Origin: Polyangiaceae bacterium
Lineage (GTDB): Bacteria > Myxococcota_A > Polyangia > Polyangiales > Polyangiaceae
Assembly: GCA_025353725.1 (NCBI GenBank)
Contig: JANXOF010000061.1
Span: forward strand, 62,001 to 126,000
Direction: 5' to 3'
DNA: 64,000 nucleotides
The notes beneath the pieces were generated by a model. It did no database searches and was not told the origin of the DNA. It worked only from the letters and a program-made list of their open reading frames with translations. Positions 1 to 64,000 of the stretch are shown here, piece by piece. How positions within the stretch are numbered: the stretch's first letter is position 1; every line of letters begins with the position of its first letter. The position numbers and the translations under genes were made by a program.

Positions 1-2
1 CG

Positions 3-818
3 AACATGACCGAATCGGAGTACGAGGCCTCGGTCGATCGTGTGCAGCGGTATGTGAGCGCTGGCGACGTCTACCAAGTCAATCTGTCTCAGCGCATCGA
101 AGTCGATGTCACTTCGGATTCTCTTGCGATCTACGAGACGCTGTCCGCCGTCAATCCCGTTCACTTTGCAAGCTACCTGCGGCTCGACGGTTTCGATATC
201 GTGAGCGCTTCGCCTGAGCGGCTGGTTCGTCTCGAGGGCGAACGCCTCCGAACGCGTCCTATCGCGGGCACCCGTCGCAGAGGCACGCCGGAAGAGGACG
301 CGCGGTTCGTTCACGAACTGCTTACCGACGAGAAAGAAGTCGCTGAGCACGTCATGCTCGTGGACCTCGAACGGAACGATCTCGGGCGCGTGAGCGCTAT
401 CGGGTCTGTCGAGGTCACGAAAATGATGGATATCACTCACTACGCTCATGTCATTCACGTCGAATCCGAAATCGAAGGGCGACTCGATTCGGGGAAGGAC
501 TTTCTCGATGTGATTGCCGCTACGTTTCCTGGAGGAACGATCACGGGCGTTCCCAAGATTCGCACCATGGAGGTCATCACGGAGCTCGAGCCGAGTGCGC
601 GCGGTATCTATACGGGGTCCATCGGGTATATAAGCTTCGCGGGGGAGATGGACCTGAATATCGTCATTCGCACGCTGCTCATCAAGAAGGGCGTAGCCTA
701 TGCGGGCGTAGGTAGCGGTGTCGTGTGCGACTCGCTTCCGAACCGAGAGTATAAAGAGACACTTCACAAGGCTCGCTCTCTACTTACCGCTCTCGCGGTG
801 CACGGGGGAGCCTGTTGA
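3..818 (+). CDS. pabB: Aminodeoxychorismate synthase component I (PabB), 3' part
   Basis: The gene is open at the window's left edge, so only about 271 C-terminal residues are visible. They form the catalytic chorismate-binding domain: 'PIAGTRRRG', the 'MLVDLERNDLGRV' block that carries Mg/chorismate ligands, 'FPGGTITGVPK', and 'YTGSIGYI' near the C-terminus. Enzymes of this family convert chorismate plus ammonia to 4-amino-4-deoxychorismate (PabB) or anthranilate (TrpE). The next gene is a class IV aminotransferase overlapping by 4 bp, the usual partner PabC, so folate (p-aminobenzoate) synthesis is preferred over tryptophan synthesis. That choice rests on context; the domain alone does not separate PabB from TrpE. 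Confidence 0.85.
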   Translation, partial: NMTESEYEASVDRVQRYVSAGDVYQVNLSQRIEVDVTSDSLAIYETLSAVNPVHFASYLRLDGFDIVSASPERLVRLEGERLRTRPIAGTRRRGTPEEDARFVHELLTDEKEVAEHVMLVDLERNDLGRVSAIGSVEVTKMMDITHYAHVIHVESEIEGRLDSGKDFLDVIAATFPGGTITGVPKIRTMEVITELEPSARGIYTGSIGYISFAGEMDLNIVIRTLLIKKGVAYAGVGSGVVCDSLPNREYKETLHKARSLLTALAVHGGAC

Positions 819-1681
819 CCGGAACATACGGCGTTGCGATCTTCGACGGCGAGGTCGTCAATCTCAGAGACCTTCGGCTCACCACATTTTCCGATGGCTA
901 TTTTTATGGGTGCGGACTCTTTGAGACGATGGCACTCGAGGAGGGAAGGCCGCAGTTCCTCGAGCGGCACCTTGCCCGCCTAGGCCGAAGCCTCGCGGCC
1001 TTGCCTGCGGTGAAATCGCCTCGCGCGGAGCTTCTCGATTTAGACTCGTTCCTGTCTACGCTCTCTGTCGCCCTGTGGCGTGTTGGGCAGACCGTCGGCA
1101 AGTCGCCCAGCGTCGTGAAGGTGACGTCGTCCGACGGTCACGTGCTGGTTACGTTTCGTGATTCGCCTCCCGAACTCCCGCAGTGGCAAGCTCAGGGAGT
1201 CGGCGTTGACGTGGTCGACTATGGCAGCTATCGCTCAGGCGACGTTTATGTCAACCACAAGACGACGTCTTATATTAAGTCGTATTCTGGTATAGCCGCG
1301 TCGACACTCTTTGCTAATGAGTGTGGTGAAATATGCGAGAGCTCAACGGCCAATGTGTTTGTCCGGTTTTCTGACCGCGTGGTAACCCCTCCGCTCCGTT
1401 CGCCGTGTTTGCCCGGTATCGTTCGAGAGGTTCTTCTCGAAGCCGGCACTCTCGGTGGCGTACCGGTTGTGGAGGAGGCGCTTCCGCTCGAAGCGCTTAG
1501 GCACGCCGAGGGCTGTTTTCTGACCAATTCTGTATCCGTTGCGATTCCTGTTACATCTTTATTAAATCGAGCTTTGATAGAAAGCGGCCCCCTGGCCGCA
1601 AGTGCGCGCCAACGTATCTCGCGGATTGAAAGGCTTGAGAGTTCTTGCCTCTCGCACGTGGCCCGCAAGCCCGCAAGCTGA
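815..1681 (+). CDS. Class IV aminotransferase, PabC-like aminodeoxychorismate lyase
   Basis: 288 residues with the fold-type IV PLP-enzyme signature. The N-terminus has the 'DGYFYGCGLFETM' motif, followed by 'LERHLARL'. The likely PLP lysine lies in 'VNHKTTSYIKS', and 'GEICESSTANVFV' is the E-x-x-x-x-N-x-F block that binds PLP. A TTG start at 815 overlaps the pabB stop (TTGA), so the two are translationally coupled. PabC releases pyruvate from 4-amino-4-deoxychorismate to give p-aminobenzoate. Class IV also includes branched-chain and D-amino acid aminotransferases; the lysine is followed by TTSY here, which is not the most typical PabC context, so substrate is inferred from the pabB neighbour. 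Confidence 0.8.
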   Translation: MTGTYGVAIFDGEVVNLRDLRLTTFSDGYFYGCGLFETMALEEGRPQFLERHLARLGRSLAALPAVKSPRAELLDLDSFLSTLSVALWRVGQTVGKSPSVVKVTSSDGHVLVTFRDSPPELPQWQAQGVGVDVVDYGSYRSGDVYVNHKTTSYIKSYSGIAASTLFANECGEICESSTANVFVRFSDRVVTPPLRSPCLPGIVREVLLEAGTLGGVPVVEEALPLEALRHAEGCFLTNSVSVAIPVTSLLNRALIESGPLAASARQRISRIERLESSCLSHVARKPAS

Positions 1682-1692
1682 TGCTTCGCGGC

Positions 1693-2502
1693 TCAAGGCA
1701 TCGACGTTTCGGTCGCGATAGCGCGCTTCACGGCGGGCACGTCGAGGAGGGGAACGAACGCGTATCCCTCCGCTTTTAGGACCGGGAGAATCTGTTTCAT
1801 CATGTCGACCGTCCTCCCATGCACGTCATGCATCAGGACAATACCTCGTCGCTGCGAGCGAATTTCTGTCAGGTAGAGCTCGCCGCAGCGTTCCACAGAG
1901 ACGTGCTTTCCCCAACAATCCCAGTCCGCGGCACTCGTGGCGGTGAGCTCGCCGCCGATATCCCAATAAACGCTACCGATGTAAGCTTGCATCGGAGTCG
2001 CATTGATCGCTTTCGCGGTGCGACCGTTCCAGGCGCCGTAGGGAGCACGAATGAGAAAAGGCAAATCAGGTTGAAGTCGCTCGATAAAGGCGTGGGTTTC
2101 GGAGACCTCGCGCACCACGTCTGTAGCGGCTAAGGCGGTGAGCTTCAAGTGATGTTGCGTATGATTGGCAAGAAAGTGACCTTGTTCCACAATCGCGTCG
2201 AGCGTCATTTGGCGACCCGGCACGTTCTTGCCATTGATAAAGAAGGTAGCCGGGACGCCTTCTTTTCCGAGGAATTCGGCGAGTTCTTTGGTGCGAGGGC
2301 CGGGGCCGTCGTCGAACGTAAGACTGAGCGTCTTGTTAGGAAGCTCGCTACCGCCCAGCTGACGCTCGGTCACCAGCTCATCGCTGCTCGAGCCGTCACC
2401 CTGGTCCAGGTCTTCAGGCGCGGAGGGTGCGCAGCCCGCGAGAGCGGTTGAGACTGCCAATCCGAGCATGGCGAGGGTGGCCAGGGTGCGATGAAGGAGC
2501 AT
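1693..2502 (-). CDS. Lipoprotein polysaccharide deacetylase (NodB family)
   Basis: About 269 residues. I chose the ATG at 2502 over one 48 bp upstream because it puts a hydrophobic signal and lipobox ('STALAGC') at the N-terminus, predicting an exported lipoprotein. The NodB domain motifs are all present: 'LTFDDGPGP' (catalytic and metal Asp), 'ANHTQHHLKL' (H-x-x-x-H metal ligands), 'RAPYGAWNG' and 'GIVLMHD' near the end. Members remove acetyl groups from N-acetylglucosamine in peptidoglycan or chitin-like polymers, or from xylan. It lies downstream of thiD on the same strand with about 167 bp between them, so it may have its own promoter. The true substrate cannot be read from sequence. Confidence 0.85.
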   Translation of the reverse strand: MLLHRTLATLAMLGLAVSTALAGCAPSAPEDLDQGDGSSSDELVTERQLGGSELPNKTLSLTFDDGPGPRTKELAEFLGKEGVPATFFINGKNVPGRQMTLDAIVEQGHFLANHTQHHLKLTALAATDVVREVSETHAFIERLQPDLPFLIRAPYGAWNGRTAKAINATPMQAYIGSVYWDIGGELTATSAADWDCWGKHVSVERCGELYLTEIRSQRRGIVLMHDVHGRTVDMMKQILPVLKAEGYAFVPLLDVPAVKRAIATETSMP

Positions 2503-2669
2503 GTGTGGTGAGAATGCACACTCTGCGCCACCTGCTGAATCCGTGGACACGGTAGAAAAACGCCTACGTTTGTGACGATGTCCCTCCTTTTATCGACCCG
2601 TGTGGCCAGAACTGGTGGATCGCTTTCGACCCGCTCGTCCGTGCGAAAGAGGTCGGTTCGCGTCGCGAA

Positions 2670-3521
2670 CTACAGCACCAGCACGTACTGGTCACCGCCG
2701 ACGTCGCGCAGGTTTTTAAGGGCCTCGAAGTGAATCCGTTTTGCCCACGCTACGGCTTCCGACAGCGCGTGCTCTGGCGTGGTCGCATAAGCTTTCGCCT
2801 CCATCGCGATTCGGCCCGCGACAAGCGATGCGAGGACGCATCCGCCACCGTGAAATGCGTGCAAGTCGAGGCGAGGCGCAGTCAGTTCCGCGATGGTTGC
2901 GTCCGTGGCCCCGCGCCGTCCTATGGCCGCCATAGCCAGGAGGTCGACGGCCTGTGCGTCGCCAAGGTGACCGCCTTTGAGTAAGACCGCGCGGCACCCG
3001 AGATCAAGCAGCGCGCGGGCCGCGTCTCGCGCTTCGTCGAGTCGACTCACTTGGCGTCCCGTGAGCTCTGCAGCTTCCTGCGTGTTCACGGTGACGAGCG
3101 CCGCGCGCGGCAGGAGTTCGTCGCGCATGACGGCTATCGCTTTTGCTTCAAGCAACCGCCCGCTACCGCGAGAAGGCATGAAAACAGGGTCGATGACCGC
3201 CGGGAGGTTCGGATGGCGCGCGAGGAGTTCGACGACGGCGCGCGTGTTTTCCGCGGAGCCAAGCGCACCGACTTTGAAGGCTCGAACGCGTTGGTGCGCG
3301 AGAACTTCGGTGCATTCTGCCGTGAGTTCGCGCGCGGCGATGGGAGTACTGACGCGCATGCCAGACGTCGACTGAACCGTCAGGACCGCGACCGACGCGC
3401 ACGCGAACGCGCCGGCGCGGGCAATCGCTCTCGCATCGGCGAGGACACCCGCACCGCCTCCCGGGTCGAGGCCGCCGATCGCGAGGACGCAAGGTAGTGA
3501 AGTCGCGCACGTTTTCGGCAC
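2670..3521 (-). CDS. thiD: Hydroxymethylpyrimidine (phosphate) kinase ThiD
   Basis: 283 residues of the ribokinase-like ThiD family. Visible motifs are 'AIGGLDPGGGAGVLAD' (substrate-binding GGAG), 'VLTVQSTSGM' corresponding to the T-x-Q-N-T segment, 'DPVFMPSRGSGRLL' and 'LLPRAALVTVNTQEAAELTG'. The C-terminal 'HAFHGGGCVLAS' matches the anion-hole G-x-G-C region near the catalytic cysteine. ThiD phosphorylates 4-amino-5-hydroxymethyl-2-methylpyrimidine and its phosphate for thiamine synthesis. The GTG start at 3521 has an AAGGTGG ribosome-binding site just upstream. The residue after the Q in T-x-Q is S rather than the common N. No other thiamine gene is nearby. A short GTTCGC/GCGAAC inverted repeat follows the stop at 2653-2667. 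Confidence 0.88.
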   Translation of the reverse strand: MPKTCATSLPCVLAIGGLDPGGGAGVLADARAIARAGAFACASVAVLTVQSTSGMRVSTPIAARELTAECTEVLAHQRVRAFKVGALGSAENTRAVVELLARHPNLPAVIDPVFMPSRGSGRLLEAKAIAVMRDELLPRAALVTVNTQEAAELTGRQVSRLDEARDAARALLDLGCRAVLLKGGHLGDAQAVDLLAMAAIGRRGATDATIAELTAPRLDLHAFHGGGCVLASLVAGRIAMEAKAYATTPEHALSEAVAWAKRIHFEALKNLRDVGGDQYVLVL

Positions 3522-3699
3522 GGCCCACCTTCTACTCTAACCGCGCCCCTCGGTCGTGCGCACTCATGCGGTACGCCTATCGACGTCCGCGTCCGCCGCG
3601 GGAGCGCCGACCTGACGTCCTGTGAACCGTCGAGAGCCACGAATACCCGTGGATCCCGCTTCTTGCTCTCGAACGCTGCGCGGGCGATTATGCTAGCCC

Positions 3700-4404
3700 A
3701 TGCGACATGCCAGAGTGAGTCGGCTCCTGGCGGTAGCGCTCGGTGTGGTGTGCGCGAGCGTGCTACTCGCGTCGGTCCCGTCGGTCCTGTCGATCGCGCA
3801 CGCGCAATGCGTCGATGAAGAGTTGAAGCAGGACTTGGTCGGAGGTCGTCACTACCGCGGCGTTCAAGACCGGCTTTTTACCAAGGCGTTTCGCCATGAG
3901 TTATCGGGCATGGGCGGCTATTACGCGGGGGACCTGTTCTCCTCGAGCTGGCTCGCGGGAGGGGCGTACACGTTCCATTTTAGCGAAGATCTTGGCCTTG
4001 AAGCGAGCGTGCAATGGACCCGGTTTCGCACGGTCGTGACCGACACGTACGAGCGAAGGTATCCGCAAGTGCAGGTCGAGGAGCGAACCAACCGACCCGG
4101 GCGCCTCTACTTTGGACACCTCATTTGGAGTTTCGCGTATGGCAAACTTCGTTGGATGGGCGGCGGCATTACGCGCTTCGATTTGAACGCCGCACTCGGT
4201 GCAGGCGTGACTGACGACTCCACGTCGCAGGGGCTAACCGCGAGCGTGGGTCTTGGTACGAAGTGGTACCTTGGGAAGTGGTTCGCACTCCGGCTGGACG
4301 TGCGCGACCACATTCTTCGCGAAACGCTCATCGGCGAAGACCACCTCGTCAACGACGTCCTCGTGACGGGTGGGGTCAGCGTGTTCATTCCCTTCGGCGG
4401 CTAG
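3700..4404 (+). CDS. Outer-membrane beta-barrel protein, GltA/GltB-like
   Basis: 234 residues. A Sec signal peptide ends near 'SIAHAQC'. The mature part alternates polar and aromatic residues in short strands ('GAYTFHFSEDLGLEASVQWTR', 'GTKWYLGKWFALRLDVRDH', 'VTGGVSVFIPFGG'), typical of the myxobacterial outer-membrane beta-barrel family that includes GltA/GltB and NfsA/NfsB. It heads a plus-strand run of envelope genes extending to 14.2 kb. The ATG at 3700 lacks a Shine-Dalgarno sequence, but a TATGCT hexamer ends 5 bp before it. The subfamily call rests on overall pattern and on the TPR/AgmX neighbours; a search against Glt and Nfs proteins is needed to confirm it. Confidence 0.72.
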   Translation: MRHARVSRLLAVALGVVCASVLLASVPSVLSIAHAQCVDEELKQDLVGGRHYRGVQDRLFTKAFRHELSGMGGYYAGDLFSSSWLAGGAYTFHFSEDLGLEASVQWTRFRTVVTDTYERRYPQVQVEERTNRPGRLYFGHLIWSFAYGKLRWMGGGITRFDLNAALGAGVTDDSTSQGLTASVGLGTKWYLGKWFALRLDVRDHILRETLIGEDHLVNDVLVTGGVSVFIPFGG

Positions 4405-4658
4405 CAGCCGACAGCGCGCCCCTCTTTAGAAAAGGAGGACTCGCGCGAGGGCGAGCGCCGCGGGCGTAGTCGGGACATCTTTTATTCGCTTCGACACCGT
4501 GATGCGGCCGTAGATACCAGCGACGGCTACGCAGCTTGGAAAAAGCTACATGCACGCCGAAGAAGCTACCTCAGCTTCCTCTTTCGCGTCTCGAAAAGCT
4601 TCGGTGGAAGGGAGTCCGCAAAGCCCTCCGTTTGCCTTATGATCAAGCCCCCGTGCGA

Positions 4659-5432
4659 ATGCGAACACGCTTCTTCGTTGGCGTCCTTCTGACGTTTGCA
4701 ACGACCCTTACATCGCTCGCTACGTTGGCGGTGGCGGACTCACGTAAGTCGACCGCGAAGCCGCCGCGTCCTCCGACGGGCGTGAAAGCTGATGCCCAAT
4801 CACCCTTCGACGAGGCGGCTGTCGTGGTCGACGCCTCGACCTCTGTGGGCTCGCCCGCCGAGTCGCCGTCTGCGCCGCTCGCGCCTTTCGCGCTCGATGG
4901 GGGCGTTCGCGATTCAAAGCTTACGCCGTCGCCGGAGGAATTTTCAGCGACTCGTGCCGATGCGGGAGCTCCTGTCGACTACGACCGCCTTCTAGCCGAC
5001 GTTGCGGCGTTGCGGGCTCGCGTCGCGGCGGTGAGCGATACTTTCTACCAATCACGTGTAGTTGTCACACTTCAATCCGAAGGTTCGCACGCGACGATAA
5101 CGAGGCTCACTCTGTCGCTCGACGACGGCGTCGTCTTCGCTGCGCCCGTGACGTTCGCGATGTCTGACCGCACGATCGTGTACGACCACGCGGTGGCGCC
5201 CGGCCGTCATACGGTGACCGTTGATGTCGATCGCAAGGACTACCGGGACGATTCGTTCACCACGGCACAGCGGAACCGCTTCACCATCGATGTTCCGCGT
5301 GATCATCGCGTCGAGGCGCAGGTTCGCTTGCTCGACGACTCGACCATGGGCAAGGAGTTTCGCGCCGATAAAACGGGCGAGTATGACCTTCGCTTTCGCG
5401 TGAACGTGGCCGCAAAAAAGGTCTCCAAGTAG
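4659..5432 (+). CDS. Exported hypothetical protein of the envelope cluster
   Basis: 257 residues from the ATG at 4659, which gives a clean signal peptide ('MRTRFFVGVLLTFATT'); a GTG two codons earlier is an alternative. After a Pro/Ala-rich linker, a short helical segment ('YDRLLADVAALRARVAAVSD', about residues 108-127) is followed by a beta-rich domain of about 125 residues ('SRVVVTLQSEG', 'APGRHTVTVDVDRKDYRDDSF', 'YDLRFRVNVAAKK'). Myxobacterial homologues are often mislabelled dihydrolipoamide acetyltransferase; no lipoyl or catalytic domain is present. The next gene starts 2 bp after its stop, so it is in the same operon. A periplasmic subunit role is inferred from position only. Confidence 0.7.
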   Translation: MRTRFFVGVLLTFATTLTSLATLAVADSRKSTAKPPRPPTGVKADAQSPFDEAAVVVDASTSVGSPAESPSAPLAPFALDGGVRDSKLTPSPEEFSATRADAGAPVDYDRLLADVAALRARVAAVSDTFYQSRVVVTLQSEGSHATITRLTLSLDDGVVFAAPVTFAMSDRTIVYDHAVAPGRHTVTVDVDRKDYRDDSFTTAQRNRFTIDVPRDHRVEAQVRLLDDSTMGKEFRADKTGEYDLRFRVNVAAKKVSK

Positions 5433-5434
5433 CT

Positions 5435-7474
5435 ATGCGCGGTTGCGGTCCTCGCGGTTGTTTTAGGACGTCGGCCCTCGGTGTCGTGCTCTTGCTGGGT
5501 GCGGCTCCGGCTTTTGGGCAATCTACCCCTTCGCGAAGGTCGACCGAGGCGGACGCGGCTTCGCTTGCCCAGTCGACGGGTGGCTTCACGACTCTAGACC
5601 TGACGCGAGGCTCCGGTATGCGTGCTTACCACGCCGCGATCGCGCGGCGCCGGCTCGGATCGGCCGATGCCATGCGGCTCGAGGCTGTCCAAGTGCGCGT
5701 TACCGAAGCCGAAGTCCTTGTCTCGTCGGGACGCTATGTCGAGGCGATCGGTAAACTCACCGAGGTGGTAGAGCACCCGAAATTCGAGCTGGTCGCCGAA
5801 ACGGAAGAGGGGAGGGCGGCTCTCTACCTCCTTGGACATGCGCTCGCCGCGGCCGGGATCCACGAATCGGCGCGCGCCTACCTCCGCGCTTCGATTGAAG
5901 GAAAAACCGTGTGGGAAAAGGGCGGTTCCTACGCCCGTCGTTCCGCGCGAAAGCTCGTTGAGATTGCGCTCGAGACTCACCTTTACCGGCAAGGGCTGAC
6001 AGATCTCGCCGCTTCGACGGGGGCTGTACCCGCAGAGATTCGCGGTGAGATGGCCTATCTCACTGGGAAGGCGAAGGAGGCGGAAGGCGACCGAGAGGGG
6101 GCGCTCGAAGCCTACGCGCGCGTCCCACAAGTTTCGAGATTTTGGTCGCAAGCGAACTACTTGGCGGGAATCGTTCAGGTGGAGCGCGGCCGGCTCAAGG
6201 AGGGCGAAAACCTATTTTGCAAAGTAGCCGACCCGAAGCGCCAAGATCGCAGCACGCCGGTCCTCGCGGATGAACGCTTCTTTGCGGTGCGCGATCTCGC
6301 AAGGCTTGCGCTCGGCCGGGTAGCGCACGAGCAGGCTCGTTTCGATGACGCTCGTTACTATTACTACCTCGTTCCGCGCGACTCAGACCGCCTCGCAGAG
6401 GCGCTCTATGAAGCCGCAACGACACGGTATGAAAAAAAGGATTACGAAGGAGCGCGAGAGTTGCTCGACGACCTTGTTGCGTTGAAAACGCACCATCGGT
6501 ACGAAGACGAAGCGTTTATCCTTGATGCTTACATCGATCTCGCGCGCTGCCGGTTTCCCGAAGCCGACAGAAAACTCGCTAGGTTTTTGAGAGGATATGA
6601 ACCTGTACGAGACGCTACGCGTCGGTTTTTGGCGAGCGACAGCGGGCTTCGGGCGCTTGTAGAGTCCGCCCGGTCAGGAGCTCAGGTGGGTGATGCGTTT
6701 AGCGCATCGGCGTCACCTGAGACCTTTCGAGCGGTAGCGGAACGCGTTCGCGTGGACCCGCTTTTCGGCGAAGCTTCGCGTCGTGGTGCGATTGTCGAAC
6801 GCGAGCAGACGGGACTCAAACTCGCGGGACTTACGATTCGCGACATGGCCCAAAGCTTGGCGACGCCCTTGGGAGTGCGCCCGCATGTGGATTCGAAAGC
6901 GGCGCTTTCCTCGCCTCGGCGCGACGCGGAGAATGCCCTAGACGAAGCGCGCAAACAGCTAAGCTCGATCGAGCAAGCGAACGCAGGGACGGACAAGCTT
7001 GCTTCGATTCGCAAGGAGCTTCGCGATCTTGAGCTGCGCCTCTCGAGCGAGGCGCGCCCCAGTGGCTTGCCACTCACGGATGCGCCCGCGACGACGCAGC
7101 TTAGCCCCGGCCTCGACCTAACCGATTTGCTCGCGCGTGATGAGGAGCGCGCGAAGAGTCTCGGCCGAGAACTCGACGGGCTGCGCACCGACCTTTTAAA
7201 GTCGGAGACGGCTCTTGCGAAGGACGCCTTGCGCCGGCTCGACCTTCGCCTCTCGCGCCTCTTGCGCCGAGCTCGCCTAGGACGCATCGAGTCTGTACTC
7301 GGCAAAAAGAGGGCGCTAGAGACCGAAATCGAGGCGTTCAACGCGGGCTACCTCCCGAAAGACGCGCTCGATTCACTCGATGCCGCGCGGACGTTGCGCG
7401 ACGGTGAAGAGTACTGGCCGTTCGAAGGAGACGATTGGCCTGACGAGTTTCTCGGAACCGAGGGTCTCAAGTGA
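5435..7474 (+). CDS. Periplasmic TPR protein, GltC-like
   Basis: 679 residues with an N-terminal signal peptide ending at 'APAFGQS'. Residues about 75-400 are helical hairpins of the tetratricopeptide type ('ALYLLGHALAAAGIHESARAYLRAS', 'AREDAR..RYYYYLVPRDSDRLAEALYEAA' pattern), a scaffold for protein-protein contacts. The C-terminal 200 residues are strongly charged with long helices ('RDAENALDEARKQLSSIEQA', 'LDLRLSRLLRRARLGRIESV') and look like coiled coil. It sits 2 bp after the previous gene and overlaps the next by 4 bp. Order and size fit the periplasmic GltC/NfsC-type subunit of the Glt/Nfs complexes; that assignment is inference. Confidence 0.75.
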   Translation: MRGCGPRGCFRTSALGVVLLLGAAPAFGQSTPSRRSTEADAASLAQSTGGFTTLDLTRGSGMRAYHAAIARRRLGSADAMRLEAVQVRVTEAEVLVSSGRYVEAIGKLTEVVEHPKFELVAETEEGRAALYLLGHALAAAGIHESARAYLRASIEGKTVWEKGGSYARRSARKLVEIALETHLYRQGLTDLAASTGAVPAEIRGEMAYLTGKAKEAEGDREGALEAYARVPQVSRFWSQANYLAGIVQVERGRLKEGENLFCKVADPKRQDRSTPVLADERFFAVRDLARLALGRVAHEQARFDDARYYYYLVPRDSDRLAEALYEAATTRYEKKDYEGARELLDDLVALKTHHRYEDEAFILDAYIDLARCRFPEADRKLARFLRGYEPVRDATRRFLASDSGLRALVESARSGAQVGDAFSASASPETFRAVAERVRVDPLFGEASRRGAIVEREQTGLKLAGLTIRDMAQSLATPLGVRPHVDSKAALSSPRRDAENALDEARKQLSSIEQANAGTDKLASIRKELRDLELRLSSEARPSGLPLTDAPATTQLSPGLDLTDLLARDEERAKSLGRELDGLRTDLLKSETALAKDALRRLDLRLSRLLRRARLGRIESVLGKKRALETEIEAFNAGYLPKDALDSLDAARTLRDGEEYWPFEGDDWPDEFLGTEGLK

Positions 7475-10400
7475 CGCCTTGCCGGAGGCGAGTGCGTTGC
7501 CGCGCGCTGGCTTTCGCATTTTCGTGTGTCGCCGCGAGTACCCATCGTCAAGCAGCCGCGGAGACGCCCACCACCGTGCGTGCGACGGCGGAAACCGCGA
7601 TTGTGGCGAGTCCGCGCGCTCGCCCCGCATCCACGATTGAACAGCCCGCGAGTCGTGGTGGCCTTAGCGGCCCCGGGAGCCGGCCGGCCTCTACTGGGCC
7701 CAAGATTCCGACGGGACTTCGCTTGCAGCTCGAGAAGCACATGGCGGCCCGCATCGAACGGGATGTGACACAGATAAAGGTGCTCCGCAGCGAGGCTATC
7801 GCCTTACTGACGTCCTTTGTCGCCGAGACGCCGCGGGAGGCGCGCGAGATGCCCGAGGCGCTGCTCCGGCTCGGTGAGCTTAAGTGGGAACTCGAACGGG
7901 AGCTGTTTGTTTCGCGATTCAAAACGTGGGAGGACAAGCCCTCCGACCTGCGCGGGCCGACGCCGGACCCGAATTTTCAGCCCTCGCGCGAGCTTTTCGC
8001 ACGAGTGATCAAAGACTACCCGTGGTTCAGTGAGTATGATCTGGCACTCTACGTAGATGGATTTCTCGCCTACGAACAGGGAAAACAGGACGAAGCGCTT
8101 GAACGCTTCAATCGAATTCTGGACGATTTTCCGCGTTCGCGGTTTGTCGTTGATGCACACATGGCTCGTGCCGAGTCGCTATTTAATGGCAAGTACGACT
8201 ACGCGGCGGCACTTGTTGAATATGAAGAGGTACTAAAGTTTAAAAATAACGAACTTTATGGCCTCGCTTTGTTCAAAAGCGCGTGGTGCTTGTGGCGACT
8301 CGGCCGAAGTGAAGCTGCGGCAAAGCGATTCGTGGGCGTCTTCGAGGTGGCAAAGGGCGTTTCGCTCGACGGTCGCACGAAGGCGAACGCCGTAAAGCGT
8401 AAGGAGCTCGACGAACTCGAGAACGAGGCGCTCACTTATCTTGTCGAGGTTTTTACCGAGGACGAGAAAAATACGGCTCAAGACGTTTACGGCTTTCTTA
8501 CCAAGATTGGCGGTGACCGCTTCGCCGGTAAAGTCGTTCGTGCGCTCGCCATCCAGTTTTACGACCAAGCTCACTACGATCGAGGCATCGAGGCTTATGA
8601 GTTGCTGCTCAAACTTGAACCTGCGAGCCCAGAGGCGTCCGCTTGGGCACTTCGTATCGCGACGGGCGCGAATGCCAAAGAGGACTGGGTAGCTCTACGC
8701 GTAGCCTACGAGCGAACCATTAAGAGCTTTACGTCGAATGGGGCATGGGCAAAGACCCAGGGCGACATTAAAGTCGTCGCGCGAGCCACGGCGGACGTCG
8801 AGAGGCAACTGAAAGAACATGCGCTTCAGCTCCACGCGAAAGCGCAAAAAGACAAGTCGAGTCGTGCCGAGTTCGAGGGCGCCGCGGGCCTGTATGACGT
8901 TTACTTGTCAAAGTTCGGAGCGGAACAGAATTCGTTTAAAATCCACTACTACCTCGCTGAAATAGACTTTCACCACCTCGACAAGGGGAGCGACGCTGCG
9001 ACTCATTACATGGCCGCCGCGCGTGCGATGCCCCAAAGCGAGGCTGACCACGAGCCTCTCAAAACGCTGCGTCATGACGCGCTCTACAACGCGATTGCGT
9101 CTCTTGAAAAGGTGCGCGCGTCTGAGTTCGAGGCTCGCAAAAAAGTACGCGTGCCTGAGGGCTCGACGGGAGCTTCGCAGGAGACCGAGGCCGATAAAAA
9201 GTTTGCAGAAGCTCTCGAACTCTACGCACAACTCTACCCAACAGACCCCGTACTTGCCGAATTCTTCTTTCGTCAGGGGCGGCAGTACTACGATTCCAGT
9301 GTCTTCGCCTCCGCGGTAAAAATATGGGGATCGCTGCTCGAAAAATTTCCGCGCAGTCCGTATGCGCTTGCGGCGGGCGAGCTCATTCTCGATTCGTTCA
9401 ATCGCGCGAAGGACTATGAAACGATCGAGACCTGGGCACGCCGACTCAAAGCCGCTCCCGCGTTCGCCAACGATGCAAACCAGAAAAAACTCGATACGCT
9501 TACCGTGCAGGCCGTGTTCAAGCAGGGGGAGCAAAAGGCTACCGCTGGCGACCATCGCGAGGCTGCCAAGGCGTATCTTCGCGCTGCGAGGGAGTTTCCT
9601 GGTGACCCGCGAGCTGCGCAAGCGTGCGTGAATGCCGAGACGGAGGCGCAAAAATCCGGCGACACGGAGACCCTTCGAGAAGCCGCGAAGCTCGTCACGG
9701 GGAAGGCGTATGCGTCGCTACCCGAGTCGCCGAGCGGAGCGTGGATCGCCGCAACGACGTTTCAGTCGATGGGGCTCTTTGCCGACTCGGCCGAGTTTCA
9801 CGAGGCTATCGCGAGCCTTGCCGATCGCGAGCACCCTCACTTCTCAGGGTATGAGCACGCGAGGGATGCCGCGTACAATGCGGTCGTCTTGCGCGTCGCC
9901 ACGGGCGAGCACGAGCGAGCCATCGCGAACGGCAAACGATTTCTGGCTCAATACGCTTCGAGCAGTGAAGCCGATGAGGTCGTGTTTCAGATGGGAAAGG
10001 CCCACCAGAACGCCGGCTTTGGGAAAGAAGCGGTAGAACTCTACCGACGCTATCTCGCGCATTCCAAGAATCAGGATCACCGTGTGCAAGGCTGGGTCCT
10101 GCTTGCCACGACGTTGTCGAAAACAGGCGAAGACGTCCGCGCGGATGAGGCGCTGAAAGCCGCTGTCGAGATTGGCAAGCATCGAAAGGCAGAGCTAGGT
10201 CCGGACGGAAAGTTTGCGGCGGCTCACGCGCGCTACCTCGAAGGTGAGCGCGTGCTCGTGCGTTTCGATCAAATACAGATTGCGGGCGACGTAAAGCAAC
10301 TTGCGATGCGGCTGAAAAAGAAAGCCGAGCTACTCAAGCAAGCGTCAGCTGTATTTTTGGACGTCGTTTCGCTGGGCGTCGCCGAGTGGACGACTGCCGC

Positions 10401-10890
10401 GCTCTATCAAATAGGCCGCACGTACGAGGCCTTCGCCAAATCGCTGAAAGAGGCTCCCGCGCCGTCGGGTCTCGAGGGATCAGACAAAGAGGCTTACCAA
10501 ACACAAATCGATGAGTTTGTGGTGCCTATCGAAGAGCGCAGCCTCGACGCGTACGAGAATGGTTGGAAGAAAGCTGTTGCGTTGAATATCTATAATCAAT
10601 GGACCGCGAAGATGCGCGAATCGCTGGGTCGTTTGAACGCCGAGCTTTACCCCCCGTTCAAAGAGACCGGTTTTGAAATTCGGTTACAAGGACCTTCGGC
10701 GTTGCCGCCGCTCATCGACTCCCCACGACGAGCAGGAGACAAAGCTATCTTCGCCGCGACTGTTCCGACCTCGAACTCAAGCAGCGGCACCGGTAAAGAG
10801 GATACGGTCAGCCCGGGCACGAAAGCCGAAGACGCCGTAAAAGATAGCCCAAATCCTAAGCGCTTGCCCAAGAAGAAGGGGATCAAGTGA
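7471..10890 (+). CDS. Large TPR protein, GltD-like
   Basis: 1139 residues, the largest gene in the window. The GTG start at 7471 overlaps the previous stop. A basic N-terminus and hydrophobic stretch ('ALAFAFSCVAAS') suggest export. Many TPR-type hairpins follow ('YDLALYVDGFLAYEQGKQDE', 'PVLAEFFFRQGRQYYDSSVF', 'ADEVVFQMGKAHQNAGFGKE', 'AEWTTAALYQIGRTYEAFAK'), spanning roughly residues 110-1040; the C-terminal 60 residues are low-complexity and lysine-rich. Size and setting resemble GltD/AgnA of Myxococcus, a huge TPR protein of the gliding machinery. It overlaps the next TPR lipoprotein gene by 4 bp, so stoichiometric expression is likely. Confidence 0.78.
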   Translation: MTPCRRRVRCRALAFAFSCVAASTHRQAAAETPTTVRATAETAIVASPRARPASTIEQPASRGGLSGPGSRPASTGPKIPTGLRLQLEKHMAARIERDVTQIKVLRSEAIALLTSFVAETPREAREMPEALLRLGELKWELERELFVSRFKTWEDKPSDLRGPTPDPNFQPSRELFARVIKDYPWFSEYDLALYVDGFLAYEQGKQDEALERFNRILDDFPRSRFVVDAHMARAESLFNGKYDYAAALVEYEEVLKFKNNELYGLALFKSAWCLWRLGRSEAAAKRFVGVFEVAKGVSLDGRTKANAVKRKELDELENEALTYLVEVFTEDEKNTAQDVYGFLTKIGGDRFAGKVVRALAIQFYDQAHYDRGIEAYELLLKLEPASPEASAWALRIATGANAKEDWVALRVAYERTIKSFTSNGAWAKTQGDIKVVARATADVERQLKEHALQLHAKAQKDKSSRAEFEGAAGLYDVYLSKFGAEQNSFKIHYYLAEIDFHHLDKGSDAATHYMAAARAMPQSEADHEPLKTLRHDALYNAIASLEKVRASEFEARKKVRVPEGSTGASQETEADKKFAEALELYAQLYPTDPVLAEFFFRQGRQYYDSSVFASAVKIWGSLLEKFPRSPYALAAGELILDSFNRAKDYETIETWARRLKAAPAFANDANQKKLDTLTVQAVFKQGEQKATAGDHREAAKAYLRAAREFPGDPRAAQACVNAETEAQKSGDTETLREAAKLVTGKAYASLPESPSGAWIAATTFQSMGLFADSAEFHEAIASLADREHPHFSGYEHARDAAYNAVVLRVATGEHERAIANGKRFLAQYASSSEADEVVFQMGKAHQNAGFGKEAVELYRRYLAHSKNQDHRVQGWVLLATTLSKTGEDVRADEALKAAVEIGKHRKAELGPDGKFAAAHARYLEGERVLVRFDQIQIAGDVKQLAMRLKKKAELLKQASAVFLDVVSLGVAEWTTAALYQIGRTYEAFAKSLKEAPAPSGLEGSDKEAYQTQIDEFVVPIEERSLDAYENGWKKAVALNIYNQWTAKMRESLGRLNAELYPPFKETGFEIRLQGPSALPPLIDSPRRAGDKAIFAATVPTSNSSSGTGKEDTVSPGTKAEDAVKDSPNPKRLPKKKGIK

Positions 10891-12038
10891 ACGTCCACGG
10901 CTGGATTCTGGTCGTGGCGTGTGCATCGCTAGGCGGATGCGGCGGTGGTCACGCCGCGCCGATCGCGAACGGTCCTGACAGAGTTTTGCCGGCCGCGAAC
11001 CCGCTCGCCGTTCAGCGGATGCTCGAGGGCGTCTCGCTGGCCAAAGACCCTCGCTCGCAAACGCGCGCCATGGATCGTTTGCGGGAGGCTTTGGCGGTGG
11101 ACCCGAACCTCTGGGAGGCGCGTTTCGACCTTGGCATCTTGCAGGCGAATCAGGGTGACCTTGCGAATGCCGAAGCACAACTTCGCGCCGCGTTCAAGAT
11201 CGCGCCGTCCCGTGAAGAGGTCTCGGTCGCGCTCGCCGAGGTTCAACGGCGGCGTGGGTTGAACAAGGACGCCGCCTTGGGTCTCGAAGACTTCGTGAAG
11301 GTGCATCCGCACGCTCTTGAGGCGCGCACGTTGCTCGTGTCTGCGCTGCGCGACTCCGGGCAGTCCGAGCGCGCGATTCAGCAAGCGCGTGAGGTGCTCG
11401 CGCGGAAACCCGGCGACTCTGCCGCGCTCGCTGAGCTCGCCCTATGCCACCTAGGTAAAGGCGAACGTGACACGGCACAGTTGCTTGTGAAACAAGCTCT
11501 GGAGGCGAATGCAAAGAGTGCGCTGGCGCACCGTGTCGAGGGCCTCATACTCCTCAATGGTGGTGACGATGCTTCCGCCTTTCGAGCTTTTTCGAAGGCG
11601 GCGCTGGAAGATCCGCGCGACATTACCTCGCGTCTCAACATGGGCGCGGTACTCCTGCGCGCGGGCGCGTACAGCAAAGCCGTCGAGCAATATAGAAGCG
11701 CTCTGATCGCCGCTCCGGATGAATCATTCGCTCGCATAGGGCTCGCGGCGGCATTGCGAGGTGAGGCCGAGGGAAAAAACGGAAAACTTATCGACGAAGC
11801 GAGGCTCCTTCTCGAAAAGGTACTTGAAAGCGACCCGCATAACGTTTCGGGCAACTTCAATCTCGGGTTGCTCTACGCCGACTCGCTTAGGAAGCCGGGT
11901 GAGGCACGGGCGTACTTCGAGCGCTTCTTGGAGGACGCCCCTAAAGATCATCCGTCGCGCGCTGAAGCTGCGCAGCAGCTTGCAAGCGCGAAGGTCACGC
12001 CAGACGTAGGCGACAAAGCCGCCGGTACGAAAAAATGA
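10887..12038 (+). CDS. TPR lipoprotein, GltE-like
   Basis: 383 residues from a GTG start overlapping the preceding stop. The N-terminus is a lipoprotein signal ('LVVACASLGGCGGG', lipidated Cys near residue 18). At least seven TPR units follow between about residues 60 and 350, with the expected W/L-G-Y/F-A-P spacing ('LWEARFDLGILQANQGDLAN', 'SFARIGLAAALRGEAEGKNG', 'VSGNFNLGLLYADSLRKPGE'). Such lipoproteins act as outer-membrane docking parts of large envelope machines; GltE and NfsE are the closest functional analogues I can name. The next gene starts within its stop codon (ATGA). Confidence 0.8.
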   Translation: MNVHGWILVVACASLGGCGGGHAAPIANGPDRVLPAANPLAVQRMLEGVSLAKDPRSQTRAMDRLREALAVDPNLWEARFDLGILQANQGDLANAEAQLRAAFKIAPSREEVSVALAEVQRRRGLNKDAALGLEDFVKVHPHALEARTLLVSALRDSGQSERAIQQAREVLARKPGDSAALAELALCHLGKGERDTAQLLVKQALEANAKSALAHRVEGLILLNGGDDASAFRAFSKAALEDPRDITSRLNMGAVLLRAGAYSKAVEQYRSALIAAPDESFARIGLAAALRGEAEGKNGKLIDEARLLLEKVLESDPHNVSGNFNLGLLYADSLRKPGEARAYFERFLEDAPKDHPSRAEAAQQLASAKVTPDVGDKAAGTKK

Positions 12039-12493
12039 GTCGTTTGACGTCTGTTGGAATTTTCGTCGTGGGGACGTGTTTTACGGCGTATTCCTTGCTC
12101 GCAAGCGCCCAAACGAAGAAGCCTGCCGTTCCGTCACTCGCGACTTCGAAAAAACAAACTTCAAGGCCTTCCCCAGCGAGCGCGGCAGGTTCCGCGACGA
12201 AGTCGCCTGCCGCGAGCCTTACGCCGGATGCCGCCGAGCCGGTTTCACCACGTACTTCGGGTTCGACCGGAGGCGACGGCGGGCCGCCACGCGCTCCCGC
12301 CGCCGTAGCAACCCTCGCCGATGGTGGTGCGCGCGTGTTCCGCTTCGGTGAAGTTGAAGTGGAGGGGCGTCTGAAGAGCCCGCAGATCGTTTACTTTCTT
12401 CGGAGGGTGCGCGCTGAATTCGCGGCCGATTCTCTAGGCCATCGGAGCTTCGTGCAGGAACTCGAAGAGACCCGAAACGAACCGGGCTTTTGA
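12035..12493 (+). CDS. Small exported protein of the Glt/Nfs-like cluster
   Basis: 152 residues with a signal peptide ('VGIFVVGTCFTAYSLLASAQ'), a low-complexity Ser/Ala/Pro linker of about 70 residues, and a compact C-terminal motif of about 45 residues reading 'FRFGEVEVEGRLKSPQIVYF' followed by a basic 'LRRVRAEFA' stretch and 'HRSFVQELEETRNEPGF'. The start overlaps the upstream stop (ATGA). The architecture, an export signal, a flexible tether and a short conserved-looking tail, suggests a linker that reaches a partner across the periplasm. I do not recognise an enzymatic domain. The operon ends here: 304 bp of non-coding DNA follow. Confidence 0.7.
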   Translation: MSRLTSVGIFVVGTCFTAYSLLASAQTKKPAVPSLATSKKQTSRPSPASAAGSATKSPAASLTPDAAEPVSPRTSGSTGGDGGPPRAPAAVATLADGGARVFRFGEVEVEGRLKSPQIVYFLRRVRAEFAADSLGHRSFVQELEETRNEPGF

Positions 12494-12797
12494 CCTGCCC
12501 GCGTCGAGCGGAAAGCGCTCATGGGATCTGCATTCGTAGGTGAACTGACGGTGTGCAATCCCCGGTTCATGTCCCGTAGTCCCGAACCGCACGTGTTCCT
12601 CGAGCCTCAAAATGTGCGGCTCGAATTGAGGTGCAGGTGTAACTGCCCAGCCTAACCCACGCGATCCGAGACGCGTCGGAGGTCCTAAGGTTCTCTGCGG
12701 CGCGTGTCGGCGCGTGTCGCCGGGCGTCGCCGGGCTGACCACCTAACCTGTCGCGGTGGCGTCGGAACGACCCGCGCCTCTGGTAGCCTAGCCTTCG
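12494..12797. other. Intergenic region before the AgmX-type gene
   Basis: 304 bp with no convincing gene in any frame. The stretch 12700-12735 has a small GTCG/CGGCG-rich direct repetition (GGCGCGTGTCGGCGCGTGTC). A TAGCCT hexamer at 12784-12789 lies 8 bp before the next ATG, which has no Shine-Dalgarno sequence, so this could be a promoter for a nearly leaderless transcript. Confidence 0.5.
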
Positions 12798-14207
12798 ATG
12801 TCTCAGGTTCAGCCGCTCGCGCCGTCGGCACTGCGCGTTGCCGCCGTATGGGGCACCACCGTCGTCGCGACGAAAACGCTTGGTCGCGGGGAGTCGTTCG
12901 TCCTTGGCGACTCTAGCCTTAGCCAGCTCCCGATTCCGGACGGTATCGAAATGTCGACGACTCCGCTCAAGGGGTGTCAAGGCGGGTGGGAGCTCGACGC
13001 GAGAGGCTGCGTCGGTGGTGTCCTTACGCTTCGGGGACGAGTCGAAGAGCCCGTGGCCGTGGCGCGCTCGGTGGCGGCCGTTCCGGTCATGCCCGGTGAT
13101 TACGGACTCATTCAGTACGGGCAGCTCTCCATCTTTTTTCAGTACACCGAGCTACCCGTGCCGATGCGCGCGTTTCGTGCGCCGGATCTTCTAAGCCTGC
13201 TCGCGATTTTCTGCAGTGCCATGCTCCACATCGGCTTGCTAGGTCTCGTACGCACGTTGATGACGCCCGATCAGCTCGCTAAACCGCTCGAGCTCACGAA
13301 CCCCGATGAATACGCCGCGCGCTTCGGGCTCCAGCGTGCCGTTATCGAGCCGCCACCCGAGCCCGCGGTCGCCGGTCAAGAGACTGGCGGTGCCAGCGGC
13401 GTGAAGGACCCAGGCGCTCAAGACAAGAAGCCTCAGGGGGGAGGCAAAAAAATCAAGGGCGATGAGGGTAAGTTTGGTGTGAATGGGCCGGCTGACCGCA
13501 CGCAGCTGCCTGGAGACGCTAAGCCGACTACGCACTATGGCGGGCTCAGCGAAGTTCTGGAGGGCGATACGGGAAAAGAAATACAAAACACACTCAAGTC
13601 AATTACTACCGTTTCCGCGGCGCTTGCTGGCCTTAATGCGAATACGCTGGTTCTTGGCGGCGGCCCCGGCACCGGTTTGAAGGGGGGGGGCGCAGGGGGC
13701 GGCGGCACGGGGGCAGGTCTTGCCTTCGGCTCTGGGACGCTCGACACGGGCTTCGGTGCCGGGAACGGCGGCGGCATGGGCGGCGGGACCGGAGGCCCTG
13801 GAGCTCGCGGGACGGGAGGAAACGGTCGCGGCGGTGCGGGTGGAGGGTCCGGTGCCGGTGCAGGCCCCGGTGAGGCCCGGGTTGCGGTCGGAGCCGGCGT
13901 AGGCGCCTCGAAGGGCGGGCTTTCGCAAGATCAGGTCAGGCGGGTCGTCATGGCTCACCTCGGTGCCGTGCGTGCTTGCTATGAGAGTGAGGCGCAGCGC
14001 AATCCGTCGCTAAAAGGTGGCCTGACCGTACAGTGGACCATTGATCCGAACGGCGGCGTGTCGAGCGCGTCGGTCGCGGGGAGCACCCTCGGAAATCCAC
14101 GGGTCGAGGGGTGCGTTGTGCGTCAGGTGAAGGGCTGGCACTTTCCGACCAGCGAGACGTCTACCATCGTCGGCGGGTTTCCTTTCAAGTTCGGCGTCGG
14201 AGGCTAA
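12798..14207 (+). CDS. AgmX/PglI-type TonB-like protein (GltG/GltJ-like)
   Basis: 469 residues. The N-terminal 125 residues form a beta-rich cytoplasmic domain reminiscent of a degenerate FHA fold ('LGRGESFVLGDSSL', 'GDYGLIQYGQLSIFFQY'). One transmembrane helix follows at about 131-153, then a periplasmic linker dominated by Gly and Ala (about 285-370), and the C-terminal AgmX/PglI domain at about 374-469: 'QVRRVVMAHLGAVRACYESE', 'GGLTVQWTIDPNGGVSSASV', a second Cys and 'VKGWHFP'. Proteins of this type couple an inner-membrane proton motor to outer-membrane partners, as TonB does. No ExbB/ExbD or AglRQS motor gene lies in this window, so the motor must be elsewhere. The glycine linker contains a nine-G homopolymer. 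Confidence 0.83.
   Translation: MSQVQPLAPSALRVAAVWGTTVVATKTLGRGESFVLGDSSLSQLPIPDGIEMSTTPLKGCQGGWELDARGCVGGVLTLRGRVEEPVAVARSVAAVPVMPGDYGLIQYGQLSIFFQYTELPVPMRAFRAPDLLSLLAIFCSAMLHIGLLGLVRTLMTPDQLAKPLELTNPDEYAARFGLQRAVIEPPPEPAVAGQETGGASGVKDPGAQDKKPQGGGKKIKGDEGKFGVNGPADRTQLPGDAKPTTHYGGLSEVLEGDTGKEIQNTLKSITTVSAALAGLNANTLVLGGGPGTGLKGGGAGGGGTGAGLAFGSGTLDTGFGAGNGGGMGGGTGGPGARGTGGNGRGGAGGGSGAGAGPGEARVAVGAGVGASKGGLSQDQVRRVVMAHLGAVRACYESEAQRNPSLKGGLTVQWTIDPNGGVSSASVAGSTLGNPRVEGCVVRQVKGWHFPTSETSTIVGGFPFKFGVGG
13682..13690 (+). repeat. Nine-G homopolymer in coding sequence
   Basis: A run of nine G inside the glycine linker of the AgmX-type gene. Slippage by one base would remove the C-terminal domain, so the tract could switch the gene or could be a sequencing weak point. 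The frame is open as given. Confidence 0.85.
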
Positions 14208-14291
14208 GCTTGGCCCGCGGCCAAGAGGTCGGCACGGGTTTGCAGTCCGAAAAGTTGTCACCCCTTGTGCGGTCCTGGTACCCGAGAACGC

Positions 14292-15176
14292 ATGATCCGT
14301 CGCGTCGCCGCTTCGATGTTCGACCGCGGCGCGCCCTCGCCCCGTCTGGAAACGAGCGCGGTGAATACCCGTACGAGCAAGGTCGCCGCAGCTGAAGACC
14401 CGAGTTTCGGTCGCGCCTTCCGCCCTCTTTTAAGAGCTGGCGAACGGTTCGCGCGCGACGCCGCCAATCGCCCGATTCTGATGTTTGAGGACGTCTACAA
14501 GTCCTATCGACCTGGCGCTCCTGTCTTGCGCGGCATGAACCTCATCATCGAGCGTGGCGAATTTGTCTTCATCACCGGTCCAAGTGGCTCCGGGAAAAGC
14601 ACGCTTCTTCGCATTCTGTACGCGGCGGAGAAGCCGGATGAAGGGCGTATTCTTTTCCTAGGCCGCGACATCGCCCGCCTTCGGGAGGAGTCGATCCCGT
14701 TTCTGCGCCGCAACATTGGCGTTGTGTTTCAAGACTTCAAGCTTGTCAATCCGTGGACGGTCTTCGAGAACGTAGCGATTACGCTCGAGGTACTAGGGCT
14801 ACCGAGCCGCCTCATACGGTCGCGCGTCGGCGAGGCTCTCGAGCGTGTGGGTCTTCAGGGCCGCGGAGGAGATCCTGCGGGCGTCCTCTCGGGAGGAGAG
14901 CAGCAGCGTGTCGCCGTCGCCCGCGCGATTGTGGGTGAGCCTGCGCTCATTCTTGCCGACGAGCCAACCGGTAACCTCGACCCGCAGCTTGCTCTCGACG
15001 TCCTCGGGCTTTTCGAGGAGATTCACGAGAACGGTACAACTGTTCTTTTCGCCACCCACGATCGCTCACTTCTCGATCTGCGGTCGCGGCGACTCATCGT
15101 TCTGGACGAGGGTAAAGCACTCGACGTGCCCAATGGCGTCGGCGAGCGCGAATTCGACAATACATTGCCCGTTTAG
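14292..15176 (+). CDS. ftsE: Cell-division ABC ATPase FtsE with N-terminal extension
   Basis: 294 residues from the ATG at 14292. The ATPase domain has Walker A 'GPSGSGKST', Q-loop 'VVFQDFKLV', signature '[14 protein letters not shown]', Walker B '[12 protein letters not shown]' and the switch His in 'FATHD'. The '[16 protein letters not shown]' sequence is characteristic of FtsE. FtsE pairs with FtsX, encoded 15 bp downstream behind a GGAGAGG ribosome-binding site. About 63 residues precede the canonical FtsE start; an internal ATG at 14481 would give a normal-length 231-residue protein, so the extension may be real or a start-site artefact. FtsEX transmits cytosolic ATP hydrolysis across the membrane to periplasmic cell-wall hydrolase activators such as EnvC. 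Confidence 0.9.
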
Positions 15177-15191
15177 GGAGAGGACCAAACG

Positions 15192-16082
15192 ATGTTCGAT
15201 GGGTCGATCGGAACGACGCGCAGGGCGCAGCGCGGAATGCTCCGTGAATGGCGGCTTCACGCGCTCAGCGTATTTTCCTTGGCTGTTGCGTTTGTATGCC
15301 TTGGCGCGGCTCTTCTCGTACTCACGAACCTACGTGCCATCGAGGAGCGATGGGCTCATGCCGGCCGCGCTTCCGTGTACTTGAAAGACAACGCGCAGGC
15401 CCAAGACGTCGAGTCTCTCAAACAGGCTTTGTCGAGCGTCGCAGGGGTAACCGGCGTCCGGTATGTCTCTGCGGCGCAAGCGCGCGCCGAATTCGGCCAG
15501 ACAGAGTCGGGGCCGAAGGGCGAGCTCGCAGGGCTTCCGGTCGATGCCTTCCCCGCGTCTATCGAGGTCGAAGTTCGACCTGACTTGAGCGATGCCGAGC
15601 TCACGGACATCAAAGCGAAGCTCAAGTCGTTGCCCGCCGTCGACGACGTCGAGACCTACCAAGCTTGGACCGAACGACTCTCGCGCCTTGTCAAGGGTGG
15701 GGTTACGGCGGCCGCGATGCTCTCACTCGTGGTCTTTGCGTCCGTGCTTGCCGTGGTCGGGTCGACCATCCGTCTCGCGCTTCAGCGGCGCCGCACGGAG
15801 GTTGAAGTATTAAAGCTCGTAGGTGCCAGTGACAGGTTTATCAAAGGGCCTTTTCTGGTTGAGGGAAGCACGCAAGGCGCGCTCGGCGCGACGGGCGCGA
15901 TTGCGATTCTCGCGGCCCTCTTTTTTGTGGTCCGCGGCCGTCTCGACGCCGAACTCGCGAGCCTCATTGGGGTGGAGCCGTCCTTCTTACCTTGGTACGT
16001 GATGCTCGGTATGGTCGGGATGGGCGTTCTTTTGGGCACGTTGGCCGCGCTCTTGGGTCTCCGGAGGCTCGTGACGGTATGA
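15192..16082 (+). CDS. ftsX: Cell-division permease-like protein FtsX
   Basis: 296 residues with four predicted transmembrane helices at about 24-45, 170-192, 232-250 and 264-290. The large extracytoplasmic loop between the first two contains the FtsX extracellular domain ('RASVYLKDNAQAQDVESLKQ', 'VDDVETYQAW'). The segment 'LALQRRRTEVEVLKLVGAS' after helix 2 is the cytoplasmic coupling motif typical of FtsX. It acts with FtsE to convert ATP hydrolysis into a conformational signal for a periplasmic partner. The stop codon overlaps the start of the EnvC-like gene (ATGA), which strongly suggests that this is the partner. Confidence 0.92.
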   Translation: MFDGSIGTTRRAQRGMLREWRLHALSVFSLAVAFVCLGAALLVLTNLRAIEERWAHAGRASVYLKDNAQAQDVESLKQALSSVAGVTGVRYVSAAQARAEFGQTESGPKGELAGLPVDAFPASIEVEVRPDLSDAELTDIKAKLKSLPAVDDVETYQAWTERLSRLVKGGVTAAAMLSLVVFASVLAVVGSTIRLALQRRRTEVEVLKLVGASDRFIKGPFLVEGSTQGALGATGAIAILAALFFVVRGRLDAELASLIGVEPSFLPWYVMLGMVGMGVLLGTLAALLGLRRLVTV

Positions 16083-17134
16083 GTCAAAGCATCGCTCGCT
16101 CGGCGTGCGCGCTGCGGGGACCGCTCGTTGCGGTGGCCTTCGTTGTGGCGGGGGCGTTCGCGGGTGACGGGCGTGCGAAGCCGCTTGAACCCCACGTTCG
16201 CGAGCCATCGGGTCCTCTTGGGGTCGTGCCACTCCCGCAGCCGCTGTCACTTCCGGATTCGTCCTCGACGCTGGCGCTGGCCGCGTTGGACCGTCACATC
16301 GCCGACCTTGATGCAGAGGAGCTCGAGCTGAAGCGCGAGCTCGCGGACGTTGGCCCCACGGTCGCGGCATCCCACGCGCGGTCGCTGCACCGAGGGCGTG
16401 CATTTTACAGACTTACGCGTGCGGGCATGTTGCCTGTCGGTGGCGGCTTCGAAGCCCTCGTTTCGCACGCCATGCGCGTCGAACGCGGGCGTCGCTCTCT
16501 TATCGGCGACCTCGCTCTCGAAAAAGCGCTTCGGACGCGCGGAGGAGACCTCTCGCGCGCGCTCGAACGGGTGGCACGTGATCGCGTCGCGCTGAGTAGC
16601 CAGCGAAGCGCGATGGACGCCGCGCGTCTCGCAGTAGAAGACGAGACTCGTAGGCAATCAGCTTTCGACCGAGCCTTTTCGACGTCGAGTGGCCCGAGTG
16701 AATACGTCGCTGTCTACGGAGGCAATGGCGCGGCGGTCGACCACGGAGCGAGCGGCTTTTCAACCTCGCGTGGACGCCTCCTTTTTCCACTTGCAGGCCG
16801 GTCGGAGGTGAGGCCCGCAAGGCGCGAGGGCACGGAGGGGCCTGGTCTAGAGATTCGGTCCACACTCGGGGCGCCCGTTCGATCTGTCTTTGGCGCGCGC
16901 GTCGCATTTGCCGACCGCTATGGCGCGTATGGCCGGCTCGTGATCCTCGACCACGGAGATCAGTACTACTCAGTGAGCGGTAATTTGGCTGCGATTGAGG
17001 TTAAAGTCGGTGACGAGATCTCTGCCGGCGAACGACTCGGAACCGTGGGCGACGACGGCCGAGGAGCGATGCTTTACTTCGAAGTCCGCCACGGAACGGA
17101 GACCCTCGCGCCGGGACCGTGGCTTGGCCTCTGA
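16079..17134 (+). CDS. EnvC-like periplasmic protein with degenerate LytM domain
   Basis: 351 residues from the ATG overlapping the ftsX stop. A signal peptide is followed by a long helical region (about 65-205, heptad-like: 'IADLDAEELELKRELADVG', 'ARDRVALSSQRSAMDAARL') and a C-terminal LytM/M23 fold ('GAPVRSVFGARVAFADRYGA', 'YGRLVILDHGDQYYSVSGNL', 'VKVGDEISAGERLGTVGDDG', 'MLYFEVRHG'). The zinc ligands of active M23 peptidases are missing: the first H-x(n)-D site reads GPGLEI and the H-x-H site reads FEVR. EnvC shows the same losses and acts by activating amidases, not by cutting peptidoglycan. The ftsE-ftsX operon position supports that role. Confidence 0.85.
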   Translation: MSQSIARSACALRGPLVAVAFVVAGAFAGDGRAKPLEPHVREPSGPLGVVPLPQPLSLPDSSSTLALAALDRHIADLDAEELELKRELADVGPTVAASHARSLHRGRAFYRLTRAGMLPVGGGFEALVSHAMRVERGRRSLIGDLALEKALRTRGGDLSRALERVARDRVALSSQRSAMDAARLAVEDETRRQSAFDRAFSTSSGPSEYVAVYGGNGAAVDHGASGFSTSRGRLLFPLAGRSEVRPARREGTEGPGLEIRSTLGAPVRSVFGARVAFADRYGAYGRLVILDHGDQYYSVSGNLAAIEVKVGDEISAGERLGTVGDDGRGAMLYFEVRHGTETLAPGPWLGL

Positions 17135-17174
17135 AGAGCGCCGTGTCGAGGCATCGCGCACGGACTCAGCTTTT

Positions 17175-18431
17175 TTATCCACGGAAGCGCTTGACCACGG
17201 CGAGCACTTCCTCGTCGAGCAAGATCCGGTCGTGAGCTTTTGCGGCCTTCAAGATTTCCGTGACGAGCTTTTCGGCAGGCGGAATACCGCGTTGCGATAG
17301 CCAAAAGAGAACGTTTGACGCCCCGCTCATAAACCCGATACAGACCTCCTGCGAGCGACCGATCATCCCCGCTGGAACGCCGCTGTAGATACGGTCGGCG
17401 AGCCAGGCGTCACCCTTCGTTATCGCCTTTACAACGGCCGACGCGTGTACGCCGGTCGCGGTGCGAAACGCGTCACGACCGACAAGTGGATGGTTTATCG
17501 GAATATCCCAGTGGACGGCTCGAGCAATAGTCTCGCAGTAGGCGAGCAGCTCCGCCAAGTTGTGGTTGTCGAGCTCCCCGAGCAGTTTGAGGTTCAGGAG
17601 CAAAAGTTCCATAGGGGCGTTGCCGACGCGTTCGCCAATGCCTAAACCTGTTGCGTGAACGCGGTCGGCGCCGTACTCGAAGGCCCAAAGAGCATTTTCG
17701 AGCGCAAGTCCGCGGTCGTTATGCCCGTGCCAGTCGATTCCGATTTCGGCACCCGTGCCAGCGATGACGTTTTTAGTAAAGTGAATGAGGTTGCGCACCC
17801 CGTCCGGCGTCGCGTGCCCGACGGTATCGGAGAGACATAAGCGAGTCGCGCCGTGGTCAATAGCCGCGCGGAAGAGCGAGGTGAGTACCTCGGGCCGCGA
17901 GCGGGTAGTGTCTTCCGTTACGTAGGCGACAGGAAGTCCTGCGCTAATGGCGGCATCGATCGCTTCTGTACTGCGCTTCGCGAGGAGTTTGTACTCCCAA
18001 TTTTCGACAAATTGCCGAATAGGACTTGAACCGGTGAAGAGATAAACCTCGATAGGGAGGCCTGCTCGCTGGGAGATTTCAACGATTGGGGTAACGTCTG
18101 CGACCACCGTGCGACCCGCGCACGCGACGCGGATGCTCATCTTGCAGTCGGCGACCTCTTTGCACATTCGCAGGACGCCCTCGAACGCGCGTTTGCCGGA
18201 GCCCGGGAGACCCAAGTTCGCGACATGGAGGCCCAAATCCTCCATGAGGTGAAGGATCTCGAGTTTGTCCTCGATGCTCGGATCGATGACCGATGGATTT
18301 TGCAGACCGTCACGGAGTGTTTCGTCTAAAAATGTCGCATTTTTTGGTAAAATCCTACCCTTGCGATGGAGCTCGTTCCAATCGAAGATAAGGGCGGTCG
18401 TGCGATCTCGCTCGGTGGCGCACTCGGACAT
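17175..18431 (-). CDS. DRE-TIM metallolyase (HMGL/isopropylmalate synthase-like)
   Basis: 418 residues from the ATG at 18431; a longer reading from 18476 exists but adds a junk-like leader. The catalytic DRE motif is in 'DETLRDGLQNP', and the metal-binding H-x-H is in 'DWHGHNDRGLALENA', as in the pyruvate carboxyltransferase/HMG-CoA lyase TIM-barrel family. 'ATGVHASAVVKAI' matches the substrate-lid His region. Family members make isopropylmalate, homocitrate or citramalate, or cleave HMG-CoA. There is no C-terminal LeuA-type regulatory domain, so it is not canonical LeuA. No pathway neighbour fixes the substrate. Its upstream region holds unusual repeats described separately. Confidence 0.8.
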   Translation of the reverse strand: MSECATERDRTTALIFDWNELHRKGRILPKNATFLDETLRDGLQNPSVIDPSIEDKLEILHLMEDLGLHVANLGLPGSGKRAFEGVLRMCKEVADCKMSIRVACAGRTVVADVTPIVEISQRAGLPIEVYLFTGSSPIRQFVENWEYKLLAKRSTEAIDAAISAGLPVAYVTEDTTRSRPEVLTSLFRAAIDHGATRLCLSDTVGHATPDGVRNLIHFTKNVIAGTGAEIGIDWHGHNDRGLALENALWAFEYGADRVHATGLGIGERVGNAPMELLLLNLKLLGELDNHNLAELLAYCETIARAVHWDIPINHPLVGRDAFRTATGVHASAVVKAITKGDAWLADRIYSGVPAGMIGRSQEVCIGFMSGASNVLFWLSQRGIPPAEKLVTEILKAAKAHDRILLDEEVLAVVKRFRG

Positions 18432-18465
18432 CCCACGAGTATGGCATGACGTGGGTGCTGACGCG

Positions 18466-18498
18466 CACGTGGGCACGTCATGTCACGTCACATCACGT
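18466..18498. promoter_or_regulatory. Four CACGT motifs spaced by about one helical turn
   Basis: CACGT occurs at 18466, 18474, 18484 and 18494 (spacing 8, 10, 10 bp), with a fifth ACGT at 18449. All lie 18-67 bp upstream of the metallolyase start on the minus strand, on about the same face of the helix. This looks like a cooperative operator, but no known regulator is assigned. Confidence 0.45.
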
Positions 18499-18520
18499 TA
18501 CACACGGCCCCGAAGCGTGT

Positions 18521-18639
18521 GGCTCTTGGCTCTTGGCTCTTGGCTCTTGGCTCTTGGCTCTTGGCTCTTGGCTCTTGGCTCTTGGCTCTTGGCTCTTGGC
18601 TCTTGGCTCTTGGCTCCTGGCTCCTGGCTCCTGGCTACT
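18521..18639. repeat. Heptanucleotide tandem array (GGCTCTT)n
   Basis: Thirteen perfect GGCTCTT units (18521-18611), then three GGCTCCT and one GGCTACT: 17 units, 119 bp. Because 7 is not a multiple of 3 the array is open in all frames and yields spurious repetitive ORFs; it is not coding. It lies between divergent genes, 90 bp from one start and about 100 bp from the other, and fills most of the 308 bp non-coding gap 18432-18739. Confidence 0.95.
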
Positions 18640-18704
18640 TTGTCCCGCGCCATCGAGAGGCGTTCGGCGCCCATCCGGCGTAACGTACTTCGCAGGCTGC
18701 CTCA

Positions 18705-18733
18705 TCGACATCCGTGAGGCGGTCGGTTAACCT
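18705..18733 (+). promoter_or_regulatory. Candidate sigma70-type promoter
   Basis: TCGACA (18705-18710), 17 bp spacer, TAACCT (18728-18733). The -10 box ends 6 bp before the ATG at 18740, implying a leaderless or nearly leaderless message. The -35 box matches TTGACA at five of six positions; the -10 box is weak. Confidence 0.4.
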
Positions 18734-18739
18734 CTGCCG

Positions 18740-19099
18740 ATGATGACTACCCAAGAATTGGCCCACGCATTTACTGAGCTATGCAAAGCAGGCAAGTTTG
18801 ATGACGCAGGAAAGCGTTTTTGGTCTGAGGACATCGTTAGCATTGAACCGATGACCGGCGAGATGGCGATGCTGAAAGGGCGAAAAGCCGTTGAAGCCAA
18901 AGGCGCGTGGTGGGCTGCCAATCACGAAGTCCACAGCATCAGCGTCGAGGGTCCGTTCACGAATGGCGAGCAGTTCGCGCTTCGCTTTGCACTCGATGTG
19001 ACGCCGAAGGGCAAGGCACGAATGTCCATGACCGAGGTCGGGCTCTATACGTTGAAAGACGGTAAAGTTGTCGAGGAGCGTTTTTTCTTTGGAGGCTGA
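18740..19099 (+). CDS. SnoaL/NTF2-like domain protein
   Basis: 119 residues matching the small alpha+beta barrel of the SnoaL/NTF2-like superfamily: an N-terminal helix ('ELAHAFTELCKAGKFDDAGK'), 'RFWSEDIVSIEPM' and a C-terminal sheet ('ALRFALDVTPKGKARMSMTE', 'VGLYTLKDGKVVEERFFFGG'). The family includes isomerases, polyketide cyclases and many proteins of unknown ligand. A second ATG is directly adjacent to the first (ATGATG), so either may start translation. No Shine-Dalgarno sequence is visible. A glutathione S-transferase-like gene starts 37 bp downstream and may be co-transcribed, hinting at small-molecule handling. The exact activity is unknown. Confidence 0.8.
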   Translation: MMTTQELAHAFTELCKAGKFDDAGKRFWSEDIVSIEPMTGEMAMLKGRKAVEAKGAWWAANHEVHSISVEGPFTNGEQFALRFALDVTPKGKARMSMTEVGLYTLKDGKVVEERFFFGG

Positions 19100-19136
19100 G
19101 CGAGTCGGCCTCGTAACCTAGCGTCAACGTTCGCCT

Positions 19137-19940
19137 ATGACAGCACCCAGCCGACTCCTCACGATTGGTCCGAGCCACTTCTGCGAGAAGGCACGCTGGG
19201 CGCTCGACTATGCGGGCATTCCGTTTGTCGAAGAGCCGCATCTCCCGATGCTGCATTGGTTTTATGTCCGCCGTGCGACCGGCGCGAGCCGTGGCCACAG
19301 CGTACCCATCTTGATTTACGAGAGCGAGGTCTACGACGATTCCACGAAGATCGTGCAGTTTGCGAGTCTTCGTTCGAAGCGCGCGCTCTACGATGAGGCA
19401 GGTGAAGCGCTTGCACTCGAGGAGCATTTCGATAGCGCGCTCGGGCCCCCAGTGCGTCGTTTGGCTTATTGCTACCTCACGGCGCAACCGGTTCTTTTCA
19501 AACGCATTTTTCGCGCGTCGGCGTCGACGGGTGAAGCCCGCATCCTCCGCGCGGGCGGAGGCTTGCTTGCCAAGGCCCTCGCCCGCGCCTTTCGTGTGTC
19601 GCCTCGTGCGGCGACGCGCTCCAGCGACGCTGTCTTCTCCGTTTTCGATGAGGTCGCCGCGCGGCTCGAGAGCGCGAGCGGCGATCGCCGCTACCTCGTA
19701 AACAATACGTTTTCCGCTGCAGATTTGACGTTTGTAGCCCTCACGAGACCGCTCTTTGCTCCGGGCGTCCGCGGACCGCTCGACGTCGACCCCGGTTTGC
19801 CTGGGCTCCGAGAATTCCCGAAGGACTACCGCGACACCGTCGCGCGACTCGCCGCACACCCGGCGGGTCGTTACGCGGCACGCGTCTACGCCGACTGTCG
19901 GAGCCGGACCAGCTCCCCGGTGGATAGCGAGAGCCGCTAG
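19137..19940 (+). CDS. Glutathione S-transferase-like protein
   Basis: 267 residues. The N-terminal 80 residues have a thioredoxin-fold GST domain: '[20 protein letters not shown]' (helix 1), 'GHSVPILI' containing the cis-proline, and '[10 protein letters not shown]' corresponding to the E/D-S glutathione-contact motif. The C-terminal part is all-helical with '[20 protein letters not shown]', the S/T-x-A-D-L capping motif of GST C-terminal domains. The inserted helical segment around residues 95-160 is long for a GST. The substrate is unknown. It converges with dnaK, the two stop regions overlapping by 4 bp. Confidence 0.82.
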
Positions 19941-21763
19941 CTCGCTCCGTAGAGCGTCTCAGCGATCGTGAACGTCAACGTCTCGAGGGCTTGATAGCTC
20001 GAGCGAATGTTGGAAAGATCTCCGCCTTGCTCGAGGAGCCCGCGAAGGGTTTTGCATGCTTCGCCCGCGCTCGCGACCATCGCGGCGTCCACGAGATCCC
20101 GATAACCTTCAAGAGCCGCCTCGGTCGTGTAAAGTAGCGTCTCCGCTTGGTTACGCACCTCTGCGAGTTCTTTTCTAGCGACGTCGGCTTCCTGGTGTCG
20201 CTCTCCTTCGAGGATAATCCGATCGATAGCCTCTTTGGATAGTCCGCTGGTTGGCGTCACGCTCATTTGTTGTGACTTGCCAGTTCCGAGATCTTTCGCG
20301 TCGATACTCACGACGCCGTTTGCGTCGATACGAAACGTGACCTGAATTTTCGGCACGCCGCGCGGTGCTGGCGGAATTCCTGTCAGCTCGAAGTGTGCCA
20401 GGCTCGCATTGTCGGCAGCCATAGGGCGCTCGCCCTGCAGCACGTGAAGTGGCACGAAGTTCTGGTTATCGACCGACGTGGTAAAAACCTCGCTCCGCTC
20501 CGTTGGAATCGTCGTGTTGCGCGGGATAAGTACCGTGAACACGCCGCCACCGGTTTCGACGCCCATCGAAAGTGGCGCGACGTCGAGCAGCAGCATTTCC
20601 ACGGTAGAATCAGAGTCAAGCGCGATGCCCTGAAGCGCAGCCCCTGCCGCCACGACCTCGTCCGGGTTGACGCCCTTGTTCGGTTCACGCCCGAAAAATT
20701 CCTTAACTGCCTTCTGCACGGCAGGCATTCGCGTCATACCGCCGACGAGCACGACAGACTGAATGTCGGACGGCGAGAGCTTCGCGTCGCGCAGGCAGGC
20801 GCGGCATGGTTCGAGGCTCCGTTCAACGAGGTCCGCGGTGAGCAACTCGAGCTCGGCGCGCGTCATGGTCTTTTGAACGTGAAGCGGCTCGCCCTTTGGG
20901 TTGGTCGCGATGAACGGGAGGTTGATCTCGGTCTCGATCGACGAGGAAAGTTCGTGTTTGGCTCGTTCAGCAGCCTCTTTTAGTCGCTGAAGCGCCATGC
21001 GGTCGCGCCGAAGGTCGACCCCATGTTCTTTCTCGAAGTGTGCCGCGACAGCGTCGACGATGAGAAGGTCGAAGTCCTCGCCGCCGAGATAGGTATCTCC
21101 GTTGGTGGCCTTTACCGAGAACACCCCTTCTTGGATCTCGAGGATTGATATGTCGAACGTCCCTCCTCCGAGGTCATAGACCGCGATGCGCTCCGCCTGG
21201 TTCTTCTCCAGGCCGTAGGCGATGGCTGCGGCCGTCGGCTCGTTGATGATTCGCCTCACGTTGAGTCCGGCGATTTTTCCGGCGTCGCGCGTCGCTTGGC
21301 GCTGCGCGTCATCGAAGTAGGCAGGAACGGTGACGACCGCGTCGGTAACGGTCTCCCCAAGGTAGGCCTCGGCGATTTCCTTCATGCGAACAAGGACCAT
21401 TGCGCTGACTTCAGGAGGCGACAGGTCTTTGCCGGAAACCGACACCCAGGCGTCGCCGTTGGGTGCCTCGATGATCTTGAAGGGGCTTCGGCCGAGCTGA
21501 TGCTTCACCTCGTCGGAGGCGTATTTACGTCCTATAAGTCTCTTCACGGCATAGACCGTGTTGGTCGCATTGGTGACGGCCTGCCGCTTTGACGACTGAC
21601 CCACGAGGCGCTCGCCGCCCGACGTGAAGGCGACGATCGACGGGGTGGTGCGCGCGCCCTCCGCGTTAGGAATGATCTTGATGTCGACCTTCCCGGTGGC
21701 ACTTTGCTCCACGACGGCGACGCACGAGTTGGTCGTGCCTAGGTCGATTCCGATTACCCTCAT
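19937..21763 (-). CDS. dnaK: Molecular chaperone DnaK (Hsp70)
   Basis: 608 residues. The ATPase domain starts with '[15 protein letters not shown]' and includes '[20 protein letters not shown]', '[15 protein letters not shown]', '[15 protein letters not shown]' and '[15 protein letters not shown]'. The substrate-binding domain has '[25 protein letters not shown]' in parts and '[16 protein letters not shown]'. It is about 30 residues shorter than E. coli DnaK, the shortening being in the C-terminal lid and tail. grpE lies immediately upstream on the same strand with a 25 bp gap, giving a grpE-dnaK operon; no dnaJ is present here. Bacteria of this group often carry several DnaK copies, so whether this is the housekeeping copy is open. 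Confidence 0.95.
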
Positions 21764-21788
21764 CTACTACGCCTCGTTCTCGTGAGTT

Positions 21789-22406
21789 TTACGCGTCGGG
21801 TTCGGACTTGGGCTTGGCCACGACGACCATCGCCGCGCGCACGAGGCGCTCGGCCTGTAGGTAGCCCGGTTGCACCTCCGCGACGACGGTTCCCGGCGGG
21901 TGTTCGTCTGTCTCAATCTGCTGAATCGCCTCATGAACCGCCGGATCAAACGCGCTTCCGACGGTGGCGACCTTCGAGATTCCCGACCGCGCGAGTGTGT
22001 CGGAAAACTGACGCAGAACAAGCTTGAGCCCGTCAGCTACAGCCTTCGCGTCCGTCGCGCGCTCGGCACTCGTCATGGCACGCTCTAGGTTGTCGAACAC
22101 GGGGAGCAGGTCTTTGAGAAGCTCCTCGCGTCCCGCTTTGCGTGTGTCTTCGAGCTCGCGTCTCGACCGCTTTCGGAAGTTGTCGAAGTCCGCCGCCGAA
22201 CGCATCCACTGGTCTTTGAAACGAAGCGTCTCGGCTTTCGCTTCGGCGAGTTGACCTTCCGGTCCGGTGTCGGAAGACCTCCCGTCGTCCGCCGACGCGC
22301 CCGGCACCTCTTTCGCTGAGGCCAACGTCTCCGTGCTTTCTCGCGCTGGCGTTCCTGCTCCGACCGATGCTCCTGCCGAGCCTTCGGATTGTGTTTCTTG
22401 CGACAT
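21789..22406 (-). CDS. grpE: Nucleotide exchange factor GrpE
   Basis: 205 residues from the ATG at 22406, preceded by a GAGAGG ribosome-binding site 4 bp upstream; a much longer in-frame extension to 22775 overlaps the divergent helicase gene and is not credible. The N-terminal 65 residues are low-complexity, then a long coiled coil ('[20 protein letters not shown]', '[12 protein letters not shown]') and the GrpE core ('[12 protein letters not shown]', '[20 protein letters not shown]', '[13 protein letters not shown]', '[20 protein letters not shown]'). GrpE releases ADP from DnaK, which is encoded directly downstream. Confidence 0.94.
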
Positions 22407-22527
22407 AAGACCTCTCACTATACCGGAATCGTTGAACGCGCACAGGATGTGAGACGGTTTCGTGGTCTGCGGCGTAGGAGCGCGGTGGGGTAGCGGCGCG
22501 GGCTCGCCTTCGCTAAGCCCCGCCGTC

Positions 22528-24909
22528 ATGCACCCCGAAGCACGTCTACCTGAGCTCAATTCCCCCCAGGCTGATGCTGTCTCCCACGTAAGCGGTCCGT
22601 TGCTTGTGTTTGCTGGCGCTGGCAGCGGCAAGACCAGGGTTATCACGTACCGCATTGCAAACCTCGTCGCCCGCGAACGTGTTGCACCGTGGCGCATCTT
22701 AGCCGTGACGTTTACGAACAAAGCTGCAGGGGAGATGCGCGCGCGCCTCGAGAGGCCCGAGATGCTCGGCCCCATCGCACGCGATTTGTGGGTGGGAACG
22801 TTCCACGCGACGTGCGCAAAGTTCTTGCGGCTGTTCCCCGAGGCTATCGAGCGATCGAAGAGCTTCGTGATTTACGACACGACCGATCAGAAGGCCGTGA
22901 TGACCCGTGCGCTCCGCGCTCTCGATCTTGACGAGAAGCGTTACCCACCGAAGCAGGTACTCGCGCGCGTTCACAAGGAGAAGCAGGAAGGCCGCGGCCC
23001 CGACGACATGAGCCTCGAGAGCTACATGGATGATATCATCAAGAAGGCTTATACGAAGTACGAGGACGCGTTGCGTGCGGCGAATGCTCTTGATTTCGAA
23101 GACTTGATTCTAGGTGTCGTTCGTATTCTCGAGGCGCCCGCGCGAGCTCGAGGTGATGTGCTACTCGCGCAGGAGGCGCTCCAGAAAAAGTTCGACTACG
23201 TGCTCGTCGATGAATTTCAGGACACCAACCAAGTACAGTCGCGGCTCATCAAAGCGCTCGTGTTGCGGACGCGAAACGTGTGCGTCGTCGGCGACGACGA
23301 TCAGTCGATCTATCGATGGCGCGGAGCCGATGTTCGCAACATTCGAGGCTTTCGGAAAGACTACCCCGACGCGAAGGTCGTCAAGCTCGAGCAAAACTAC
23401 CGGTCTACGAGGCGCATTGTTTCTGCAGCTCTGGCCGTCATTGCGCCTTCGCCAACGCGGGAACCCAAAGAGCTTTGGACCGACAACGACGAGGGCTCGC
23501 CGATTCGCGTTGTCGCGTGTGCGGACGAGCGGGACGAAGCGGCATGTGTCGTGCGGACGATCAAAGACGCGCGCGAGGCCGGCATTTCGGCGAAGGAGAT
23601 GGCCGTTTTTTACCGTGTCCACGCGCAGTCTCGCGTTCTCGAAGAGGCGCTTCGGTCGGTCGATATGCCGTACCAAATCATTGGCGGCACGAAGTTTTAC
23701 GAGCGCGGCGAGATCAAGACGGCCATCGCTTACCTTCGCGTGCTTGTGAATCCGAAAAGTGATGTCGATATACTCCGTATCATCAACACGCCCGCGCGCG
23801 GCATCGGGAATACAACGGTCGAGCGTGTCAGTGGCTATGCGAATACGCAGGGCATCTCGCTCTTCGAGGCACTCCAGCGACTTCCCGAATTTTCTGAAGA
23901 TCTCGGAAGCGCTCCGGCCAAGCGGCTTGGTCAGTTTCGCGAACTCATGAAGGCGCTTATTGACGAAAGCCGCGAGCGCGCGCCGGCCGATGTCCTTCGG
24001 ATGGTCCTCGGGAAAAGCGGCTACAAAACGGCGCTCGAGGCGGAGGACACGGCCGAGGCGGAAGGTCGCCTCGAGAACCTTGCCGAACTCGAGGGGTCGA
24101 TGCACGACTACGCTGCCGAAGCTGCGGCGCGCGGTGAAGTGCCGTCCCTCGAGGGATTTCTCGAGCGCGTATCGCTGCAAAGTGACACGGACAAGCTCGA
24201 CGCCGAAGGGGCGCCGCAAGATCGTGTGACGCTCATGACTGTCCACGGCGCGAAGGGCCTCGAATTCCAGCTCGTCATGCTGACGGGGATGGAGGAGGAC
24301 ATGTTTCCGTACCGAAACCAGGAGCCGAAAAGCGCCGAGGAGATGGACGAGGAGCGGCGCCTCGCGTACGTCGCGGTCACGCGCGCCCGGAAGCACCTCG
24401 TGATTACCCACACGCGGCAGCGCCAGATTTTCGGCAACATGCGTCTCGGGACCCCGAGCCGGTTTGTCGGCGACTTTCCACCTGACACGGTGGAGCATCT
24501 CGAGACGCCAGCTGCGCGTGCCGCGGGTCAACAGGGGCGGTGGATGGACCGGAGCGCGTCGAGCTCGTCAAACTCGTCGACGCAGCCGACATCGTGGCGG
24601 GTCGGCGCTCGTTCTTCGCCGTCATCGTCGAACGGCGGCTGGGTGCATCCCCAGTCACTGCCCCAACCACCAAAGCCCGCGCGCGAGCCAACGACGTCGC
24701 GCGAACCGGGTGAGCGGTTCGTCGAGTATGAGCCCTCGGAGGACAGCGTCGAAGGGTTGACGCTCCAGCGCGGCGCCACTGTAAGTCACGACAAGTTCGG
24801 ACGCGGCGAGGTCCTCAAGGTCGTGAGCGTGGGCGAGCCCGCGGTGGTCGCGTTCTTTCCGGGATGGGGCGAAAAAAAGGTACTTGCAAGGTTCCTCAAA
24901 CTCGGTTGA
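22528..24909 (+). CDS. pcrA: ATP-dependent DNA helicase, PcrA/UvrD type
   Basis: 793 residues from the ATG at 22528; a GTG 66 bp upstream is in frame but adds a non-conserved leader. Superfamily 1A motifs are complete: 'LNSPQADAV' (Q motif), '[10 protein letters not shown]' (I), '[13 protein letters not shown]' (Ia), 'VDEFQDTN' (II), '[14 protein letters not shown]' (III), 'LEQNYRS' (IV), '[12 protein letters not shown]' (V) and '[11 protein letters not shown]' (VI). A Ser-rich linker leads to the C-terminal Tudor-like module ('[20 protein letters not shown]') typical of PcrA/UvrD, used for RNA polymerase contact. It functions in DNA repair and replication conflict resolution. It is divergent from grpE across about 120 bp. 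Confidence 0.95.
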
Positions 24910-25003
24910 TCGAGGTCTCACGCGATCCTGGGGTGGGTCGAACGGTCTCCTTAACTCGCACGGCCGTCGCGCTCGCGCACGGCGGTCGGATGGGAATCGT
25001 AGG

Positions 25004-26177
25004 CTACGTGCGCTCAGCCTCGTGGGAGGGGACGTCTGGCAAAACGGACGCCTCCAAGCCTGCCCAGCGCTTCATCGATGCCTTGCCCACGGCGACGTCG
25101 AGCATCTTTCTTACGCGCGTGAAGACGCTCTCTTGAACGTACGGGATACCGTACTTTTCGCAGAGCGCCTTGACCAACGGCTGCGCTTGGCGGTAGCGAA
25201 GCATCGGTAGGTCAGGCCAAAGGTGATGCTCAATCTGGTAGTTGAGCCAAAGGTGCGCGTGGTCGATGAGGTCGCCTCCGCACGCGTAATTGGCAGAGCC
25301 GAGGACCTGCCGGAGTAGCCCTTCTGCGCGGGACGAGGGCTTCGTCGTGAATCGGTAGATGTCGCTTCCGGTGTGATTCGGGCCGACGACGCAGAACGTG
25401 TGCAGGTTGGTTAATGCCTCTGCCCCCAACGAGTTCGCGAGGGCGCTAAACCCCGCCCACGGGCCAAGCGGCAAGAAAGCTGCCGGCAAAAAAAAGAAGT
25501 TTAGCGCGGCGTAGGGCAGATAGCAGCGGAGCCAGAGCGTGCGTGCGTGCGTAGTCGGGATGCGCCGGGGCCGAATCGCCTTCGGTCTTCTCCTCGCGTA
25601 CCTTGTCGTGACGTGCGAGCCACGTGCGCAACGTGTTTGGCGCGTAATAGAAGAAGCGCCACGTGATGCCGAGAAACGCCATCGCGGCGTAGCGAAAAGG
25701 CCGCGAAAGGCTGGATTCGCGTATCGATTGGGCATTTCGTTCGATGAGGTCCGGGTCGCGCTCTTCGCCGGTATGGCTGTGGTGGAGCACGTTGTGCTCG
25801 TAAATCCAGGCTTCCGGGATCATCCAATCGGCCCAGTCGACGAAGCGCCGCCGACCTCGCGCGAAGACTTTACTCGTGTAGCGCGCGGGGACGCCCGGTA
25901 CCTTGTCGTAGCCGCGGTGACCAATGTGGTGCATCAAGAGCCAGCGGGTCGAGCGACCGACGGTCAATGCAGCCGTGCTGAGCGGATTCGGTGCGACCCA
26001 ACACGTGGCGAGTCCGAGCGCCGTCGCCGCACGGCCGATACGCTCGATTTTACTGAGGTGAGCCAGGTCGTCCTCGCCGAGCGACGCGTCAATCTCGCGG
26101 CGAAGCGCGCGCAACTCCGCGACGAACGCGTCGAGATCGATAGCCGGATCGAAATCGGACACGAAATCGCGAGCCAT
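25004..26177 (-). pseudogene. Fatty-acid desaturase, frameshifted at a GCGT repeat
   Basis: Two overlapping minus-strand frames make one membrane desaturase of about 390 residues. The first (from 26177, or 26213) carries histidine boxes HHIGH and HNVLHHSH; the second carries 'YQIEHHLWP', the third box, with Q-I-E-H-H as in front-end desaturases. The frame changes at four copies of ACGC (minus strand; 25537-25552). With three copies the reading is '[20 protein letters not shown]' and the whole protein is open, so one unit is in excess. As given, translation from the first frame ends at 25446, after box II. This may be reversible repeat-mediated switching, a recent mutation or a sequencing error. 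The diiron enzyme would introduce double bonds in membrane lipids. Confidence 0.85.
25537..25552. repeat. Tetranucleotide repeat (GCGT)4 at the desaturase frameshift
   Basis: Four exact GCGT units on the plus strand, ACGC on the coding strand. Gain or loss of a unit changes the reading frame of the desaturase; three units would give an intact gene. Confidence 0.95.
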
Positions 26178-26327
26178 GCGACGTTTGTAAGTATTCGTGG
26201 AGGCGTTCGGCACAGCGTGCGGAGCCTAGCATCGAAAAATCCTGAGCTCACCGCTCGCGCCACGTGGTCCTCGCTTCGCGCGGAAGGTTGGCGTTTGACG
26301 ACCTCGATAGGTTTACTCTCAAGGTCC

Positions 26328-26579
26328 ATGCCGAGACCGTACCGTGACGAAAACGAATCGCTTCGGGCGGAGCTTGCGCGGCTGAAAGGAGAGCGTGCCT
26401 CTCGGCGCGTTACCCATGGAAAGCTCGCCGTCATGCTTGTCGCCGTCGACTTCGTGGCCATCCTCGTTCTGCGCCCGTGGCTCAATGGTAAGAGTGACGC
26501 GCTCTTCTGGTTCGGTGCGGTTACGGTCGGCTCGATTGCGCTTGGCGCGCTGGCTTCAGCCTTTGGATTTCGGCGTTAG
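26328..26579 (+). CDS. Small membrane protein, coiled coil plus two helices
   Basis: 83 residues from the ATG at 26328. The first 30 residues are charged and helical ('DENESLRAELARLKGERASR'), followed by two hydrophobic segments ('KLAVMLVAVDFVAILVL' and 'FWFGAVTVGSIALGALASAF'). This arrangement suggests an inner-membrane protein with a cytoplasmic coiled-coil tail. I recognise no family. It precedes the SPFH gene by 26 bp on the same strand, so the two may form an operon. A much longer upstream reading in this frame is antisense to the desaturase and was not accepted. Confidence 0.6.
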   Translation: MPRPYRDENESLRAELARLKGERASRRVTHGKLAVMLVAVDFVAILVLRPWLNGKSDALFWFGAVTVGSIALGALASAFGFRR

Positions 26580-26605
26580 CCATCGTAGGAAAGACGAAAG
26601 AAATC

Positions 26606-27679
26606 ATGCCCTCTCATTCTGAATTTGACTCGAAATTTCCCGGGCTTGTGCGTGCGGGGCGGCGCGTCGCCGCGGTGGCCGGCGTCGCCGTTCTCGTTGC
26701 GATAGCCGGTTGCTCAACGCTCACGCGTGTGGATGCGGGTCACGTGGGCATCCGCGTTCGACTCGCAGGCAGCGAGCGCGGCGTTCAGGACATGCCCGTC
26801 GTCATGGGCTGGGTGGTCTACAATCCTATTTCCGAACAGATTATCGTCTTTCCGACGAGCGTTCAGAATGTGGTGTGGACGGCAAGCGCGCACGAGGGAA
26901 AGCCTATCGACGAATCGATTACGTTCTCCTCGACCGAAGGCGTGAACATCAATGCGGATATTGGACTTTCGTTTCATATCGAGCCGCTATTGGCCCCAAA
27001 GTTGTATGGGCGATTCCGGCAAACGAACATGCTCTTGCTCGCGGATGGCTACATGCGAAACGCAGTCCGCGAGGCCTTCAGTGATGTGACCTCGAAAATG
27101 CCCGTGCAGGATATCTACGGGCCCGGAAAATCGAAAATGTTGAGCGAAGTGACCTCGAGGTGTCGAGAAATACTCGGCAAAGACGGGATCGTCATCGACC
27201 AACTCACCATCAATGGCACGCTCCGTCTGCCCCAAAACGTGGCGGATGCCATCAATCGCGCGATGGAGGCGACGCAGAACGCCATCCAGAGCGAGAATCG
27301 CGTTCGTCAAGTTCGTGCGGAGGCCGATCAAGCCATTACGCAAGCTCACGGCGGTGCCGAAGCCACGCGCGAAAAAGCTCAAGGTGAGGCGGATGCGCTG
27401 CTTATCCGTGCCCGCGCTGAGGCGCGAGCCAACGAGACCATTCGGCTTTCGGTCAGCCCGACCGTGCTTCAGTACCGTGCGTTGGAGCATTGGGACGGTA
27501 AGCTCCCGCAGTACAACGGGGGCGGCCAGATTCCGATCCTCACGATTGACGCGACAAAGCTCGCGACCGGGATGGACGAAACAACGCGCGAGCGAAAGCT
27601 CAAGGAACTCCTTGCCGAGGAGGCCAAAAGCGCGGCGCCGTCTCCTGCAGCCGTCCAGGGAGTGCCTGTAAAGCCATAG
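26606..27679 (+). CDS. SPFH/prohibitin-family lipoprotein
   Basis: 357 residues. The N-terminal hydrophobic segment ends in 'AIAGCSTL', a lipobox, so the protein may be lipid-anchored instead of spanning the membrane. The SPFH (band 7) domain covers about residues 40-230 ('VDAGHVGIRVRLAGSERG', 'YMRNAVREAFSDV', 'GIVIDQLTINGTLRLPQNVA'). A long Ala/Glu-rich helix follows ('IQSENRVRQVRAEADQAITQ', 'ATREKAQGEADALLIRARAE'), the coiled coil through which prohibitin/HflC-like proteins build rings. Such proteins organise membrane microdomains or regulate membrane proteases. No FtsH or HflK partner is encoded nearby. Confidence 0.85.
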   Translation: MPSHSEFDSKFPGLVRAGRRVAAVAGVAVLVAIAGCSTLTRVDAGHVGIRVRLAGSERGVQDMPVVMGWVVYNPISEQIIVFPTSVQNVVWTASAHEGKPIDESITFSSTEGVNINADIGLSFHIEPLLAPKLYGRFRQTNMLLLADGYMRNAVREAFSDVTSKMPVQDIYGPGKSKMLSEVTSRCREILGKDGIVIDQLTINGTLRLPQNVADAINRAMEATQNAIQSENRVRQVRAEADQAITQAHGGAEATREKAQGEADALLIRARAEARANETIRLSVSPTVLQYRALEHWDGKLPQYNGGGQIPILTIDATKLATGMDETTRERKLKELLAEEAKSAAPSPAAVQGVPVKP

Positions 27680-27735
27680 AGATCGCGCGTGGCGTCATCG
27701 TCATGCACTTCTGCTGAGCCACGGTCCGCTCACGA

Positions 27736-29316
27736 ATGATACGAATGGCGACCATGAGCCGATTTCGCACAGCCTGGGGTTCGCCTTTGCTCGGATCCCT
27801 CCTTGTTTTCGTCGCGGGGGTGTCGGCCCTCAACAGTCTCGCGTGTTCGAAGTCCGATTCCGTACCCACGCCCGCTTCCTCCGCGTCGCCGCTGGGGTCT
27901 GCGGCGCCGTCTGCGCCTCGCAGCGTTACGATTCTCGTGACCGCGAACGAAAATGGCTATCTTTCGCGCAGTCCTGACGCGTCGGTAGGCGGAGCGGCTG
28001 AACTCCTCGGGCAATGGGTTGCCAAGGAGCACCACTGCGCGGGACAGCTGGGTGAGGGCGGGGGCTCCGCGTGTCCGAACGGCACGACGCTCGTTCTCTC
28101 CGCGGGAGACCATTGGGGCGGCCCCGCGCTCTCCGCGTACTTCGAAGGTATTCCCACCGCGCAAGCCATGGCGCGCATGGGCTACGCCGCCTCTGCCTTT
28201 GGCAATCACGAGTTCGACCTCACGCGCGAGGGATTTCTCAAGGCGCAGACGGCGGGCGGCTTTCCGCACCTTGCGGCTAATGCTTCCGTCAGTGCCGCGC
28301 TCGAACCTGGCGTTTCACTTCCTGCCGTCAAGGTGTTCGAGCGCGCCGGACTCAAAGTCGGCGTCATCGGCCTCGCAAGCAAGAAGACGAAGTCGTCGGT
28401 CATGGCTGGCCGCGTCGACGGGATAGACATTGTCGATTACGAAAAAGGTATTCAAGACGGCTGGTCAAAATTAATTGCCGCGCCCGTCGATGCTGTCGTT
28501 GTTCTCGCCCACGAGTGTCCAGAGGCGCTGGCCGCAGCGGTCGAGCGTCACCCGGAGTGGAAGATTGCGCTCGTCGCGGGTGCCTGCCGTACGCCGAGTC
28601 TGACGACCAAGCAGACGACGACGTTCGCGTCCGCAGGCGAACACTTCGACGGCTACCTTCGCGCAGAGCTTTCGGTCGACACTTCCAAGCCGCTGGCGGC
28701 GCGTGTCGTGACCGTCCGTGCGGAGCACATTAAGGTGGCCGCAGCCTCGATTCCCGATGCCGAACTCGCAAAGGCGATAGGCGGCTGGCAGCAAAAGCTC
28801 GACGCGGCGCTCGGCGAGGAGGTCGGAGTCTCCGCTACTGGCCTTACACAGGAATCGGCGCAGATGAGGACGTGGATAACCACCTCCCTTCGCGAGATCA
28901 CAAAAGTCGATGTTGCCGTTGCCAACAAGAAGGGAATTCGGCAGTCCTTGCCCAAAGGAAAGCTCACGAAAAGCGCCGTTTACTCAGTCGTTCCCTACGA
29001 AAACTCGGTGTTGCTCCTTGCGCTCAAAGGTAGCGACTTGGCGACGGTGCTCGCACGCCCCGAGGCCATCGTGTCGGGCTTCGTCGCCTCCGCAAACGGC
29101 ACGTTCAAAGATGTCGCCGGGAAGCCTCTCGACCCCGCGAAGACCTATTCGGTCGCAACGCTCGATTATCTGTATTTCGGCGGTGATGGGTTCGACTTGG
29201 AGCGCCTGGACCCCGATCCGAAAGAGACGGGAATGCTTTGGCAAACGGCGATTATCGATTGGACCAAGTCGAAAAAATCGACGGCGTCCAAACCGATCGA
29301 ATCGCTGCTCAAATAG
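27736..29316 (+). CDS. 5'-nucleotidase (UshA)-like lipoprotein with degenerate metal site
   Basis: 526 residues; ATGs at 27736, 27745 and 27754 are all possible starts. A signal with lipobox ('NSLACSKS') predicts a lipoprotein. The metallophosphatase domain keeps the GD motif ('LVLSAGDHWGG'), the 'AFGNHEFDL' motif and 'VVLAHECPEA', but the first metal motif, normally N-D-x-H-G, reads 'TANENGYL', and the G-H-x-H/Q motif reads 'VAGACRTP'. Thus several canonical metal ligands (first Asp and His, both late His/Gln) are gone. The C-terminal 5'-nucleotidase domain is well kept ('SVVPYENSVLLLALKGSDL', 'YLYFGGDGFD'). It may be catalytically dead, perhaps a binding protein. The spacing of 56 bp after the SPFH gene allows co-transcription. 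Confidence 0.8.
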   Translation: MIRMATMSRFRTAWGSPLLGSLLVFVAGVSALNSLACSKSDSVPTPASSASPLGSAAPSAPRSVTILVTANENGYLSRSPDASVGGAAELLGQWVAKEHHCAGQLGEGGGSACPNGTTLVLSAGDHWGGPALSAYFEGIPTAQAMARMGYAASAFGNHEFDLTREGFLKAQTAGGFPHLAANASVSAALEPGVSLPAVKVFERAGLKVGVIGLASKKTKSSVMAGRVDGIDIVDYEKGIQDGWSKLIAAPVDAVVVLAHECPEALAAAVERHPEWKIALVAGACRTPSLTTKQTTTFASAGEHFDGYLRAELSVDTSKPLAARVVTVRAEHIKVAAASIPDAELAKAIGGWQQKLDAALGEEVGVSATGLTQESAQMRTWITTSLREITKVDVAVANKKGIRQSLPKGKLTKSAVYSVVPYENSVLLLALKGSDLATVLARPEAIVSGFVASANGTFKDVAGKPLDPAKTYSVATLDYLYFGGDGFDLERLDPDPKETGMLWQTAIIDWTKSKKSTASKPIESLLK

Positions 29317-29452
29317 CGTTCGCGTGCGCGCCGCCCCATCCGCGTAGTATCGCGCGGTGGGACGGAAAGATTGACTTGCGCCCCCGGAAGTTTTTCTCGC
29401 GTTGTGGTTCGTGCTCAAGCCTTCATGCTCTCGTCCACGAAGGACGGGTACC

Positions 29453-29626
29453 ATGACTAAGTTTTATTCAGTTTTCGCGCTCCTTGCATGCTTGTGCGGA
29501 GCGGCTTGTGCGGTCGAGGCGAACGATGACTCGAGCGCCTCGGCAGAGTCGTCACTTTCGGTTTGCAAAGCCGACGACCCCACCGGGTTCGGAGATAAGT
29601 ATTGGTGCAAATGGGTCGGACTTTAG
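29453..29626 (+). CDS. Small cysteine-containing lipoprotein
   Basis: 57 residues from the ATG at 29453, with AAGGA about 8 bp upstream. The first 19 residues are a lipoprotein signal ('VFALLACLCGAAC'), leaving a mature peptide of about 39 residues that is acidic and Ser-rich, then has two cysteines near the end ('SVCKADDPTGFGDKYWCKW'). The pair could form a disulfide loop. It converges with a minus-strand outer-membrane barrel gene 59 bp away. The short length and lack of a recognised family limit confidence, but a signal, a ribosome-binding site and a sensible stop all agree. Confidence 0.55.
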   Translation: MTKFYSVFALLACLCGAACAVEANDDSSASAESSLSVCKADDPTGFGDKYWCKWVGL

Positions 29627-29685
29627 TGTTTCGAATCGCGTGCGGCTTCGTCGCACCGACGTTGGTCGCGGAAACCGAACGTTTG

Positions 29686-30423
29686 TCAAAATCTCATTCC
29701 TGCGGATCCGAACACACCGAAGGAAGAGCCTTGGTCGAAGTTCAACACGAGCCTGGCATCGCCACCGACGAATACACTCGACTTAGGAATGTCATACGTG
29801 ACCGCGCAGCCCGGATAAATAGCGGGCGAGCTGCCGGTGCTACTGACTTCGTTGCCGGCAATGGTGCTACTGATCCTGGAAAAGACCACTGCAATTCCTC
29901 CGTACGGTCGGAATGCGAGTCGTCCGAAACGGATGTCAACCCCAGCTTCAAGCGAAGGGTAATATGCGCTTGACGAGATCTTGGTGTTGTAAAACTCCGT
30001 CGAGAGTCCGCTGTGATACATAAAGCCAGCTCCAAGATAGACATGCGAAGGTAAAGTGTATCCTGCGCGTATACCTGCGCCGAAACGCAATCCGCCTGAA
30101 GCAACGCCCAAGAGGGGCGCCACGCTTACCGGTCGCGCCGCGGCATCCGCGATGGCTGCGACCGTGTCGGCCTCGCTTGCGCGGTCAACGTAAGCTTGTC
30201 CTGTCGCAGTGGCCGGCGCGCTCGGCTCGGCGGCCGAGGGCGCGAGGGAGAAAAGTGACGCTTCGGTGTTACGGGCCGGCGTGGGCTGCCCGAGTGACCT
30301 AGGCGTCTCCGGGGAGGATACCGCGGCTGAATTGCCCTTGGTGGCTCTCGGCTGTTTAGCCGACGCGGTGCCAGTCAGAGCGAGGAACGATAGAAAAAGA
30401 GCGGCGGTAGAAAAAGAGCGCAT
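29686..30423 (-). CDS. Outer-membrane beta-barrel protein
   Basis: 245 residues from the ATG at 30423, supported by a GAGGAG ribosome-binding site 8 bp upstream and by the signal peptide it creates ('AALFLSFLALTGTASA'). A disordered Pro/Ala/Ser region (about 22-100) precedes a barrel-like domain with alternating strands: 'GGLRFGAGIRAGYTLPSHVY', 'YYPSLEAGVDIRFGRLAFRP', 'SSVFVGGDARLVLNFD', ending in 'FGVFGSAGMRF', whose terminal Phe is the usual barrel-assembly signal. Function is unknown; it resembles the other barrel gene at 39.5 kb in general plan, not demonstrably in sequence. Confidence 0.75.
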   Translation of the reverse strand: MRSFSTAALFLSFLALTGTASAKQPRATKGNSAAVSSPETPRSLGQPTPARNTEASLFSLAPSAAEPSAPATATGQAYVDRASEADTVAAIADAAARPVSVAPLLGVASGGLRFGAGIRAGYTLPSHVYLGAGFMYHSGLSTEFYNTKISSSAYYPSLEAGVDIRFGRLAFRPYGGIAVVFSRISSTIAGNEVSSTGSSPAIYPGCAVTYDIPKSSVFVGGDARLVLNFDQGSSFGVFGSAGMRF

Positions 30424-30742
30424 GAGAAAATCTCCTCGGTGACGGACGGTGAAAGTTAGAACGGCGAGGCGCGGCAAGGTGCGCGGCTAACCTCAACATT
30501 TTCCCTGTCGTCAACACTTGACGGAGGTTGCGCTAAATCGGTGAGAGTACAGAGATGGGCACTCGGTTGGCGCAGCAAAGGCGCGGGAGACCCGGTCACC
30601 GAGCCTAAAAGCCGTGTCGTAGAGAAGGCCTTTGAAAAGTAAGGTTTTACGCCGATTTCGCGAGCCGCAGACCGACGGAGACTCGGCTCTGCAAGCTCGA
30701 GTCTGTCTCCCTTACAAGGGCTATAGGGAATTCACGCTTGCT
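30424..30742. other. Intergenic region upstream of the barrel gene
   Basis: 319 bp without a supported gene. It includes the barrel gene's GAGGAG site (near 30435) and an imperfect hairpin with 7 bp arms (AGACTCG at 30679-30685, CGAGTCT at 30698-30704) just downstream of the next minus-strand gene. The hairpin has no T-run, so it is at most a weak or Rho-assisted terminator. Confidence 0.4.
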
Positions 30743-31396
30743 TCAGAAAGTGGAGCCGTACGAAACGAATGGACCCCCAGCCAAGGTGCCGACACGAATC
30801 CGCTCGATCTCGAGCTTCGCGGCCCAGGTGCTTGGGGGAACGAGGTAGGGAAAAATCGAGCCCGCGAGGCCGCTCCCCATCGCAATAAAAATGCGTGCGC
30901 TCCGTTCTGGAACGGGCCAATGATTGGGCACCGGACCAAGGAACGCGTAGTCAAGCACGGGCGCCGTAATCGTCGCGAGAAGCGAGATCGCAATGGCCAG
31001 CGGCCACGGCGAACGAACGTTCCCCTCAGGCGGAGCGCCGTACGCCCAGAGAGGGTCGCACGTTGGAAGCGAAAGGTAGCCGCCGCTCAGCAGAGCTCCC
31101 CAAAAAAGTCCGATAGCCGCCGGCCCGATCAGACGAAATCCAGGGGTCTCGCTCTGCTTGAGTAACCCGAGGCTCAGGTACTCGCTCCCCGCTACCCCAA
31201 GAGCCATGGCTCCAGCGTACTGCCAATCGAACACGGCTCCGCGTGCACAAAGCTCAATCTCCCGAGGTTGCCGCGGCCGGAGATCCGTCGCGGCATAGAC
31301 GTAGAGTCGCGCGTCGCCTGTGCGCGCTTCCACGGCGGCTTGCTCAGCAGGCACGACGTGCGCGGGACTCGGTTTAGGAGGCGGCAACCCGTCCAA
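30743..31396 (-). CDS. Hypothetical multi-helix membrane protein
   Basis: 217 residues from a TTG at 31396; no ATG is available upstream in frame, so the start is uncertain. The first 55 residues are polar ('EARTGDARLYVYAATDLRPR'). Four hydrophobic segments follow: 'YAGAMALGVAGSEYLSLGLL', 'LIGPAAIGLFWGALLSGGYL', 'WPLAIAISLLATITAPVLDY' and 'FIAMGSGLAGSIFPYLV'. This suggests a polytopic inner-membrane protein. I recognise no family. A competing plus-strand frame in the same DNA has a much less natural composition. The gene is divergent from the phosphomannomutase operon, with 57 bp between the two starts. Confidence 0.6.
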   Translation of the reverse strand: MDGLPPPKPSPAHVVPAEQAAVEARTGDARLYVYAATDLRPRQPREIELCARGAVFDWQYAGAMALGVAGSEYLSLGLLKQSETPGFRLIGPAAIGLFWGALLSGGYLSLPTCDPLWAYGAPPEGNVRSPWPLAIAISLLATITAPVLDYAFLGPVPNHWPVPERSARIFIAMGSGLAGSIFPYLVPPSTWAAKLEIERIRVGTLAGGPFVSYGSTF

Positions 31397-31453
31397 AGTC
31401 TAAAGACGCTACCACGGCTTTACGCGGGTGGGAAAACCGGCAAGGCTGTTTTC

Positions 31454-32863
31454 ATGAGCGTCCCGGCCCACATCTTTCGTGAATACGACATCCGCGGCGT
31501 CGCTGACCGCGACCTCGGAGATGACCTGGCGGAGGGCATCGGCCATGCCCTTGGAGAGATGCTTGCGGTCTCGTCAGGCGACGCACGCCGGCCGCCGCGT
31601 CTTGCAGTGGGTCGAGACTGTCGTGTATCGAGTGATAGGCTGCACGCGGCGCTGCTACGGGGCCTAGCGAAGGCGGGCGTGCACGTCGTAGACATTGGGG
31701 TAGGCCCTACGCCGCTTCTCTACTTCGCCGTTTACGATCTCGGCACCGACGGGGGCATCCAGATCACGGGAAGCCATAACGCCGGCGACGAAAACGGATT
31801 CAAGATCATGCGCGGCAAGGCGAGCTTCTACGGCGCCGAAATTCAAGCGTTGCGGGCGAAAATCGTCGCGAAAGACTACGGCGCGGACGCGTCGGCGAAG
31901 AGCCGAGTCGAACACGTCGACGTGCAAGACGCCTACGTCGCCCAGATGAAAGAACGCTTCGACTTCCGCGGGTCGAGCTTGGTGTTCACACTCGATGCTG
32001 GCAACGGGGCGGGCGGTCCGCTTGGCCTCCGCACGATGCGAGCGCTCGGGTTGTCCCCCGACCCCCTCTTTTGCGAGATGGACGGTAGGTTTCCAAACCA
32101 CCATCCCGATCCGACCGTGGAAGCGAATCTGGAAGCGCTGGTGGCACGCGTCGTGGAGACGAACGCGTGCGTCGGTCTAGCGTATGACGGCGATGCCGAC
32201 CGCCTCGGCGCCGTCGACGCGAAGGGCAACGTAATCTGGGGCGATAAGCTCATGATCCTTTTTTCGCGCGCGCTCCTCAAAGAAAAGCCAGGAGCGACGA
32301 TTCTCGGCGAGGTCAAGTGTTCGCAAACGCTTTATGACGACATCGCAAAGCACGGTGGCAAGCCCGTCGTTTGGAAAACCGGTCACTCGCTTATTAAAAC
32401 CAAGATGAAGGAGACCGGCGCACTCCTCGCCGGCGAGATGAGCGGTCATCTCTTTTTCGCCGATCGTTACTTTGGTTACGATGACGCGATTTATGGAGGT
32501 CTTCGCCTCCTCGAGATACTCGCGAAGGACCCGCGTTCGCTGGAGGAGATGTTGTCGGACGTCCCGAAGACGTCGTCGACGCCGGAGCTACGGGTCGACT
32601 GTCCCGACGCCATTAAGTTCCAGGTCGTCGCCGCCGTAACGCGTCGCTACAAGGAGAAGGGGAACGCTGTTCTCGATATCGACGGAGCGCGCATCACGTT
32701 CGCGAGCGAGAGCGCTGCGCCTACCTGGGGGCTCGTGCGCGCCTCGAACACAGGACCTATTCTCGTGATGCGCTTTGAGGCTGGCACGGAGTCTGAACTC
32801 GAGACCATCAGGCGCGAGGTCGAAGGCGTCGTAGCCGAGGAACGCGCCAAGCTCACGGGCTAG
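31454..32863 (+). CDS. algC: Phosphomannomutase/phosphoglucomutase (AlgC type)
   Basis: 469 residues from the ATG at 31454. All four alpha-D-phosphohexomutase motifs are present: the phosphoserine loop 'QITGSHNAGDENGFKI', the metal loop 'YDGDADRLG', the sugar-binding 'GEMSGHLFF' and the phosphate-binding 'RASNTGPILVMRF' at the C-terminus. The N-terminus 'IFREYDIRGVADRDL' is typical of the bifunctional PMM/PGM family. The enzyme interconverts mannose or glucose 1- and 6-phosphates and so supplies GDP-mannose and UDP-glucose routes to lipopolysaccharide and exopolysaccharide. It heads a plus-strand operon of six tightly spaced genes; prmC begins 13 bp after its stop. The symbol follows the family; the preferred sugar is not known. 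Confidence 0.92.
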   Translation: MSVPAHIFREYDIRGVADRDLGDDLAEGIGHALGEMLAVSSGDARRPPRLAVGRDCRVSSDRLHAALLRGLAKAGVHVVDIGVGPTPLLYFAVYDLGTDGGIQITGSHNAGDENGFKIMRGKASFYGAEIQALRAKIVAKDYGADASAKSRVEHVDVQDAYVAQMKERFDFRGSSLVFTLDAGNGAGGPLGLRTMRALGLSPDPLFCEMDGRFPNHHPDPTVEANLEALVARVVETNACVGLAYDGDADRLGAVDAKGNVIWGDKLMILFSRALLKEKPGATILGEVKCSQTLYDDIAKHGGKPVVWKTGHSLIKTKMKETGALLAGEMSGHLFFADRYFGYDDAIYGGLRLLEILAKDPRSLEEMLSDVPKTSSTPELRVDCPDAIKFQVVAAVTRRYKEKGNAVLDIDGARITFASESAAPTWGLVRASNTGPILVMRFEAGTESELETIRREVEGVVAEERAKLTG

Positions 32864-32876
32864 CTCGTCAGTTTAG

Positions 32877-33758
32877 ATGGCAAGCGACGAGCCACGAAGC
32901 GCGACGAAGAGCTGGACCATCGGCTCGCTCGTGAAATGGGCGTCCGACGACTTCCGCGCGCGGGGTATCGAGAGCCCGCGTCTCGACGCCGAGTTGCTCG
33001 TCGCGCACGCGCTCAAGATCGACCGCATGCGCGTCTTTCTCGACGCCCAACGTCCACTTTCGGGCGCGGAGCTCGTGATGCTACGCGAGTTGGTGAAGCG
33101 GCGTCGCTCGTTCGAGCCTATCGCGTACCTCCGAGGTGAGCGCGAGTTCTATGGCCTCACGTTCCGGGTCGACAAGCGCGTCCTAGTTCCGCGTCCCGAC
33201 ACCGAGACGCTCGTCGAAGCGGCGCTCGCGCGGAGTGCCCACGTCTCGATGTCGATGCGCCAACTCGACTTGTGTACAGGGTCTGGGTGCGTCGCTATCG
33301 CGATGGCGCGTCAGCGCGTGACGTCGCACGTGGTGGCCTCCGACGTCAGCCTCGACGCCCTCGCCGTTGCTCGGGAGAATGCGATGCGCCTCGGCGCCTA
33401 CAACGTTGCGTTCGTCGCGTCAGACCTCTTCGCCGAACTTGGCACGAAGCGCTTCGACGTCATCACCGCGAACCCCCCGTACGTCGCGACGTCGGACTTG
33501 GCGACGCTGATGCCGGACGTTCGCGACCATGAGCCACACCTTGCGCTTGACGGCGGGGCCGACGGTCTCACGCTCGTTCGCCGAATTGTCGAGCAAGGCC
33601 CCACGCATTTAGCCCCCGCGGGCTTACTCGCCATGGAGATTGGCGCAGGGGAGGCTGCAGCGACCGTCGCTCTTTTCGAAGCACGAGGGTTTCGTGAGGT
33701 GCGCGTACACCTCGATCTCGCGCGGATCGAGCGCGTTGTCAGCGGCGTTTTCGAGTGA
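32877..33758 (+). CDS. prmC: Release-factor glutamine methyltransferase PrmC
   Basis: 293 residues. An N-terminal helical domain ('LVKWASDDFRARGIESPRLD', 'EPIAYLRGEREFYGLTFRVD') is followed by a Rossmann-fold methyltransferase domain. The catalytic 'NPPYVATSD' (N-P-P-Y) motif and the SAM-binding 'LDLCTGSGCVAIAMA' are clear, as are 'VLVPRPDTETLVE' and 'DVRDHEPHLALDGGADGL', all diagnostic of PrmC/HemK. It methylates the GGQ glutamine of peptide-release factors RF1 and RF2 in the cytoplasm. The downstream gene starts within its stop codon. prfA, its usual neighbour, is not in the window. Confidence 0.93.
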   Translation: MASDEPRSATKSWTIGSLVKWASDDFRARGIESPRLDAELLVAHALKIDRMRVFLDAQRPLSGAELVMLRELVKRRRSFEPIAYLRGEREFYGLTFRVDKRVLVPRPDTETLVEAALARSAHVSMSMRQLDLCTGSGCVAIAMARQRVTSHVVASDVSLDALAVARENAMRLGAYNVAFVASDLFAELGTKRFDVITANPPYVATSDLATLMPDVRDHEPHLALDGGADGLTLVRRIVEQGPTHLAPAGLLAMEIGAGEAAATVALFEARGFREVRVHLDLARIERVVSGVFE

Positions 33759-34951
33759 GTTGTCGCGCGTGGTCCGTCGTCGCGGTGGCCTTGGCCGTCG
33801 CCCTCCGTATGTCGCCGAACGAGGCCTTGGCGCAGGCGCGCGCACCTGCTCGTGCGCCTGGGGGCGCGGCGCGGGGAGCCGATGGTCTCGCGCGCGCTCG
33901 TGTGCTCGATAGGGAGGCCGCAAAAGCGTATGCCGAGGGCCGTTACAACGACGCCATTCGCTACTTTGAAGAGTCCTATCGCCTGGGCGGTCCGCCTTTC
34001 GAGCTTTGGAACATCGCCAAGTGCCATGTGCGTCTCGACCAACTCGAACAAGCCGCCGATGTACTCGAACGCTACCTCGGAACACCCGCCCTCCCCGAGG
34101 AAGACCGGGCTGAGGCTACGCAGCAGCTCGACGCGATTCGCAAGAAGCCGAGCGTAGTGACGATCGCTACGCAGCCTTCGGGCGCCACCGTTACTCTCGA
34201 CGGCCGCGTCCGTGCTTCGAGTGCGAAGACTCCTGCGTCGCTTCTCGTGAGTCCAGGAGCGCACACGGTGCTTTTGACCTATCCGACCTACGTGCCGCAA
34301 ACGAAGTCGTTTGATGCCTCTTACGGGCGCGCAATTCTTCTCGACGTTGCGTTGCGGGAGGAGAGCCAACGCGAAAGCACGCTGCTTACACTTGGTGGCG
34401 ACGTAGGCGTGATGATTCCAAAGCTCGGAAGCGTCGGCGGGAACGTGCATCCCACGCTCGTCGTGAGCGGAAGCTACCGGTTCGCGAGGCTTGGGCCCAC
34501 GACGTTTAGAGCGGGCGCGATGGTCATGCTTACAGGCGATTCCTGGGACAATACGGTGGGCTCCACCAACGTAGCGGCGCCGTGCGGTAAGCTTGACTCT
34601 CCGCGCTCGGCGACGGCGCTCTCGGCCTTCGCAACGGGGAGCGCGGGGTGGGAGCTTTTCCCGCGCTTAAGCGTGCAAGCCCTCATGGGCCTCGGCGTGG
34701 CAGGGTACCTTGCAGGCGACTTGGGTGGCGACGTTTTCGTGCCCGCTTGCAGCCCTTCGCCGGGGGCGCGACCCGACTTGATGGTCGGCGGACGCATCGA
34801 CTACGCGCTCACGCCCATGGTGCACCTGTCTGTGCTCCCGCTCGTGCTTCAGGTGCAACCTTCGTTTGCCGGAACCCGAAGTGCACCCGTCGATGCGAGC
34901 GGAGTGTGGATGCGCGCGACAATCGCCCTTGGCGCTGGAATTGACCTATGA
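33755..34951 (+). CDS. TPR-PEGA protein with predicted C-terminal barrel
   Basis: 398 residues from a GTG overlapping the prmC stop. A signal peptide ('AVALRMSPNEALAQ') leads to about two TPR units ('AAKAYAEGRYNDAIRYFEES', 'LWNIAKCHVRLDQLEQAADV'), a PEGA-like domain ('ATQPSGATVTLDGRVRASS', 'LVSPGAHTVLLTYPTY', about 135-205), and a beta-rich C-terminal half of about 190 residues ('TLLTLGGDVGVMIPK', 'LVVSGSYRFARL', 'MRATIALGAGIDL') that looks like an outer-membrane barrel. The combination is common in myxobacteria. The PEGA-like module may bind surface polymer or partner proteins. The HAD gene starts within its stop codon. Confidence 0.75.
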   Translation: MSCRAWSVVAVALAVALRMSPNEALAQARAPARAPGGAARGADGLARARVLDREAAKAYAEGRYNDAIRYFEESYRLGGPPFELWNIAKCHVRLDQLEQAADVLERYLGTPALPEEDRAEATQQLDAIRKKPSVVTIATQPSGATVTLDGRVRASSAKTPASLLVSPGAHTVLLTYPTYVPQTKSFDASYGRAILLDVALREESQRESTLLTLGGDVGVMIPKLGSVGGNVHPTLVVSGSYRFARLGPTTFRAGAMVMLTGDSWDNTVGSTNVAAPCGKLDSPRSATALSAFATGSAGWELFPRLSVQALMGLGVAGYLAGDLGGDVFVPACSPSPGARPDLMVGGRIDYALTPMVHLSVLPLVLQVQPSFAGTRSAPVDASGVWMRATIALGAGIDL

Positions 34952-35664
34952 GCATAGCCACGATTTTCGATTTTAACGGCGTTCTTGTCGATGACGAGCT
35001 GGTGCATCTTGCATCTTTCTGTGAAGTCCTCGAGCCGCTTGGTATTTGCCTAGATGCTGTTACCTACGAGGCGCGCTATATCGGTTTTGATGACGCGGGT
35101 GCGTTTGCGGCCATCTTGAAAGATGCCGGCCGTACGCCGACTTCGGCGGATATTACGCGCCTCATCGATGCGAAAAAGCCCATCTACATGGCTCGCATTC
35201 GCGAGAGTCTCGTCGTCTTCGAAGGCGCAGCCGACATTGTCCGGCGGCGTGCTCGGCTGGGCGTCGTAGGTGTTGTGTCCGGAGCGCTAAGGCACGAGAT
35301 TGAGCACGCGCTCGGCGTCATCGGCGTGCGCAACGAAATAGCGTTTATCGTAAGTGCCGAAGATACGGCACGCTGTAAGCCAGACCCCGAAGGCTACATT
35401 CTCGGTCTGCGGGCTCTCGGCGAGCCGGTATGCATCGGAGGCGGAAAGGGAGTGGTTGTGATTGAGGACTCGGTAGCAGGCATTGAGGCAGCGAAGTCTG
35501 CCGGCCTTCGCTGCGTGGCGGTGGCGCACTCGCATCCTGCCGCTCGCCTTCGCGCGGCGGGCGCGGACCTCGTCGTAGACCGACTCGCGCTACTCACCGA
35601 CGCGATGCTGGACGAACGCGTTTACGCCCGAGGGCCGTCGAGTGGAGGCCCGAGCGACCGATGA
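34948..35664 (+). CDS. HAD-superfamily hydrolase (beta-phosphoglucomutase-like)
   Basis: 238 residues; start overlaps the preceding stop (ATGA). HAD motif I is 'TIFDFNGVLVDDE', motif II lies in 'VVSGALRHE', motif III lysine in 'RCKPDPEGY', and motif IV in 'VVIEDSVAGIEAAKSAGL'. The cap is helical as in beta-phosphoglucomutase and related phosphatases. The second Asp of motif I (DxD) is Asn here; that residue is normally the general acid/base, so activity may be altered, though some HAD families carry Asn. Its position between a PEGA-barrel gene and a GH113-like gene suggests a sugar-phosphate substrate, which is inference only. Confidence 0.82.
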   Translation: MSIATIFDFNGVLVDDELVHLASFCEVLEPLGICLDAVTYEARYIGFDDAGAFAAILKDAGRTPTSADITRLIDAKKPIYMARIRESLVVFEGAADIVRRRARLGVVGVVSGALRHEIEHALGVIGVRNEIAFIVSAEDTARCKPDPEGYILGLRALGEPVCIGGGKGVVVIEDSVAGIEAAKSAGLRCVAVAHSHPAARLRAAGADLVVDRLALLTDAMLDERVYARGPSSGGPSDR

Positions 35665-36821
35665 ACCTTACGCGCGCGCGCGCGCTGGCGGTCGCCGCGC
35701 TCCTCGTCACGTCGGGCGACACCCCCGCAGACGCAGCCACGCCGGATCGGGTGGCCGATGGGTGGCGCGAGTCTGGTCGAGACGCGATTCGCGGCATGAC
35801 GATAGGACCCATCGAGAGCGGGTATCACCCAGGAGTTGGCTATGGCAGCGAGGCCTTCGGGCTGACGCTCGACGAATGCGTACGCGCCGGGTCGACGTGG
35901 GTAGCGATAACGCCCTTCGGCCGCGTGGCGGACCTTCGCGGTCGTGGGGTCGACCCGACGTTCGAGCGGCCGCTTGCCGAGAGCCGCGCGGACGTTCGCC
36001 GCGGGATAGCGATGGCGCACGCGCGTGGTCTATCCGTCATGCTCGTTCCTCACCTTTGGGTCGAGTCCGGTGAGTGGCGCGCCATGATCGACCCGCTGAC
36101 GGACGCGGCGTGGGAGACGTGGACGCGCAGCTACGGAGCGTTCGTTAAAGGGTGGGCTGAAGTTGCAGCGGGCTCGCATGTCGAGCTTTTCTCGGCGGGC
36201 GTCGAGCTCCGATCGTGGGTGACGACGCCGCGCGCGCCAAGCTTCGCCGCGCTCGTGCGCGAATTACGTGGCATCTACAAGGGTCTAATTACGTATTCTG
36301 CCAATTGGGATGATGTCGACACCACTGTCGTGCTCGGTGAGCTCGATGTCATTGGCGTGAATGCGTTTTATCCGCTCGCCTTTCGTGATGGCGCCCCGTT
36401 TGCGGATCTGCTCCAGGGGGGGAAGCGAGTGCAGGCAAAAGTTCGCGGCCTCGCGGATCTGTGGCACAAACCCGTTCTTTTTACGGAAATCGGCTACACG
36501 ACGCGGCGTGACCCTGCGATACGGCCCTGGGAGTGGCCGGACGCCATGTCGGGCGTCGCTGTCGATGAGCATGCGCAGGCGGATGCGTATCGCGCGCTTA
36601 TTGCGCCGCTTCTCGACGAGCCGAGCTTCATGGGGCTCTTCGTGTGGCGCGTCTATGCCGACCCTGACGACGTGTCGCAGGAGGCTGAGTGGGGGTTTTC
36701 GCCGCGCGGAAAGCTTGCCGAACTCGTGGTCCGTGATGCGTTTGCGACGACCTGGGCCGGCGACTCAAGACGTCGACATGGCTGGGCTCCGGCGGCGCGC
36801 ATACCGGGCTTCTATCCCTAA
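35661..36821 (+). CDS. GH113-like glycoside hydrolase
   Basis: 386 residues with a short signal-like N-terminus ('RARALAVAALLVTSGDTPAD'). The TIM-barrel of the GH113/GTA family is visible: 'MTIGPIESGYHP', 'STWVAITPFGRVADL', 'GLSVMLVPHLWVESGEW', 'HVELFSAGVELRSWV' (likely acid/base Glu), 'ELDVIGVNAFYPL' and 'PVLFTEIGYTTRRDPAIRPW' (likely nucleophile Glu in TEIGY). Family members include beta-mannanases and enzymes of capsule or teichoic-like polymers. A (CG)7 run at 35671-35684 occupies codons 4-8. It overlaps the next gene, a polysaccharide deacetylase, by 44 bp, so the two probably act on the same polymer. Confidence 0.82.
   Translation: MNLTRARALAVAALLVTSGDTPADAATPDRVADGWRESGRDAIRGMTIGPIESGYHPGVGYGSEAFGLTLDECVRAGSTWVAITPFGRVADLRGRGVDPTFERPLAESRADVRRGIAMAHARGLSVMLVPHLWVESGEWRAMIDPLTDAAWETWTRSYGAFVKGWAEVAAGSHVELFSAGVELRSWVTTPRAPSFAALVRELRGIYKGLITYSANWDDVDTTVVLGELDVIGVNAFYPLAFRDGAPFADLLQGGKRVQAKVRGLADLWHKPVLFTEIGYTTRRDPAIRPWEWPDAMSGVAVDEHAQADAYRALIAPLLDEPSFMGLFVWRVYADPDDVSQEAEWGFSPRGKLAELVVRDAFATTWAGDSRRRHGWAPAARIPGFYP
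35671..35684. repeat. Dinucleotide repeat (CG)7 near a gene start
   Basis: Seven CG units immediately after the third codon of the glycosidase gene. A change of one unit would shift the frame. The frame is open as given. Confidence 0.9.
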
Positions 36822-38007
36822 CGCTTCGCTAAGCGTGGCGGTTTTAGCCGCATTTCTAGCGAGCTTGTTGGCCCTTGTCCCTGCTGGTTTCGTACGATTC
36901 CCGCACTCCATGGTGAGCGTGTTTCGAGCCACATTTTACGCCGTCTGCCTCGCGGCGGGATCGTGGCTTGGTGTAGGCAAACCGAGCCTCGAGCAGGTTC
37001 GCGCGGAACTAACCCAAGCAACAAACTCCATCGAGACGATGCTCCACGTCCGCGTTGCAGAGCCGGCGGAGGAGCCCCACGCACGCGCGACCGAAGACGT
37101 CGCTCCCACGCTGCGGCCTGATTTAGGCGACGTTCCCTCGATGCGACCGTGGCCAGCTCTGAACGCCGAAGCCAGTATCACCAAGGCCTGGATGGTCGCT
37201 GAAGGTCCTGCGTACGCGAAGGGAAGCGGGCGGCGTCTCGTCACCCTCACATTCGACGACGGCCCGTCTCCGGAGAGCACGCCGAAGGTTCTTTCGGTCC
37301 TTGCGAGGCACAACGTGCACGCTTCGTTTTTCGTCATCGGCCGGTACCTCGACGGCGACGCAGAGCGCGCCAAAGCCTCGCGCGATACGCTCAAGCAAGT
37401 CGCCGCGGCGGGGCATCTCATCGGCAACCACGGCTATGACCACGTACCGCTGACGTCGATAACGCATACTCAGGTGCTCGAACAGCTTGACCAAGGAGCG
37501 GCGTCCATCGAGCGCGTCACGGGAAAGCGACCGCTTTTGTTTCGGCCGCCCTACGGGAAGCTCGACGCTTACGGCGAAAATGCCGTGCGTGAGCGCGGTC
37601 TTGACCTGCTGCTTTGGAGTGTCGAAAAGCAGGATATGAAGCGCGCCGACGCCCATGCCATTTTTCGCGAGGTAGTGAATCAGATTCACTACAAGCAAGG
37701 CGGCATTGTGCTGCTCCACGACATTCGCTCCACGTCGATTACCGTGCTTCGCGAGTTGCTCGACTGGTTGGAGCTCCACGCTTGGGACCCCAAGCACCCG
37801 TCGCGTCGCGGCTACGAGGTCGTCGACTTACCGACCTACCTACGCGAGGTGGCCTCGTCTCCGCTCCCGTACGCCACACGCGACGAGCTAGAACGCGCCC
37901 GCGAAGCGACGGAATCCTCGCGACCTGCGCGCCATGCCTCGAACCTAAGTCGACGAGCAACGCGCCTAAAAGCGACGGATAGTCGAAAGATGAAGGTTGA
38001 AGACTGA
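36778..38007 (+). CDS. Membrane-anchored polysaccharide deacetylase (NodB family)
   Basis: 409 residues from the ATG at 36778, which lies inside the preceding gene; the longer upstream reading is an overlap artefact. Two hydrophobic segments near the N-terminus ('LAAFLASLLALVPAGFV', 'VFRATFYAVCLAAGSWLG') anchor it. The NodB domain spans about 155-345: 'LTFDDGPSPEST', 'IGNHGYDHVPL' (metal His pair), 'RPPYGKLDAYG', 'LLLWSVEKQDM' and 'GGIVLLHD'. It would remove N-acetyl groups from an extracellular polysaccharide. The basic C-terminal tail of about 35 residues has a decayed copy 2.4 kb downstream. It ends the six-gene operon beginning at 31454. Confidence 0.88.
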   Translation: MAGLRRRAYRASIPNASLSVAVLAAFLASLLALVPAGFVRFPHSMVSVFRATFYAVCLAAGSWLGVGKPSLEQVRAELTQATNSIETMLHVRVAEPAEEPHARATEDVAPTLRPDLGDVPSMRPWPALNAEASITKAWMVAEGPAYAKGSGRRLVTLTFDDGPSPESTPKVLSVLARHNVHASFFVIGRYLDGDAERAKASRDTLKQVAAAGHLIGNHGYDHVPLTSITHTQVLEQLDQGAASIERVTGKRPLLFRPPYGKLDAYGENAVRERGLDLLLWSVEKQDMKRADAHAIFREVVNQIHYKQGGIVLLHDIRSTSITVLRELLDWLELHAWDPKHPSRRGYEVVDLPTYLREVASSPLPYATRDELERAREATESSRPARHASNLSRRATRLKATDSRKMKVED

Positions 38008-38117
38008 GCGAACAGGTTTGAAAGTCTTCTTCATGCGACAAAAAAAGAACTCGATCGCCTTTTTTACCGGGGCTACACGCGTGGCCGCGAGGCCCTTGAT
38101 CTGCTATCCTTAATGGA

Positions 38118-38873
38118 GTGTCTGCGTACGCTCGCCAACGTCCTTCGCAGCTCCCAACCGGCGTGCGGTACACGCGACCCGCTGTCCCTTTGCATTTTCC
38201 AACCGAGGCGGAGATGCCCGAGACCACCGTGCATCTCGTTCTCCGAACGTTTCTCTACCAACTCCTTCGATTCGCATTCGGCGACTCGTGCTGTGTTGGC
38301 AGTGGTCAGTTCGTTTATTGGCGCGCCGCGGATCCAAAGACTTGCCTTGCGCCAGACCTGTTCTTGAAGCTCGGCGTCCCCGCCGCTCACTTCGATTTTT
38401 GGAAAACCTGGGAGCGCGGCACCCCGGAACTCGCCGTCGAGATCGTCAGTCAGAGCGACCGCGAAGCCTGGGACGAAAAACTTGCAAAGTACCAGGACCT
38501 CGGGGTTCGCGAGCTCCTGCGCTTCGACGCCGAAGCCCAGGTGGGCGCGCGGCTTCGTGCGTGGGACCGCGTCGACGATGACCTCGTGGAGCGCGCGCTC
38601 TCGGGCGACGCCGCCGAAAGCTTCGTCGTGGGGCGCTTTTGGGTCGTGGCGGAGGTCGACGGCGTCCGCGGTCTGCGACTGGCGGAAGACGCGGGTGGTC
38701 GGGTCTTGGTTCCCTCCCCTGTCGAGGCGGCGACCCGCGAGACGGAGGCCGCCAATCGCGAGAAAGAGGCCGCCAACCATGAGAAAAAAGAAGAGACGCG
38801 ACAGCGCCAGCAAGCGGAGCAACGCGTGCGGGAACTCGAAGCGGAACTCAAGCGCCACAACAAGCTTGGTTAA
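38118..38873 (+). CDS. Uma2-family (DUF820) restriction-endonuclease-fold protein
   Basis: 251 residues from a GTG at 38118. The PD-(D/E)xK-type core is seen as 'CLAPDLFLKLG' (Asp), 'ELAVEIVSQSDREAWDEKLA' (Glu and Lys) and 'KYQDLGVRELLRFD'. The C-terminal 45 residues are a repetitive coiled coil ('TREKEAAN'-like units, 'QRQQAEQRVRELEAELKRHN'), usual in Uma2 proteins of bacteria with large genomes. Their biological role is unclear; many are multi-copy and have been suggested to be mobile-element or nuclease related. It stands alone, between the deacetylase operon and 655 bp of gene-poor DNA, which fits an accessory insertion. Confidence 0.85.
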   Translation: MSAYARQRPSQLPTGVRYTRPAVPLHFPTEAEMPETTVHLVLRTFLYQLLRFAFGDSCCVGSGQFVYWRAADPKTCLAPDLFLKLGVPAAHFDFWKTWERGTPELAVEIVSQSDREAWDEKLAKYQDLGVRELLRFDAEAQVGARLRAWDRVDDDLVERALSGDAAESFVVGRFWVVAEVDGVRGLRLAEDAGGRVLVPSPVEAATRETEAANREKEAANHEKKEETRQRQQAEQRVRELEAELKRHNKLG

Positions 38874-39528
38874 TCCTTGTTTTAGCTCGGAAAATTCTGC
38901 ACTCACGGTGTGGGGCTCGCGCGTCCGGCGTTCTCGCGCGCGCTTCTTGCGCAGCGTCGCGACTGCCGCGTGAAGCAAGCTGGTCGCGTCAAGCAGCACG
39001 TGACGTCACCTTGCGAGTGTCGCGCGACTGGCGTCCACGGTCTTCTCATAGGCTTGTACGCTGGCAAGGGGGGCTCGAGCCACGCATCGCGACTAAGCGT
39101 CGTGCCGCGCCGCCCGAGTCGCATGCAGGATGCACGAAGTCACTTGAAAGGAGAAAGCCGTGAGTTCCTCGGCGGCGCGGCGTTCGAGCGGCCGTGATCG
39201 TCCGCTTGGCCGGAGGCGGAGGCAGGCGAGGCCGCGCTCATGCTGGCGCGGACGGCGGACGGGGTGACGACGAGCTCGCTTGTCGCGACAGGCGTGGCGA
39301 CTTCGTCGAGTAGCCACTCGAACGGCTGCCGAAAGCGCTGCTTACGTCCAAGGCCGTGCGGTTACGTGTAACGCATAAGCCGATCTCCCGACTACCGCGC
39401 CGGCGATACGAGAGCGGCAAGCATGGGCACGCCTTTGGTGGGGATCATGCGGAACGTCGGTCGCGAGGATGCGCCTTTGTCAGTTCGTGTCATTTGTTGT
39501 CGTCGATGGCGGCGGTAGGGTGGCCGAC
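38874..39528. other. Gene-poor accessory stretch
   Basis: 655 bp with no convincing gene. A strong ribosome-binding sequence (AAAGGAGA, 39147-39154) stands 5 bp before a GTG at 39160 that opens a 35-codon, Arg-rich reading ending at 39267; the product looks non-natural. On the minus strand a short tail-like reading ends in 'SVQAYEKTVDASRATLAR' near 39010, possibly a gene remnant. A TTGTTG / TAGGGT pair, 16 bp apart, ends 7 bp before the next ATG and may be its promoter. Confidence 0.4.
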
Positions 39529-40272
39529 ATGAACGTGCTTCGACGCTCGGTGGTTCTCTCCGTGTTCGTCACGCTTATGGCAAGCTTCGGGGCCAGTCGT
39601 GCGGGCGCGCAACCCATGACTCAGGGCACTCCGTCACAACCGCCGCCTCATGCGGGTGAGGTTTTGACCACCCAAAGTGGCTCCGTCGAGTTGGCGGAGC
39701 CTACCCCTTTTGCCGCGCCGCAGAGCTTGGCAGCGCCGAGCGGACAAGCGCAAACACGCGACGGTCCCGATAACCGCAAGCGAGTTTTGATTGCGCTCAA
39801 TCCCCTCGGAGTCATTATTTCTCGGTATAGCCTCCAAGTCGAGGTGCTCCCCCTGGCTCACCACGCCGTCACTCTCAACCCTTTTCTTACGAGCGGCGCA
39901 GCGTTTGACGATAGTTTTTTAGGCTCCGAAGCGTTTACGGGCTACGGCGCGGAGCTTGGTTATCGCTACTACTCGAATGCGCGGGGTCCCAAAGGCTTTT
40001 TTGCCGGATCGTCACTCCTCCTTTCGTCTTACACGCTGAGGTCAGCGTCCAGCGTCTCACCCGGATCGTTTGCCTCGTTCGGCGGAGCGCTCGACGTTGG
40101 CGGCCAAACTGTCATCGGCCCTGGCTTCACGCTAGGAGCGGGCTTTGGGCTTCAGTACACGACCGATGGCGGCAGGACGACGAGCGGCAAGCCCCTGACC
40201 GGCGCAGCCGCCCTCATCGCTGGAGGCGGCGTTCGACCACGCTTCCTGTTTTCCGCCGGCTTTGCGTTCTAG
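39529..40272 (+). CDS. Outer-membrane beta-barrel protein
   Basis: 247 residues from the ATG at 39529, giving a signal peptide ending 'SFGASRAGAQP'. A Pro/Gln/Ser-rich segment of about 50 residues precedes a barrel-like domain of about 170 residues: 'NPLGVIISRYSLQVEVLPLA', 'GYGAELGYRYYSNARGP', 'GGALDVGGQTVIGPGFTLG', ending in 'PRFLFSAGFAF' with a terminal Phe, as expected of outer-membrane barrels. No enzymatic or transport signature is evident. A shorter upstream extension to 39469 lacks a signal and was dropped. Confidence 0.75.
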   Translation: MNVLRRSVVLSVFVTLMASFGASRAGAQPMTQGTPSQPPPHAGEVLTTQSGSVELAEPTPFAAPQSLAAPSGQAQTRDGPDNRKRVLIALNPLGVIISRYSLQVEVLPLAHHAVTLNPFLTSGAAFDDSFLGSEAFTGYGAELGYRYYSNARGPKGFFAGSSLLLSSYTLRSASSVSPGSFASFGGALDVGGQTVIGPGFTLGAGFGLQYTTDGGRTTSGKPLTGAAALIAGGGVRPRFLFSAGFAF

Positions 40273-40361
40273 AGAAGACAAGTCATCCTTGAAGCAGACG
40301 ACACCGCAGCGCTGCGTACCTGCATGAACGTCGAACGCCAGCCCCGCATGATCATCTCAGA

Positions 40362-40481
40362 GGGGAGCGCGCGCACGAAGCGACGGAATTCGCGCGATCT
40401 GCGCGCCGCGGCTCGCACCTAAGTCGACGAGGCACGCGCCTGGAAGCGAGGTAGAGTCGAGGCATGACGGCCGAGGATTGA
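40362..40481 (+). pseudogene. Decayed copy of the deacetylase C-terminus
   Basis: Positions 40375-40481 align without gaps to 37901-38007, the last 107 bp of the polysaccharide deacetylase; by hand count 84 of 107 bases match (about 78%). Read in the corresponding frame the remnant gives 'GERAHEATEFARSARRGSHL' then 'SRRGTRLEAR', an internal stop, and a terminal ED before a second stop, versus 'LERAREATESSRPARHASNL' and a terminal ED in the intact gene. No start or catalytic domain is present. The rest of the 317 bp gap 40273-40589 shows nothing I can name. Confidence 0.65.
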
Positions 40482-40589
40482 CCTAAGCACGCGCCGAACT
40501 GTGAGCGGGCGGTCAGCGCTCGAATGGCGGTAGATTCGTCGTCAAAAGACTATCTAAGGCGGCGCAGCGCGAAGAACGCTTCGGCGCCT

Positions 40590-41006
40590 CTATACCGGCC
40601 CTTCATCGCGGCGGCGGTGCTCGGTGCCTTCGCCGGCAGTGATAAATAGTGCAGTGGCTTCGGCACGCACGTCAGCCCTGTGCCAAACGCCACGCGGATT
40701 GATCATCGCTTCGTAGCGGTTGAGCGTGACGGTAGCTGTGCCCGTTGAGAGCTCCTGGTGCAGCGTGATTTCGCCGTCGAGGCACACGACAAGCTCTTCA
40801 CCTTTGGGATGCATCTCCCAACTATCCCAAGGTACGCCAAAGGTGTGCACGCTGACCAATCGGCCCTCCGCGCCGTCGCCGCCGTGCCTCGCACCGTAAG
40901 CCGCATACCAATCCATGTCGCCGGTAAATCTTGCTTGCTCCACGACTTGCGCACCAAGCGCGAGATGAACGGGAAAGTTACTAAGGTCAAATTTCGCTTT
41001 CTGCAT
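40590..41006 (-). CDS. Cupin-domain protein
   Basis: 138 residues from the ATG at 41006; an in-frame ATG at 41108 would add 34 residues of less natural sequence. The cupin core is evident: 'FGVPWDSWEMHPKGEELVVC' (H and E of motif 1 in altered spacing), 'LDGEITLHQE', 'VTLNRYEAMINPRGVWHRAD' (second motif with G-x-W-H-R) and 'EATALFITAGEGTEH'. Small cupins bind a metal and serve as isomerases, dioxygenases or sensors. No neighbour suggests the ligand. It lies in an island of AT-richer, probably acquired DNA. Confidence 0.75.
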   Translation of the reverse strand: MQKAKFDLSNFPVHLALGAQVVEQARFTGDMDWYAAYGARHGGDGAEGRLVSVHTFGVPWDSWEMHPKGEELVVCLDGEITLHQELSTGTATVTLNRYEAMINPRGVWHRADVRAEATALFITAGEGTEHRRRDEGPV

Positions 41007-41115
41007 GCACGTCAGTTTCTCATGAACCCGCGAAACGTGCTCCAAAAGGCCCTCAAACTTCCGAACCGTTGGACTCAGCGGATTCCTGCTTTCAGGTGTC
41101 GTCTTCATCCGCTTC

Positions 41116-41137
41116 GTTCTCGGCTCCAGCCGAGAAC
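41116..41137. promoter_or_regulatory. Perfect 10-bp inverted repeat upstream of the cupin gene
   Basis: GTTCTCGGCT (41116-41125), CC, AGCCGAGAAC (41128-41137). It lies 110 bp before the preferred cupin start and 8 bp before the alternative one. No T-run follows on either strand, so an operator is more likely than an intrinsic terminator. The remaining 41007-41332 gap is unannotated and turns AT-rich after about 41250. Confidence 0.5.
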
Positions 41138-41332
41138 AAGGCTAGGTTTTGCCCAATCCATGCGCCAAAGGAAATGCCAGGTCCTGCGCACGGCGAGCCA
41201 TCCGCCCATGCGCGCACTAGCGGAGGGTCTGAGTTAGTCGAGAGGTCGAATAATCTCGCCACGCACTTTAAGTTTATTGAGAGCAGATGCTTATTTGTTT
41301 ATTGCGCTGGGCGCTTGGGTTTTGGTCAATTC

Positions 41333-42088
41333 CTAAAATCGCGCGAAGACGACAGCTTCGTGCTCCGTCCAAGTCGTTCTTCCCGTCTGCTGTCCCGAAG
41401 ATCGCAACGTATTTAGTCGAACGCATGAATTGGTAAGTACGACGGTCGGTCCAATTTTCTTGATGTAAGAACCCGATTCGCAGGGTGAGCCACATTGTCC
41501 AACAGTAATAGTGCCTTCCCACTGTGTATTGGGATCACGGTTAATAAAATTTGTTCGGTATGCCGACTCGCCGAGAGCCACGACAACGTCGGTACCTCTC
41601 TGTTTCAAATTTAAGTCGTATAGCCTGTTCATGTTGGGTACCGTAGTCCACGCATCGCACTCAGTACTGCGTGAGCGCTGCACGCATTCCCGTGACCGGA
41701 TGTATTCCTTAGCCGTCGTCACTACCACGCTGACCGCGAGGAACGGGAAACGGCGCTCAGCCTCGTCAATCGTCATTGGGGCACCCGTGCACGAAGCGTT
41801 GGAGAAGAGGTCGTTCGAGTCTTGGCTATCAGGACTTTCCGTCCTTTGGCTGACGGGCTTGCACGCTTGCCCTTGAGCTATCTGCGCTGACGTCGCGACT
41901 TCCCAGCGGCCGTCGGAACAGCGCACGTTGAAGGCGCCGTCCTCGCGTCTCGTGATCGATACGGCATCGGAGAGGATGGCCGATTCCGCGCTTTCGGCGT
42001 TCTCCGCGGCTTCCGTGGACGATGCGCAAGCGCCTCCGCTGACGCCGAGTCCTATGGCGATGAGCAAACCGAAAAACCGTGATTTCAT
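41333..42088 (-). CDS. Hypothetical lipoprotein in AT-richer DNA
   Basis: 251 residues from an ATG with a GGAGAT ribosome-binding site 5 bp upstream. A lipoprotein signal ('GLLIAIGLGVSGGAC') is followed by an acidic Ala/Glu/Ser linker and a globular part containing six cysteines, e.g. 'FNVRCSDGRWEVATS', 'FSNASCTGAPMTIDEAERRF', 'SRECVQRSRSTECDAW' and 'TVGQCGSPCESGSYI'. An even number of cysteines suggests disulfides and a secreted, surface-exposed fold. I recognise no family. The 3' half is visibly richer in A and T than neighbouring genes, with unusual codons, consistent with horizontal acquisition. Confidence 0.7.
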   Translation of the reverse strand: MKSRFFGLLIAIGLGVSGGACASSTEAAENAESAESAILSDAVSITRREDGAFNVRCSDGRWEVATSAQIAQGQACKPVSQRTESPDSQDSNDLFSNASCTGAPMTIDEAERRFPFLAVSVVVTTAKEYIRSRECVQRSRSTECDAWTTVPNMNRLYDLNLKQRGTDVVVALGESAYRTNFINRDPNTQWEGTITVGQCGSPCESGSYIKKIGPTVVLTNSCVRLNTLRSSGQQTGRTTWTEHEAVVFARF

Positions 42089-42209
42089 GGGGTATCTCCT
42101 TCGGCGGACGGTGTCCGCGCGTGTGGCGTACCCGATTAGCTACGGAGGTTTGACAGCCGACCTTCCCTAGGTCGCCGCAGGTTTTCGCCAGGCGACCCCG
42201 TGACGACTC

Positions 42210-43154
42210 TCACGTCACTTCGCTTGGAATTGGACCGAATTTGCCGAGTTCGACGTCTCGTATGGCTTGCTTTATCTCGTCCAACGAGTTCATGACAAAA
42301 GGGCCATATTGAACGATCGGCTCGTTGATCGGTTCGCCGGCGAGCACAAGGACGTGCGCTTCTTCGGTCGCGGCGAGCCTCAGACTCGCGCCGTCATTGG
42401 CAAACAGCACAAGCTCGCCCGCTCGCGCGGTCGTGCCACACGCGGTTATCTCGCCCGTGGCGACGATGGCAAGCGCATTAAACGTGGTAGGGAGCGGAAT
42501 CGGCAGCTCGTCCCCCGCGCGCAGGTGGATGTCGAGCATCGTGAGAGGCGTGAACGTTCGGGCCGGACCCCGTGCGCCTCCGTACTCGCCTGCAATGACG
42601 CGAACCGTGCCGCTGCCGGGCGTCGCCGCTAATGTCGGAAATTGAGCGGCCTTGAGCGATTGGTAAGCGGGCTTTGAGCCCTTGTCTTTGGCCGGGAGAT
42701 TGACCCAAAGCTGCATCATATGAAGGTGCCCGCCTCGGAGCGTCTGCTCCGCCTCGTGATACTCCTCGTGAAAGATTCCCGACGCAGCGGTCATCCACTG
42801 GGCGTCGCCCGGACCGATCACGTCGGCGTGACCCGCGTTGTCGCGATGCGAGACGGCTCCCTCCCACGCGAGCGTAACGGTCTCGAACCCACGATGGGGG
42901 TGCCAGCCGACGCCGCGCTTGCCCTGTGCCAAAGGCTCGAACGCTTTTGGCGGCCCGTAGTCCATCAGAAGAAACGGGCTTACCCGGGCGGCGGGAAGCT
43001 GCGCGCTAGGAAAGTACGTGGAGACGAAAAAGCCATTCCCAACCCAATGAAATTCCGTGCTTCGAAACACGCCCTCAACAGTGCGAGCGTCCGTGGGACG
43101 TCGCGGTGTCACCGATGAAGATGTTTCGTTGGTAGACGGATTTTTCTTCGACAT
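42210..43154 (-). CDS. Pirin-family protein
   Basis: 314 residues of the bicupin pirin family. The N-terminal cupin has the metal ligands in 'GVGWHPHRGFETVTLAWEGA' (two His), 'SHRDNAGHADVIGPGDAQWM' (His) and 'GIFHEEYHEAEQT' (Glu). 'HMMQLWVNLPAKDKGSKPAY' is typical of pirins, as is the C-terminal 'PIVQYGPFVMNSLDEIKQAI'. Bacterial pirins are iron-dependent, and some act as quercetin dioxygenases or redox sensors; physiological roles are mostly unknown. It starts 159 bp after the TlpA-like gene on the same strand. Confidence 0.92.
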   Translation of the reverse strand: MSKKNPSTNETSSSVTPRRPTDARTVEGVFRSTEFHWVGNGFFVSTYFPSAQLPAARVSPFLLMDYGPPKAFEPLAQGKRGVGWHPHRGFETVTLAWEGAVSHRDNAGHADVIGPGDAQWMTAASGIFHEEYHEAEQTLRGGHLHMMQLWVNLPAKDKGSKPAYQSLKAAQFPTLAATPGSGTVRVIAGEYGGARGPARTFTPLTMLDIHLRAGDELPIPLPTTFNALAIVATGEITACGTTARAGELVLFANDGASLRLAATEEAHVLVLAGEPINEPIVQYGPFVMNSLDEIKQAIRDVELGKFGPIPSEVT

Positions 43155-43312
43155 GATCGATTGAATCCTCTGTGTTGGTCTTGAGCTGAAATCAAGTTTC
43201 CGATTTCACACATTCGGTTGCGCAGTTTGTTGCCGCGCACGTTTGAGCCGCTTTCAGCGCTTCCTTGCACGCAAGGGTAAGCTTACAAGGTACCGAAACG
43301 AGTTGCCTAGCT

Positions 43313-43993
43313 CTAGCCGCCGTTGAAGGTTTCGCAGACGTGGGCGTCTTTGCCGACGAATTTTCCGTCACGCGCTTGTACTTCGCAATACCCGCCGGAG
43401 CGAATCTGCTCGACGAGTTGAACGACGGTCGCACTCGACCATTCGCGCGCGCCGTCAAAACGGGCTCGAATCACGCCATTCTTGTCGATGATCCACGTCT
43501 CTGGATAGAGCGATGTCCCATACTTTCCCGTGACGTTCTTCGCATCGGGGTCGACCAGCACGGGGAACGGCGGCTCTTCTTTGAGAACGGCCTTCAAGGT
43601 CTCTTGCGCTTCTTGAATCGTGTCGTCGGTCGACACAGTGACAACGGCGACGTCGCTCATCGGCTTGAGGATCCGCGCGAGGTCTGCGATCTCAGGCATC
43701 TCCTCCATGCACGGACCGCACGTCTTGGTCCAAAAGTTGAGGACCACCACCTTGCCTCGGTAGCTCTCGAGCGAGATGTCGTGGCCTTTCGCATCCTTTA
43801 GATTGAAGTCGGGGGCTTTGCGTTCGTAGCCCGCGTACGTCGGCCTTAGAAGGCACGTGGCACTGCATCGGCGCCGACCCTCTCCTTCCTTTGCGACGGA
43901 GACGAACGCGTAGACGCCGACAGCGGCGGCTAGGACGAACGCGAGTTGCGCCAGGGGCATCAGCGGGTGCTTCTCAGCTGGACTACGTGCCAC
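43313..43993 (-). CDS. TlpA/ResA-like thioredoxin-fold protein
   Basis: 226 residues from a GTG at 43993. One N-terminal membrane helix ('MPLAQLAFVLAAAVGVYAFV') anchors a periplasmic redoxin domain at about 50-200. The redox motif C-G-P-C is in 'VLNFWTKTCGPCMEEMPEIA', the cis-Pro region in 'GTSLYPETWIIDKNGVIRAR', and 'DFNLKDAKGHDISLESYRGK' is the typical start. TlpA/ResA proteins reduce cytochrome c or copper-site cysteines in the periplasm. The residue before the CxxC is T and the motif is canonical. No cytochrome maturation gene is nearby. It is divergent from hflX across 75 bp. Confidence 0.87.
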   Translation of the reverse strand: MARSPAEKHPLMPLAQLAFVLAAAVGVYAFVSVAKEGEGRRRCSATCLLRPTYAGYERKAPDFNLKDAKGHDISLESYRGKVVVLNFWTKTCGPCMEEMPEIADLARILKPMSDVAVVTVSTDDTIQEAQETLKAVLKEEPPFPVLVDPDAKNVTGKYGTSLYPETWIIDKNGVIRARFDGAREWSSATVVQLVEQIRSGGYCEVQARDGKFVGKDAHVCETFNGG

Positions 43994-44068
43994 ATCCGCA
44001 GGTTCGCACAGTTTGGCCGTTTTCTGCGGATTTCCCGAACGCCCGTCTCCGTGCTACCGGTGCCGCCT

Positions 44069-45463
44069 ATGTCGTTGACTCCGAACCGCGCGAAAGCGGT
44101 CCTCGTGGCTGTTCACCTTCCGGATGCCGATGATCTCGAATTCAACTCGAGCGTTGACGAGCTCGAGCGCCTTGTCTCGACGCTTGGTTACCGCACGGTT
44201 GCGAAAGTTACTCAGGTGCGCACGCATCTCGAGGCTGGCGCCGTGCTTGGTGAAGGCAAGCTTCGCGAGCTCGGTGAGCTCACGGGTGGGGACGGCGAGG
44301 TGAGCACGAGCGCACCGAAAAGGAAGGACAAAGCCCGTCTCAAGCGGGAGGCGCAGACGATGGACGAACCCGCGGCGTACGATGACGCGGACGACGGCGA
44401 CCACGACGACGACGTTGAACTCGATCGCGACGGAAAGCCCGTTCCTAAGGTCGACCTCGTCGCTGTTGACCACGACCTGTCTCCGAGCCAAGCGCGGAAC
44501 CTCGAGCGAGCGACCGGTACTCAGGTGCTCGACCGCACCGGCGTCATCATCGAGATTTTTCATCGCCACGCGAAGAGCCGCGAAGCGCGCCTTCAAGTCG
44601 AGATCGCGAGGCTGAACTACACGTCGCCTCGAATGCGTGAGTCGCCGGGCGGCAAGGAGAGGCAGCAGGGGCGAGGGGCGGGGGAGGCCGCGCTCGAGTT
44701 GGATCGCCGCAAAGTGCGCGATCGCGTCGCGGAGCTTCGCAAGGAGCTCGAGGCGGTGCAGCGCGACCAGGACGTGCGGCGGTATCACCGTCGCCAGTCG
44801 CGGCGCATCGCGCTCGTGGGGTATACGAACGCCGGTAAATCTTCGCTCATGCGTGCGCTCACGGGGAGCGAGGTGTACGTCGAGAACAAGCTTTTCGCGA
44901 CGCTCGATACGACTGTGCGCGCGCTTCAGCCCGAGGCAAAACCACGTATTTTGGTGAGCGACACCGTTGGGTTTATCAAAAAGCTACCGCTGGACCTTGT
45001 CGCCAGTTTCAAGTCGACACTCGACGAAGCCCTCGAAGCCTCGCACCTTCTACACGTCGTCGACGCGTCGGATCCCTCGTGGGAAGCTCAGCTCGACGTC
45101 ACGCGGGCGGTACTTGACGAGATAGGCGCAGGCGACGTTCCGTCAACGCTCGTGATGAACAAAACGGATCGCGTGGAGGCGCTCGAGCTCGCGCGTTTGC
45201 AAACGCGGTTGCCGGAGGCGTGGTTCGTGTCGGCGCATGATCCCCAAGATATTGTTAGTATTCGAGACCGAATTATCACGCTTTTCGAGGCTGCGTATGC
45301 CGAGGAAGACATCGTAATACCCTATGATCGGCAGGCGGTTTTGAGCGAAATGCATGATTTTGGACGCGTCAGCGGCGAACGCTATGAAGATAACGGCATT
45401 ACCGTGACGTACCGAGCCGAGCCCGACACTCTCGCGCGCTTCAAATCAAAGCTTGCAAAGTGA
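44069..45463 (+). CDS. hflX: GTPase HflX
   Basis: 464 residues from the ATG at 44069. The N-terminal HflX domain ('DELERLVSTLGYRTVAKVTQ', 'FGEG'-type 'LGEGKLRELGEL', 'LSPSQARNLERATGTQVLDR', 'IIEIFHRHAKSREARLQVEI') precedes a coiled coil and the G domain: G1 'GYTNAGKSS', G2 'FATLDTT', G3 'DTVGFIKKLP', G4 'MNKTD', G5 'VSAHD'. An acidic, charged insertion ('DDADDGDHDDDVELDRDGKP') sits inside the N-terminal domain at about 112-131 and is not typical. HflX splits or rescues stalled ribosomes, often under heat stress. Confidence 0.93.
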   Translation: MSLTPNRAKAVLVAVHLPDADDLEFNSSVDELERLVSTLGYRTVAKVTQVRTHLEAGAVLGEGKLRELGELTGGDGEVSTSAPKRKDKARLKREAQTMDEPAAYDDADDGDHDDDVELDRDGKPVPKVDLVAVDHDLSPSQARNLERATGTQVLDRTGVIIEIFHRHAKSREARLQVEIARLNYTSPRMRESPGGKERQQGRGAGEAALELDRRKVRDRVAELRKELEAVQRDQDVRRYHRRQSRRIALVGYTNAGKSSLMRALTGSEVYVENKLFATLDTTVRALQPEAKPRILVSDTVGFIKKLPLDLVASFKSTLDEALEASHLLHVVDASDPSWEAQLDVTRAVLDEIGAGDVPSTLVMNKTDRVEALELARLQTRLPEAWFVSAHDPQDIVSIRDRIITLFEAAYAEEDIVIPYDRQAVLSEMHDFGRVSGERYEDNGITVTYRAEPDTLARFKSKLAK

Positions 45464-45596
45464 ACGTGGCGAATGCTCCGACGCGGTCAGGGCTTGATAA
45501 AAAGCTGCCATGGTGCACGGAACGCGCGGCGGGTTGGCTTATCCCAGCTTCGCGCGCCGTCGTGATTGGAGGTAACCAGCTGAACTTGGCTCATTT

Positions 45597-46490
45597 TTAG
45601 AGGGGTGAATCCGAATAACCTTCGGGCCCGCGCGGCACGTCATCGTCAGACTTCGGATCATTGTCGACGCGACCGACCTCAGTTGGGGCAACGTAGTCGC
45701 CGGCGTGTGCGACGGCGTTGCGGACGACGTCCTCGACGCGGTCATAGGCACTTCCGCTGTCGCCGACGCCGCTGCCCACCACGGCGAACAGGAGCGTGTT
45801 CTCACCGTCGGGAAGCACAGCGAACCCCGCGAGCGCTTTTACTTGAGAATTGGGATAGGTCCCTGTTTTTGCAAAAATTCTTCCTGAAAGACTGTCAAAA
45901 CGTCCGCTTAGCGTCGAACTCTCGTCCGGTCGTGCAAGCAAGCCTCGGAAGGTCTTGTACTCGGGGTCCGCCTTAATCCGCGTGAGGAGCGCCATCAGGT
46001 CGTTCGCAGTGAGCCGGCTTGAGTTGTCGAGGCCGGAGCCATCGTATTGGTGAAACTTGTTCGAGAGCGCCACGCCGTTGCCGGTCAGCCACTTCCGGTT
46101 GGCGGCTGTGCCGCCGTTTGCGCGCATGGCCTCGTCCGCCTGACCATTGTTGCTGTGATGCAACATGTTGGAAAGCGTGTCCTGGTCCATCGTGCGTCGC
46201 TTGAAAGCGGTCCAGCCGGTGAAGAGCTTGAACGTTGATGCGCCCATCTTCGACGCATCGGCATTTTTCGAGACCAAGACCTTTCGCGTGCCGTCTGCCC
46301 GAACGACGGCGAACGAGTATGCCCAGTTCCCGCGACCCAGACCGCCGAGGGTGTCGACGAACGGCTGAATGTTTGAAGCCGTCGTGGCATCGTCGCCGGC
46401 CTCCGTTGCCGCGCAGCCGACGGCCGTAACCGCGAGGAAGAGAGTGGTGATGACCGGACCGAGCACTTTGAGGGTTCGCATGTGTGACAA
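45597..46490 (-). CDS. D-alanyl-D-alanine carboxypeptidase-like lipoprotein
   Basis: 297 residues, with a second ATG 9 bp downstream. Lipobox 'AVTAVGCAAT'. The penicillin-binding motifs are present: S-x-x-K in 'MGASTFKLFTGW', S-x-N in 'LHHSNNGQADEAM' and K-T-G in 'RIFAKTGTYPN'. 'YDGSGLDNSSRLTANDLMAL' is characteristic of the S13 (PBP4/DacB) family, though the protein is shorter than DacB because the large inserted domains are absent. It would trim the terminal D-Ala of peptidoglycan stem peptides at the cell surface. It could also be a beta-lactamase relative; the DGSGL block argues for S13. The gene stands alone. Confidence 0.82.
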   Translation of the reverse strand: MSHMRTLKVLGPVITTLFLAVTAVGCAATEAGDDATTASNIQPFVDTLGGLGRGNWAYSFAVVRADGTRKVLVSKNADASKMGASTFKLFTGWTAFKRRTMDQDTLSNMLHHSNNGQADEAMRANGGTAANRKWLTGNGVALSNKFHQYDGSGLDNSSRLTANDLMALLTRIKADPEYKTFRGLLARPDESSTLSGRFDSLSGRIFAKTGTYPNSQVKALAGFAVLPDGENTLLFAVVGSGVGDSGSAYDRVEDVVRNAVAHAGDYVAPTEVGRVDNDPKSDDDVPRGPEGYSDSPL

Positions 46491-46652
46491 CGTATGCAGG
46501 TTCGGTACCTAACTTTACGCTGTAGCTATTCGAGGTTCTTCCGGTGTTTTTGGTCCACCGGGTTCATCAAGGTGGGCAATGAGCGGCCTACCTGGTGGGC
46601 GATTTATCCAACTACCTTGGACGCGAAAGTCAGGTTCTTGGCAGGTCGGAGT

Positions 46653-48164
46653 CTAGACCTGCGCGATGGCCAGCGAACGCCGCGGCTGTCGACGGTCGAT
46701 CCGCAGTTCGAGCTTCGCGAAAGCCTTTTTGTAGGCGGCAAAGTTACCGCCTTGGCGAACGGCCTCCAGCACGGCGAAACCCTCGTCGGGACCGCCCTGG
46801 GCGAGCACGTACTCCACCCACGCCCACTTGGCGCTCGTCGAGCGAACGTCGGCGCGGCCGCGCAACCCGCGTCGCAAACGCTCGAGGCGCTTTTCGACGA
46901 CGCCAATCCCCGCGAAGCCTGCGCCGTCCATCGGGGTGTTCCGCTTCGCACAAAAGGGCGCGATGCCGAGTGCGATGGGCACGATCTTCGACAACTCTGT
47001 CGTGAAGCGTGCGCACTCGTCGATGTCGTCGTCGCTCTCGCCCGGAAGTCCGATCATCAAGTAGAGCTTGAGGCGATCCATGCCGTGGAGGCGCGCGAGC
47101 TCGGCGCACCGAAGGAGATGCTTCTCCTTCGCTTTCCGCTCGAGCAGCTCGCGCATTTTTTCGCTCGGGCCGTCCATTGCGGTCGTCAGCGTTCGGTAGC
47201 CGGCCCGCGCGAGCGCACCGACGAACTCGTCTTTCAGCCGATCCGGTCGCAGTGACGACAGCCCCACCTCACGCCCTTGGGCGGTAAGCGTGGTTACAAT
47301 GTCTACGATTTTGGGGTGGTCGCTCACGGCGGCGCCGACCAGCCCCACGCGTTTCGCATCGGGCGGGATGAGCGAGAGAATCCGCTCCATCGAGGCGAGG
47401 CGCATCCCACCGTTCGTCGATCTTCGCATCACGCAATACGTGCACCGACGCGAGCAGCCGCGTTCCGTCTCAATGAGGAACATGTCGCTCAAAATTGCGT
47501 GAGGCGTCCGAATCGGCGCCCACGCGGGGATCATTTCGTCGGGCACCTTAGCCACGGTCGGCAGCACGGCGCCGTGATGCTCAGGCACGAACACATGAGG
47601 AATTTTCGCGAGTGCGGCGAGTCTATCGGCATGCGAGGAGGTGCCTTCGAGTACCCGAAGGACGTCGACCGTGATCTCTTCGGCCTCCCCGATGATGATC
47701 GCGTCGCAAAAGTGAGCGAGCGGTAGCGGATTCGAGAACGTAAGAGGGCCACCCGTGAGCACGAACGGGTGGCGGCGCGCGTCGCGTTCGCTGCGGAGCG
47801 CAGGAATGCCCGCGGCCTCGAGCATGCGCACGAACCCGCCGATCTCGATCTCGTAGGCGATGCTCGCCGCGATGACCGGGAACTCGTCAAGCGGCCTCAG
47901 CGACTCGTAACTTATCGGCCTGAGCTGAGCCGAGAGATTGTTCTCGGCTTCGTCATCGAGCATGACTCGCTCGCAGGCAAGTCCAGGACTCTCCATGATG
48001 GCTCGGTAAATGCGCTGATAGCCGAGCGAGCTCATCGCTGACCCGTATGGAGAGGGGTAGGTCAACGCGACCGTAAAAGGAGCCTGCTTTTCGAGTCGAC
48101 CCACCTCATCAAGGAGGCGCGAACGAATGGTCGATTCGCGTGTGCAACGGCTTTCGAGCTTCAA
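46653..48164 (-). CDS. Radical SAM protein with B12-binding-like N-terminal domain
   Basis: 503 residues from a TTG at 48164, chosen because GGGA precedes it and the longer reading to 48275 has an unnatural leader; the start remains uncertain. The iron-sulfur C-x3-C-x2-C motif is in '[17 protein letters not shown]'. The N-terminal part ('[20 protein letters not shown]', '[20 protein letters not shown]', '[20 protein letters not shown]', 'IIIGEAEEI') is the B12-binding-like region seen in TIGR03960-type radical SAM proteins. '[20 protein letters not shown]' completes the barrel. The substrate is unknown. It is divergent from the amidohydrolase gene. Confidence 0.82.
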
Positions 48165-48284
48165 GTCATTCCCTTTACGGGGTTTTCCAAATCCTGCAAA
48201 CGGGGCGTGTCTCTTTCGCGCCCTTTCGGTGTCGCGACGTGCGCATTGCGAGGTCGTAAGTATAGTGCCGCGCACTGCATCACC

Positions 48285-50936
48285 ATGAACCTACGCCCCC
48301 TGTTTGCCGTTGTGCCCTTCGTGACGCTCCTCAAACTTACGGCGTGTGCCGACGCGGCCGACGTCAAAGACAGCCCTAGCCCAAGCGCAGGCGGGCCCGA
48401 CGCCGGACCAGGTCCGCTTTGCAGCGCTCGCGAGGACGCTCCGCCGCCGGCGGTGCTCGTCGCGGAGGCCCCAGGTGCTCGCGGAAGCTGCGTCATCACC
48501 CAAGCCGGCACCGCGGGAGTTCGTCTCGTAGGGCGGTTGCTCCTCGCGACTTCGCCTCTTGATGGCGAGGTCCTCATCGACGAGGTAGGGACGATTCAAT
48601 GCGCGGCGAACGCGTGCGCTTCGCCGCCCCCGCACGTGACAGACGCCGCGAAGTACAAAGCGACCTACGACGCCGCCACGGTCGTGACCTGCACGGACGC
48701 CGTGATCTCGCCGGGCCTCATCAATTCGCACGACCACATCACGTTCGCGAATACGCCGCCGCTGCCTCACGGGACGGAGCGGTACGAGCACCGCCATGAT
48801 TGGCGCAAAGGCCTTCGTGGCCACACCAAGATTACCACCTGGGGAACGGGAGGCGGCAACGCGGTCAAGCTCGCGGAGCTTCGTTTCGTGATGAGCGGCG
48901 CGACGTCGACCGCGAGTGCCGGTGGGCAAGATGGCCTTCTCCGAAACCTCGACAGCGCTGCCGCGGCGCAGCTGGAGGGCCTCGCGCTGAAACCCGCGAA
49001 CTCCGATACGTTTCCGCTCAAAGACTCGACGCCGCCGACGCCGTTTCCGCCCGCGAGTTGCGCGGACTACGTGGGTGCGCGTGAGGCGGCTACGCTTGTC
49101 GGTTTGGACGGCTACCTCCCTCATATTGCCGAGGGCATTGATGAGGCCGCTCATCAGGAGTTTGTCTGCCTCAGCACGGACCCCGCCCACAATGTCCTCG
49201 CGAAACAGACGGCCGTGATTCACGGCGTGGGTCTCAACGCGGCTGACATCGCCAAGTATCACCCGACGCAAACGGCGCTTATTTGGTCGCCGCGGTCGAA
49301 TATCGATCTCTACGGAAACACGGCTCCCGTCGTCTTGTATGACAACCTCGGCGTGCAGATAGCCCTCGGCACGGACTGGCTGCCCTCAGGCTCGATGAAC
49401 ATGTCCCGCGAGCTGCGCTGCGCGGATGACTACAATAAAACGTACCTGGGAAGTCACTTTACCGATAAGCAACTTTGGCAAATGGTGACAGAAAACGCGG
49501 CGTTCGCCGTCGGTGGTCAGGGCTCGATTGGAGCACTCAAGCCTGGCTACGCGGGCGACATTGCCATCTTCAGTACGAGCGGTGGCAAAGACTATCGCGC
49601 GGTTATTAGCGCTGGCGTCGAGGATACGCTGCTTGTCCTTCGTGGCGGCAAAGTGCTCTACGGCGACGAATCTCTCCTTTCCGCCAAAGGCCTAAGCGCC
49701 GAGACTTGCGAAGACTTGGATGTGTGCGGAGTCAAGAAAAAGGCGTGCGTAAAGCAAGATTTGGGCTCGGTCGACCTGAAGACGCTGCTCGCAGAAACGG
49801 TCAAGAATCCGACGAACAATAACCTCCCGGAGTTGCTCTATCCGCTGTTTTTCTGCAAAAACGCGCAGCCCACGAACGAGCCGAGTTGTGTCCCTTATCG
49901 CGGCCCAACGGTCTCGTCGGTTTCCGCCTCGCAGTACACGGCTGGGACTGGCGCAAGCGACAAAGACGGCGACGGCATCGAGGATAGCAAGGACAATTGT
50001 CCGTCGGTGTTCAATCCCATTCGGCCGATGGACGTCGACAAGCAAGCCGACGCGGACGGTGACGGCATCGGTGACGCGTGTGACAAGTGCCCTCTCGAAG
50101 TGTGTGAGTCGTGCAAACCGCCACGCGGTGACGACCTCGACGACGACGGAGTTCCCAATGGCGCAGACAACTGCCCTGAGTTAGCCAACGCAGACCAGGC
50201 GGACGACGACAAGGACGGCAAGGGTAACGCTTGCGATGCGTGTCCGGCCGTTGCCAACGCGGGCGTTTCAAAGTGCGCCCCCGACGCGCCCGCGGTCGTT
50301 GTCGAAGGGGCGGTCACATCGATTCGCAACCCGGCCGACCCGCAGCACCCGCCCGCTGGGTCGACACGCGTCCGAATCAAAAACATGGTTGTCACTGGTC
50401 TGCGCACGACGGGGAAGGATCGCGGCTTCTTCGCTCAAGCCGATAACGGTGGGTTGCCCTTTTCTGGAATCTATGTCGAAACCGGCGTCGTGAGTCCGAC
50501 TGTAACCATAGGTAATAAAGTCGATATCGAAGGCGACTACATCGAGGTCAACGCCGTAAGTACCCTGCGCACGGTCGTGGTAGGCGTGACCGACGCGGGG
50601 ACGACGCTGCCCTTTTCGCCCGTCACCGTCACGGCGGCCGACATCACCAACGTAGGAAACTTACAGGGCGCGCGCGCCGAAGCGTTGGAGAGCATGCTTG
50701 TGTCGATCGCCGGGGTCGCCGTCTCGGTCATGAACGCCGATGCCCCGAAGGACTTTGACGAATTTACCGTGACGGACGGTAGCGGTGGCGCGCTGCGGGT
50801 CGATGACTACCTTTTCGACGCGCTCGACAATAACTACGATGTAGGCGCCTCATTTACGCGCGTCATTGGCATTGCGGGCTTCTCTTTCACCAATCGAAAG
50901 GTGTACCCACGCGACGCGACCGACCTCGTCCCGTGA
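48285..50936 (+). CDS. Amidohydrolase lipoprotein with calcium repeats and OB-fold tail
   Basis: 883 residues from the ATG at 48285. A lipobox ('LLKLTACAD') predicts surface or periplasmic anchoring. The amidohydrolase domain (about 85-500) has the H-x-H metal motif '[14 protein letters not shown]', a later His in '[13 protein letters not shown]' and the Asp motif '[14 protein letters not shown]'. Next come about three thrombospondin type 3-like calcium-binding repeats ('[20 protein letters not shown]', '[14 protein letters not shown]', '[14 protein letters not shown]'; about 565-690), then an OB-fold-like domain of about 210 residues ('[20 protein letters not shown]', '[11 protein letters not shown]'). 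Fusion of these parts suggests a secreted hydrolase held by calcium-stabilised linkers; the substrate is unknown. Confidence 0.83.
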
Positions 50937-51042
50937 GGAGGTAACTCGATCTCTCCTGGGCGCGGACACACGAGCTTTCCGACCCGTACGGCGCGTGCTA
51001 GGTACGCGCCATCGAGTTCTTATTGTCTCGAGAAAGCCCGCG

Positions 51043-51993
51043 ATGAAGACCGACCAGAGTGCAGCCGTGACCGCCGGCCATGCCGACCGCGCGATGGATG
51101 CGCTCGAGCTCGCGGCCGTTGCCTCGGAAAAGGGCCGTCTCGACGAAGTCGCGTCGTCCGTCACGGAGGCTGACCTCAACGCCGCGATTGAACTCGACGC
51201 AAAAGCCGTCCGTGCTCGCCTCGACCGCATCATCATGGGAGACGACCCGGAGCTCGGCCTTGATACGCTCCTAGAAGTGGGCGCTCTCCGGGTGCTCTTT
51301 CCCGACGTGCACGCCATGGTCGGATTCAGCGACGGAGAGTGGCGCCATAAGGACGTGTGGAAGCACACGAAGCAGGTCGTCCGGCAGGCCGTACCTCGGC
51401 TCGAGGTGCGTTGGGCTTCGCTCTTTCACGATATCGGCAAGACGAAGACGCGGTCCATCAGTCCCGACGGCAAAGTGCACTTCCTCGGTCATGCCGAGGT
51501 GGGCACGCGCATGTTCGACAAGTTCGAGCGCCGAAGCAGCATGTTCTCGCCCGAGCCTGCGCTGCGCGACACGATTCGCTTTCTTGTTCTCCATCACCTC
51601 CGGGCGAACCAATATGATCAAGCCTGGACCGACAGTGCCGTGCGTCGATTCGCGCGCGAACTCGGTCACCACCTCGACGACTTGCTATGCCTGGCCCGCG
51701 CGGACATCACGACGAAGCGGCCCGAAAAAAAGCGCAAAGGCTTGAACCAAATCGACGAGCTTTCGTGTCGTATTGGGCAGCTCGCGGCGGAAGACGCCAA
51801 GTTACCGCCGCTCCCGTCGGGCGTCGGAGACCTCATGATGAAGGCGTTCGGACTTGCGCCATCGCGCTTGCTCGGCGACATCAAGAAGAAGCTCGAGGCG
51901 GCCATCGAGAACGGCGAGATCGAGCCGCATCTCCCTAGTGAGGCTTACGTCGAGCTCATCGCGAAGGACAAAGCGCGCTTCGGAATCGTCTGA
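51043..51993 (+). CDS. HD-domain phosphohydrolase-like protein
   Basis: 316 residues from the ATG at 51043; an upstream extension overlaps the preceding gene. The metal-binding HD signature is spread as 'WRHKDVWKHTKQV', 'WASLFHDIGKTKTRS' (H-D) and 'HFLGHAEVGTRMFDKF', ending in 'LVLHHLRANQYDQAWTD'. The context 'LLEVGALRVLFPDVHAMVGF' resembles the HD half of tRNA nucleotidyltransferase/poly(A) polymerase proteins, but the nucleotidyltransferase domain is absent. It probably hydrolyses a phosphoester of a nucleotide; the substrate is unknown. It converges with the Ser/Thr kinase gene over a 21-bp tandem repeat. Confidence 0.82.
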   Translation: MKTDQSAAVTAGHADRAMDALELAAVASEKGRLDEVASSVTEADLNAAIELDAKAVRARLDRIIMGDDPELGLDTLLEVGALRVLFPDVHAMVGFSDGEWRHKDVWKHTKQVVRQAVPRLEVRWASLFHDIGKTKTRSISPDGKVHFLGHAEVGTRMFDKFERRSSMFSPEPALRDTIRFLVLHHLRANQYDQAWTDSAVRRFARELGHHLDDLLCLARADITTKRPEKKRKGLNQIDELSCRIGQLAAEDAKLPPLPSGVGDLMMKAFGLAPSRLLGDIKKKLEAAIENGEIEPHLPSEAYVELIAKDKARFGIV

Positions 51994-52000
51994 CATCCGG

Positions 52001-52055
52001 GCGTTGCCCGCTATACGGCCGGCGTGCCCGCTTATACGGCCGGCGTGCCCGCTTA
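52001..52055. repeat. 21-bp tandem repeat, about 2.6 copies
   Basis: Units start at 52001, 52022 and 52043 (GCGTGCCCGCTTATACGGCC-type, the first with two differences, the third partial). It fills the gap between convergent genes and overlaps the kinase stop codon at 52053-52055. It may be a stem-forming or slippage-derived terminator region. Confidence 0.85.
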
Positions 52056-54068
52056 CTTGCGTTCTTGCGCCCGCAGGCGCTCATTGATGGCGGTGATTGT
52101 GCGGGTGAGCGACCCGTCGTGAAGGCACGCTAAGAGGTCTATCTTCCTGAATCCGCTCTGTTTTATGGAGTGAGCGGTGGTCAGCGGACTGAGGACGTTG
52201 AGGGTGCGCTCGTCACCGTCTTTTGCCGCGCGCTCGAAGTAGTTTTTCGCGGCGCAGGACACTCCAGCGGCTCGAATGTCGAGCGTCACCTGGAGAGATG
52301 AACTCATCTGCGAGCGATCGCCGTGAGCGAACGCCGTGCGGGCGCGCGTCGCCGCCTTGGGGTACTGAGCTCCCGCGGAACCGTGGGCGATGCTGTAGAG
52401 GTCGTCCCAGCCGACCACGCCCATTTTCTCCTCAAGGAGCAAAAACGCCTCGTCGACGGCGGGTTGAAGGTTGTCGCTCGAGGCCTCTTTCAAGGCCAAG
52501 TCGCGGACGCCGACGCGAAATTTTTTGTCTTCGAGGAGCTTGAGACCAGGATTCGCCCGAAGCACGAGACCCGCTTCCCGCATCGCCGCTTTCATGCGAT
52601 CGGTCGAAATGTAGGCGTTCATCAGCGCGCGATGAACGTCCTCGCGGCCTTGGACGGAGTCGCCAAGCTCGCCGAGACGTTTGATGCCCGAGCCGTAGTC
52701 GCCGCGCTCGATCATGGCGACAGCTTCTCGAATGCTCTCGTCGACCGAAGCATCCCCCACGGAGGATGCTGAGGCATCCTCAAAGGTGACGTCCGAGGCA
52801 CCTGTGCCTGTCGTCTCGTGTCCGCCTCCAGCTCGGAGGACCGCCGTAACCAGAACGATGAGGCCGAGGGCACCCGCCCCCATCGCGACAACCCACGAGC
52901 GACCTCCGAGGGAAAAGCTGGGTTTTGCCGTGTCGACGATCCGGGCCGCGGCTGCCGCGAGCGCCGGGTCAAGCGGCGGGTGCGAGATACCGCTTACAAG
53001 ACCTGGGCTTGTCGCAAATCCGCTCGGGGACGCGGGCATGAACTTCGCGTCGATTCGCCCACTTGCGCAGAGTTGCGCGAGAACCAACGTGACGCCGTCG
53101 ATAATCTCCCGAGCGTCCGCTGTCCGCTCACGCGCCTCCTTCGCGAGGAGTCGACCGACCAAGGCCTCGACGTCGGGCGGCACGTTGGAGTCGGCGCACT
53201 TCGTGACCATCGCGGGAACCGGTGCGGTCACCTGCATTCCGAGCAGCGCGACCTTGCTCTCTGCCTCAAAAGGCCGATGGCCAGTGAGCATCTCGTACAC
53301 AATCACGCCGAGAGCGTAGAGGTCGGCGCGTGCGTCGACGGACTGCCCGAGGGCTTGTTCGGGCGCCATGTATTCAGGCGTTCCATAGATCATTCCAGCC
53401 TGGGTCAGCACGCTCTGCTCGGGGCCCGCGCGATTGTTCGTACCGAGCTCACCCATCTGGACTTTGGCAATGCCGAAGTCGAGAACCTTGACGAAATCGG
53501 GGTCCCCGTCGCGTTCGACGAGCATCACGTTCTCGGGTTTTAGGTCGCGATGAACGATCTTGAGCGAGTGTGCACGCTGGAGCGCACTCGCGATCTGCCG
53601 CGCGATGTGCAGCGCGCGCCCAAGTTCGAGGCGACCCTTTGCGATGAGCTCTCGAAGGCTCCCGCCCTCGACAAATTCAAGCGCCAGAAAAAACGAGCCG
53701 TCGTCGAGCTTACCGAAGTCGGTTGCCGTAACGACGTGCGGGTGATCGATGTGAGCGGCGGCCATCGCTTCACGCTCGAACCGGGCGACGACCTCGGGCA
53801 ACCGCGTCATTTCGGGGTGCAACACTTTGATCGCCATGCGCTTGCGCATGAGCGTGTGCTCCGCCTGGTACACCGCGCCCATCCCGCCTTCGCCGAGCAG
53901 GCGCTCGATCAGGTAGCGATCGCTGATGATGGAACCAATGAGCGATCGAGGGCCCTTGCTCTGTTCCTTGCTCGAGTTCGCCTCTTTCGAGGAGCGCGGG
54001 CGCGCGGGCGTTCCCGAGACCGTGCCCGGTCGCGGCGCTCGCGGCTTATCGTCGGCGGATCCACCCAT
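52053..54068 (-). CDS. Membrane Ser/Thr protein kinase (PknB/Hanks type)
   Basis: 671 residues. The kinase domain covers about 50-320: glycine loop 'LLGEGGMGAVYQAEH', lysine 'MAIKVLHPEM', catalytic loop 'IVHRDLKPENVML', 'VLDFGIAKVQ' and 'GTPEYMAPEQALG', all catalytic residues intact. A transmembrane helix ('VAMGAGALGLIVLVTAVL', about 395-415) separates it from a C-terminal half of about 250 residues made of helical, TPR-like repeats ('YGSGIKRLGELGDSVQGRED', 'HRALMNAYISTDRMKAAMRE') that would lie outside the cytoplasm. Such kinases are abundant in Myxococcota and phosphorylate regulators. The neighbours include a PilZ and FIST/histidine kinase block. Confidence 0.92.
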   Translation of the reverse strand: MGGSADDKPRAPRPGTVSGTPARPRSSKEANSSKEQSKGPRSLIGSIISDRYLIERLLGEGGMGAVYQAEHTLMRKRMAIKVLHPEMTRLPEVVARFEREAMAAAHIDHPHVVTATDFGKLDDGSFFLALEFVEGGSLRELIAKGRLELGRALHIARQIASALQRAHSLKIVHRDLKPENVMLVERDGDPDFVKVLDFGIAKVQMGELGTNNRAGPEQSVLTQAGMIYGTPEYMAPEQALGQSVDARADLYALGVIVYEMLTGHRPFEAESKVALLGMQVTAPVPAMVTKCADSNVPPDVEALVGRLLAKEARERTADAREIIDGVTLVLAQLCASGRIDAKFMPASPSGFATSPGLVSGISHPPLDPALAAAAARIVDTAKPSFSLGGRSWVVAMGAGALGLIVLVTAVLRAGGGHETTGTGASDVTFEDASASSVGDASVDESIREAVAMIERGDYGSGIKRLGELGDSVQGREDVHRALMNAYISTDRMKAAMREAGLVLRANPGLKLLEDKKFRVGVRDLALKEASSDNLQPAVDEAFLLLEEKMGVVGWDDLYSIAHGSAGAQYPKAATRARTAFAHGDRSQMSSSLQVTLDIRAAGVSCAAKNYFERAAKDGDERTLNVLSPLTTAHSIKQSGFRKIDLLACLHDGSLTRTITAINERLRAQERK

Positions 54069-54145
54069 CAGGTCGCTCTAAGCATTCGATCGAAGTGTCT
54101 ATGGTAGCACTATCGCCTCCAAAAAGTGGCGGTCCGCGCGGGGCT

Positions 54146-54856
54146 CTAAAGGTCGACGAGGACGCCGACGGTGAGCCCTATCGCGAGGCTGTCCTTGCCC
54201 GACGGCAGGGCGTTGCCTTCCGCCTGTCCGGCACGCCTTACCTCGGGACCCGGCGCGACGTACGCGCTGCCCCTATGCCCAAAGCCCGTGCGCACGCCAA
54301 GCTCGGCGCTCAATTCCCACGGCCTTCGAAATTTGTAGGATGCACCCAATCCGAACGGTACATCGAAGTAACCTCCGCCGGCGCCCTGAACCGTGACCTC
54401 GGTGTCGACAGGGGGCGTACCCGGGGAAGCCGAAATGAGGGCGCGTGTCGCTGTCGTGCTTCGGGCATAAATGCCTGCATAGCCAAAGCCCGCGAACACC
54501 CAGGCGCGCCACGCGCCGCGCGGCCACGGTGACAGGAGTTTCACGCGTACGCCTGCTTGGGTGACGTCTCGCGCCGACGTTTGACCGCCCATGGGTGAAA
54601 CGTCGTGTCCAACGTACGCTCCGACGCGAACGAGCGGAATAAGGGCGACATGCGCGGTGAGTTGTACCGACGGCCCAAACTCAGCGTCCGGGCCACCTTC
54701 GGGTCTCGCGGTGAGCGCGCGCTTCATCACACCGACCTGGGCCGACGCGTCCCAGTGAAGCTGAGCTTGCGCGCTCGATGGCAGGAACAGGAACGAGAGA
54801 ACGACGGAGACACGGATCGCCGCACGTGCAGAATAGCGCCGGTTACGACGAGCCAT
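54146..54856 (-). CDS. Outer-membrane beta-barrel protein
   Basis: 236 residues from the ATG at 54856, giving a basic, hydrophobic signal peptide that ends 'LPSSAQAQ'. The mature protein is beta-rich with barrel-like strands: 'LHWDASAQVGVMKRALTA', 'LTAHVALIPLVRVGAYVGHD', 'AWVFAGFGYAGIYARST', 'GLGASYKFRRPWELSAELG' and the final 'SLAIGLTVGVLVDL'. Function is unknown. It is divergent from the deoxyhypusine-synthase-like gene, 97 bp apart, so the two may share a control region. An ATG 96 bp upstream is in frame but gives no signal peptide. Confidence 0.78.
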   Translation of the reverse strand: MARRNRRYSARAAIRVSVVLSFLFLPSSAQAQLHWDASAQVGVMKRALTARPEGGPDAEFGPSVQLTAHVALIPLVRVGAYVGHDVSPMGGQTSARDVTQAGVRVKLLSPWPRGAWRAWVFAGFGYAGIYARSTTATRALISASPGTPPVDTEVTVQGAGGGYFDVPFGLGASYKFRRPWELSAELGVRTGFGHRGSAYVAPGPEVRRAGQAEGNALPSGKDSLAIGLTVGVLVDL

Positions 54857-54953
54857 GCTCTGCTCGTACTCGAAAACGTGCGTCGGTGCAGCCTGTCTGC
54901 ACGCGCAAGCACTTGACGCGCCGGCTTTTACCAAAGAGAAGAGCGGCTTCAAA

Positions 54954-56243
54954 ATGGCTCAGATTACGAAGAAGAAGGCGCCCCGTCGTTCACCGAAGTC
55001 CGATGAGGCGAATCCCGCGGTCAAAGCGCGAAATACGCGCGCCTCGCGCGAAAGGTTTGAGCGCTCGCGAGATGTCGACCCGGTAGGAATCACGGGCAAA
55101 GAGTCGCCGTCGGAGATCCTCGCCACCGCCTTCCCGGCGTACGTGGGACGTCAGGAGCGAACGGCCTTTGAGATCATGTGCCGCTCTTCGGACGACGATT
55201 GCGCGACGTTCATGACCATGTCGGGCGCGATGACGCCCGCCGGTCTTCACCAGTCGTGCCTTATCCCGCTCATTGAACGCGGTCTTGTGGACTGCCTGAC
55301 GACCACCGGCGCGAATCTCTATCACGACGCTCATCGGCTTATCGGTCACCGCATTCGTGAAATTGACCCGAACGCGGGCGATCTCCAATATCGGCTTGCA
55401 CGAATCATTCGTATCTACGATTTAGGTTTCTGGGAGGAGACGCTCCTTCAAACCGACAAACTGTTTAGCGCGCTGCTGATGAAGCCCGCTTACCAGAAGA
55501 AAATGACGACGACCGAGCTTCACTTTCTGCTTGGTCGCGACGTAGCGGAGATCGAGAAGGCGCTGGGAATCCAGAATCCTTCGCTTCTCTCAACGTGCTG
55601 GCGGTTTGGTGTGCCGATTTTCGTCGGCGCCGTTCAAGACGGCTCTATTTTTCTGAATATCGTGAAGTTGAAGCGTCTCTACGGTGATGCGTTTAAACTC
55701 GAAATTGATGTGAACGACGACGTTTTCGAGATGGGAGCGATGCAGCACCACTGCTTCGGTACTCTTGGAAAAAAGATGGCGATATGGATTCTCGGCGGCG
55801 GGGTTCCGAAAAACTACACCCTGCAAGGCGAGCCCCTGCTCGACCAGATTCTGGGCGTACCTACACACGGTTTCGACTTTGACGTGCAGTTCTGCGTCGA
55901 CCCCGTCGACAACGGCGCGCTGAGCTCGTGCCCCGCCGGCGAGGGACACACTTGGGGCAAAGTTTCGGCGGAAAGCGTTCAGTACGGCTCGATGTATGTG
56001 CATTGTGACGTGACGGCCGTGTTCCCATGGGTCACGTACGCACTGCTCTCCGACCCGCGCGTGCACAGGACACCGCGCCGACTTTATGACGCTCGCGAGC
56101 AGGCTGTTGCGACGCTCCAAAAAGAGGTCGACAAGCGAAAGAAGAAGCTCGCTCTTACTGTTGAGTTCACACTTCCTGCGAAGGCAAAGCGTTCCGCAAA
56201 AGCGAAGAAAAAGTCCAAACCGCGCGTAGCAGCGCGCGTTTAG
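54954..56243 (+). CDS. Deoxyhypusine synthase-like protein
   Basis: 429 residues from the ATG at 54954. The family motifs include 'MSGAMTPAGLHQSCLIPLIE', 'LTTTGANLYHDAHRLIG', 'AIWILGGGVPKNYTLQGEPL' and 'GHTWGKVSAES', whose Lys matches the catalytic lysine that forms the enzyme-butylimine intermediate in deoxyhypusine synthase (W-G-K-I/V). The enzyme transfers the aminobutyl group of spermidine. Eukaryotes and archaea use it on eIF5A; bacteria have EF-P instead, so the bacterial homologue must do something else, perhaps make homospermidine. The last 45 residues are Lys/Arg-rich and the N-terminal 40 also basic, which is unusual. It stands alone in the window. Confidence 0.85.
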   Translation: MAQITKKKAPRRSPKSDEANPAVKARNTRASRERFERSRDVDPVGITGKESPSEILATAFPAYVGRQERTAFEIMCRSSDDDCATFMTMSGAMTPAGLHQSCLIPLIERGLVDCLTTTGANLYHDAHRLIGHRIREIDPNAGDLQYRLARIIRIYDLGFWEETLLQTDKLFSALLMKPAYQKKMTTTELHFLLGRDVAEIEKALGIQNPSLLSTCWRFGVPIFVGAVQDGSIFLNIVKLKRLYGDAFKLEIDVNDDVFEMGAMQHHCFGTLGKKMAIWILGGGVPKNYTLQGEPLLDQILGVPTHGFDFDVQFCVDPVDNGALSSCPAGEGHTWGKVSAESVQYGSMYVHCDVTAVFPWVTYALLSDPRVHRTPRRLYDAREQAVATLQKEVDKRKKKLALTVEFTLPAKAKRSAKAKKKSKPRVAARV

Positions 56244-56247
56244 CGAC

Positions 56248-56766
56248 CTATTCGTAACCGATCGTCGCCAGCATCTCAAACATGGCTAGGACTGTCGACG
56301 CGGACGCGTAGTCGAAGCCGACGCCCCCGAGAACGACGCCTTCGACGCTATCCACGCTAGCGAGAGGATTGTCGTCGCTCTCGCTAGCCTCGTGGCCGCG
56401 AGCGACTCGCGTGACGGGCAGGCCCGGCGAAGTCCTAACCGAAACCCCAGTCCACGCAACGACACTCTCGACGATGAGTGGGTCCCAGGTGGTTGGGGTT
56501 GAAATGGCAAGCGTGAGGCGGTCGCCGCGCACGAGCCCGCGCGCCTCGAGCGCGGCCCCTGCCAAGCTCAGGTTGACGATGACCGCCGGTTGGCTGCCTT
56601 CACTCCGAGGACTGAAAATCTCGATCGCTAGGCGTACGGTTCGCCGTTCGTAGGACCGGAAGTGGCCGATTCTTGGCGATATTGGCGATATTGGCGATAA
56701 AGGAGAAAAGCCGCCCTCGGGGGTACCGGCTGCGCCGGGTGGAGGACGAAGATTCGACGTGCTCAC
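56248..56766 (-). CDS. PilZ-domain protein with repeat-coded N-terminus
   Basis: 172 residues. The PilZ motif R-x-x-x-R and D/N-x-S-x-x-G appear as 'YERRTVRLAIEIFSPR' and 'VIVNLSLAGAALEARGLV'; these bind cyclic di-GMP in active members. The region 'WDPLIVESVVAWTGVSVRTS' continues the barrel. The N-terminal 35 residues are Pro/Ser-rich and contain 'SPLSPISPISP', encoded by a 9-bp tandem repeat (TTGGCGATA, three copies, 56673-56699). It is convergent with the deoxyhypusine-synthase-like gene, 4 bp apart. Whether it binds cyclic di-GMP is not shown, as the second motif has Asn where Asp is usual. Confidence 0.78.
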   Translation of the reverse strand: MSTSNLRPPPGAAGTPEGGFSPLSPISPISPRIGHFRSYERRTVRLAIEIFSPRSEGSQPAVIVNLSLAGAALEARGLVRGDRLTLAISTPTTWDPLIVESVVAWTGVSVRTSPGLPVTRVARGHEASESDDNPLASVDSVEGVVLGGVGFDYASASTVLAMFEMLATIGYE

Positions 56767-56879
56767 ACTTTCACCCGAACGGTACCACGGTCGACAGCGG
56801 TTGGCGTTTTCTGCGCGCGGTCGGTTAGGATGAGCGAGTGGATGACGCGTCGTAGGGTAGCGCCCGGGACCGAGATAAA

Positions 56880-58631
56880 ATGAGCCAGGATACGCGCAAA
56901 GACAAACGCGCCAAGGTCGTCAGCCTCAACGTTCGCTACAAGAGCGCGACGGTTGACGAATTCATTGAAAATCATTCCCACGACGTGAGTAAGGGCGGTC
57001 TCTTCGTGAAGACGGCTGCGCCTTTCCCGCCAGGCACGTTGCTGAAGTTTGAGATTCGCCTGGCGGGCGACTTGAGCGTCATCTCCGGCGTAGGGCGAGT
57101 GGTTTGGAAGCGTGACCCGACCCAATCCGCGACCGAAAAACCGTCGGGAATGGGCGTGAAGTTCATCAAAATAGATGATTCTTCGCGCTTGATCATCGAC
57201 AGGCTGGTCGCTGAAAAGGCAGATGCTGGAAGTGCATACACGTCCGAGCCGGCCGTCGGAGATTCACCTGCCGAACATCCTACGACGCTGCGTGGTCTTG
57301 TTGCGGCTCCCCCGGCCGACGTAAGCGGTCCGCCCGCATCGCCGCCACCCAACGCGGTAGCCGTCGCGAGCGCGGGGACGAGAAAGCTGCCACCTCCCCC
57401 CCTTTCAAGCGCGGTCCCGGGAGCCGCGAGTTTGAGCGGCCGTCCGGGTCCGGGTCCCGCTCCGTCCGCCAAGCCGGTCGCTGCCTCGAGTTCGAGGCCA
57501 AGCGTCGCGCCAACGCGAGACGTCGTCGGACAGTCGGGACGTCCCGCATCGGCAACGGCTCCGCCCGCGCCCGTCGCAAGGGTCGCGGCTACGGAGGTGG
57601 GCGTAGCGCCCGCACCTCGCCTCGTGTCGCCTGCTCCCGCGCCTTCGTCAGGCGCATCTCCTTCACCCAAGGGCGCACCGTTCGGTACAGCGCCACCTCG
57701 TCCGGTGGCTTCGGGGAGAAAAGCCACCATGATGGGGGTAGGCATGCCGACACCCTCGGGGGACTTGCTCGCGAAGGCGCTCCCGTCGAGCGGCGCGCCC
57801 ATGTTCCCTACGGGATTCGCCGACGGCGGAACGGAGCCGCTTCGCGAGCAGACCGTGATGAAACAGGCCGCCGAGCTCCTCGAGGAGGCGCTCAAAGAGG
57901 CGGGGGGGTCTCTCGAAGAGATCGGACAAAACCCACTTTTCAAAAAGCCAGCTGAGTTCGAACTCCCTTCACCGTCGGCGCCCCGGAAAGAGCCACACTT
58001 ATCTCCGACTGCCTATGAGGCCCCCGGCGTCGCGTCGCCCCCTGGTGAGCCGCTCACCGTGTCTCAACCGCCGGCGCCCTTTGGTATCGCCGCCGACGGC
58101 CCTCGAAATCTCCGCGACTCCCTTGCGAAGCCGCCGGGAAAGACGGGCAACTTCGGCCGATACGCGGGATTACTGTTGGTGCTCTCGGCCGGCGCGGGCG
58201 GCGTGTTTGCCTGGCAGTCGGGTGCGTTTGACAGCGGCGGGACCTCGCCGCCCAACGTGACACCGCCAGCCTCGGCCGCGAGTGCGGCGGCGCCCCTACC
58301 ACCGACCGCCTCGAGTGCGCCCCCTATCCGCGGTTCAGACGTCGTGGACGCTTCCGGACCGAGCGCGACAGCCGAAGCCGGCGTTGGTGCGGCGATCGTC
58401 GACGCTGGGGTGCCTGACGCGCGCGCAGAGGCGCGCAAACCGGCGCCCGCATTCAAGGCGCCTCCTCGACCCAAGCCGCCGGCACCCCCTCCTGCTGCAG
58501 CCTCGGCAAGCGACGCGCCTGCGGCCCCTTCAGTCACGCCGCCAGTCGGTGACCCCCCCACAGGCGCAACGACCGTGGTTCCAAGTCCCGCGCCAGTTTC
58601 GACTCCCGCGAAAGAGCCCTCCGAGCCCTAG
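56880..58631 (+). CDS. PilZ (gmx TIGR02266-like) protein with disordered linker and membrane helix
   Basis: 583 residues. Residues about 5-110 form a PilZ-type domain of the Myxococcus paralogous type: 'RAKVVSLNVRYKSATVDEFI', 'NHSHDVSKGGLFVKTAAPFP' (D-x-S-x-G-G-x-F) and 'GTLLKFEIRLAGDLSVISGV'. A long Pro/Ala/Ser-rich region without fold (about 120-420) follows, with a short helical part near 'REQTVMKQAAELLEEALKEA'. One transmembrane helix ('YAGLLLVLSAGAGGVFAWQS', about 428-447) leads to a Pro/Ala-rich extracytoplasmic tail. A cytoplasmic signal receptor tethered to an envelope-spanning tail is a reasonable reading; no partner is known. Confidence 0.82.
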   Translation: MSQDTRKDKRAKVVSLNVRYKSATVDEFIENHSHDVSKGGLFVKTAAPFPPGTLLKFEIRLAGDLSVISGVGRVVWKRDPTQSATEKPSGMGVKFIKIDDSSRLIIDRLVAEKADAGSAYTSEPAVGDSPAEHPTTLRGLVAAPPADVSGPPASPPPNAVAVASAGTRKLPPPPLSSAVPGAASLSGRPGPGPAPSAKPVAASSSRPSVAPTRDVVGQSGRPASATAPPAPVARVAATEVGVAPAPRLVSPAPAPSSGASPSPKGAPFGTAPPRPVASGRKATMMGVGMPTPSGDLLAKALPSSGAPMFPTGFADGGTEPLREQTVMKQAAELLEEALKEAGGSLEEIGQNPLFKKPAEFELPSPSAPRKEPHLSPTAYEAPGVASPPGEPLTVSQPPAPFGIAADGPRNLRDSLAKPPGKTGNFGRYAGLLLVLSAGAGGVFAWQSGAFDSGGTSPPNVTPPASAASAAAPLPPTASSAPPIRGSDVVDASGPSATAEAGVGAAIVDAGVPDARAEARKPAPAFKAPPRPKPPAPPPAAASASDAPAAPSVTPPVGDPPTGATTVVPSPAPVSTPAKEPSEP

Positions 58632-58742
58632 CGAACGGGGTTCGCGGTCGAGCCGTGAGAGAACGCGCTCTCGCGAAGGCGCAGCCGTCGGGCGGTCCGG
58701 GTATGCTGGGCGTGCGCCCTCGGGCGTACAGGGGGGGCCTGG

Positions 58743-59909
58743 ATGCGACTACGAATCGGAACCAGTACGAATCCGCGGGCAAAAGATGCGGTCGCGACAG
58801 CTGTTCGAAGTGCACTCGTCGCGTGCAGATCGCCTGCCGTCGCGGTTGTCTTCACGACGTTCGAGTACGACCACGCGGAGGTGCTCGAGGCTGCAAGTGG
58901 CGAAATCGGGCGCGTTCCATGGGCCGGCGTCGTCACACCGGCTATCCTCGCGGGGCGCAGGGTCATTCCGCGGGGCGTTGCTGTGGGCGTTGTCGATTGC
59001 GACAAAATGCACGCCTACGTCGGTGCTTCGGGGCCCGAGTGCACGGACCCGCGTGAGGCTGGCCGTCGCGTGGCTCGTGCCGCGCTCGTCGACGCGCCTT
59101 TGCTTCCTGTCGACCGCAGCCGCGCGATGCTCCTCTTTTCCGACACCGAGAGGTGGGACGCGGCGGAGGTCGTTCACGGCGCGCTCAGCGTCGCCGGCGC
59201 AGGTGTGGCTTGGGGCGGCGGCGGCACGGGGAACGGTCCGAGCGGGGAACGCGCGGTTCGTTACGCGCACGGCCACTCCCTCCGCGAACCGGTCGTCGCC
59301 CTGACGCTAGACTGCCATGCGCGCGTGGGAGTGGGCATCCAGCACGGGTGGCAACCGACGGGGCCGCCGGCGATGGTCACGCGCGTCGATGGCTGCCGAC
59401 TCGTACGCCTCGAGCACCGACCGGCCTTTGAGATTTATCGCACCGCGGCCGAAGAGCGCGGCGAGTGCCTCGACACCGCGCGGTTCGTGCACTTTGCAAT
59501 GACCCACCCTTTAGGTATTCCGCAAGCCGATGGCGAATACCTGATCCGGGATCCTCTATCCGTCGATGATGACGGTGCACTCCGTTTCCTCGCGAGCGTG
59601 CCGGACAGCGCGCTCGTGCGCGTGATGGAGGGCTCGCCTGCGACCCTCGTAGGAGCCGCGCGAATTGCCGCCTCGATGGCGCGCGAAGACGCGGGCGGAG
59701 ACATCGGCGGGGCTTTGGTTTTCGACTGCATTTCGCGATCGCTGATGCTCGGTTCTCGCTTGGGCGAGGAGCTTTCCGCGTGCCAGGACGCGCTTGGTGA
59801 AGAGGTGCCCATGCTGGGTTGTTTGACGTTCGGCGAGGTCGGCGCTTTCGGAGCCCGGATGCCTCAATTTCATAACAAGACGATGGTCGTCCTTGCGCTT
59901 CCGGCGTGA
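58743..59909 (+). CDS. FIST-domain sensor protein
   Basis: 388 residues with an AGGGGGG ribosome-binding site just before the ATG. It contains the FIST N domain ('TNPRAKDAVATAVRSAL', 'AVAVVFTTFEYDHAEVLEAA', 'AVGVVDCDKMHAYVGASG', 'GAGVAWGGGGTGNGPSGERA') and FIST C domain ('YRTAAEERGECLDTARFVHF', 'HPLGIPQADGEYLIRDPLSV', 'ALVFDCISRSLMLGSRLGEE', 'PMLGCLTFGEVGAFGA'). FIST domains are predicted to bind small molecules, perhaps amino acids, and are often fused to signalling domains. Here the histidine kinase is a separate gene 6 bp downstream, so the pair likely forms a sensor-kinase unit split over two genes. Confidence 0.88.
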   Translation: MRLRIGTSTNPRAKDAVATAVRSALVACRSPAVAVVFTTFEYDHAEVLEAASGEIGRVPWAGVVTPAILAGRRVIPRGVAVGVVDCDKMHAYVGASGPECTDPREAGRRVARAALVDAPLLPVDRSRAMLLFSDTERWDAAEVVHGALSVAGAGVAWGGGGTGNGPSGERAVRYAHGHSLREPVVALTLDCHARVGVGIQHGWQPTGPPAMVTRVDGCRLVRLEHRPAFEIYRTAAEERGECLDTARFVHFAMTHPLGIPQADGEYLIRDPLSVDDDGALRFLASVPDSALVRVMEGSPATLVGAARIAASMAREDAGGDIGGALVFDCISRSLMLGSRLGEELSACQDALGEEVPMLGCLTFGEVGAFGARMPQFHNKTMVVLALPA

Positions 59910-59915
59910 ATCAAC

Positions 59916-61175
59916 GTGCCTAGTTCGTCCCAGCCGACTCAGCACCTCAAGACGACGGAAGAGCGCCTTGCGCGGCTCAGTGTGCTCCAAGAACTCACGG
60001 TGACGGCTCTCGACCTCTTCAACGCCGAAGCGTCTGCCGACCTTTTTCTCGAGCGTGTCGCGGAGCGGCTCGGAGCGCTTGCCGCCGCTTGGGTCGCTAT
60101 GGGAGCCCCTCCCGGCGTTACGCTCGTAGGCTCGGCTGGACTTTCCGAGGCCTCCCGCGCACTCCCGTTGCCGCCACTTCCGCTCGGTTCAGCGGACCTC
60201 CTCTCCCTAAAGCTTGGCTATCCCGAGCTGGCGCGCGCGGGGCTCGTGCGGTGGAATTTCGGCTTCCGCGAGGGGGCTGGCCCGCGCGCGAACGGGGGCC
60301 ACGCGCTCTTGCTCTGGTTCGACCCTGCACGAAGTCCGCCCGAGGAATACCGATCGGCTATCGAACGCCTCGTCGACGTGTTGGTGACGGTCGTAACGCA
60401 CCGAAGGCTAGCCCTGGACCTTCGGCGAAGTTATGAAGAGCTCGCGCGTACGCAGCTTGTGCTCGTCGAACGCGAACGCTTAGCGGCGGTCGGTGAGCTT
60501 GCGGCCGTGGTCGCGCACGAGGTTCGCAATCCGCTTGCAGTGATCTTTAATTGCATAGGCTCGCTCGAGAAAAGCGGTGCGCCTCCCTTTGACACAAAAA
60601 CCCTTCTCGGCATTCTCGCCGAGGAGGCTACGCGGCTCAATCAGATCGTCTCCGAGTTGCTCGACTTCGCGCGGCCTGGCGATGTTCACCTGCGGAGTGA
60701 GTCGCTCGAAGAAATCGTGAAAACCGCGATTGAAGCCGTGAGAAGCGCCCACGCGGCGCCGCTCACGATAAACCTAGACGTGCCGCAGTCGCTTCCCGCG
60801 CAGCGGCTCGACGCGCGGCTGGTTCGGCGAGCCGTAATCAATCTCCTCACGAATGCGGCTCAAGCCACGGCGATAGGCGGTCGTGTCGATGTACGGTTGA
60901 CGGAGGACACGAGCGTTCTCGCACAGGGAATACGGCTCGATGTTACGGACGACGGAATCGGCATTTCGGCAGACGTCTGCGGGCGTATTTTTGAGCCGTT
61001 CTTCACCACGAAAGCGTTCGGGACTGGGTTGGGCCTTTCGATCGTGAAACACGCCGCAGAGGCTCACCAAGGCGACATCACAGTCACATCACGGGAGGGC
61101 GAGGGAACGACGTTTACATTACGCCTCCCGCGCCTTCCTTTAAGGGCCCGACACCCAGGCGGCGTCGCGTGCTGA
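59916..61175 (+). CDS. Cytoplasmic histidine kinase paired with the FIST protein
   Basis: 419 residues from a GTG 6 bp after the FIST gene. The first 170 residues look like a GAF-type sensor ('LSVLQELTVTALDLFNAEAS', 'AAWVAMGAPPGVTLVGSAGL'). The dimerisation/phospho-acceptor H-box is 'GELAAVVAHEVRNPLAVIFN' with the His near residue 201. The ATPase part has 'INLLTNAAQA' (N box), 'VTDDGIGISADV' (G1), 'FEPFFTTKAFGTGLGLSIVK' (F and G2). No transmembrane helix is visible. All catalytic residues are present. No response regulator is adjacent, so its partner is elsewhere. It converges with the M4 protease gene at a 6 bp gap. Confidence 0.92.
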   Translation: MPSSSQPTQHLKTTEERLARLSVLQELTVTALDLFNAEASADLFLERVAERLGALAAAWVAMGAPPGVTLVGSAGLSEASRALPLPPLPLGSADLLSLKLGYPELARAGLVRWNFGFREGAGPRANGGHALLLWFDPARSPPEEYRSAIERLVDVLVTVVTHRRLALDLRRSYEELARTQLVLVERERLAAVGELAAVVAHEVRNPLAVIFNCIGSLEKSGAPPFDTKTLLGILAEEATRLNQIVSELLDFARPGDVHLRSESLEEIVKTAIEAVRSAHAAPLTINLDVPQSLPAQRLDARLVRRAVINLLTNAAQATAIGGRVDVRLTEDTSVLAQGIRLDVTDDGIGISADVCGRIFEPFFTTKAFGTGLGLSIVKHAAEAHQGDITVTSREGEGTTFTLRLPRLPLRARHPGGVAC

Positions 61176-61181
61176 CGTAGG

Positions 61182-63197
61182 TTAGTCGCAGCTCAGCGCG
61201 CCTTGGGGGCTGACGGTCGCCCTCGAATCGCCCGGTCCCGCCTTTTTGCATGTCTGAAGTGCATCGGCGCAAACGGCGGTGCCGACCGACGCGCCATCCG
61301 CGCATTCGAACGCATTTTGGCCGTTGGCCTCGTTACAATACCAGCCGCGTGAGCGTCCGAGGCAGTTGGATGCCGAAGGCTCCTTGGCGGGGGCCGGGCT
61401 CGCGGCACGGCACACGAGCGCGCCCAGTGCGGGGTGTACCTCGGGCGCGAGAACACCCACGGCATGCCAGGCGCACGCGACGGCCTGCAACATCTTCAGG
61501 TCATGATTTTTGGCTTCGGTCACTTGTGCGAGCGCGGCCGCCTTGAAATCGGCATCTGGGGCGAGCCTCGTAAACGTATAGAACCAGAGCTGGCGCGCCG
61601 CCGACCAGCCGATGCCCTCCGCCACGGACACATTCTTCAGCTCGTGCACGCCGCCCGCGGTCATGAGCGCAAAGGCACGATTGGGAATACCTGAATTGTA
61701 GTGAACGCCGCAGTAGTCATTCGTTCCGTCGGGCTTCGAGCATGGTGCTACTTTGCTGTAGTGGTCTACGCTTCCGCTTCCATCTCGAGTCGGATGTTGC
61801 ATGTTGCGAATTCCCACTCCGGTCCTGTCGATTTTTTCGCCGATCGCAAAATTTCGATTTTCATCGTTGATCTCGAGGGCATTCTCGCCAGAGGCTCCCA
61901 TCGCGTCGGAGAAAGACTCGTTGAGCGCGCCCGACTCGTTTTGGTAGACGAGGCGGGAGGTGTTTTGGGTAACGCCGTGAGCAAGCTCGTGAACGACGAC
62001 GTCAAAAGCGGAGCATAAAGGTAAGAGCCTTCCTCCCTGCAGGTAGTTGCCGTCACCACAGTTGACAGTATTGAGAAACCAGGAGCTTGCCAGGTTCGTT
62101 GCGTTGGTTTCGTATTCGTTTCCGGCGGCGTCTAAAAATTTGGCATGAGCGACCACAGAAATTGGATTGAAGTACCCTGTCGTACTGAAACGAAGGTGCT
62201 TCTCCCTAAAGTAACGAATGGCGTGCATGGTGTTGTAGTGGGCATCAACGGCTGCGCCGCGAGCGGTAGCCGCCACGTCCCACGAGCCGAGCTTCAACGT
62301 GGTGATCGGCGCGGCCCCACCACCCCAGATGCTCGTGCTCACTTTCGGGTAACTCTCGGTCACCATGGCGTGCGCGGGCGTGAACGGTATCGGCGTAACG
62401 TCGATCCGGCGGATGTTCCCCGCTTCGCCGAGCGCAGTGAAGCGGACGCCCGGATTGTCGTCCCATACGTTCTGCGCCTCGTTCCGGAGCGCCACGAAGG
62501 CCCCCGTCGTTGCGTCGATGGTCACTGTGGCGGTCGAACAGCGATCCGTCTCGCGTAGAATTTGTACGCGCCAAACTAGACGCGGCGACCCTTCAGCCAG
62601 CGACACTCCGAGGGAATACCGGGGTGCGGCCTCGTTCCGGTGGACGACCATCCCGCAGAGTTCATCGAACTTTCCATTCGCCACTTCCGCGGCTTGCGCG
62701 GAAGAAACTGCAGCCGCGCGCGGGACCGTGGCGAGGTCGGCGCGAAAGCCTGATTGAAGCCACATGAGCGCTCCGCCTTTTGTAAAGCGCGCCGTGGAGT
62801 TGACGTCGAAAACCGTTATGTCCGTACCCTTGAGGTAGTGTTCGAAGCGCACGTAAGCGCCGTCTTCCTCGTCGGGTGTGGCTTCGTTCTTGGCCATTAG
62901 ACGCAACTCGTCGGCGGCGTCACCTCCGTAAAGTGAGGCGCGGTAGCGTTCGAAGAACCCGCGCGCGGCGAGCTCCGGACTGGCTTCGGTGACGGCCACG
63001 GGATCACGTGGAGCAAGGAAGCGCACCGCCCTTTTCGAAGCGTCGATGTGAACGGCCCACGGGACACCCGTGTCTTGCTCGAGTCGGGCGCTGAGGTCCG
63101 CGGGGGCTGGAGCATCGGGACCCTTGCCGCACGCGACGGGGCCCGCACATGTGGTGATTAGCGAGAGGAGGAGAACATACGTAGGGCTCTTGCGCAT
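61182..63197 (-). CDS. Secreted M4 (thermolysin-like) metalloprotease
   Basis: 671 residues. Lipobox-like signal ('LITTCAGPVACGKG'). A propeptide with FTP and PepSY-like parts covers about 30-240 ('ELAARGFFERYRASLYGG', 'VRFEHYLKGTDITVFDVN', 'RLVWRVQILRETD'). The catalytic domain has 'DVVVHELAHGVTQNTS' (HExxH) and 'NESGALNESFSDAMGAS' with the third zinc ligand Glu, and 'DYCGVHYNSGIPNRAFALM' holding the proton-donor His. The last 85 residues after 'GALVCRA' contain cysteines ('NCLGRSRGWYCNEANGQNAF') and may form a small disulfide domain. It degrades extracellular proteins, suited to a predatory or saprophytic lifestyle. Confidence 0.93.
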   Translation of the reverse strand: MRKSPTYVLLLSLITTCAGPVACGKGPDAPAPADLSARLEQDTGVPWAVHIDASKRAVRFLAPRDPVAVTEASPELAARGFFERYRASLYGGDAADELRLMAKNEATPDEEDGAYVRFEHYLKGTDITVFDVNSTARFTKGGALMWLQSGFRADLATVPRAAAVSSAQAAEVANGKFDELCGMVVHRNEAAPRYSLGVSLAEGSPRLVWRVQILRETDRCSTATVTIDATTGAFVALRNEAQNVWDDNPGVRFTALGEAGNIRRIDVTPIPFTPAHAMVTESYPKVSTSIWGGGAAPITTLKLGSWDVAATARGAAVDAHYNTMHAIRYFREKHLRFSTTGYFNPISVVAHAKFLDAAGNEYETNATNLASSWFLNTVNCGDGNYLQGGRLLPLCSAFDVVVHELAHGVTQNTSRLVYQNESGALNESFSDAMGASGENALEINDENRNFAIGEKIDRTGVGIRNMQHPTRDGSGSVDHYSKVAPCSKPDGTNDYCGVHYNSGIPNRAFALMTAGGVHELKNVSVAEGIGWSAARQLWFYTFTRLAPDADFKAAALAQVTEAKNHDLKMLQAVACAWHAVGVLAPEVHPALGALVCRAASPAPAKEPSASNCLGRSRGWYCNEANGQNAFECADGASVGTAVCADALQTCKKAGPGDSRATVSPQGALSCD

Positions 63198-63579
63198 TTC
63201 CCGCCGGTCGGCCGAAAGCGAGGGCAGTTGCGTAAATCCGACCGCCGCGGGTTCGACAACCCGCTCGCGAGCGGTACCCCGGACGCGACCGCTTTGGCCG
63301 GACCGTCATGGCTCCGAGCTCGACGAATACGTACGATCCATCTCGCCCGTCGCCAGGACCTCGCCCCGCTGGAGCACGACGAGGTCGACACGGCTGCACA
63401 TCGCGACTGACCTTGGTGTCAGCGACTTTCACGCTCGACCTCGCGCGGCTTGGCGAGCACCCCGAAAGTGAAGCTGGCCGTTCCAAGCACGCCCCAGAAC
63501 ATGTTTTCGAGCCGGCCGCCGTTCCGGATGTTTACCGGACCGGGGGGGCGTCCCGGATAGGAAGACCCGGTCGCACTGG
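63198..63579. other. Intergenic region between the protease gene and tRNA-Gln
   Basis: 382 bp, GC-rich, without a credible gene; open frames here have strongly Arg-rich, unnatural compositions. It should contain the protease promoter and the 3' end of the tRNA transcript. I see no clear intrinsic terminator. Confidence 0.5.
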
Positions 63580-63650
63580 TTCCGACGGAAGGATTCGAAC
63601 CTTCGTAAGAGGAATCAAAATCCTCTGTCCTGCCATTAGACGACGTCGGA
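63580..63650 (-). tRNA. tRNA-Gln (anticodon UUG)
   Basis: On the minus strand TCCGACG (63650-63644) pairs with CGTCGGA (63587-63581), with A at 63580 as discriminator. The anticodon stem GAGGA/TCCTC encloses TTTTGAT, so the anticodon is TTG, reading CAA (and CAG by wobble). The T arm is GAAGG-TTCGAAT-CCTTC. The D arm is GTCT...AGGAC, short but consistent. Total 71 nt. CCA is not encoded. Confidence 0.95.
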
Positions 63651-63661
63651 ATACGGCCGCC

Positions 63662-63690
63662 ATGCTACCGCAGCCCCGCGCGAACGCCAA
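63662..63690 (-). promoter_or_regulatory. Sigma70-type promoter of tRNA-Gln
   Basis: Reading the minus strand, TTGGCG (63690-63685), 17 bp spacer, TAGCAT (63667-63662). The -10 box ends 11 bp before the tRNA 5' end, a sensible distance for a short leader. Optimal spacing and placement make this the best promoter in the window. Confidence 0.65.
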
Positions 63691-63865
63691 GATGAGACGT
63701 CGCGTCGAGATCCTGCACGACCGTTTTTTCGCGGACGGTTGGCGAACCTGTCGCGAGGCTTCGGGTGCGATCGCGGAGCGGCGCTGCGCCTAAAATCTGC
63801 GATTTGAGCGACTTTGAGCCGTTCACGAAGCCTGGACGACCCCCGGGGGGTGGGCAAGCCAGGGC

Positions 63866-64000
63866 CTATCGGCCCTGCGCGTCTTGTGGCGAGTAGACGC
63901 GCCGCTTCGCGCGGACTTGAAGGTAGCCGGCAAGCTGGTGGTCCACTTTGCCGCTTCGTAGGCTCAGCGCCGCGGCGACGTACTTCAGCGTGCGACGAAG
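63866..64000 (-). CDS. Unidentified gene, C-terminal 44 codons only
   Basis: A minus-strand frame enters from the right edge and stops at TAG (63868-63866). The visible end is basic and helical ('RRTLKYVAAALSLRSGKVDH', 'QLAGYLQVRAKRRVYSPQ'), with a natural composition. A 6-bp inverted repeat (AGGGCC/GGCCCT, 63861-63876) overlaps the stop. I do not recognise the family. The frame is open over the full 135 bp. Confidence 0.5.
   Translation of the reverse strand, partial: LRRTLKYVAAALSLRSGKVDHQLAGYLQVRAKRRVYSPQDAQGR

Follow-up and report, generated by a model that had tools for sequence, protein, structure and literature searches.

In the stretch of DNA analysed here (the window, 64 kb in length), which comes from a soil myxobacterium of the Polyangiaceae, seven genes resemble components of the Glt gliding and Nfs spore-coat machines of Myxococcus xanthus, and no motor gene accompanies them. 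Do they encode a third, distinct version of this trans-envelope machine, as the preliminary description proposed, and if so, what would drive it and what would it move?

Neither an additional version nor a motorless cluster would be unexpected in kind, since both have precedents dating from 2011 to 2013. Besides glt and its closest described paralogue nfs, M. xanthus carries two paralogous clusters of unknown function, G4 (MXAN_1922) and G5 (MXAN_1327), and the core of the complex has been defined as gltC-D-E-G together with aglRQS (Luciano 2011, PMC3169522). The AglRQS motor, encoded at another locus, binds both GltG and NfsG and is thus common to the two machines, which belong to a type adopting many conformations in Deltaproteobacteria (Wartel 2013, PMC3858216). 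As glt and nfs themselves lie away from the aglRQS genes that they share, the lack of a motor within a cluster is uninformative by itself.

Organization of the cluster

The seven open reading frames were found in the order and at the positions first described, all on the forward strand:

3700..4404, + strand: gene A, GltA-type outer-membrane beta-barrel, 234 aa (TIGR04565 OMP_myx_plus, 101.8 bits, cut-off 60)
4656..5432, + strand: gene B, exported protein with signal peptide, Pro-rich linker, helix and small beta-sandwich
5435..7474, + strand: gene C, exported TPR protein, GltC-type, 679 aa (Pfam TPR; NCBIfam GltC; hhalign)
7471..10890, + strand: gene D, exported TPR protein, GltD-type, 1139 aa (Pfam TPR; hhalign; tree)
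10887..12038, + strand: gene E, TPR lipoprotein, GltE-type, 383 aa (lipobox LGGC; Pfam TPR; hhalign)
12035..12493, + strand: gene F, small exported protein with a GltF-type C-terminal tail, 152 aa (tail alignment)
12798..14207, + strand: gene G, inner-membrane protein, GltG-type, 469 aa (myxo_SS_tail, 99 bits; hhalign)
14265..17134, + strand: neighbouring genes for FtsE, FtsX and an M23 peptidase (EnvC-like) (Pfam), probably outside the system

The assignments made from the letters alone held for the barrel A, for the TPR repeats of C, D and E, for the lipoprotein nature of E and for G, whose C-terminus is an AgmX/PglI domain (cut-off 40 bits) and whose transmembrane helix spans residues 131–155. 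The count of touching or overlapping junctions had to be lowered from five to four: B and C are separated by 2 nt, and C-D, D-E and E-F overlap by 4 nt each. The F-G spacing is 304 nt and that between A and B is 131–251 nt, depending on the start of B. For the latter gene, the ATG at 4656 (about 258 aa) is a likelier start than position 4536 (298 aa), chosen previously, because the signal peptide begins at that ATG. The 64-kb window contains no ExbB-type gene and no further GltC-type gene, in agreement with the original reading.

Homology to Glt proteins

Profiles of the window's clade were compared by hhalign with those of canonical (clade I) clusters, and A, C, D, E and G each gave cognate matches far above the non-cognate controls. 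The values were 100% for C against GltC (E = 1e-44), D against GltD (3e-110), E against GltE (5e-60) and G against GltG (1e-63); the barrel A matched its canonical counterpart at 98% (1e-13) and the clade II barrel at 99.8% (1e-27). Against the canonical copies of the host itself, D matched at 99.7% and G at 99.9%. For F, the alignment covers a short tail only, at 95% to clade III F and 73% to clade I GltF.

TPR repeats yield generic matches, and a run of unrelated TPR proteins could merely resemble Glt. When C, D and E of the cluster were paired with non-cognate TPR proteins, however, the five comparisons gave E-values of only 7e-5 to 3e-9, tens of orders of magnitude short of the cognate ones, and the gene order also matches. 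Such a chance resemblance can hardly be credited and is refuted by this comparison. The joint occurrence of GltC, D, E and G homologues with a GltA-type barrel solidly places the cluster, on sequence evidence, among true members of the Glt/Nfs superfamily.

The NCBIfam equivalog models were missed by C (GltC, 84.6 bits against a cut-off of 450), E (GltE, 76.5 against 225) and G (GltG, 74.8 against 650). Such strict cut-offs leave the matter undecided, since the canonical GltC of the same host (305 against 450) also falls below. The AgmX/PglI domain (NF033768) is by itself a poor marker of Glt systems, as at least 13 host proteins exceed its cut-off.

Proteins B and G

Protein B, which is retained upstream of C in most relatives, is an extra component by comparison with Glt. 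Its AlphaFold2 model (pLDDT 73 overall, about 85–96 over most of the domain) predicts a disordered linker, a helix and a small beta-sandwich of eight strands behind the signal peptide. A structure search gave weak matches to Fn3/transthyretin-like folds, none below E = 0.001. Identity with GltB was ruled out, given that hhalign detected no similarity to any Glt barrel and that the model is a sandwich and not a barrel.

The model of G comprises a cytosolic FHA-fold domain, the transmembrane helix, a long disordered Gly-rich linker and a TonB-like C-terminal domain; Foldseek matched the FHA and the TonB/TolA C-terminal domains weakly (best E = 1.9e-3). The FHA domain of GltG sits in the N-terminal part of that protein (PMC3169522). 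Since the alignment of G to canonical GltG begins only at GltG residue 206, the window protein lacks the N-terminal third that holds it.

Phylogenetic position

A tree of D proteins (70 sequences, 1044 columns) separates four groups: I, canonical; II, Myxococcia-type, a class that we inferred from GltC scores among other indications; III; and IV, which holds the window cluster. Support was 1.0 for clade IV, for clade IV with its sister set and for III+IV. Clade IV, the sister of clade III, is distinct from clade I, to which the Glt/Nfs-type clusters belong. It was found only in Polyangiales, together with a sister set 31–33% identical to it. Three transducer clusters coexist in the host genome: one of group I at contig C9, one of group III at C90 and that of group IV in the window. 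The canonical D copy of the host (L011) falls in clade I, and the host's canonical glt-type locus includes a giant GltI-like TPR protein. The clade III cluster (G000:C90:95284-106029; L255 4284-15029) adjoins a Poly_export/SLBB gene. A 252-aa protein with no Pfam match is encoded between F and G of that cluster, perhaps a degenerate ExbB.

The idea of a third, distinct version stands as regards a separate D clade but not as regards novelty, since G4 and G5 were already listed (PMC3169522) as what amounts to a third and a fourth version. Like these, the window cluster is a paralogous Glt-type cluster outside the gliding locus, and clade IV may be equivalent to one or the other. Clade III may correspond to G4, which lies near WzaB/WzpB (MXAN_1915/1916), as judged from its own place next to polysaccharide export genes.

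With M. xanthus Glt (G1+G2, GltA-K) the cluster shares homologues of GltA, C, D, E and G, along with a candidate F, in a matching arrangement, and a motor encoded elsewhere; it differs in its separate D, its extra protein B, the shortened G and the lack of GltB, H, I, J and K, no homologues of which were found in the cluster. Nfs (G3, NfsA-H) is likewise one contiguous cluster with a corresponding A to G order, an unlinked motor and no I, J or K, whereas, with Nfs taken from its published description, the window cluster lies outside the Glt/Nfs-type clade by its D protein and has no detected H. The gltC-D-E-G plus aglRQS core known from Gammaproteobacteria, Geobacter and Fibrobacter has C, D, E and G in common with the cluster, but carries its motor in the operon; the cluster has none and adds A, B and F.

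The novelty seems to lie in a conserved clade, confined to Polyangiales, whose clusters include the additional protein B and a shorter G. Clade IV might be a branch of the Agl-Glt/Nfs machines that has not been described before and has specialised on its own; it would be widespread in this order and would have an added periplasmic beta-sandwich protein, a shortened G, a motor acting in trans and a surface cargo other than slime or spore coat. We advance this tentatively, rating it somewhat short of an even chance. The data suggest a larger family of envelope transducers driven by motors, of which the machines for gliding and for the spore coat are two members. Clade IV provides a defined gene set and a phylogenetic range for work on the function of clusters that are neither gliding nor Nfs.

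Conservation in Polyangiales

A gene-order map built with tblastn showed that A-B-C-D-E-F-G is kept in related genomes across Polyangiales at protein identities down to 28–46%, an association far beyond chance at such divergence. The same order occurs in records labelled Labilithrix, Polyangiaceae, Sandaracinaceae and others. A clade IV D protein is present in 30 of the 58 relatives, host counted; several Polyangiaceae genomes, some of them large, have no clade IV match. Among the 73 stretches of clade IV or its sister set IVb that we examined (some contigs counted twice, flanks of at most 10 kb), some loci are broken at the C-D or the E-F junction, and in one Polyangiaceae subgroup F and G were not detected beside A-E (L054, L055, L057, L104-L109, L131 and L134). 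None of the 73 has an ExbB or ExbD gene beside it. Linked polysaccharide export genes were also absent from these stretches, in contrast to clade III. A plasmid search gave no match.

Candidate motors

The host genome has ExbB-type genes at six places, none of them on the window's contig (C50). One place (G000:C35:61415-67106; L016 5415-11106) holds two divergent AglRQS-like motor sets, the one consisting of ExbB-ExbD-ExbD and the other of the same three genes plus a 328-aa protein. Both adjoin mreC-mreD-pbp2-rodA, an arrangement repeated for the two sets in a second genome (G021, L260); such siting of Agl-type motors next to MreB-linked genes may matter for their function.

The clade III loci L211, L217, L221 and L227 have an ExbB-ExbD-ExbD motor inserted between E and G; in an ExbB tree of small size and moderate support, the ExbB of this motor clusters with that of host set 1. 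Three clade III clusters (L211, L214 and L208) come from another class of the phylum. The motor of L211 is complete, whereas the E-G interval of L208 and L214 contains no motor; L214 adjoins OPX-like and barrel genes, recalling the WzaB/WzpB neighbourhood of MXAN_1922 in M. xanthus.

Co-occurrence says little about which motor serves the cluster, because both are nearly universal: the ExbD of set 1 was found in 55 and that of set 2 in 57 of 58 genomes. Assignment on this basis was set aside as weak. Among the 30 genomes with a clade IV D, only the 80%-complete G012 is without set 1. Two reduced genomes of the window's own genus (G008 and G010) have neither clade IV D nor set 1 and keep set 2 with one strong, canonical-type GltC. 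This joint absence is no more than suggestive of a link between clade IV and set 1, and may reflect a single loss. Set 1 is also present in genomes devoid of clade IV and may serve clade III or I instead.

Proposed function

Our favoured reading is that the cluster encodes a device that transmits force across the envelope, is powered in trans by an Agl-type motor and moves a surface cargo; we consider this reading rather likely. Homology, gene order, the separate clade, the lack of a linked motor and the presence of unlinked ones are the observations from which we infer its assembly, motor partner, movement and cargo. The seven proteins would assemble into an envelope-spanning bridge of the Glt type. 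G would reside in the inner membrane, its FHA-fold domain in the cytosol and its TonB-like domain reaching into the periplasm on the Gly-rich linker; C, D and the lipoprotein E would span the periplasm with B and F, and the barrel A would anchor the assembly in the outer membrane. One of the two ExbB-ExbD-ExbD motors at C35 would supply the drive, set 1 being the likelier partner in view of its resemblance to the motors that lie within clade III clusters. Like Glt and Nfs, the machine would move a cargo of the outer membrane or cell surface in a directed fashion, and this cargo would probably be a polysaccharide or an adhesin.

The uniform lack of linked motors in clade IV and IVb, the loci in which G was not detected beside A-E and the resemblance of the cytosolic domain of G to a degenerate FHA would also be consistent with a static scaffold, permanently deprived of its motor, that serves only to link the outer membrane with the periplasm and the inner membrane. 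This is unlikely, however, since G retains the transmembrane helix and TonB-like domain expected for motor coupling and nearly all carriers possess unlinked motors. A role as a second gliding apparatus or gliding accessory is suggested by the homology to Glt, gliding being what the family is best known for (PMC3169522). We find this rather improbable: the host already has a canonical glt-type locus, no clade IV match was obtained even in some large Polyangiaceae genomes, and M. xanthus mutants in G4 and G5 show no motility defect (PMC3169522).

The genes downstream raise the further prospect of a partnership with FtsEX and the M23 peptidase in cell division or peptidoglycan remodelling. FtsE starts 57 nt past G, the three genes are co-directional with the cluster, and the Agl-like motors of two Polyangiaceae genomes lie next to morphogenesis genes, as noted above. 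Only three other stretches have FtsEX close to the cluster, and the spacing differs among them, so that a functional partnership was rejected for want of conserved proximity and its probability is very small.

With three transducer clusters and only two Agl-type motors in this one genome, motor sharing and the specificity of motors for transducers are directly testable.
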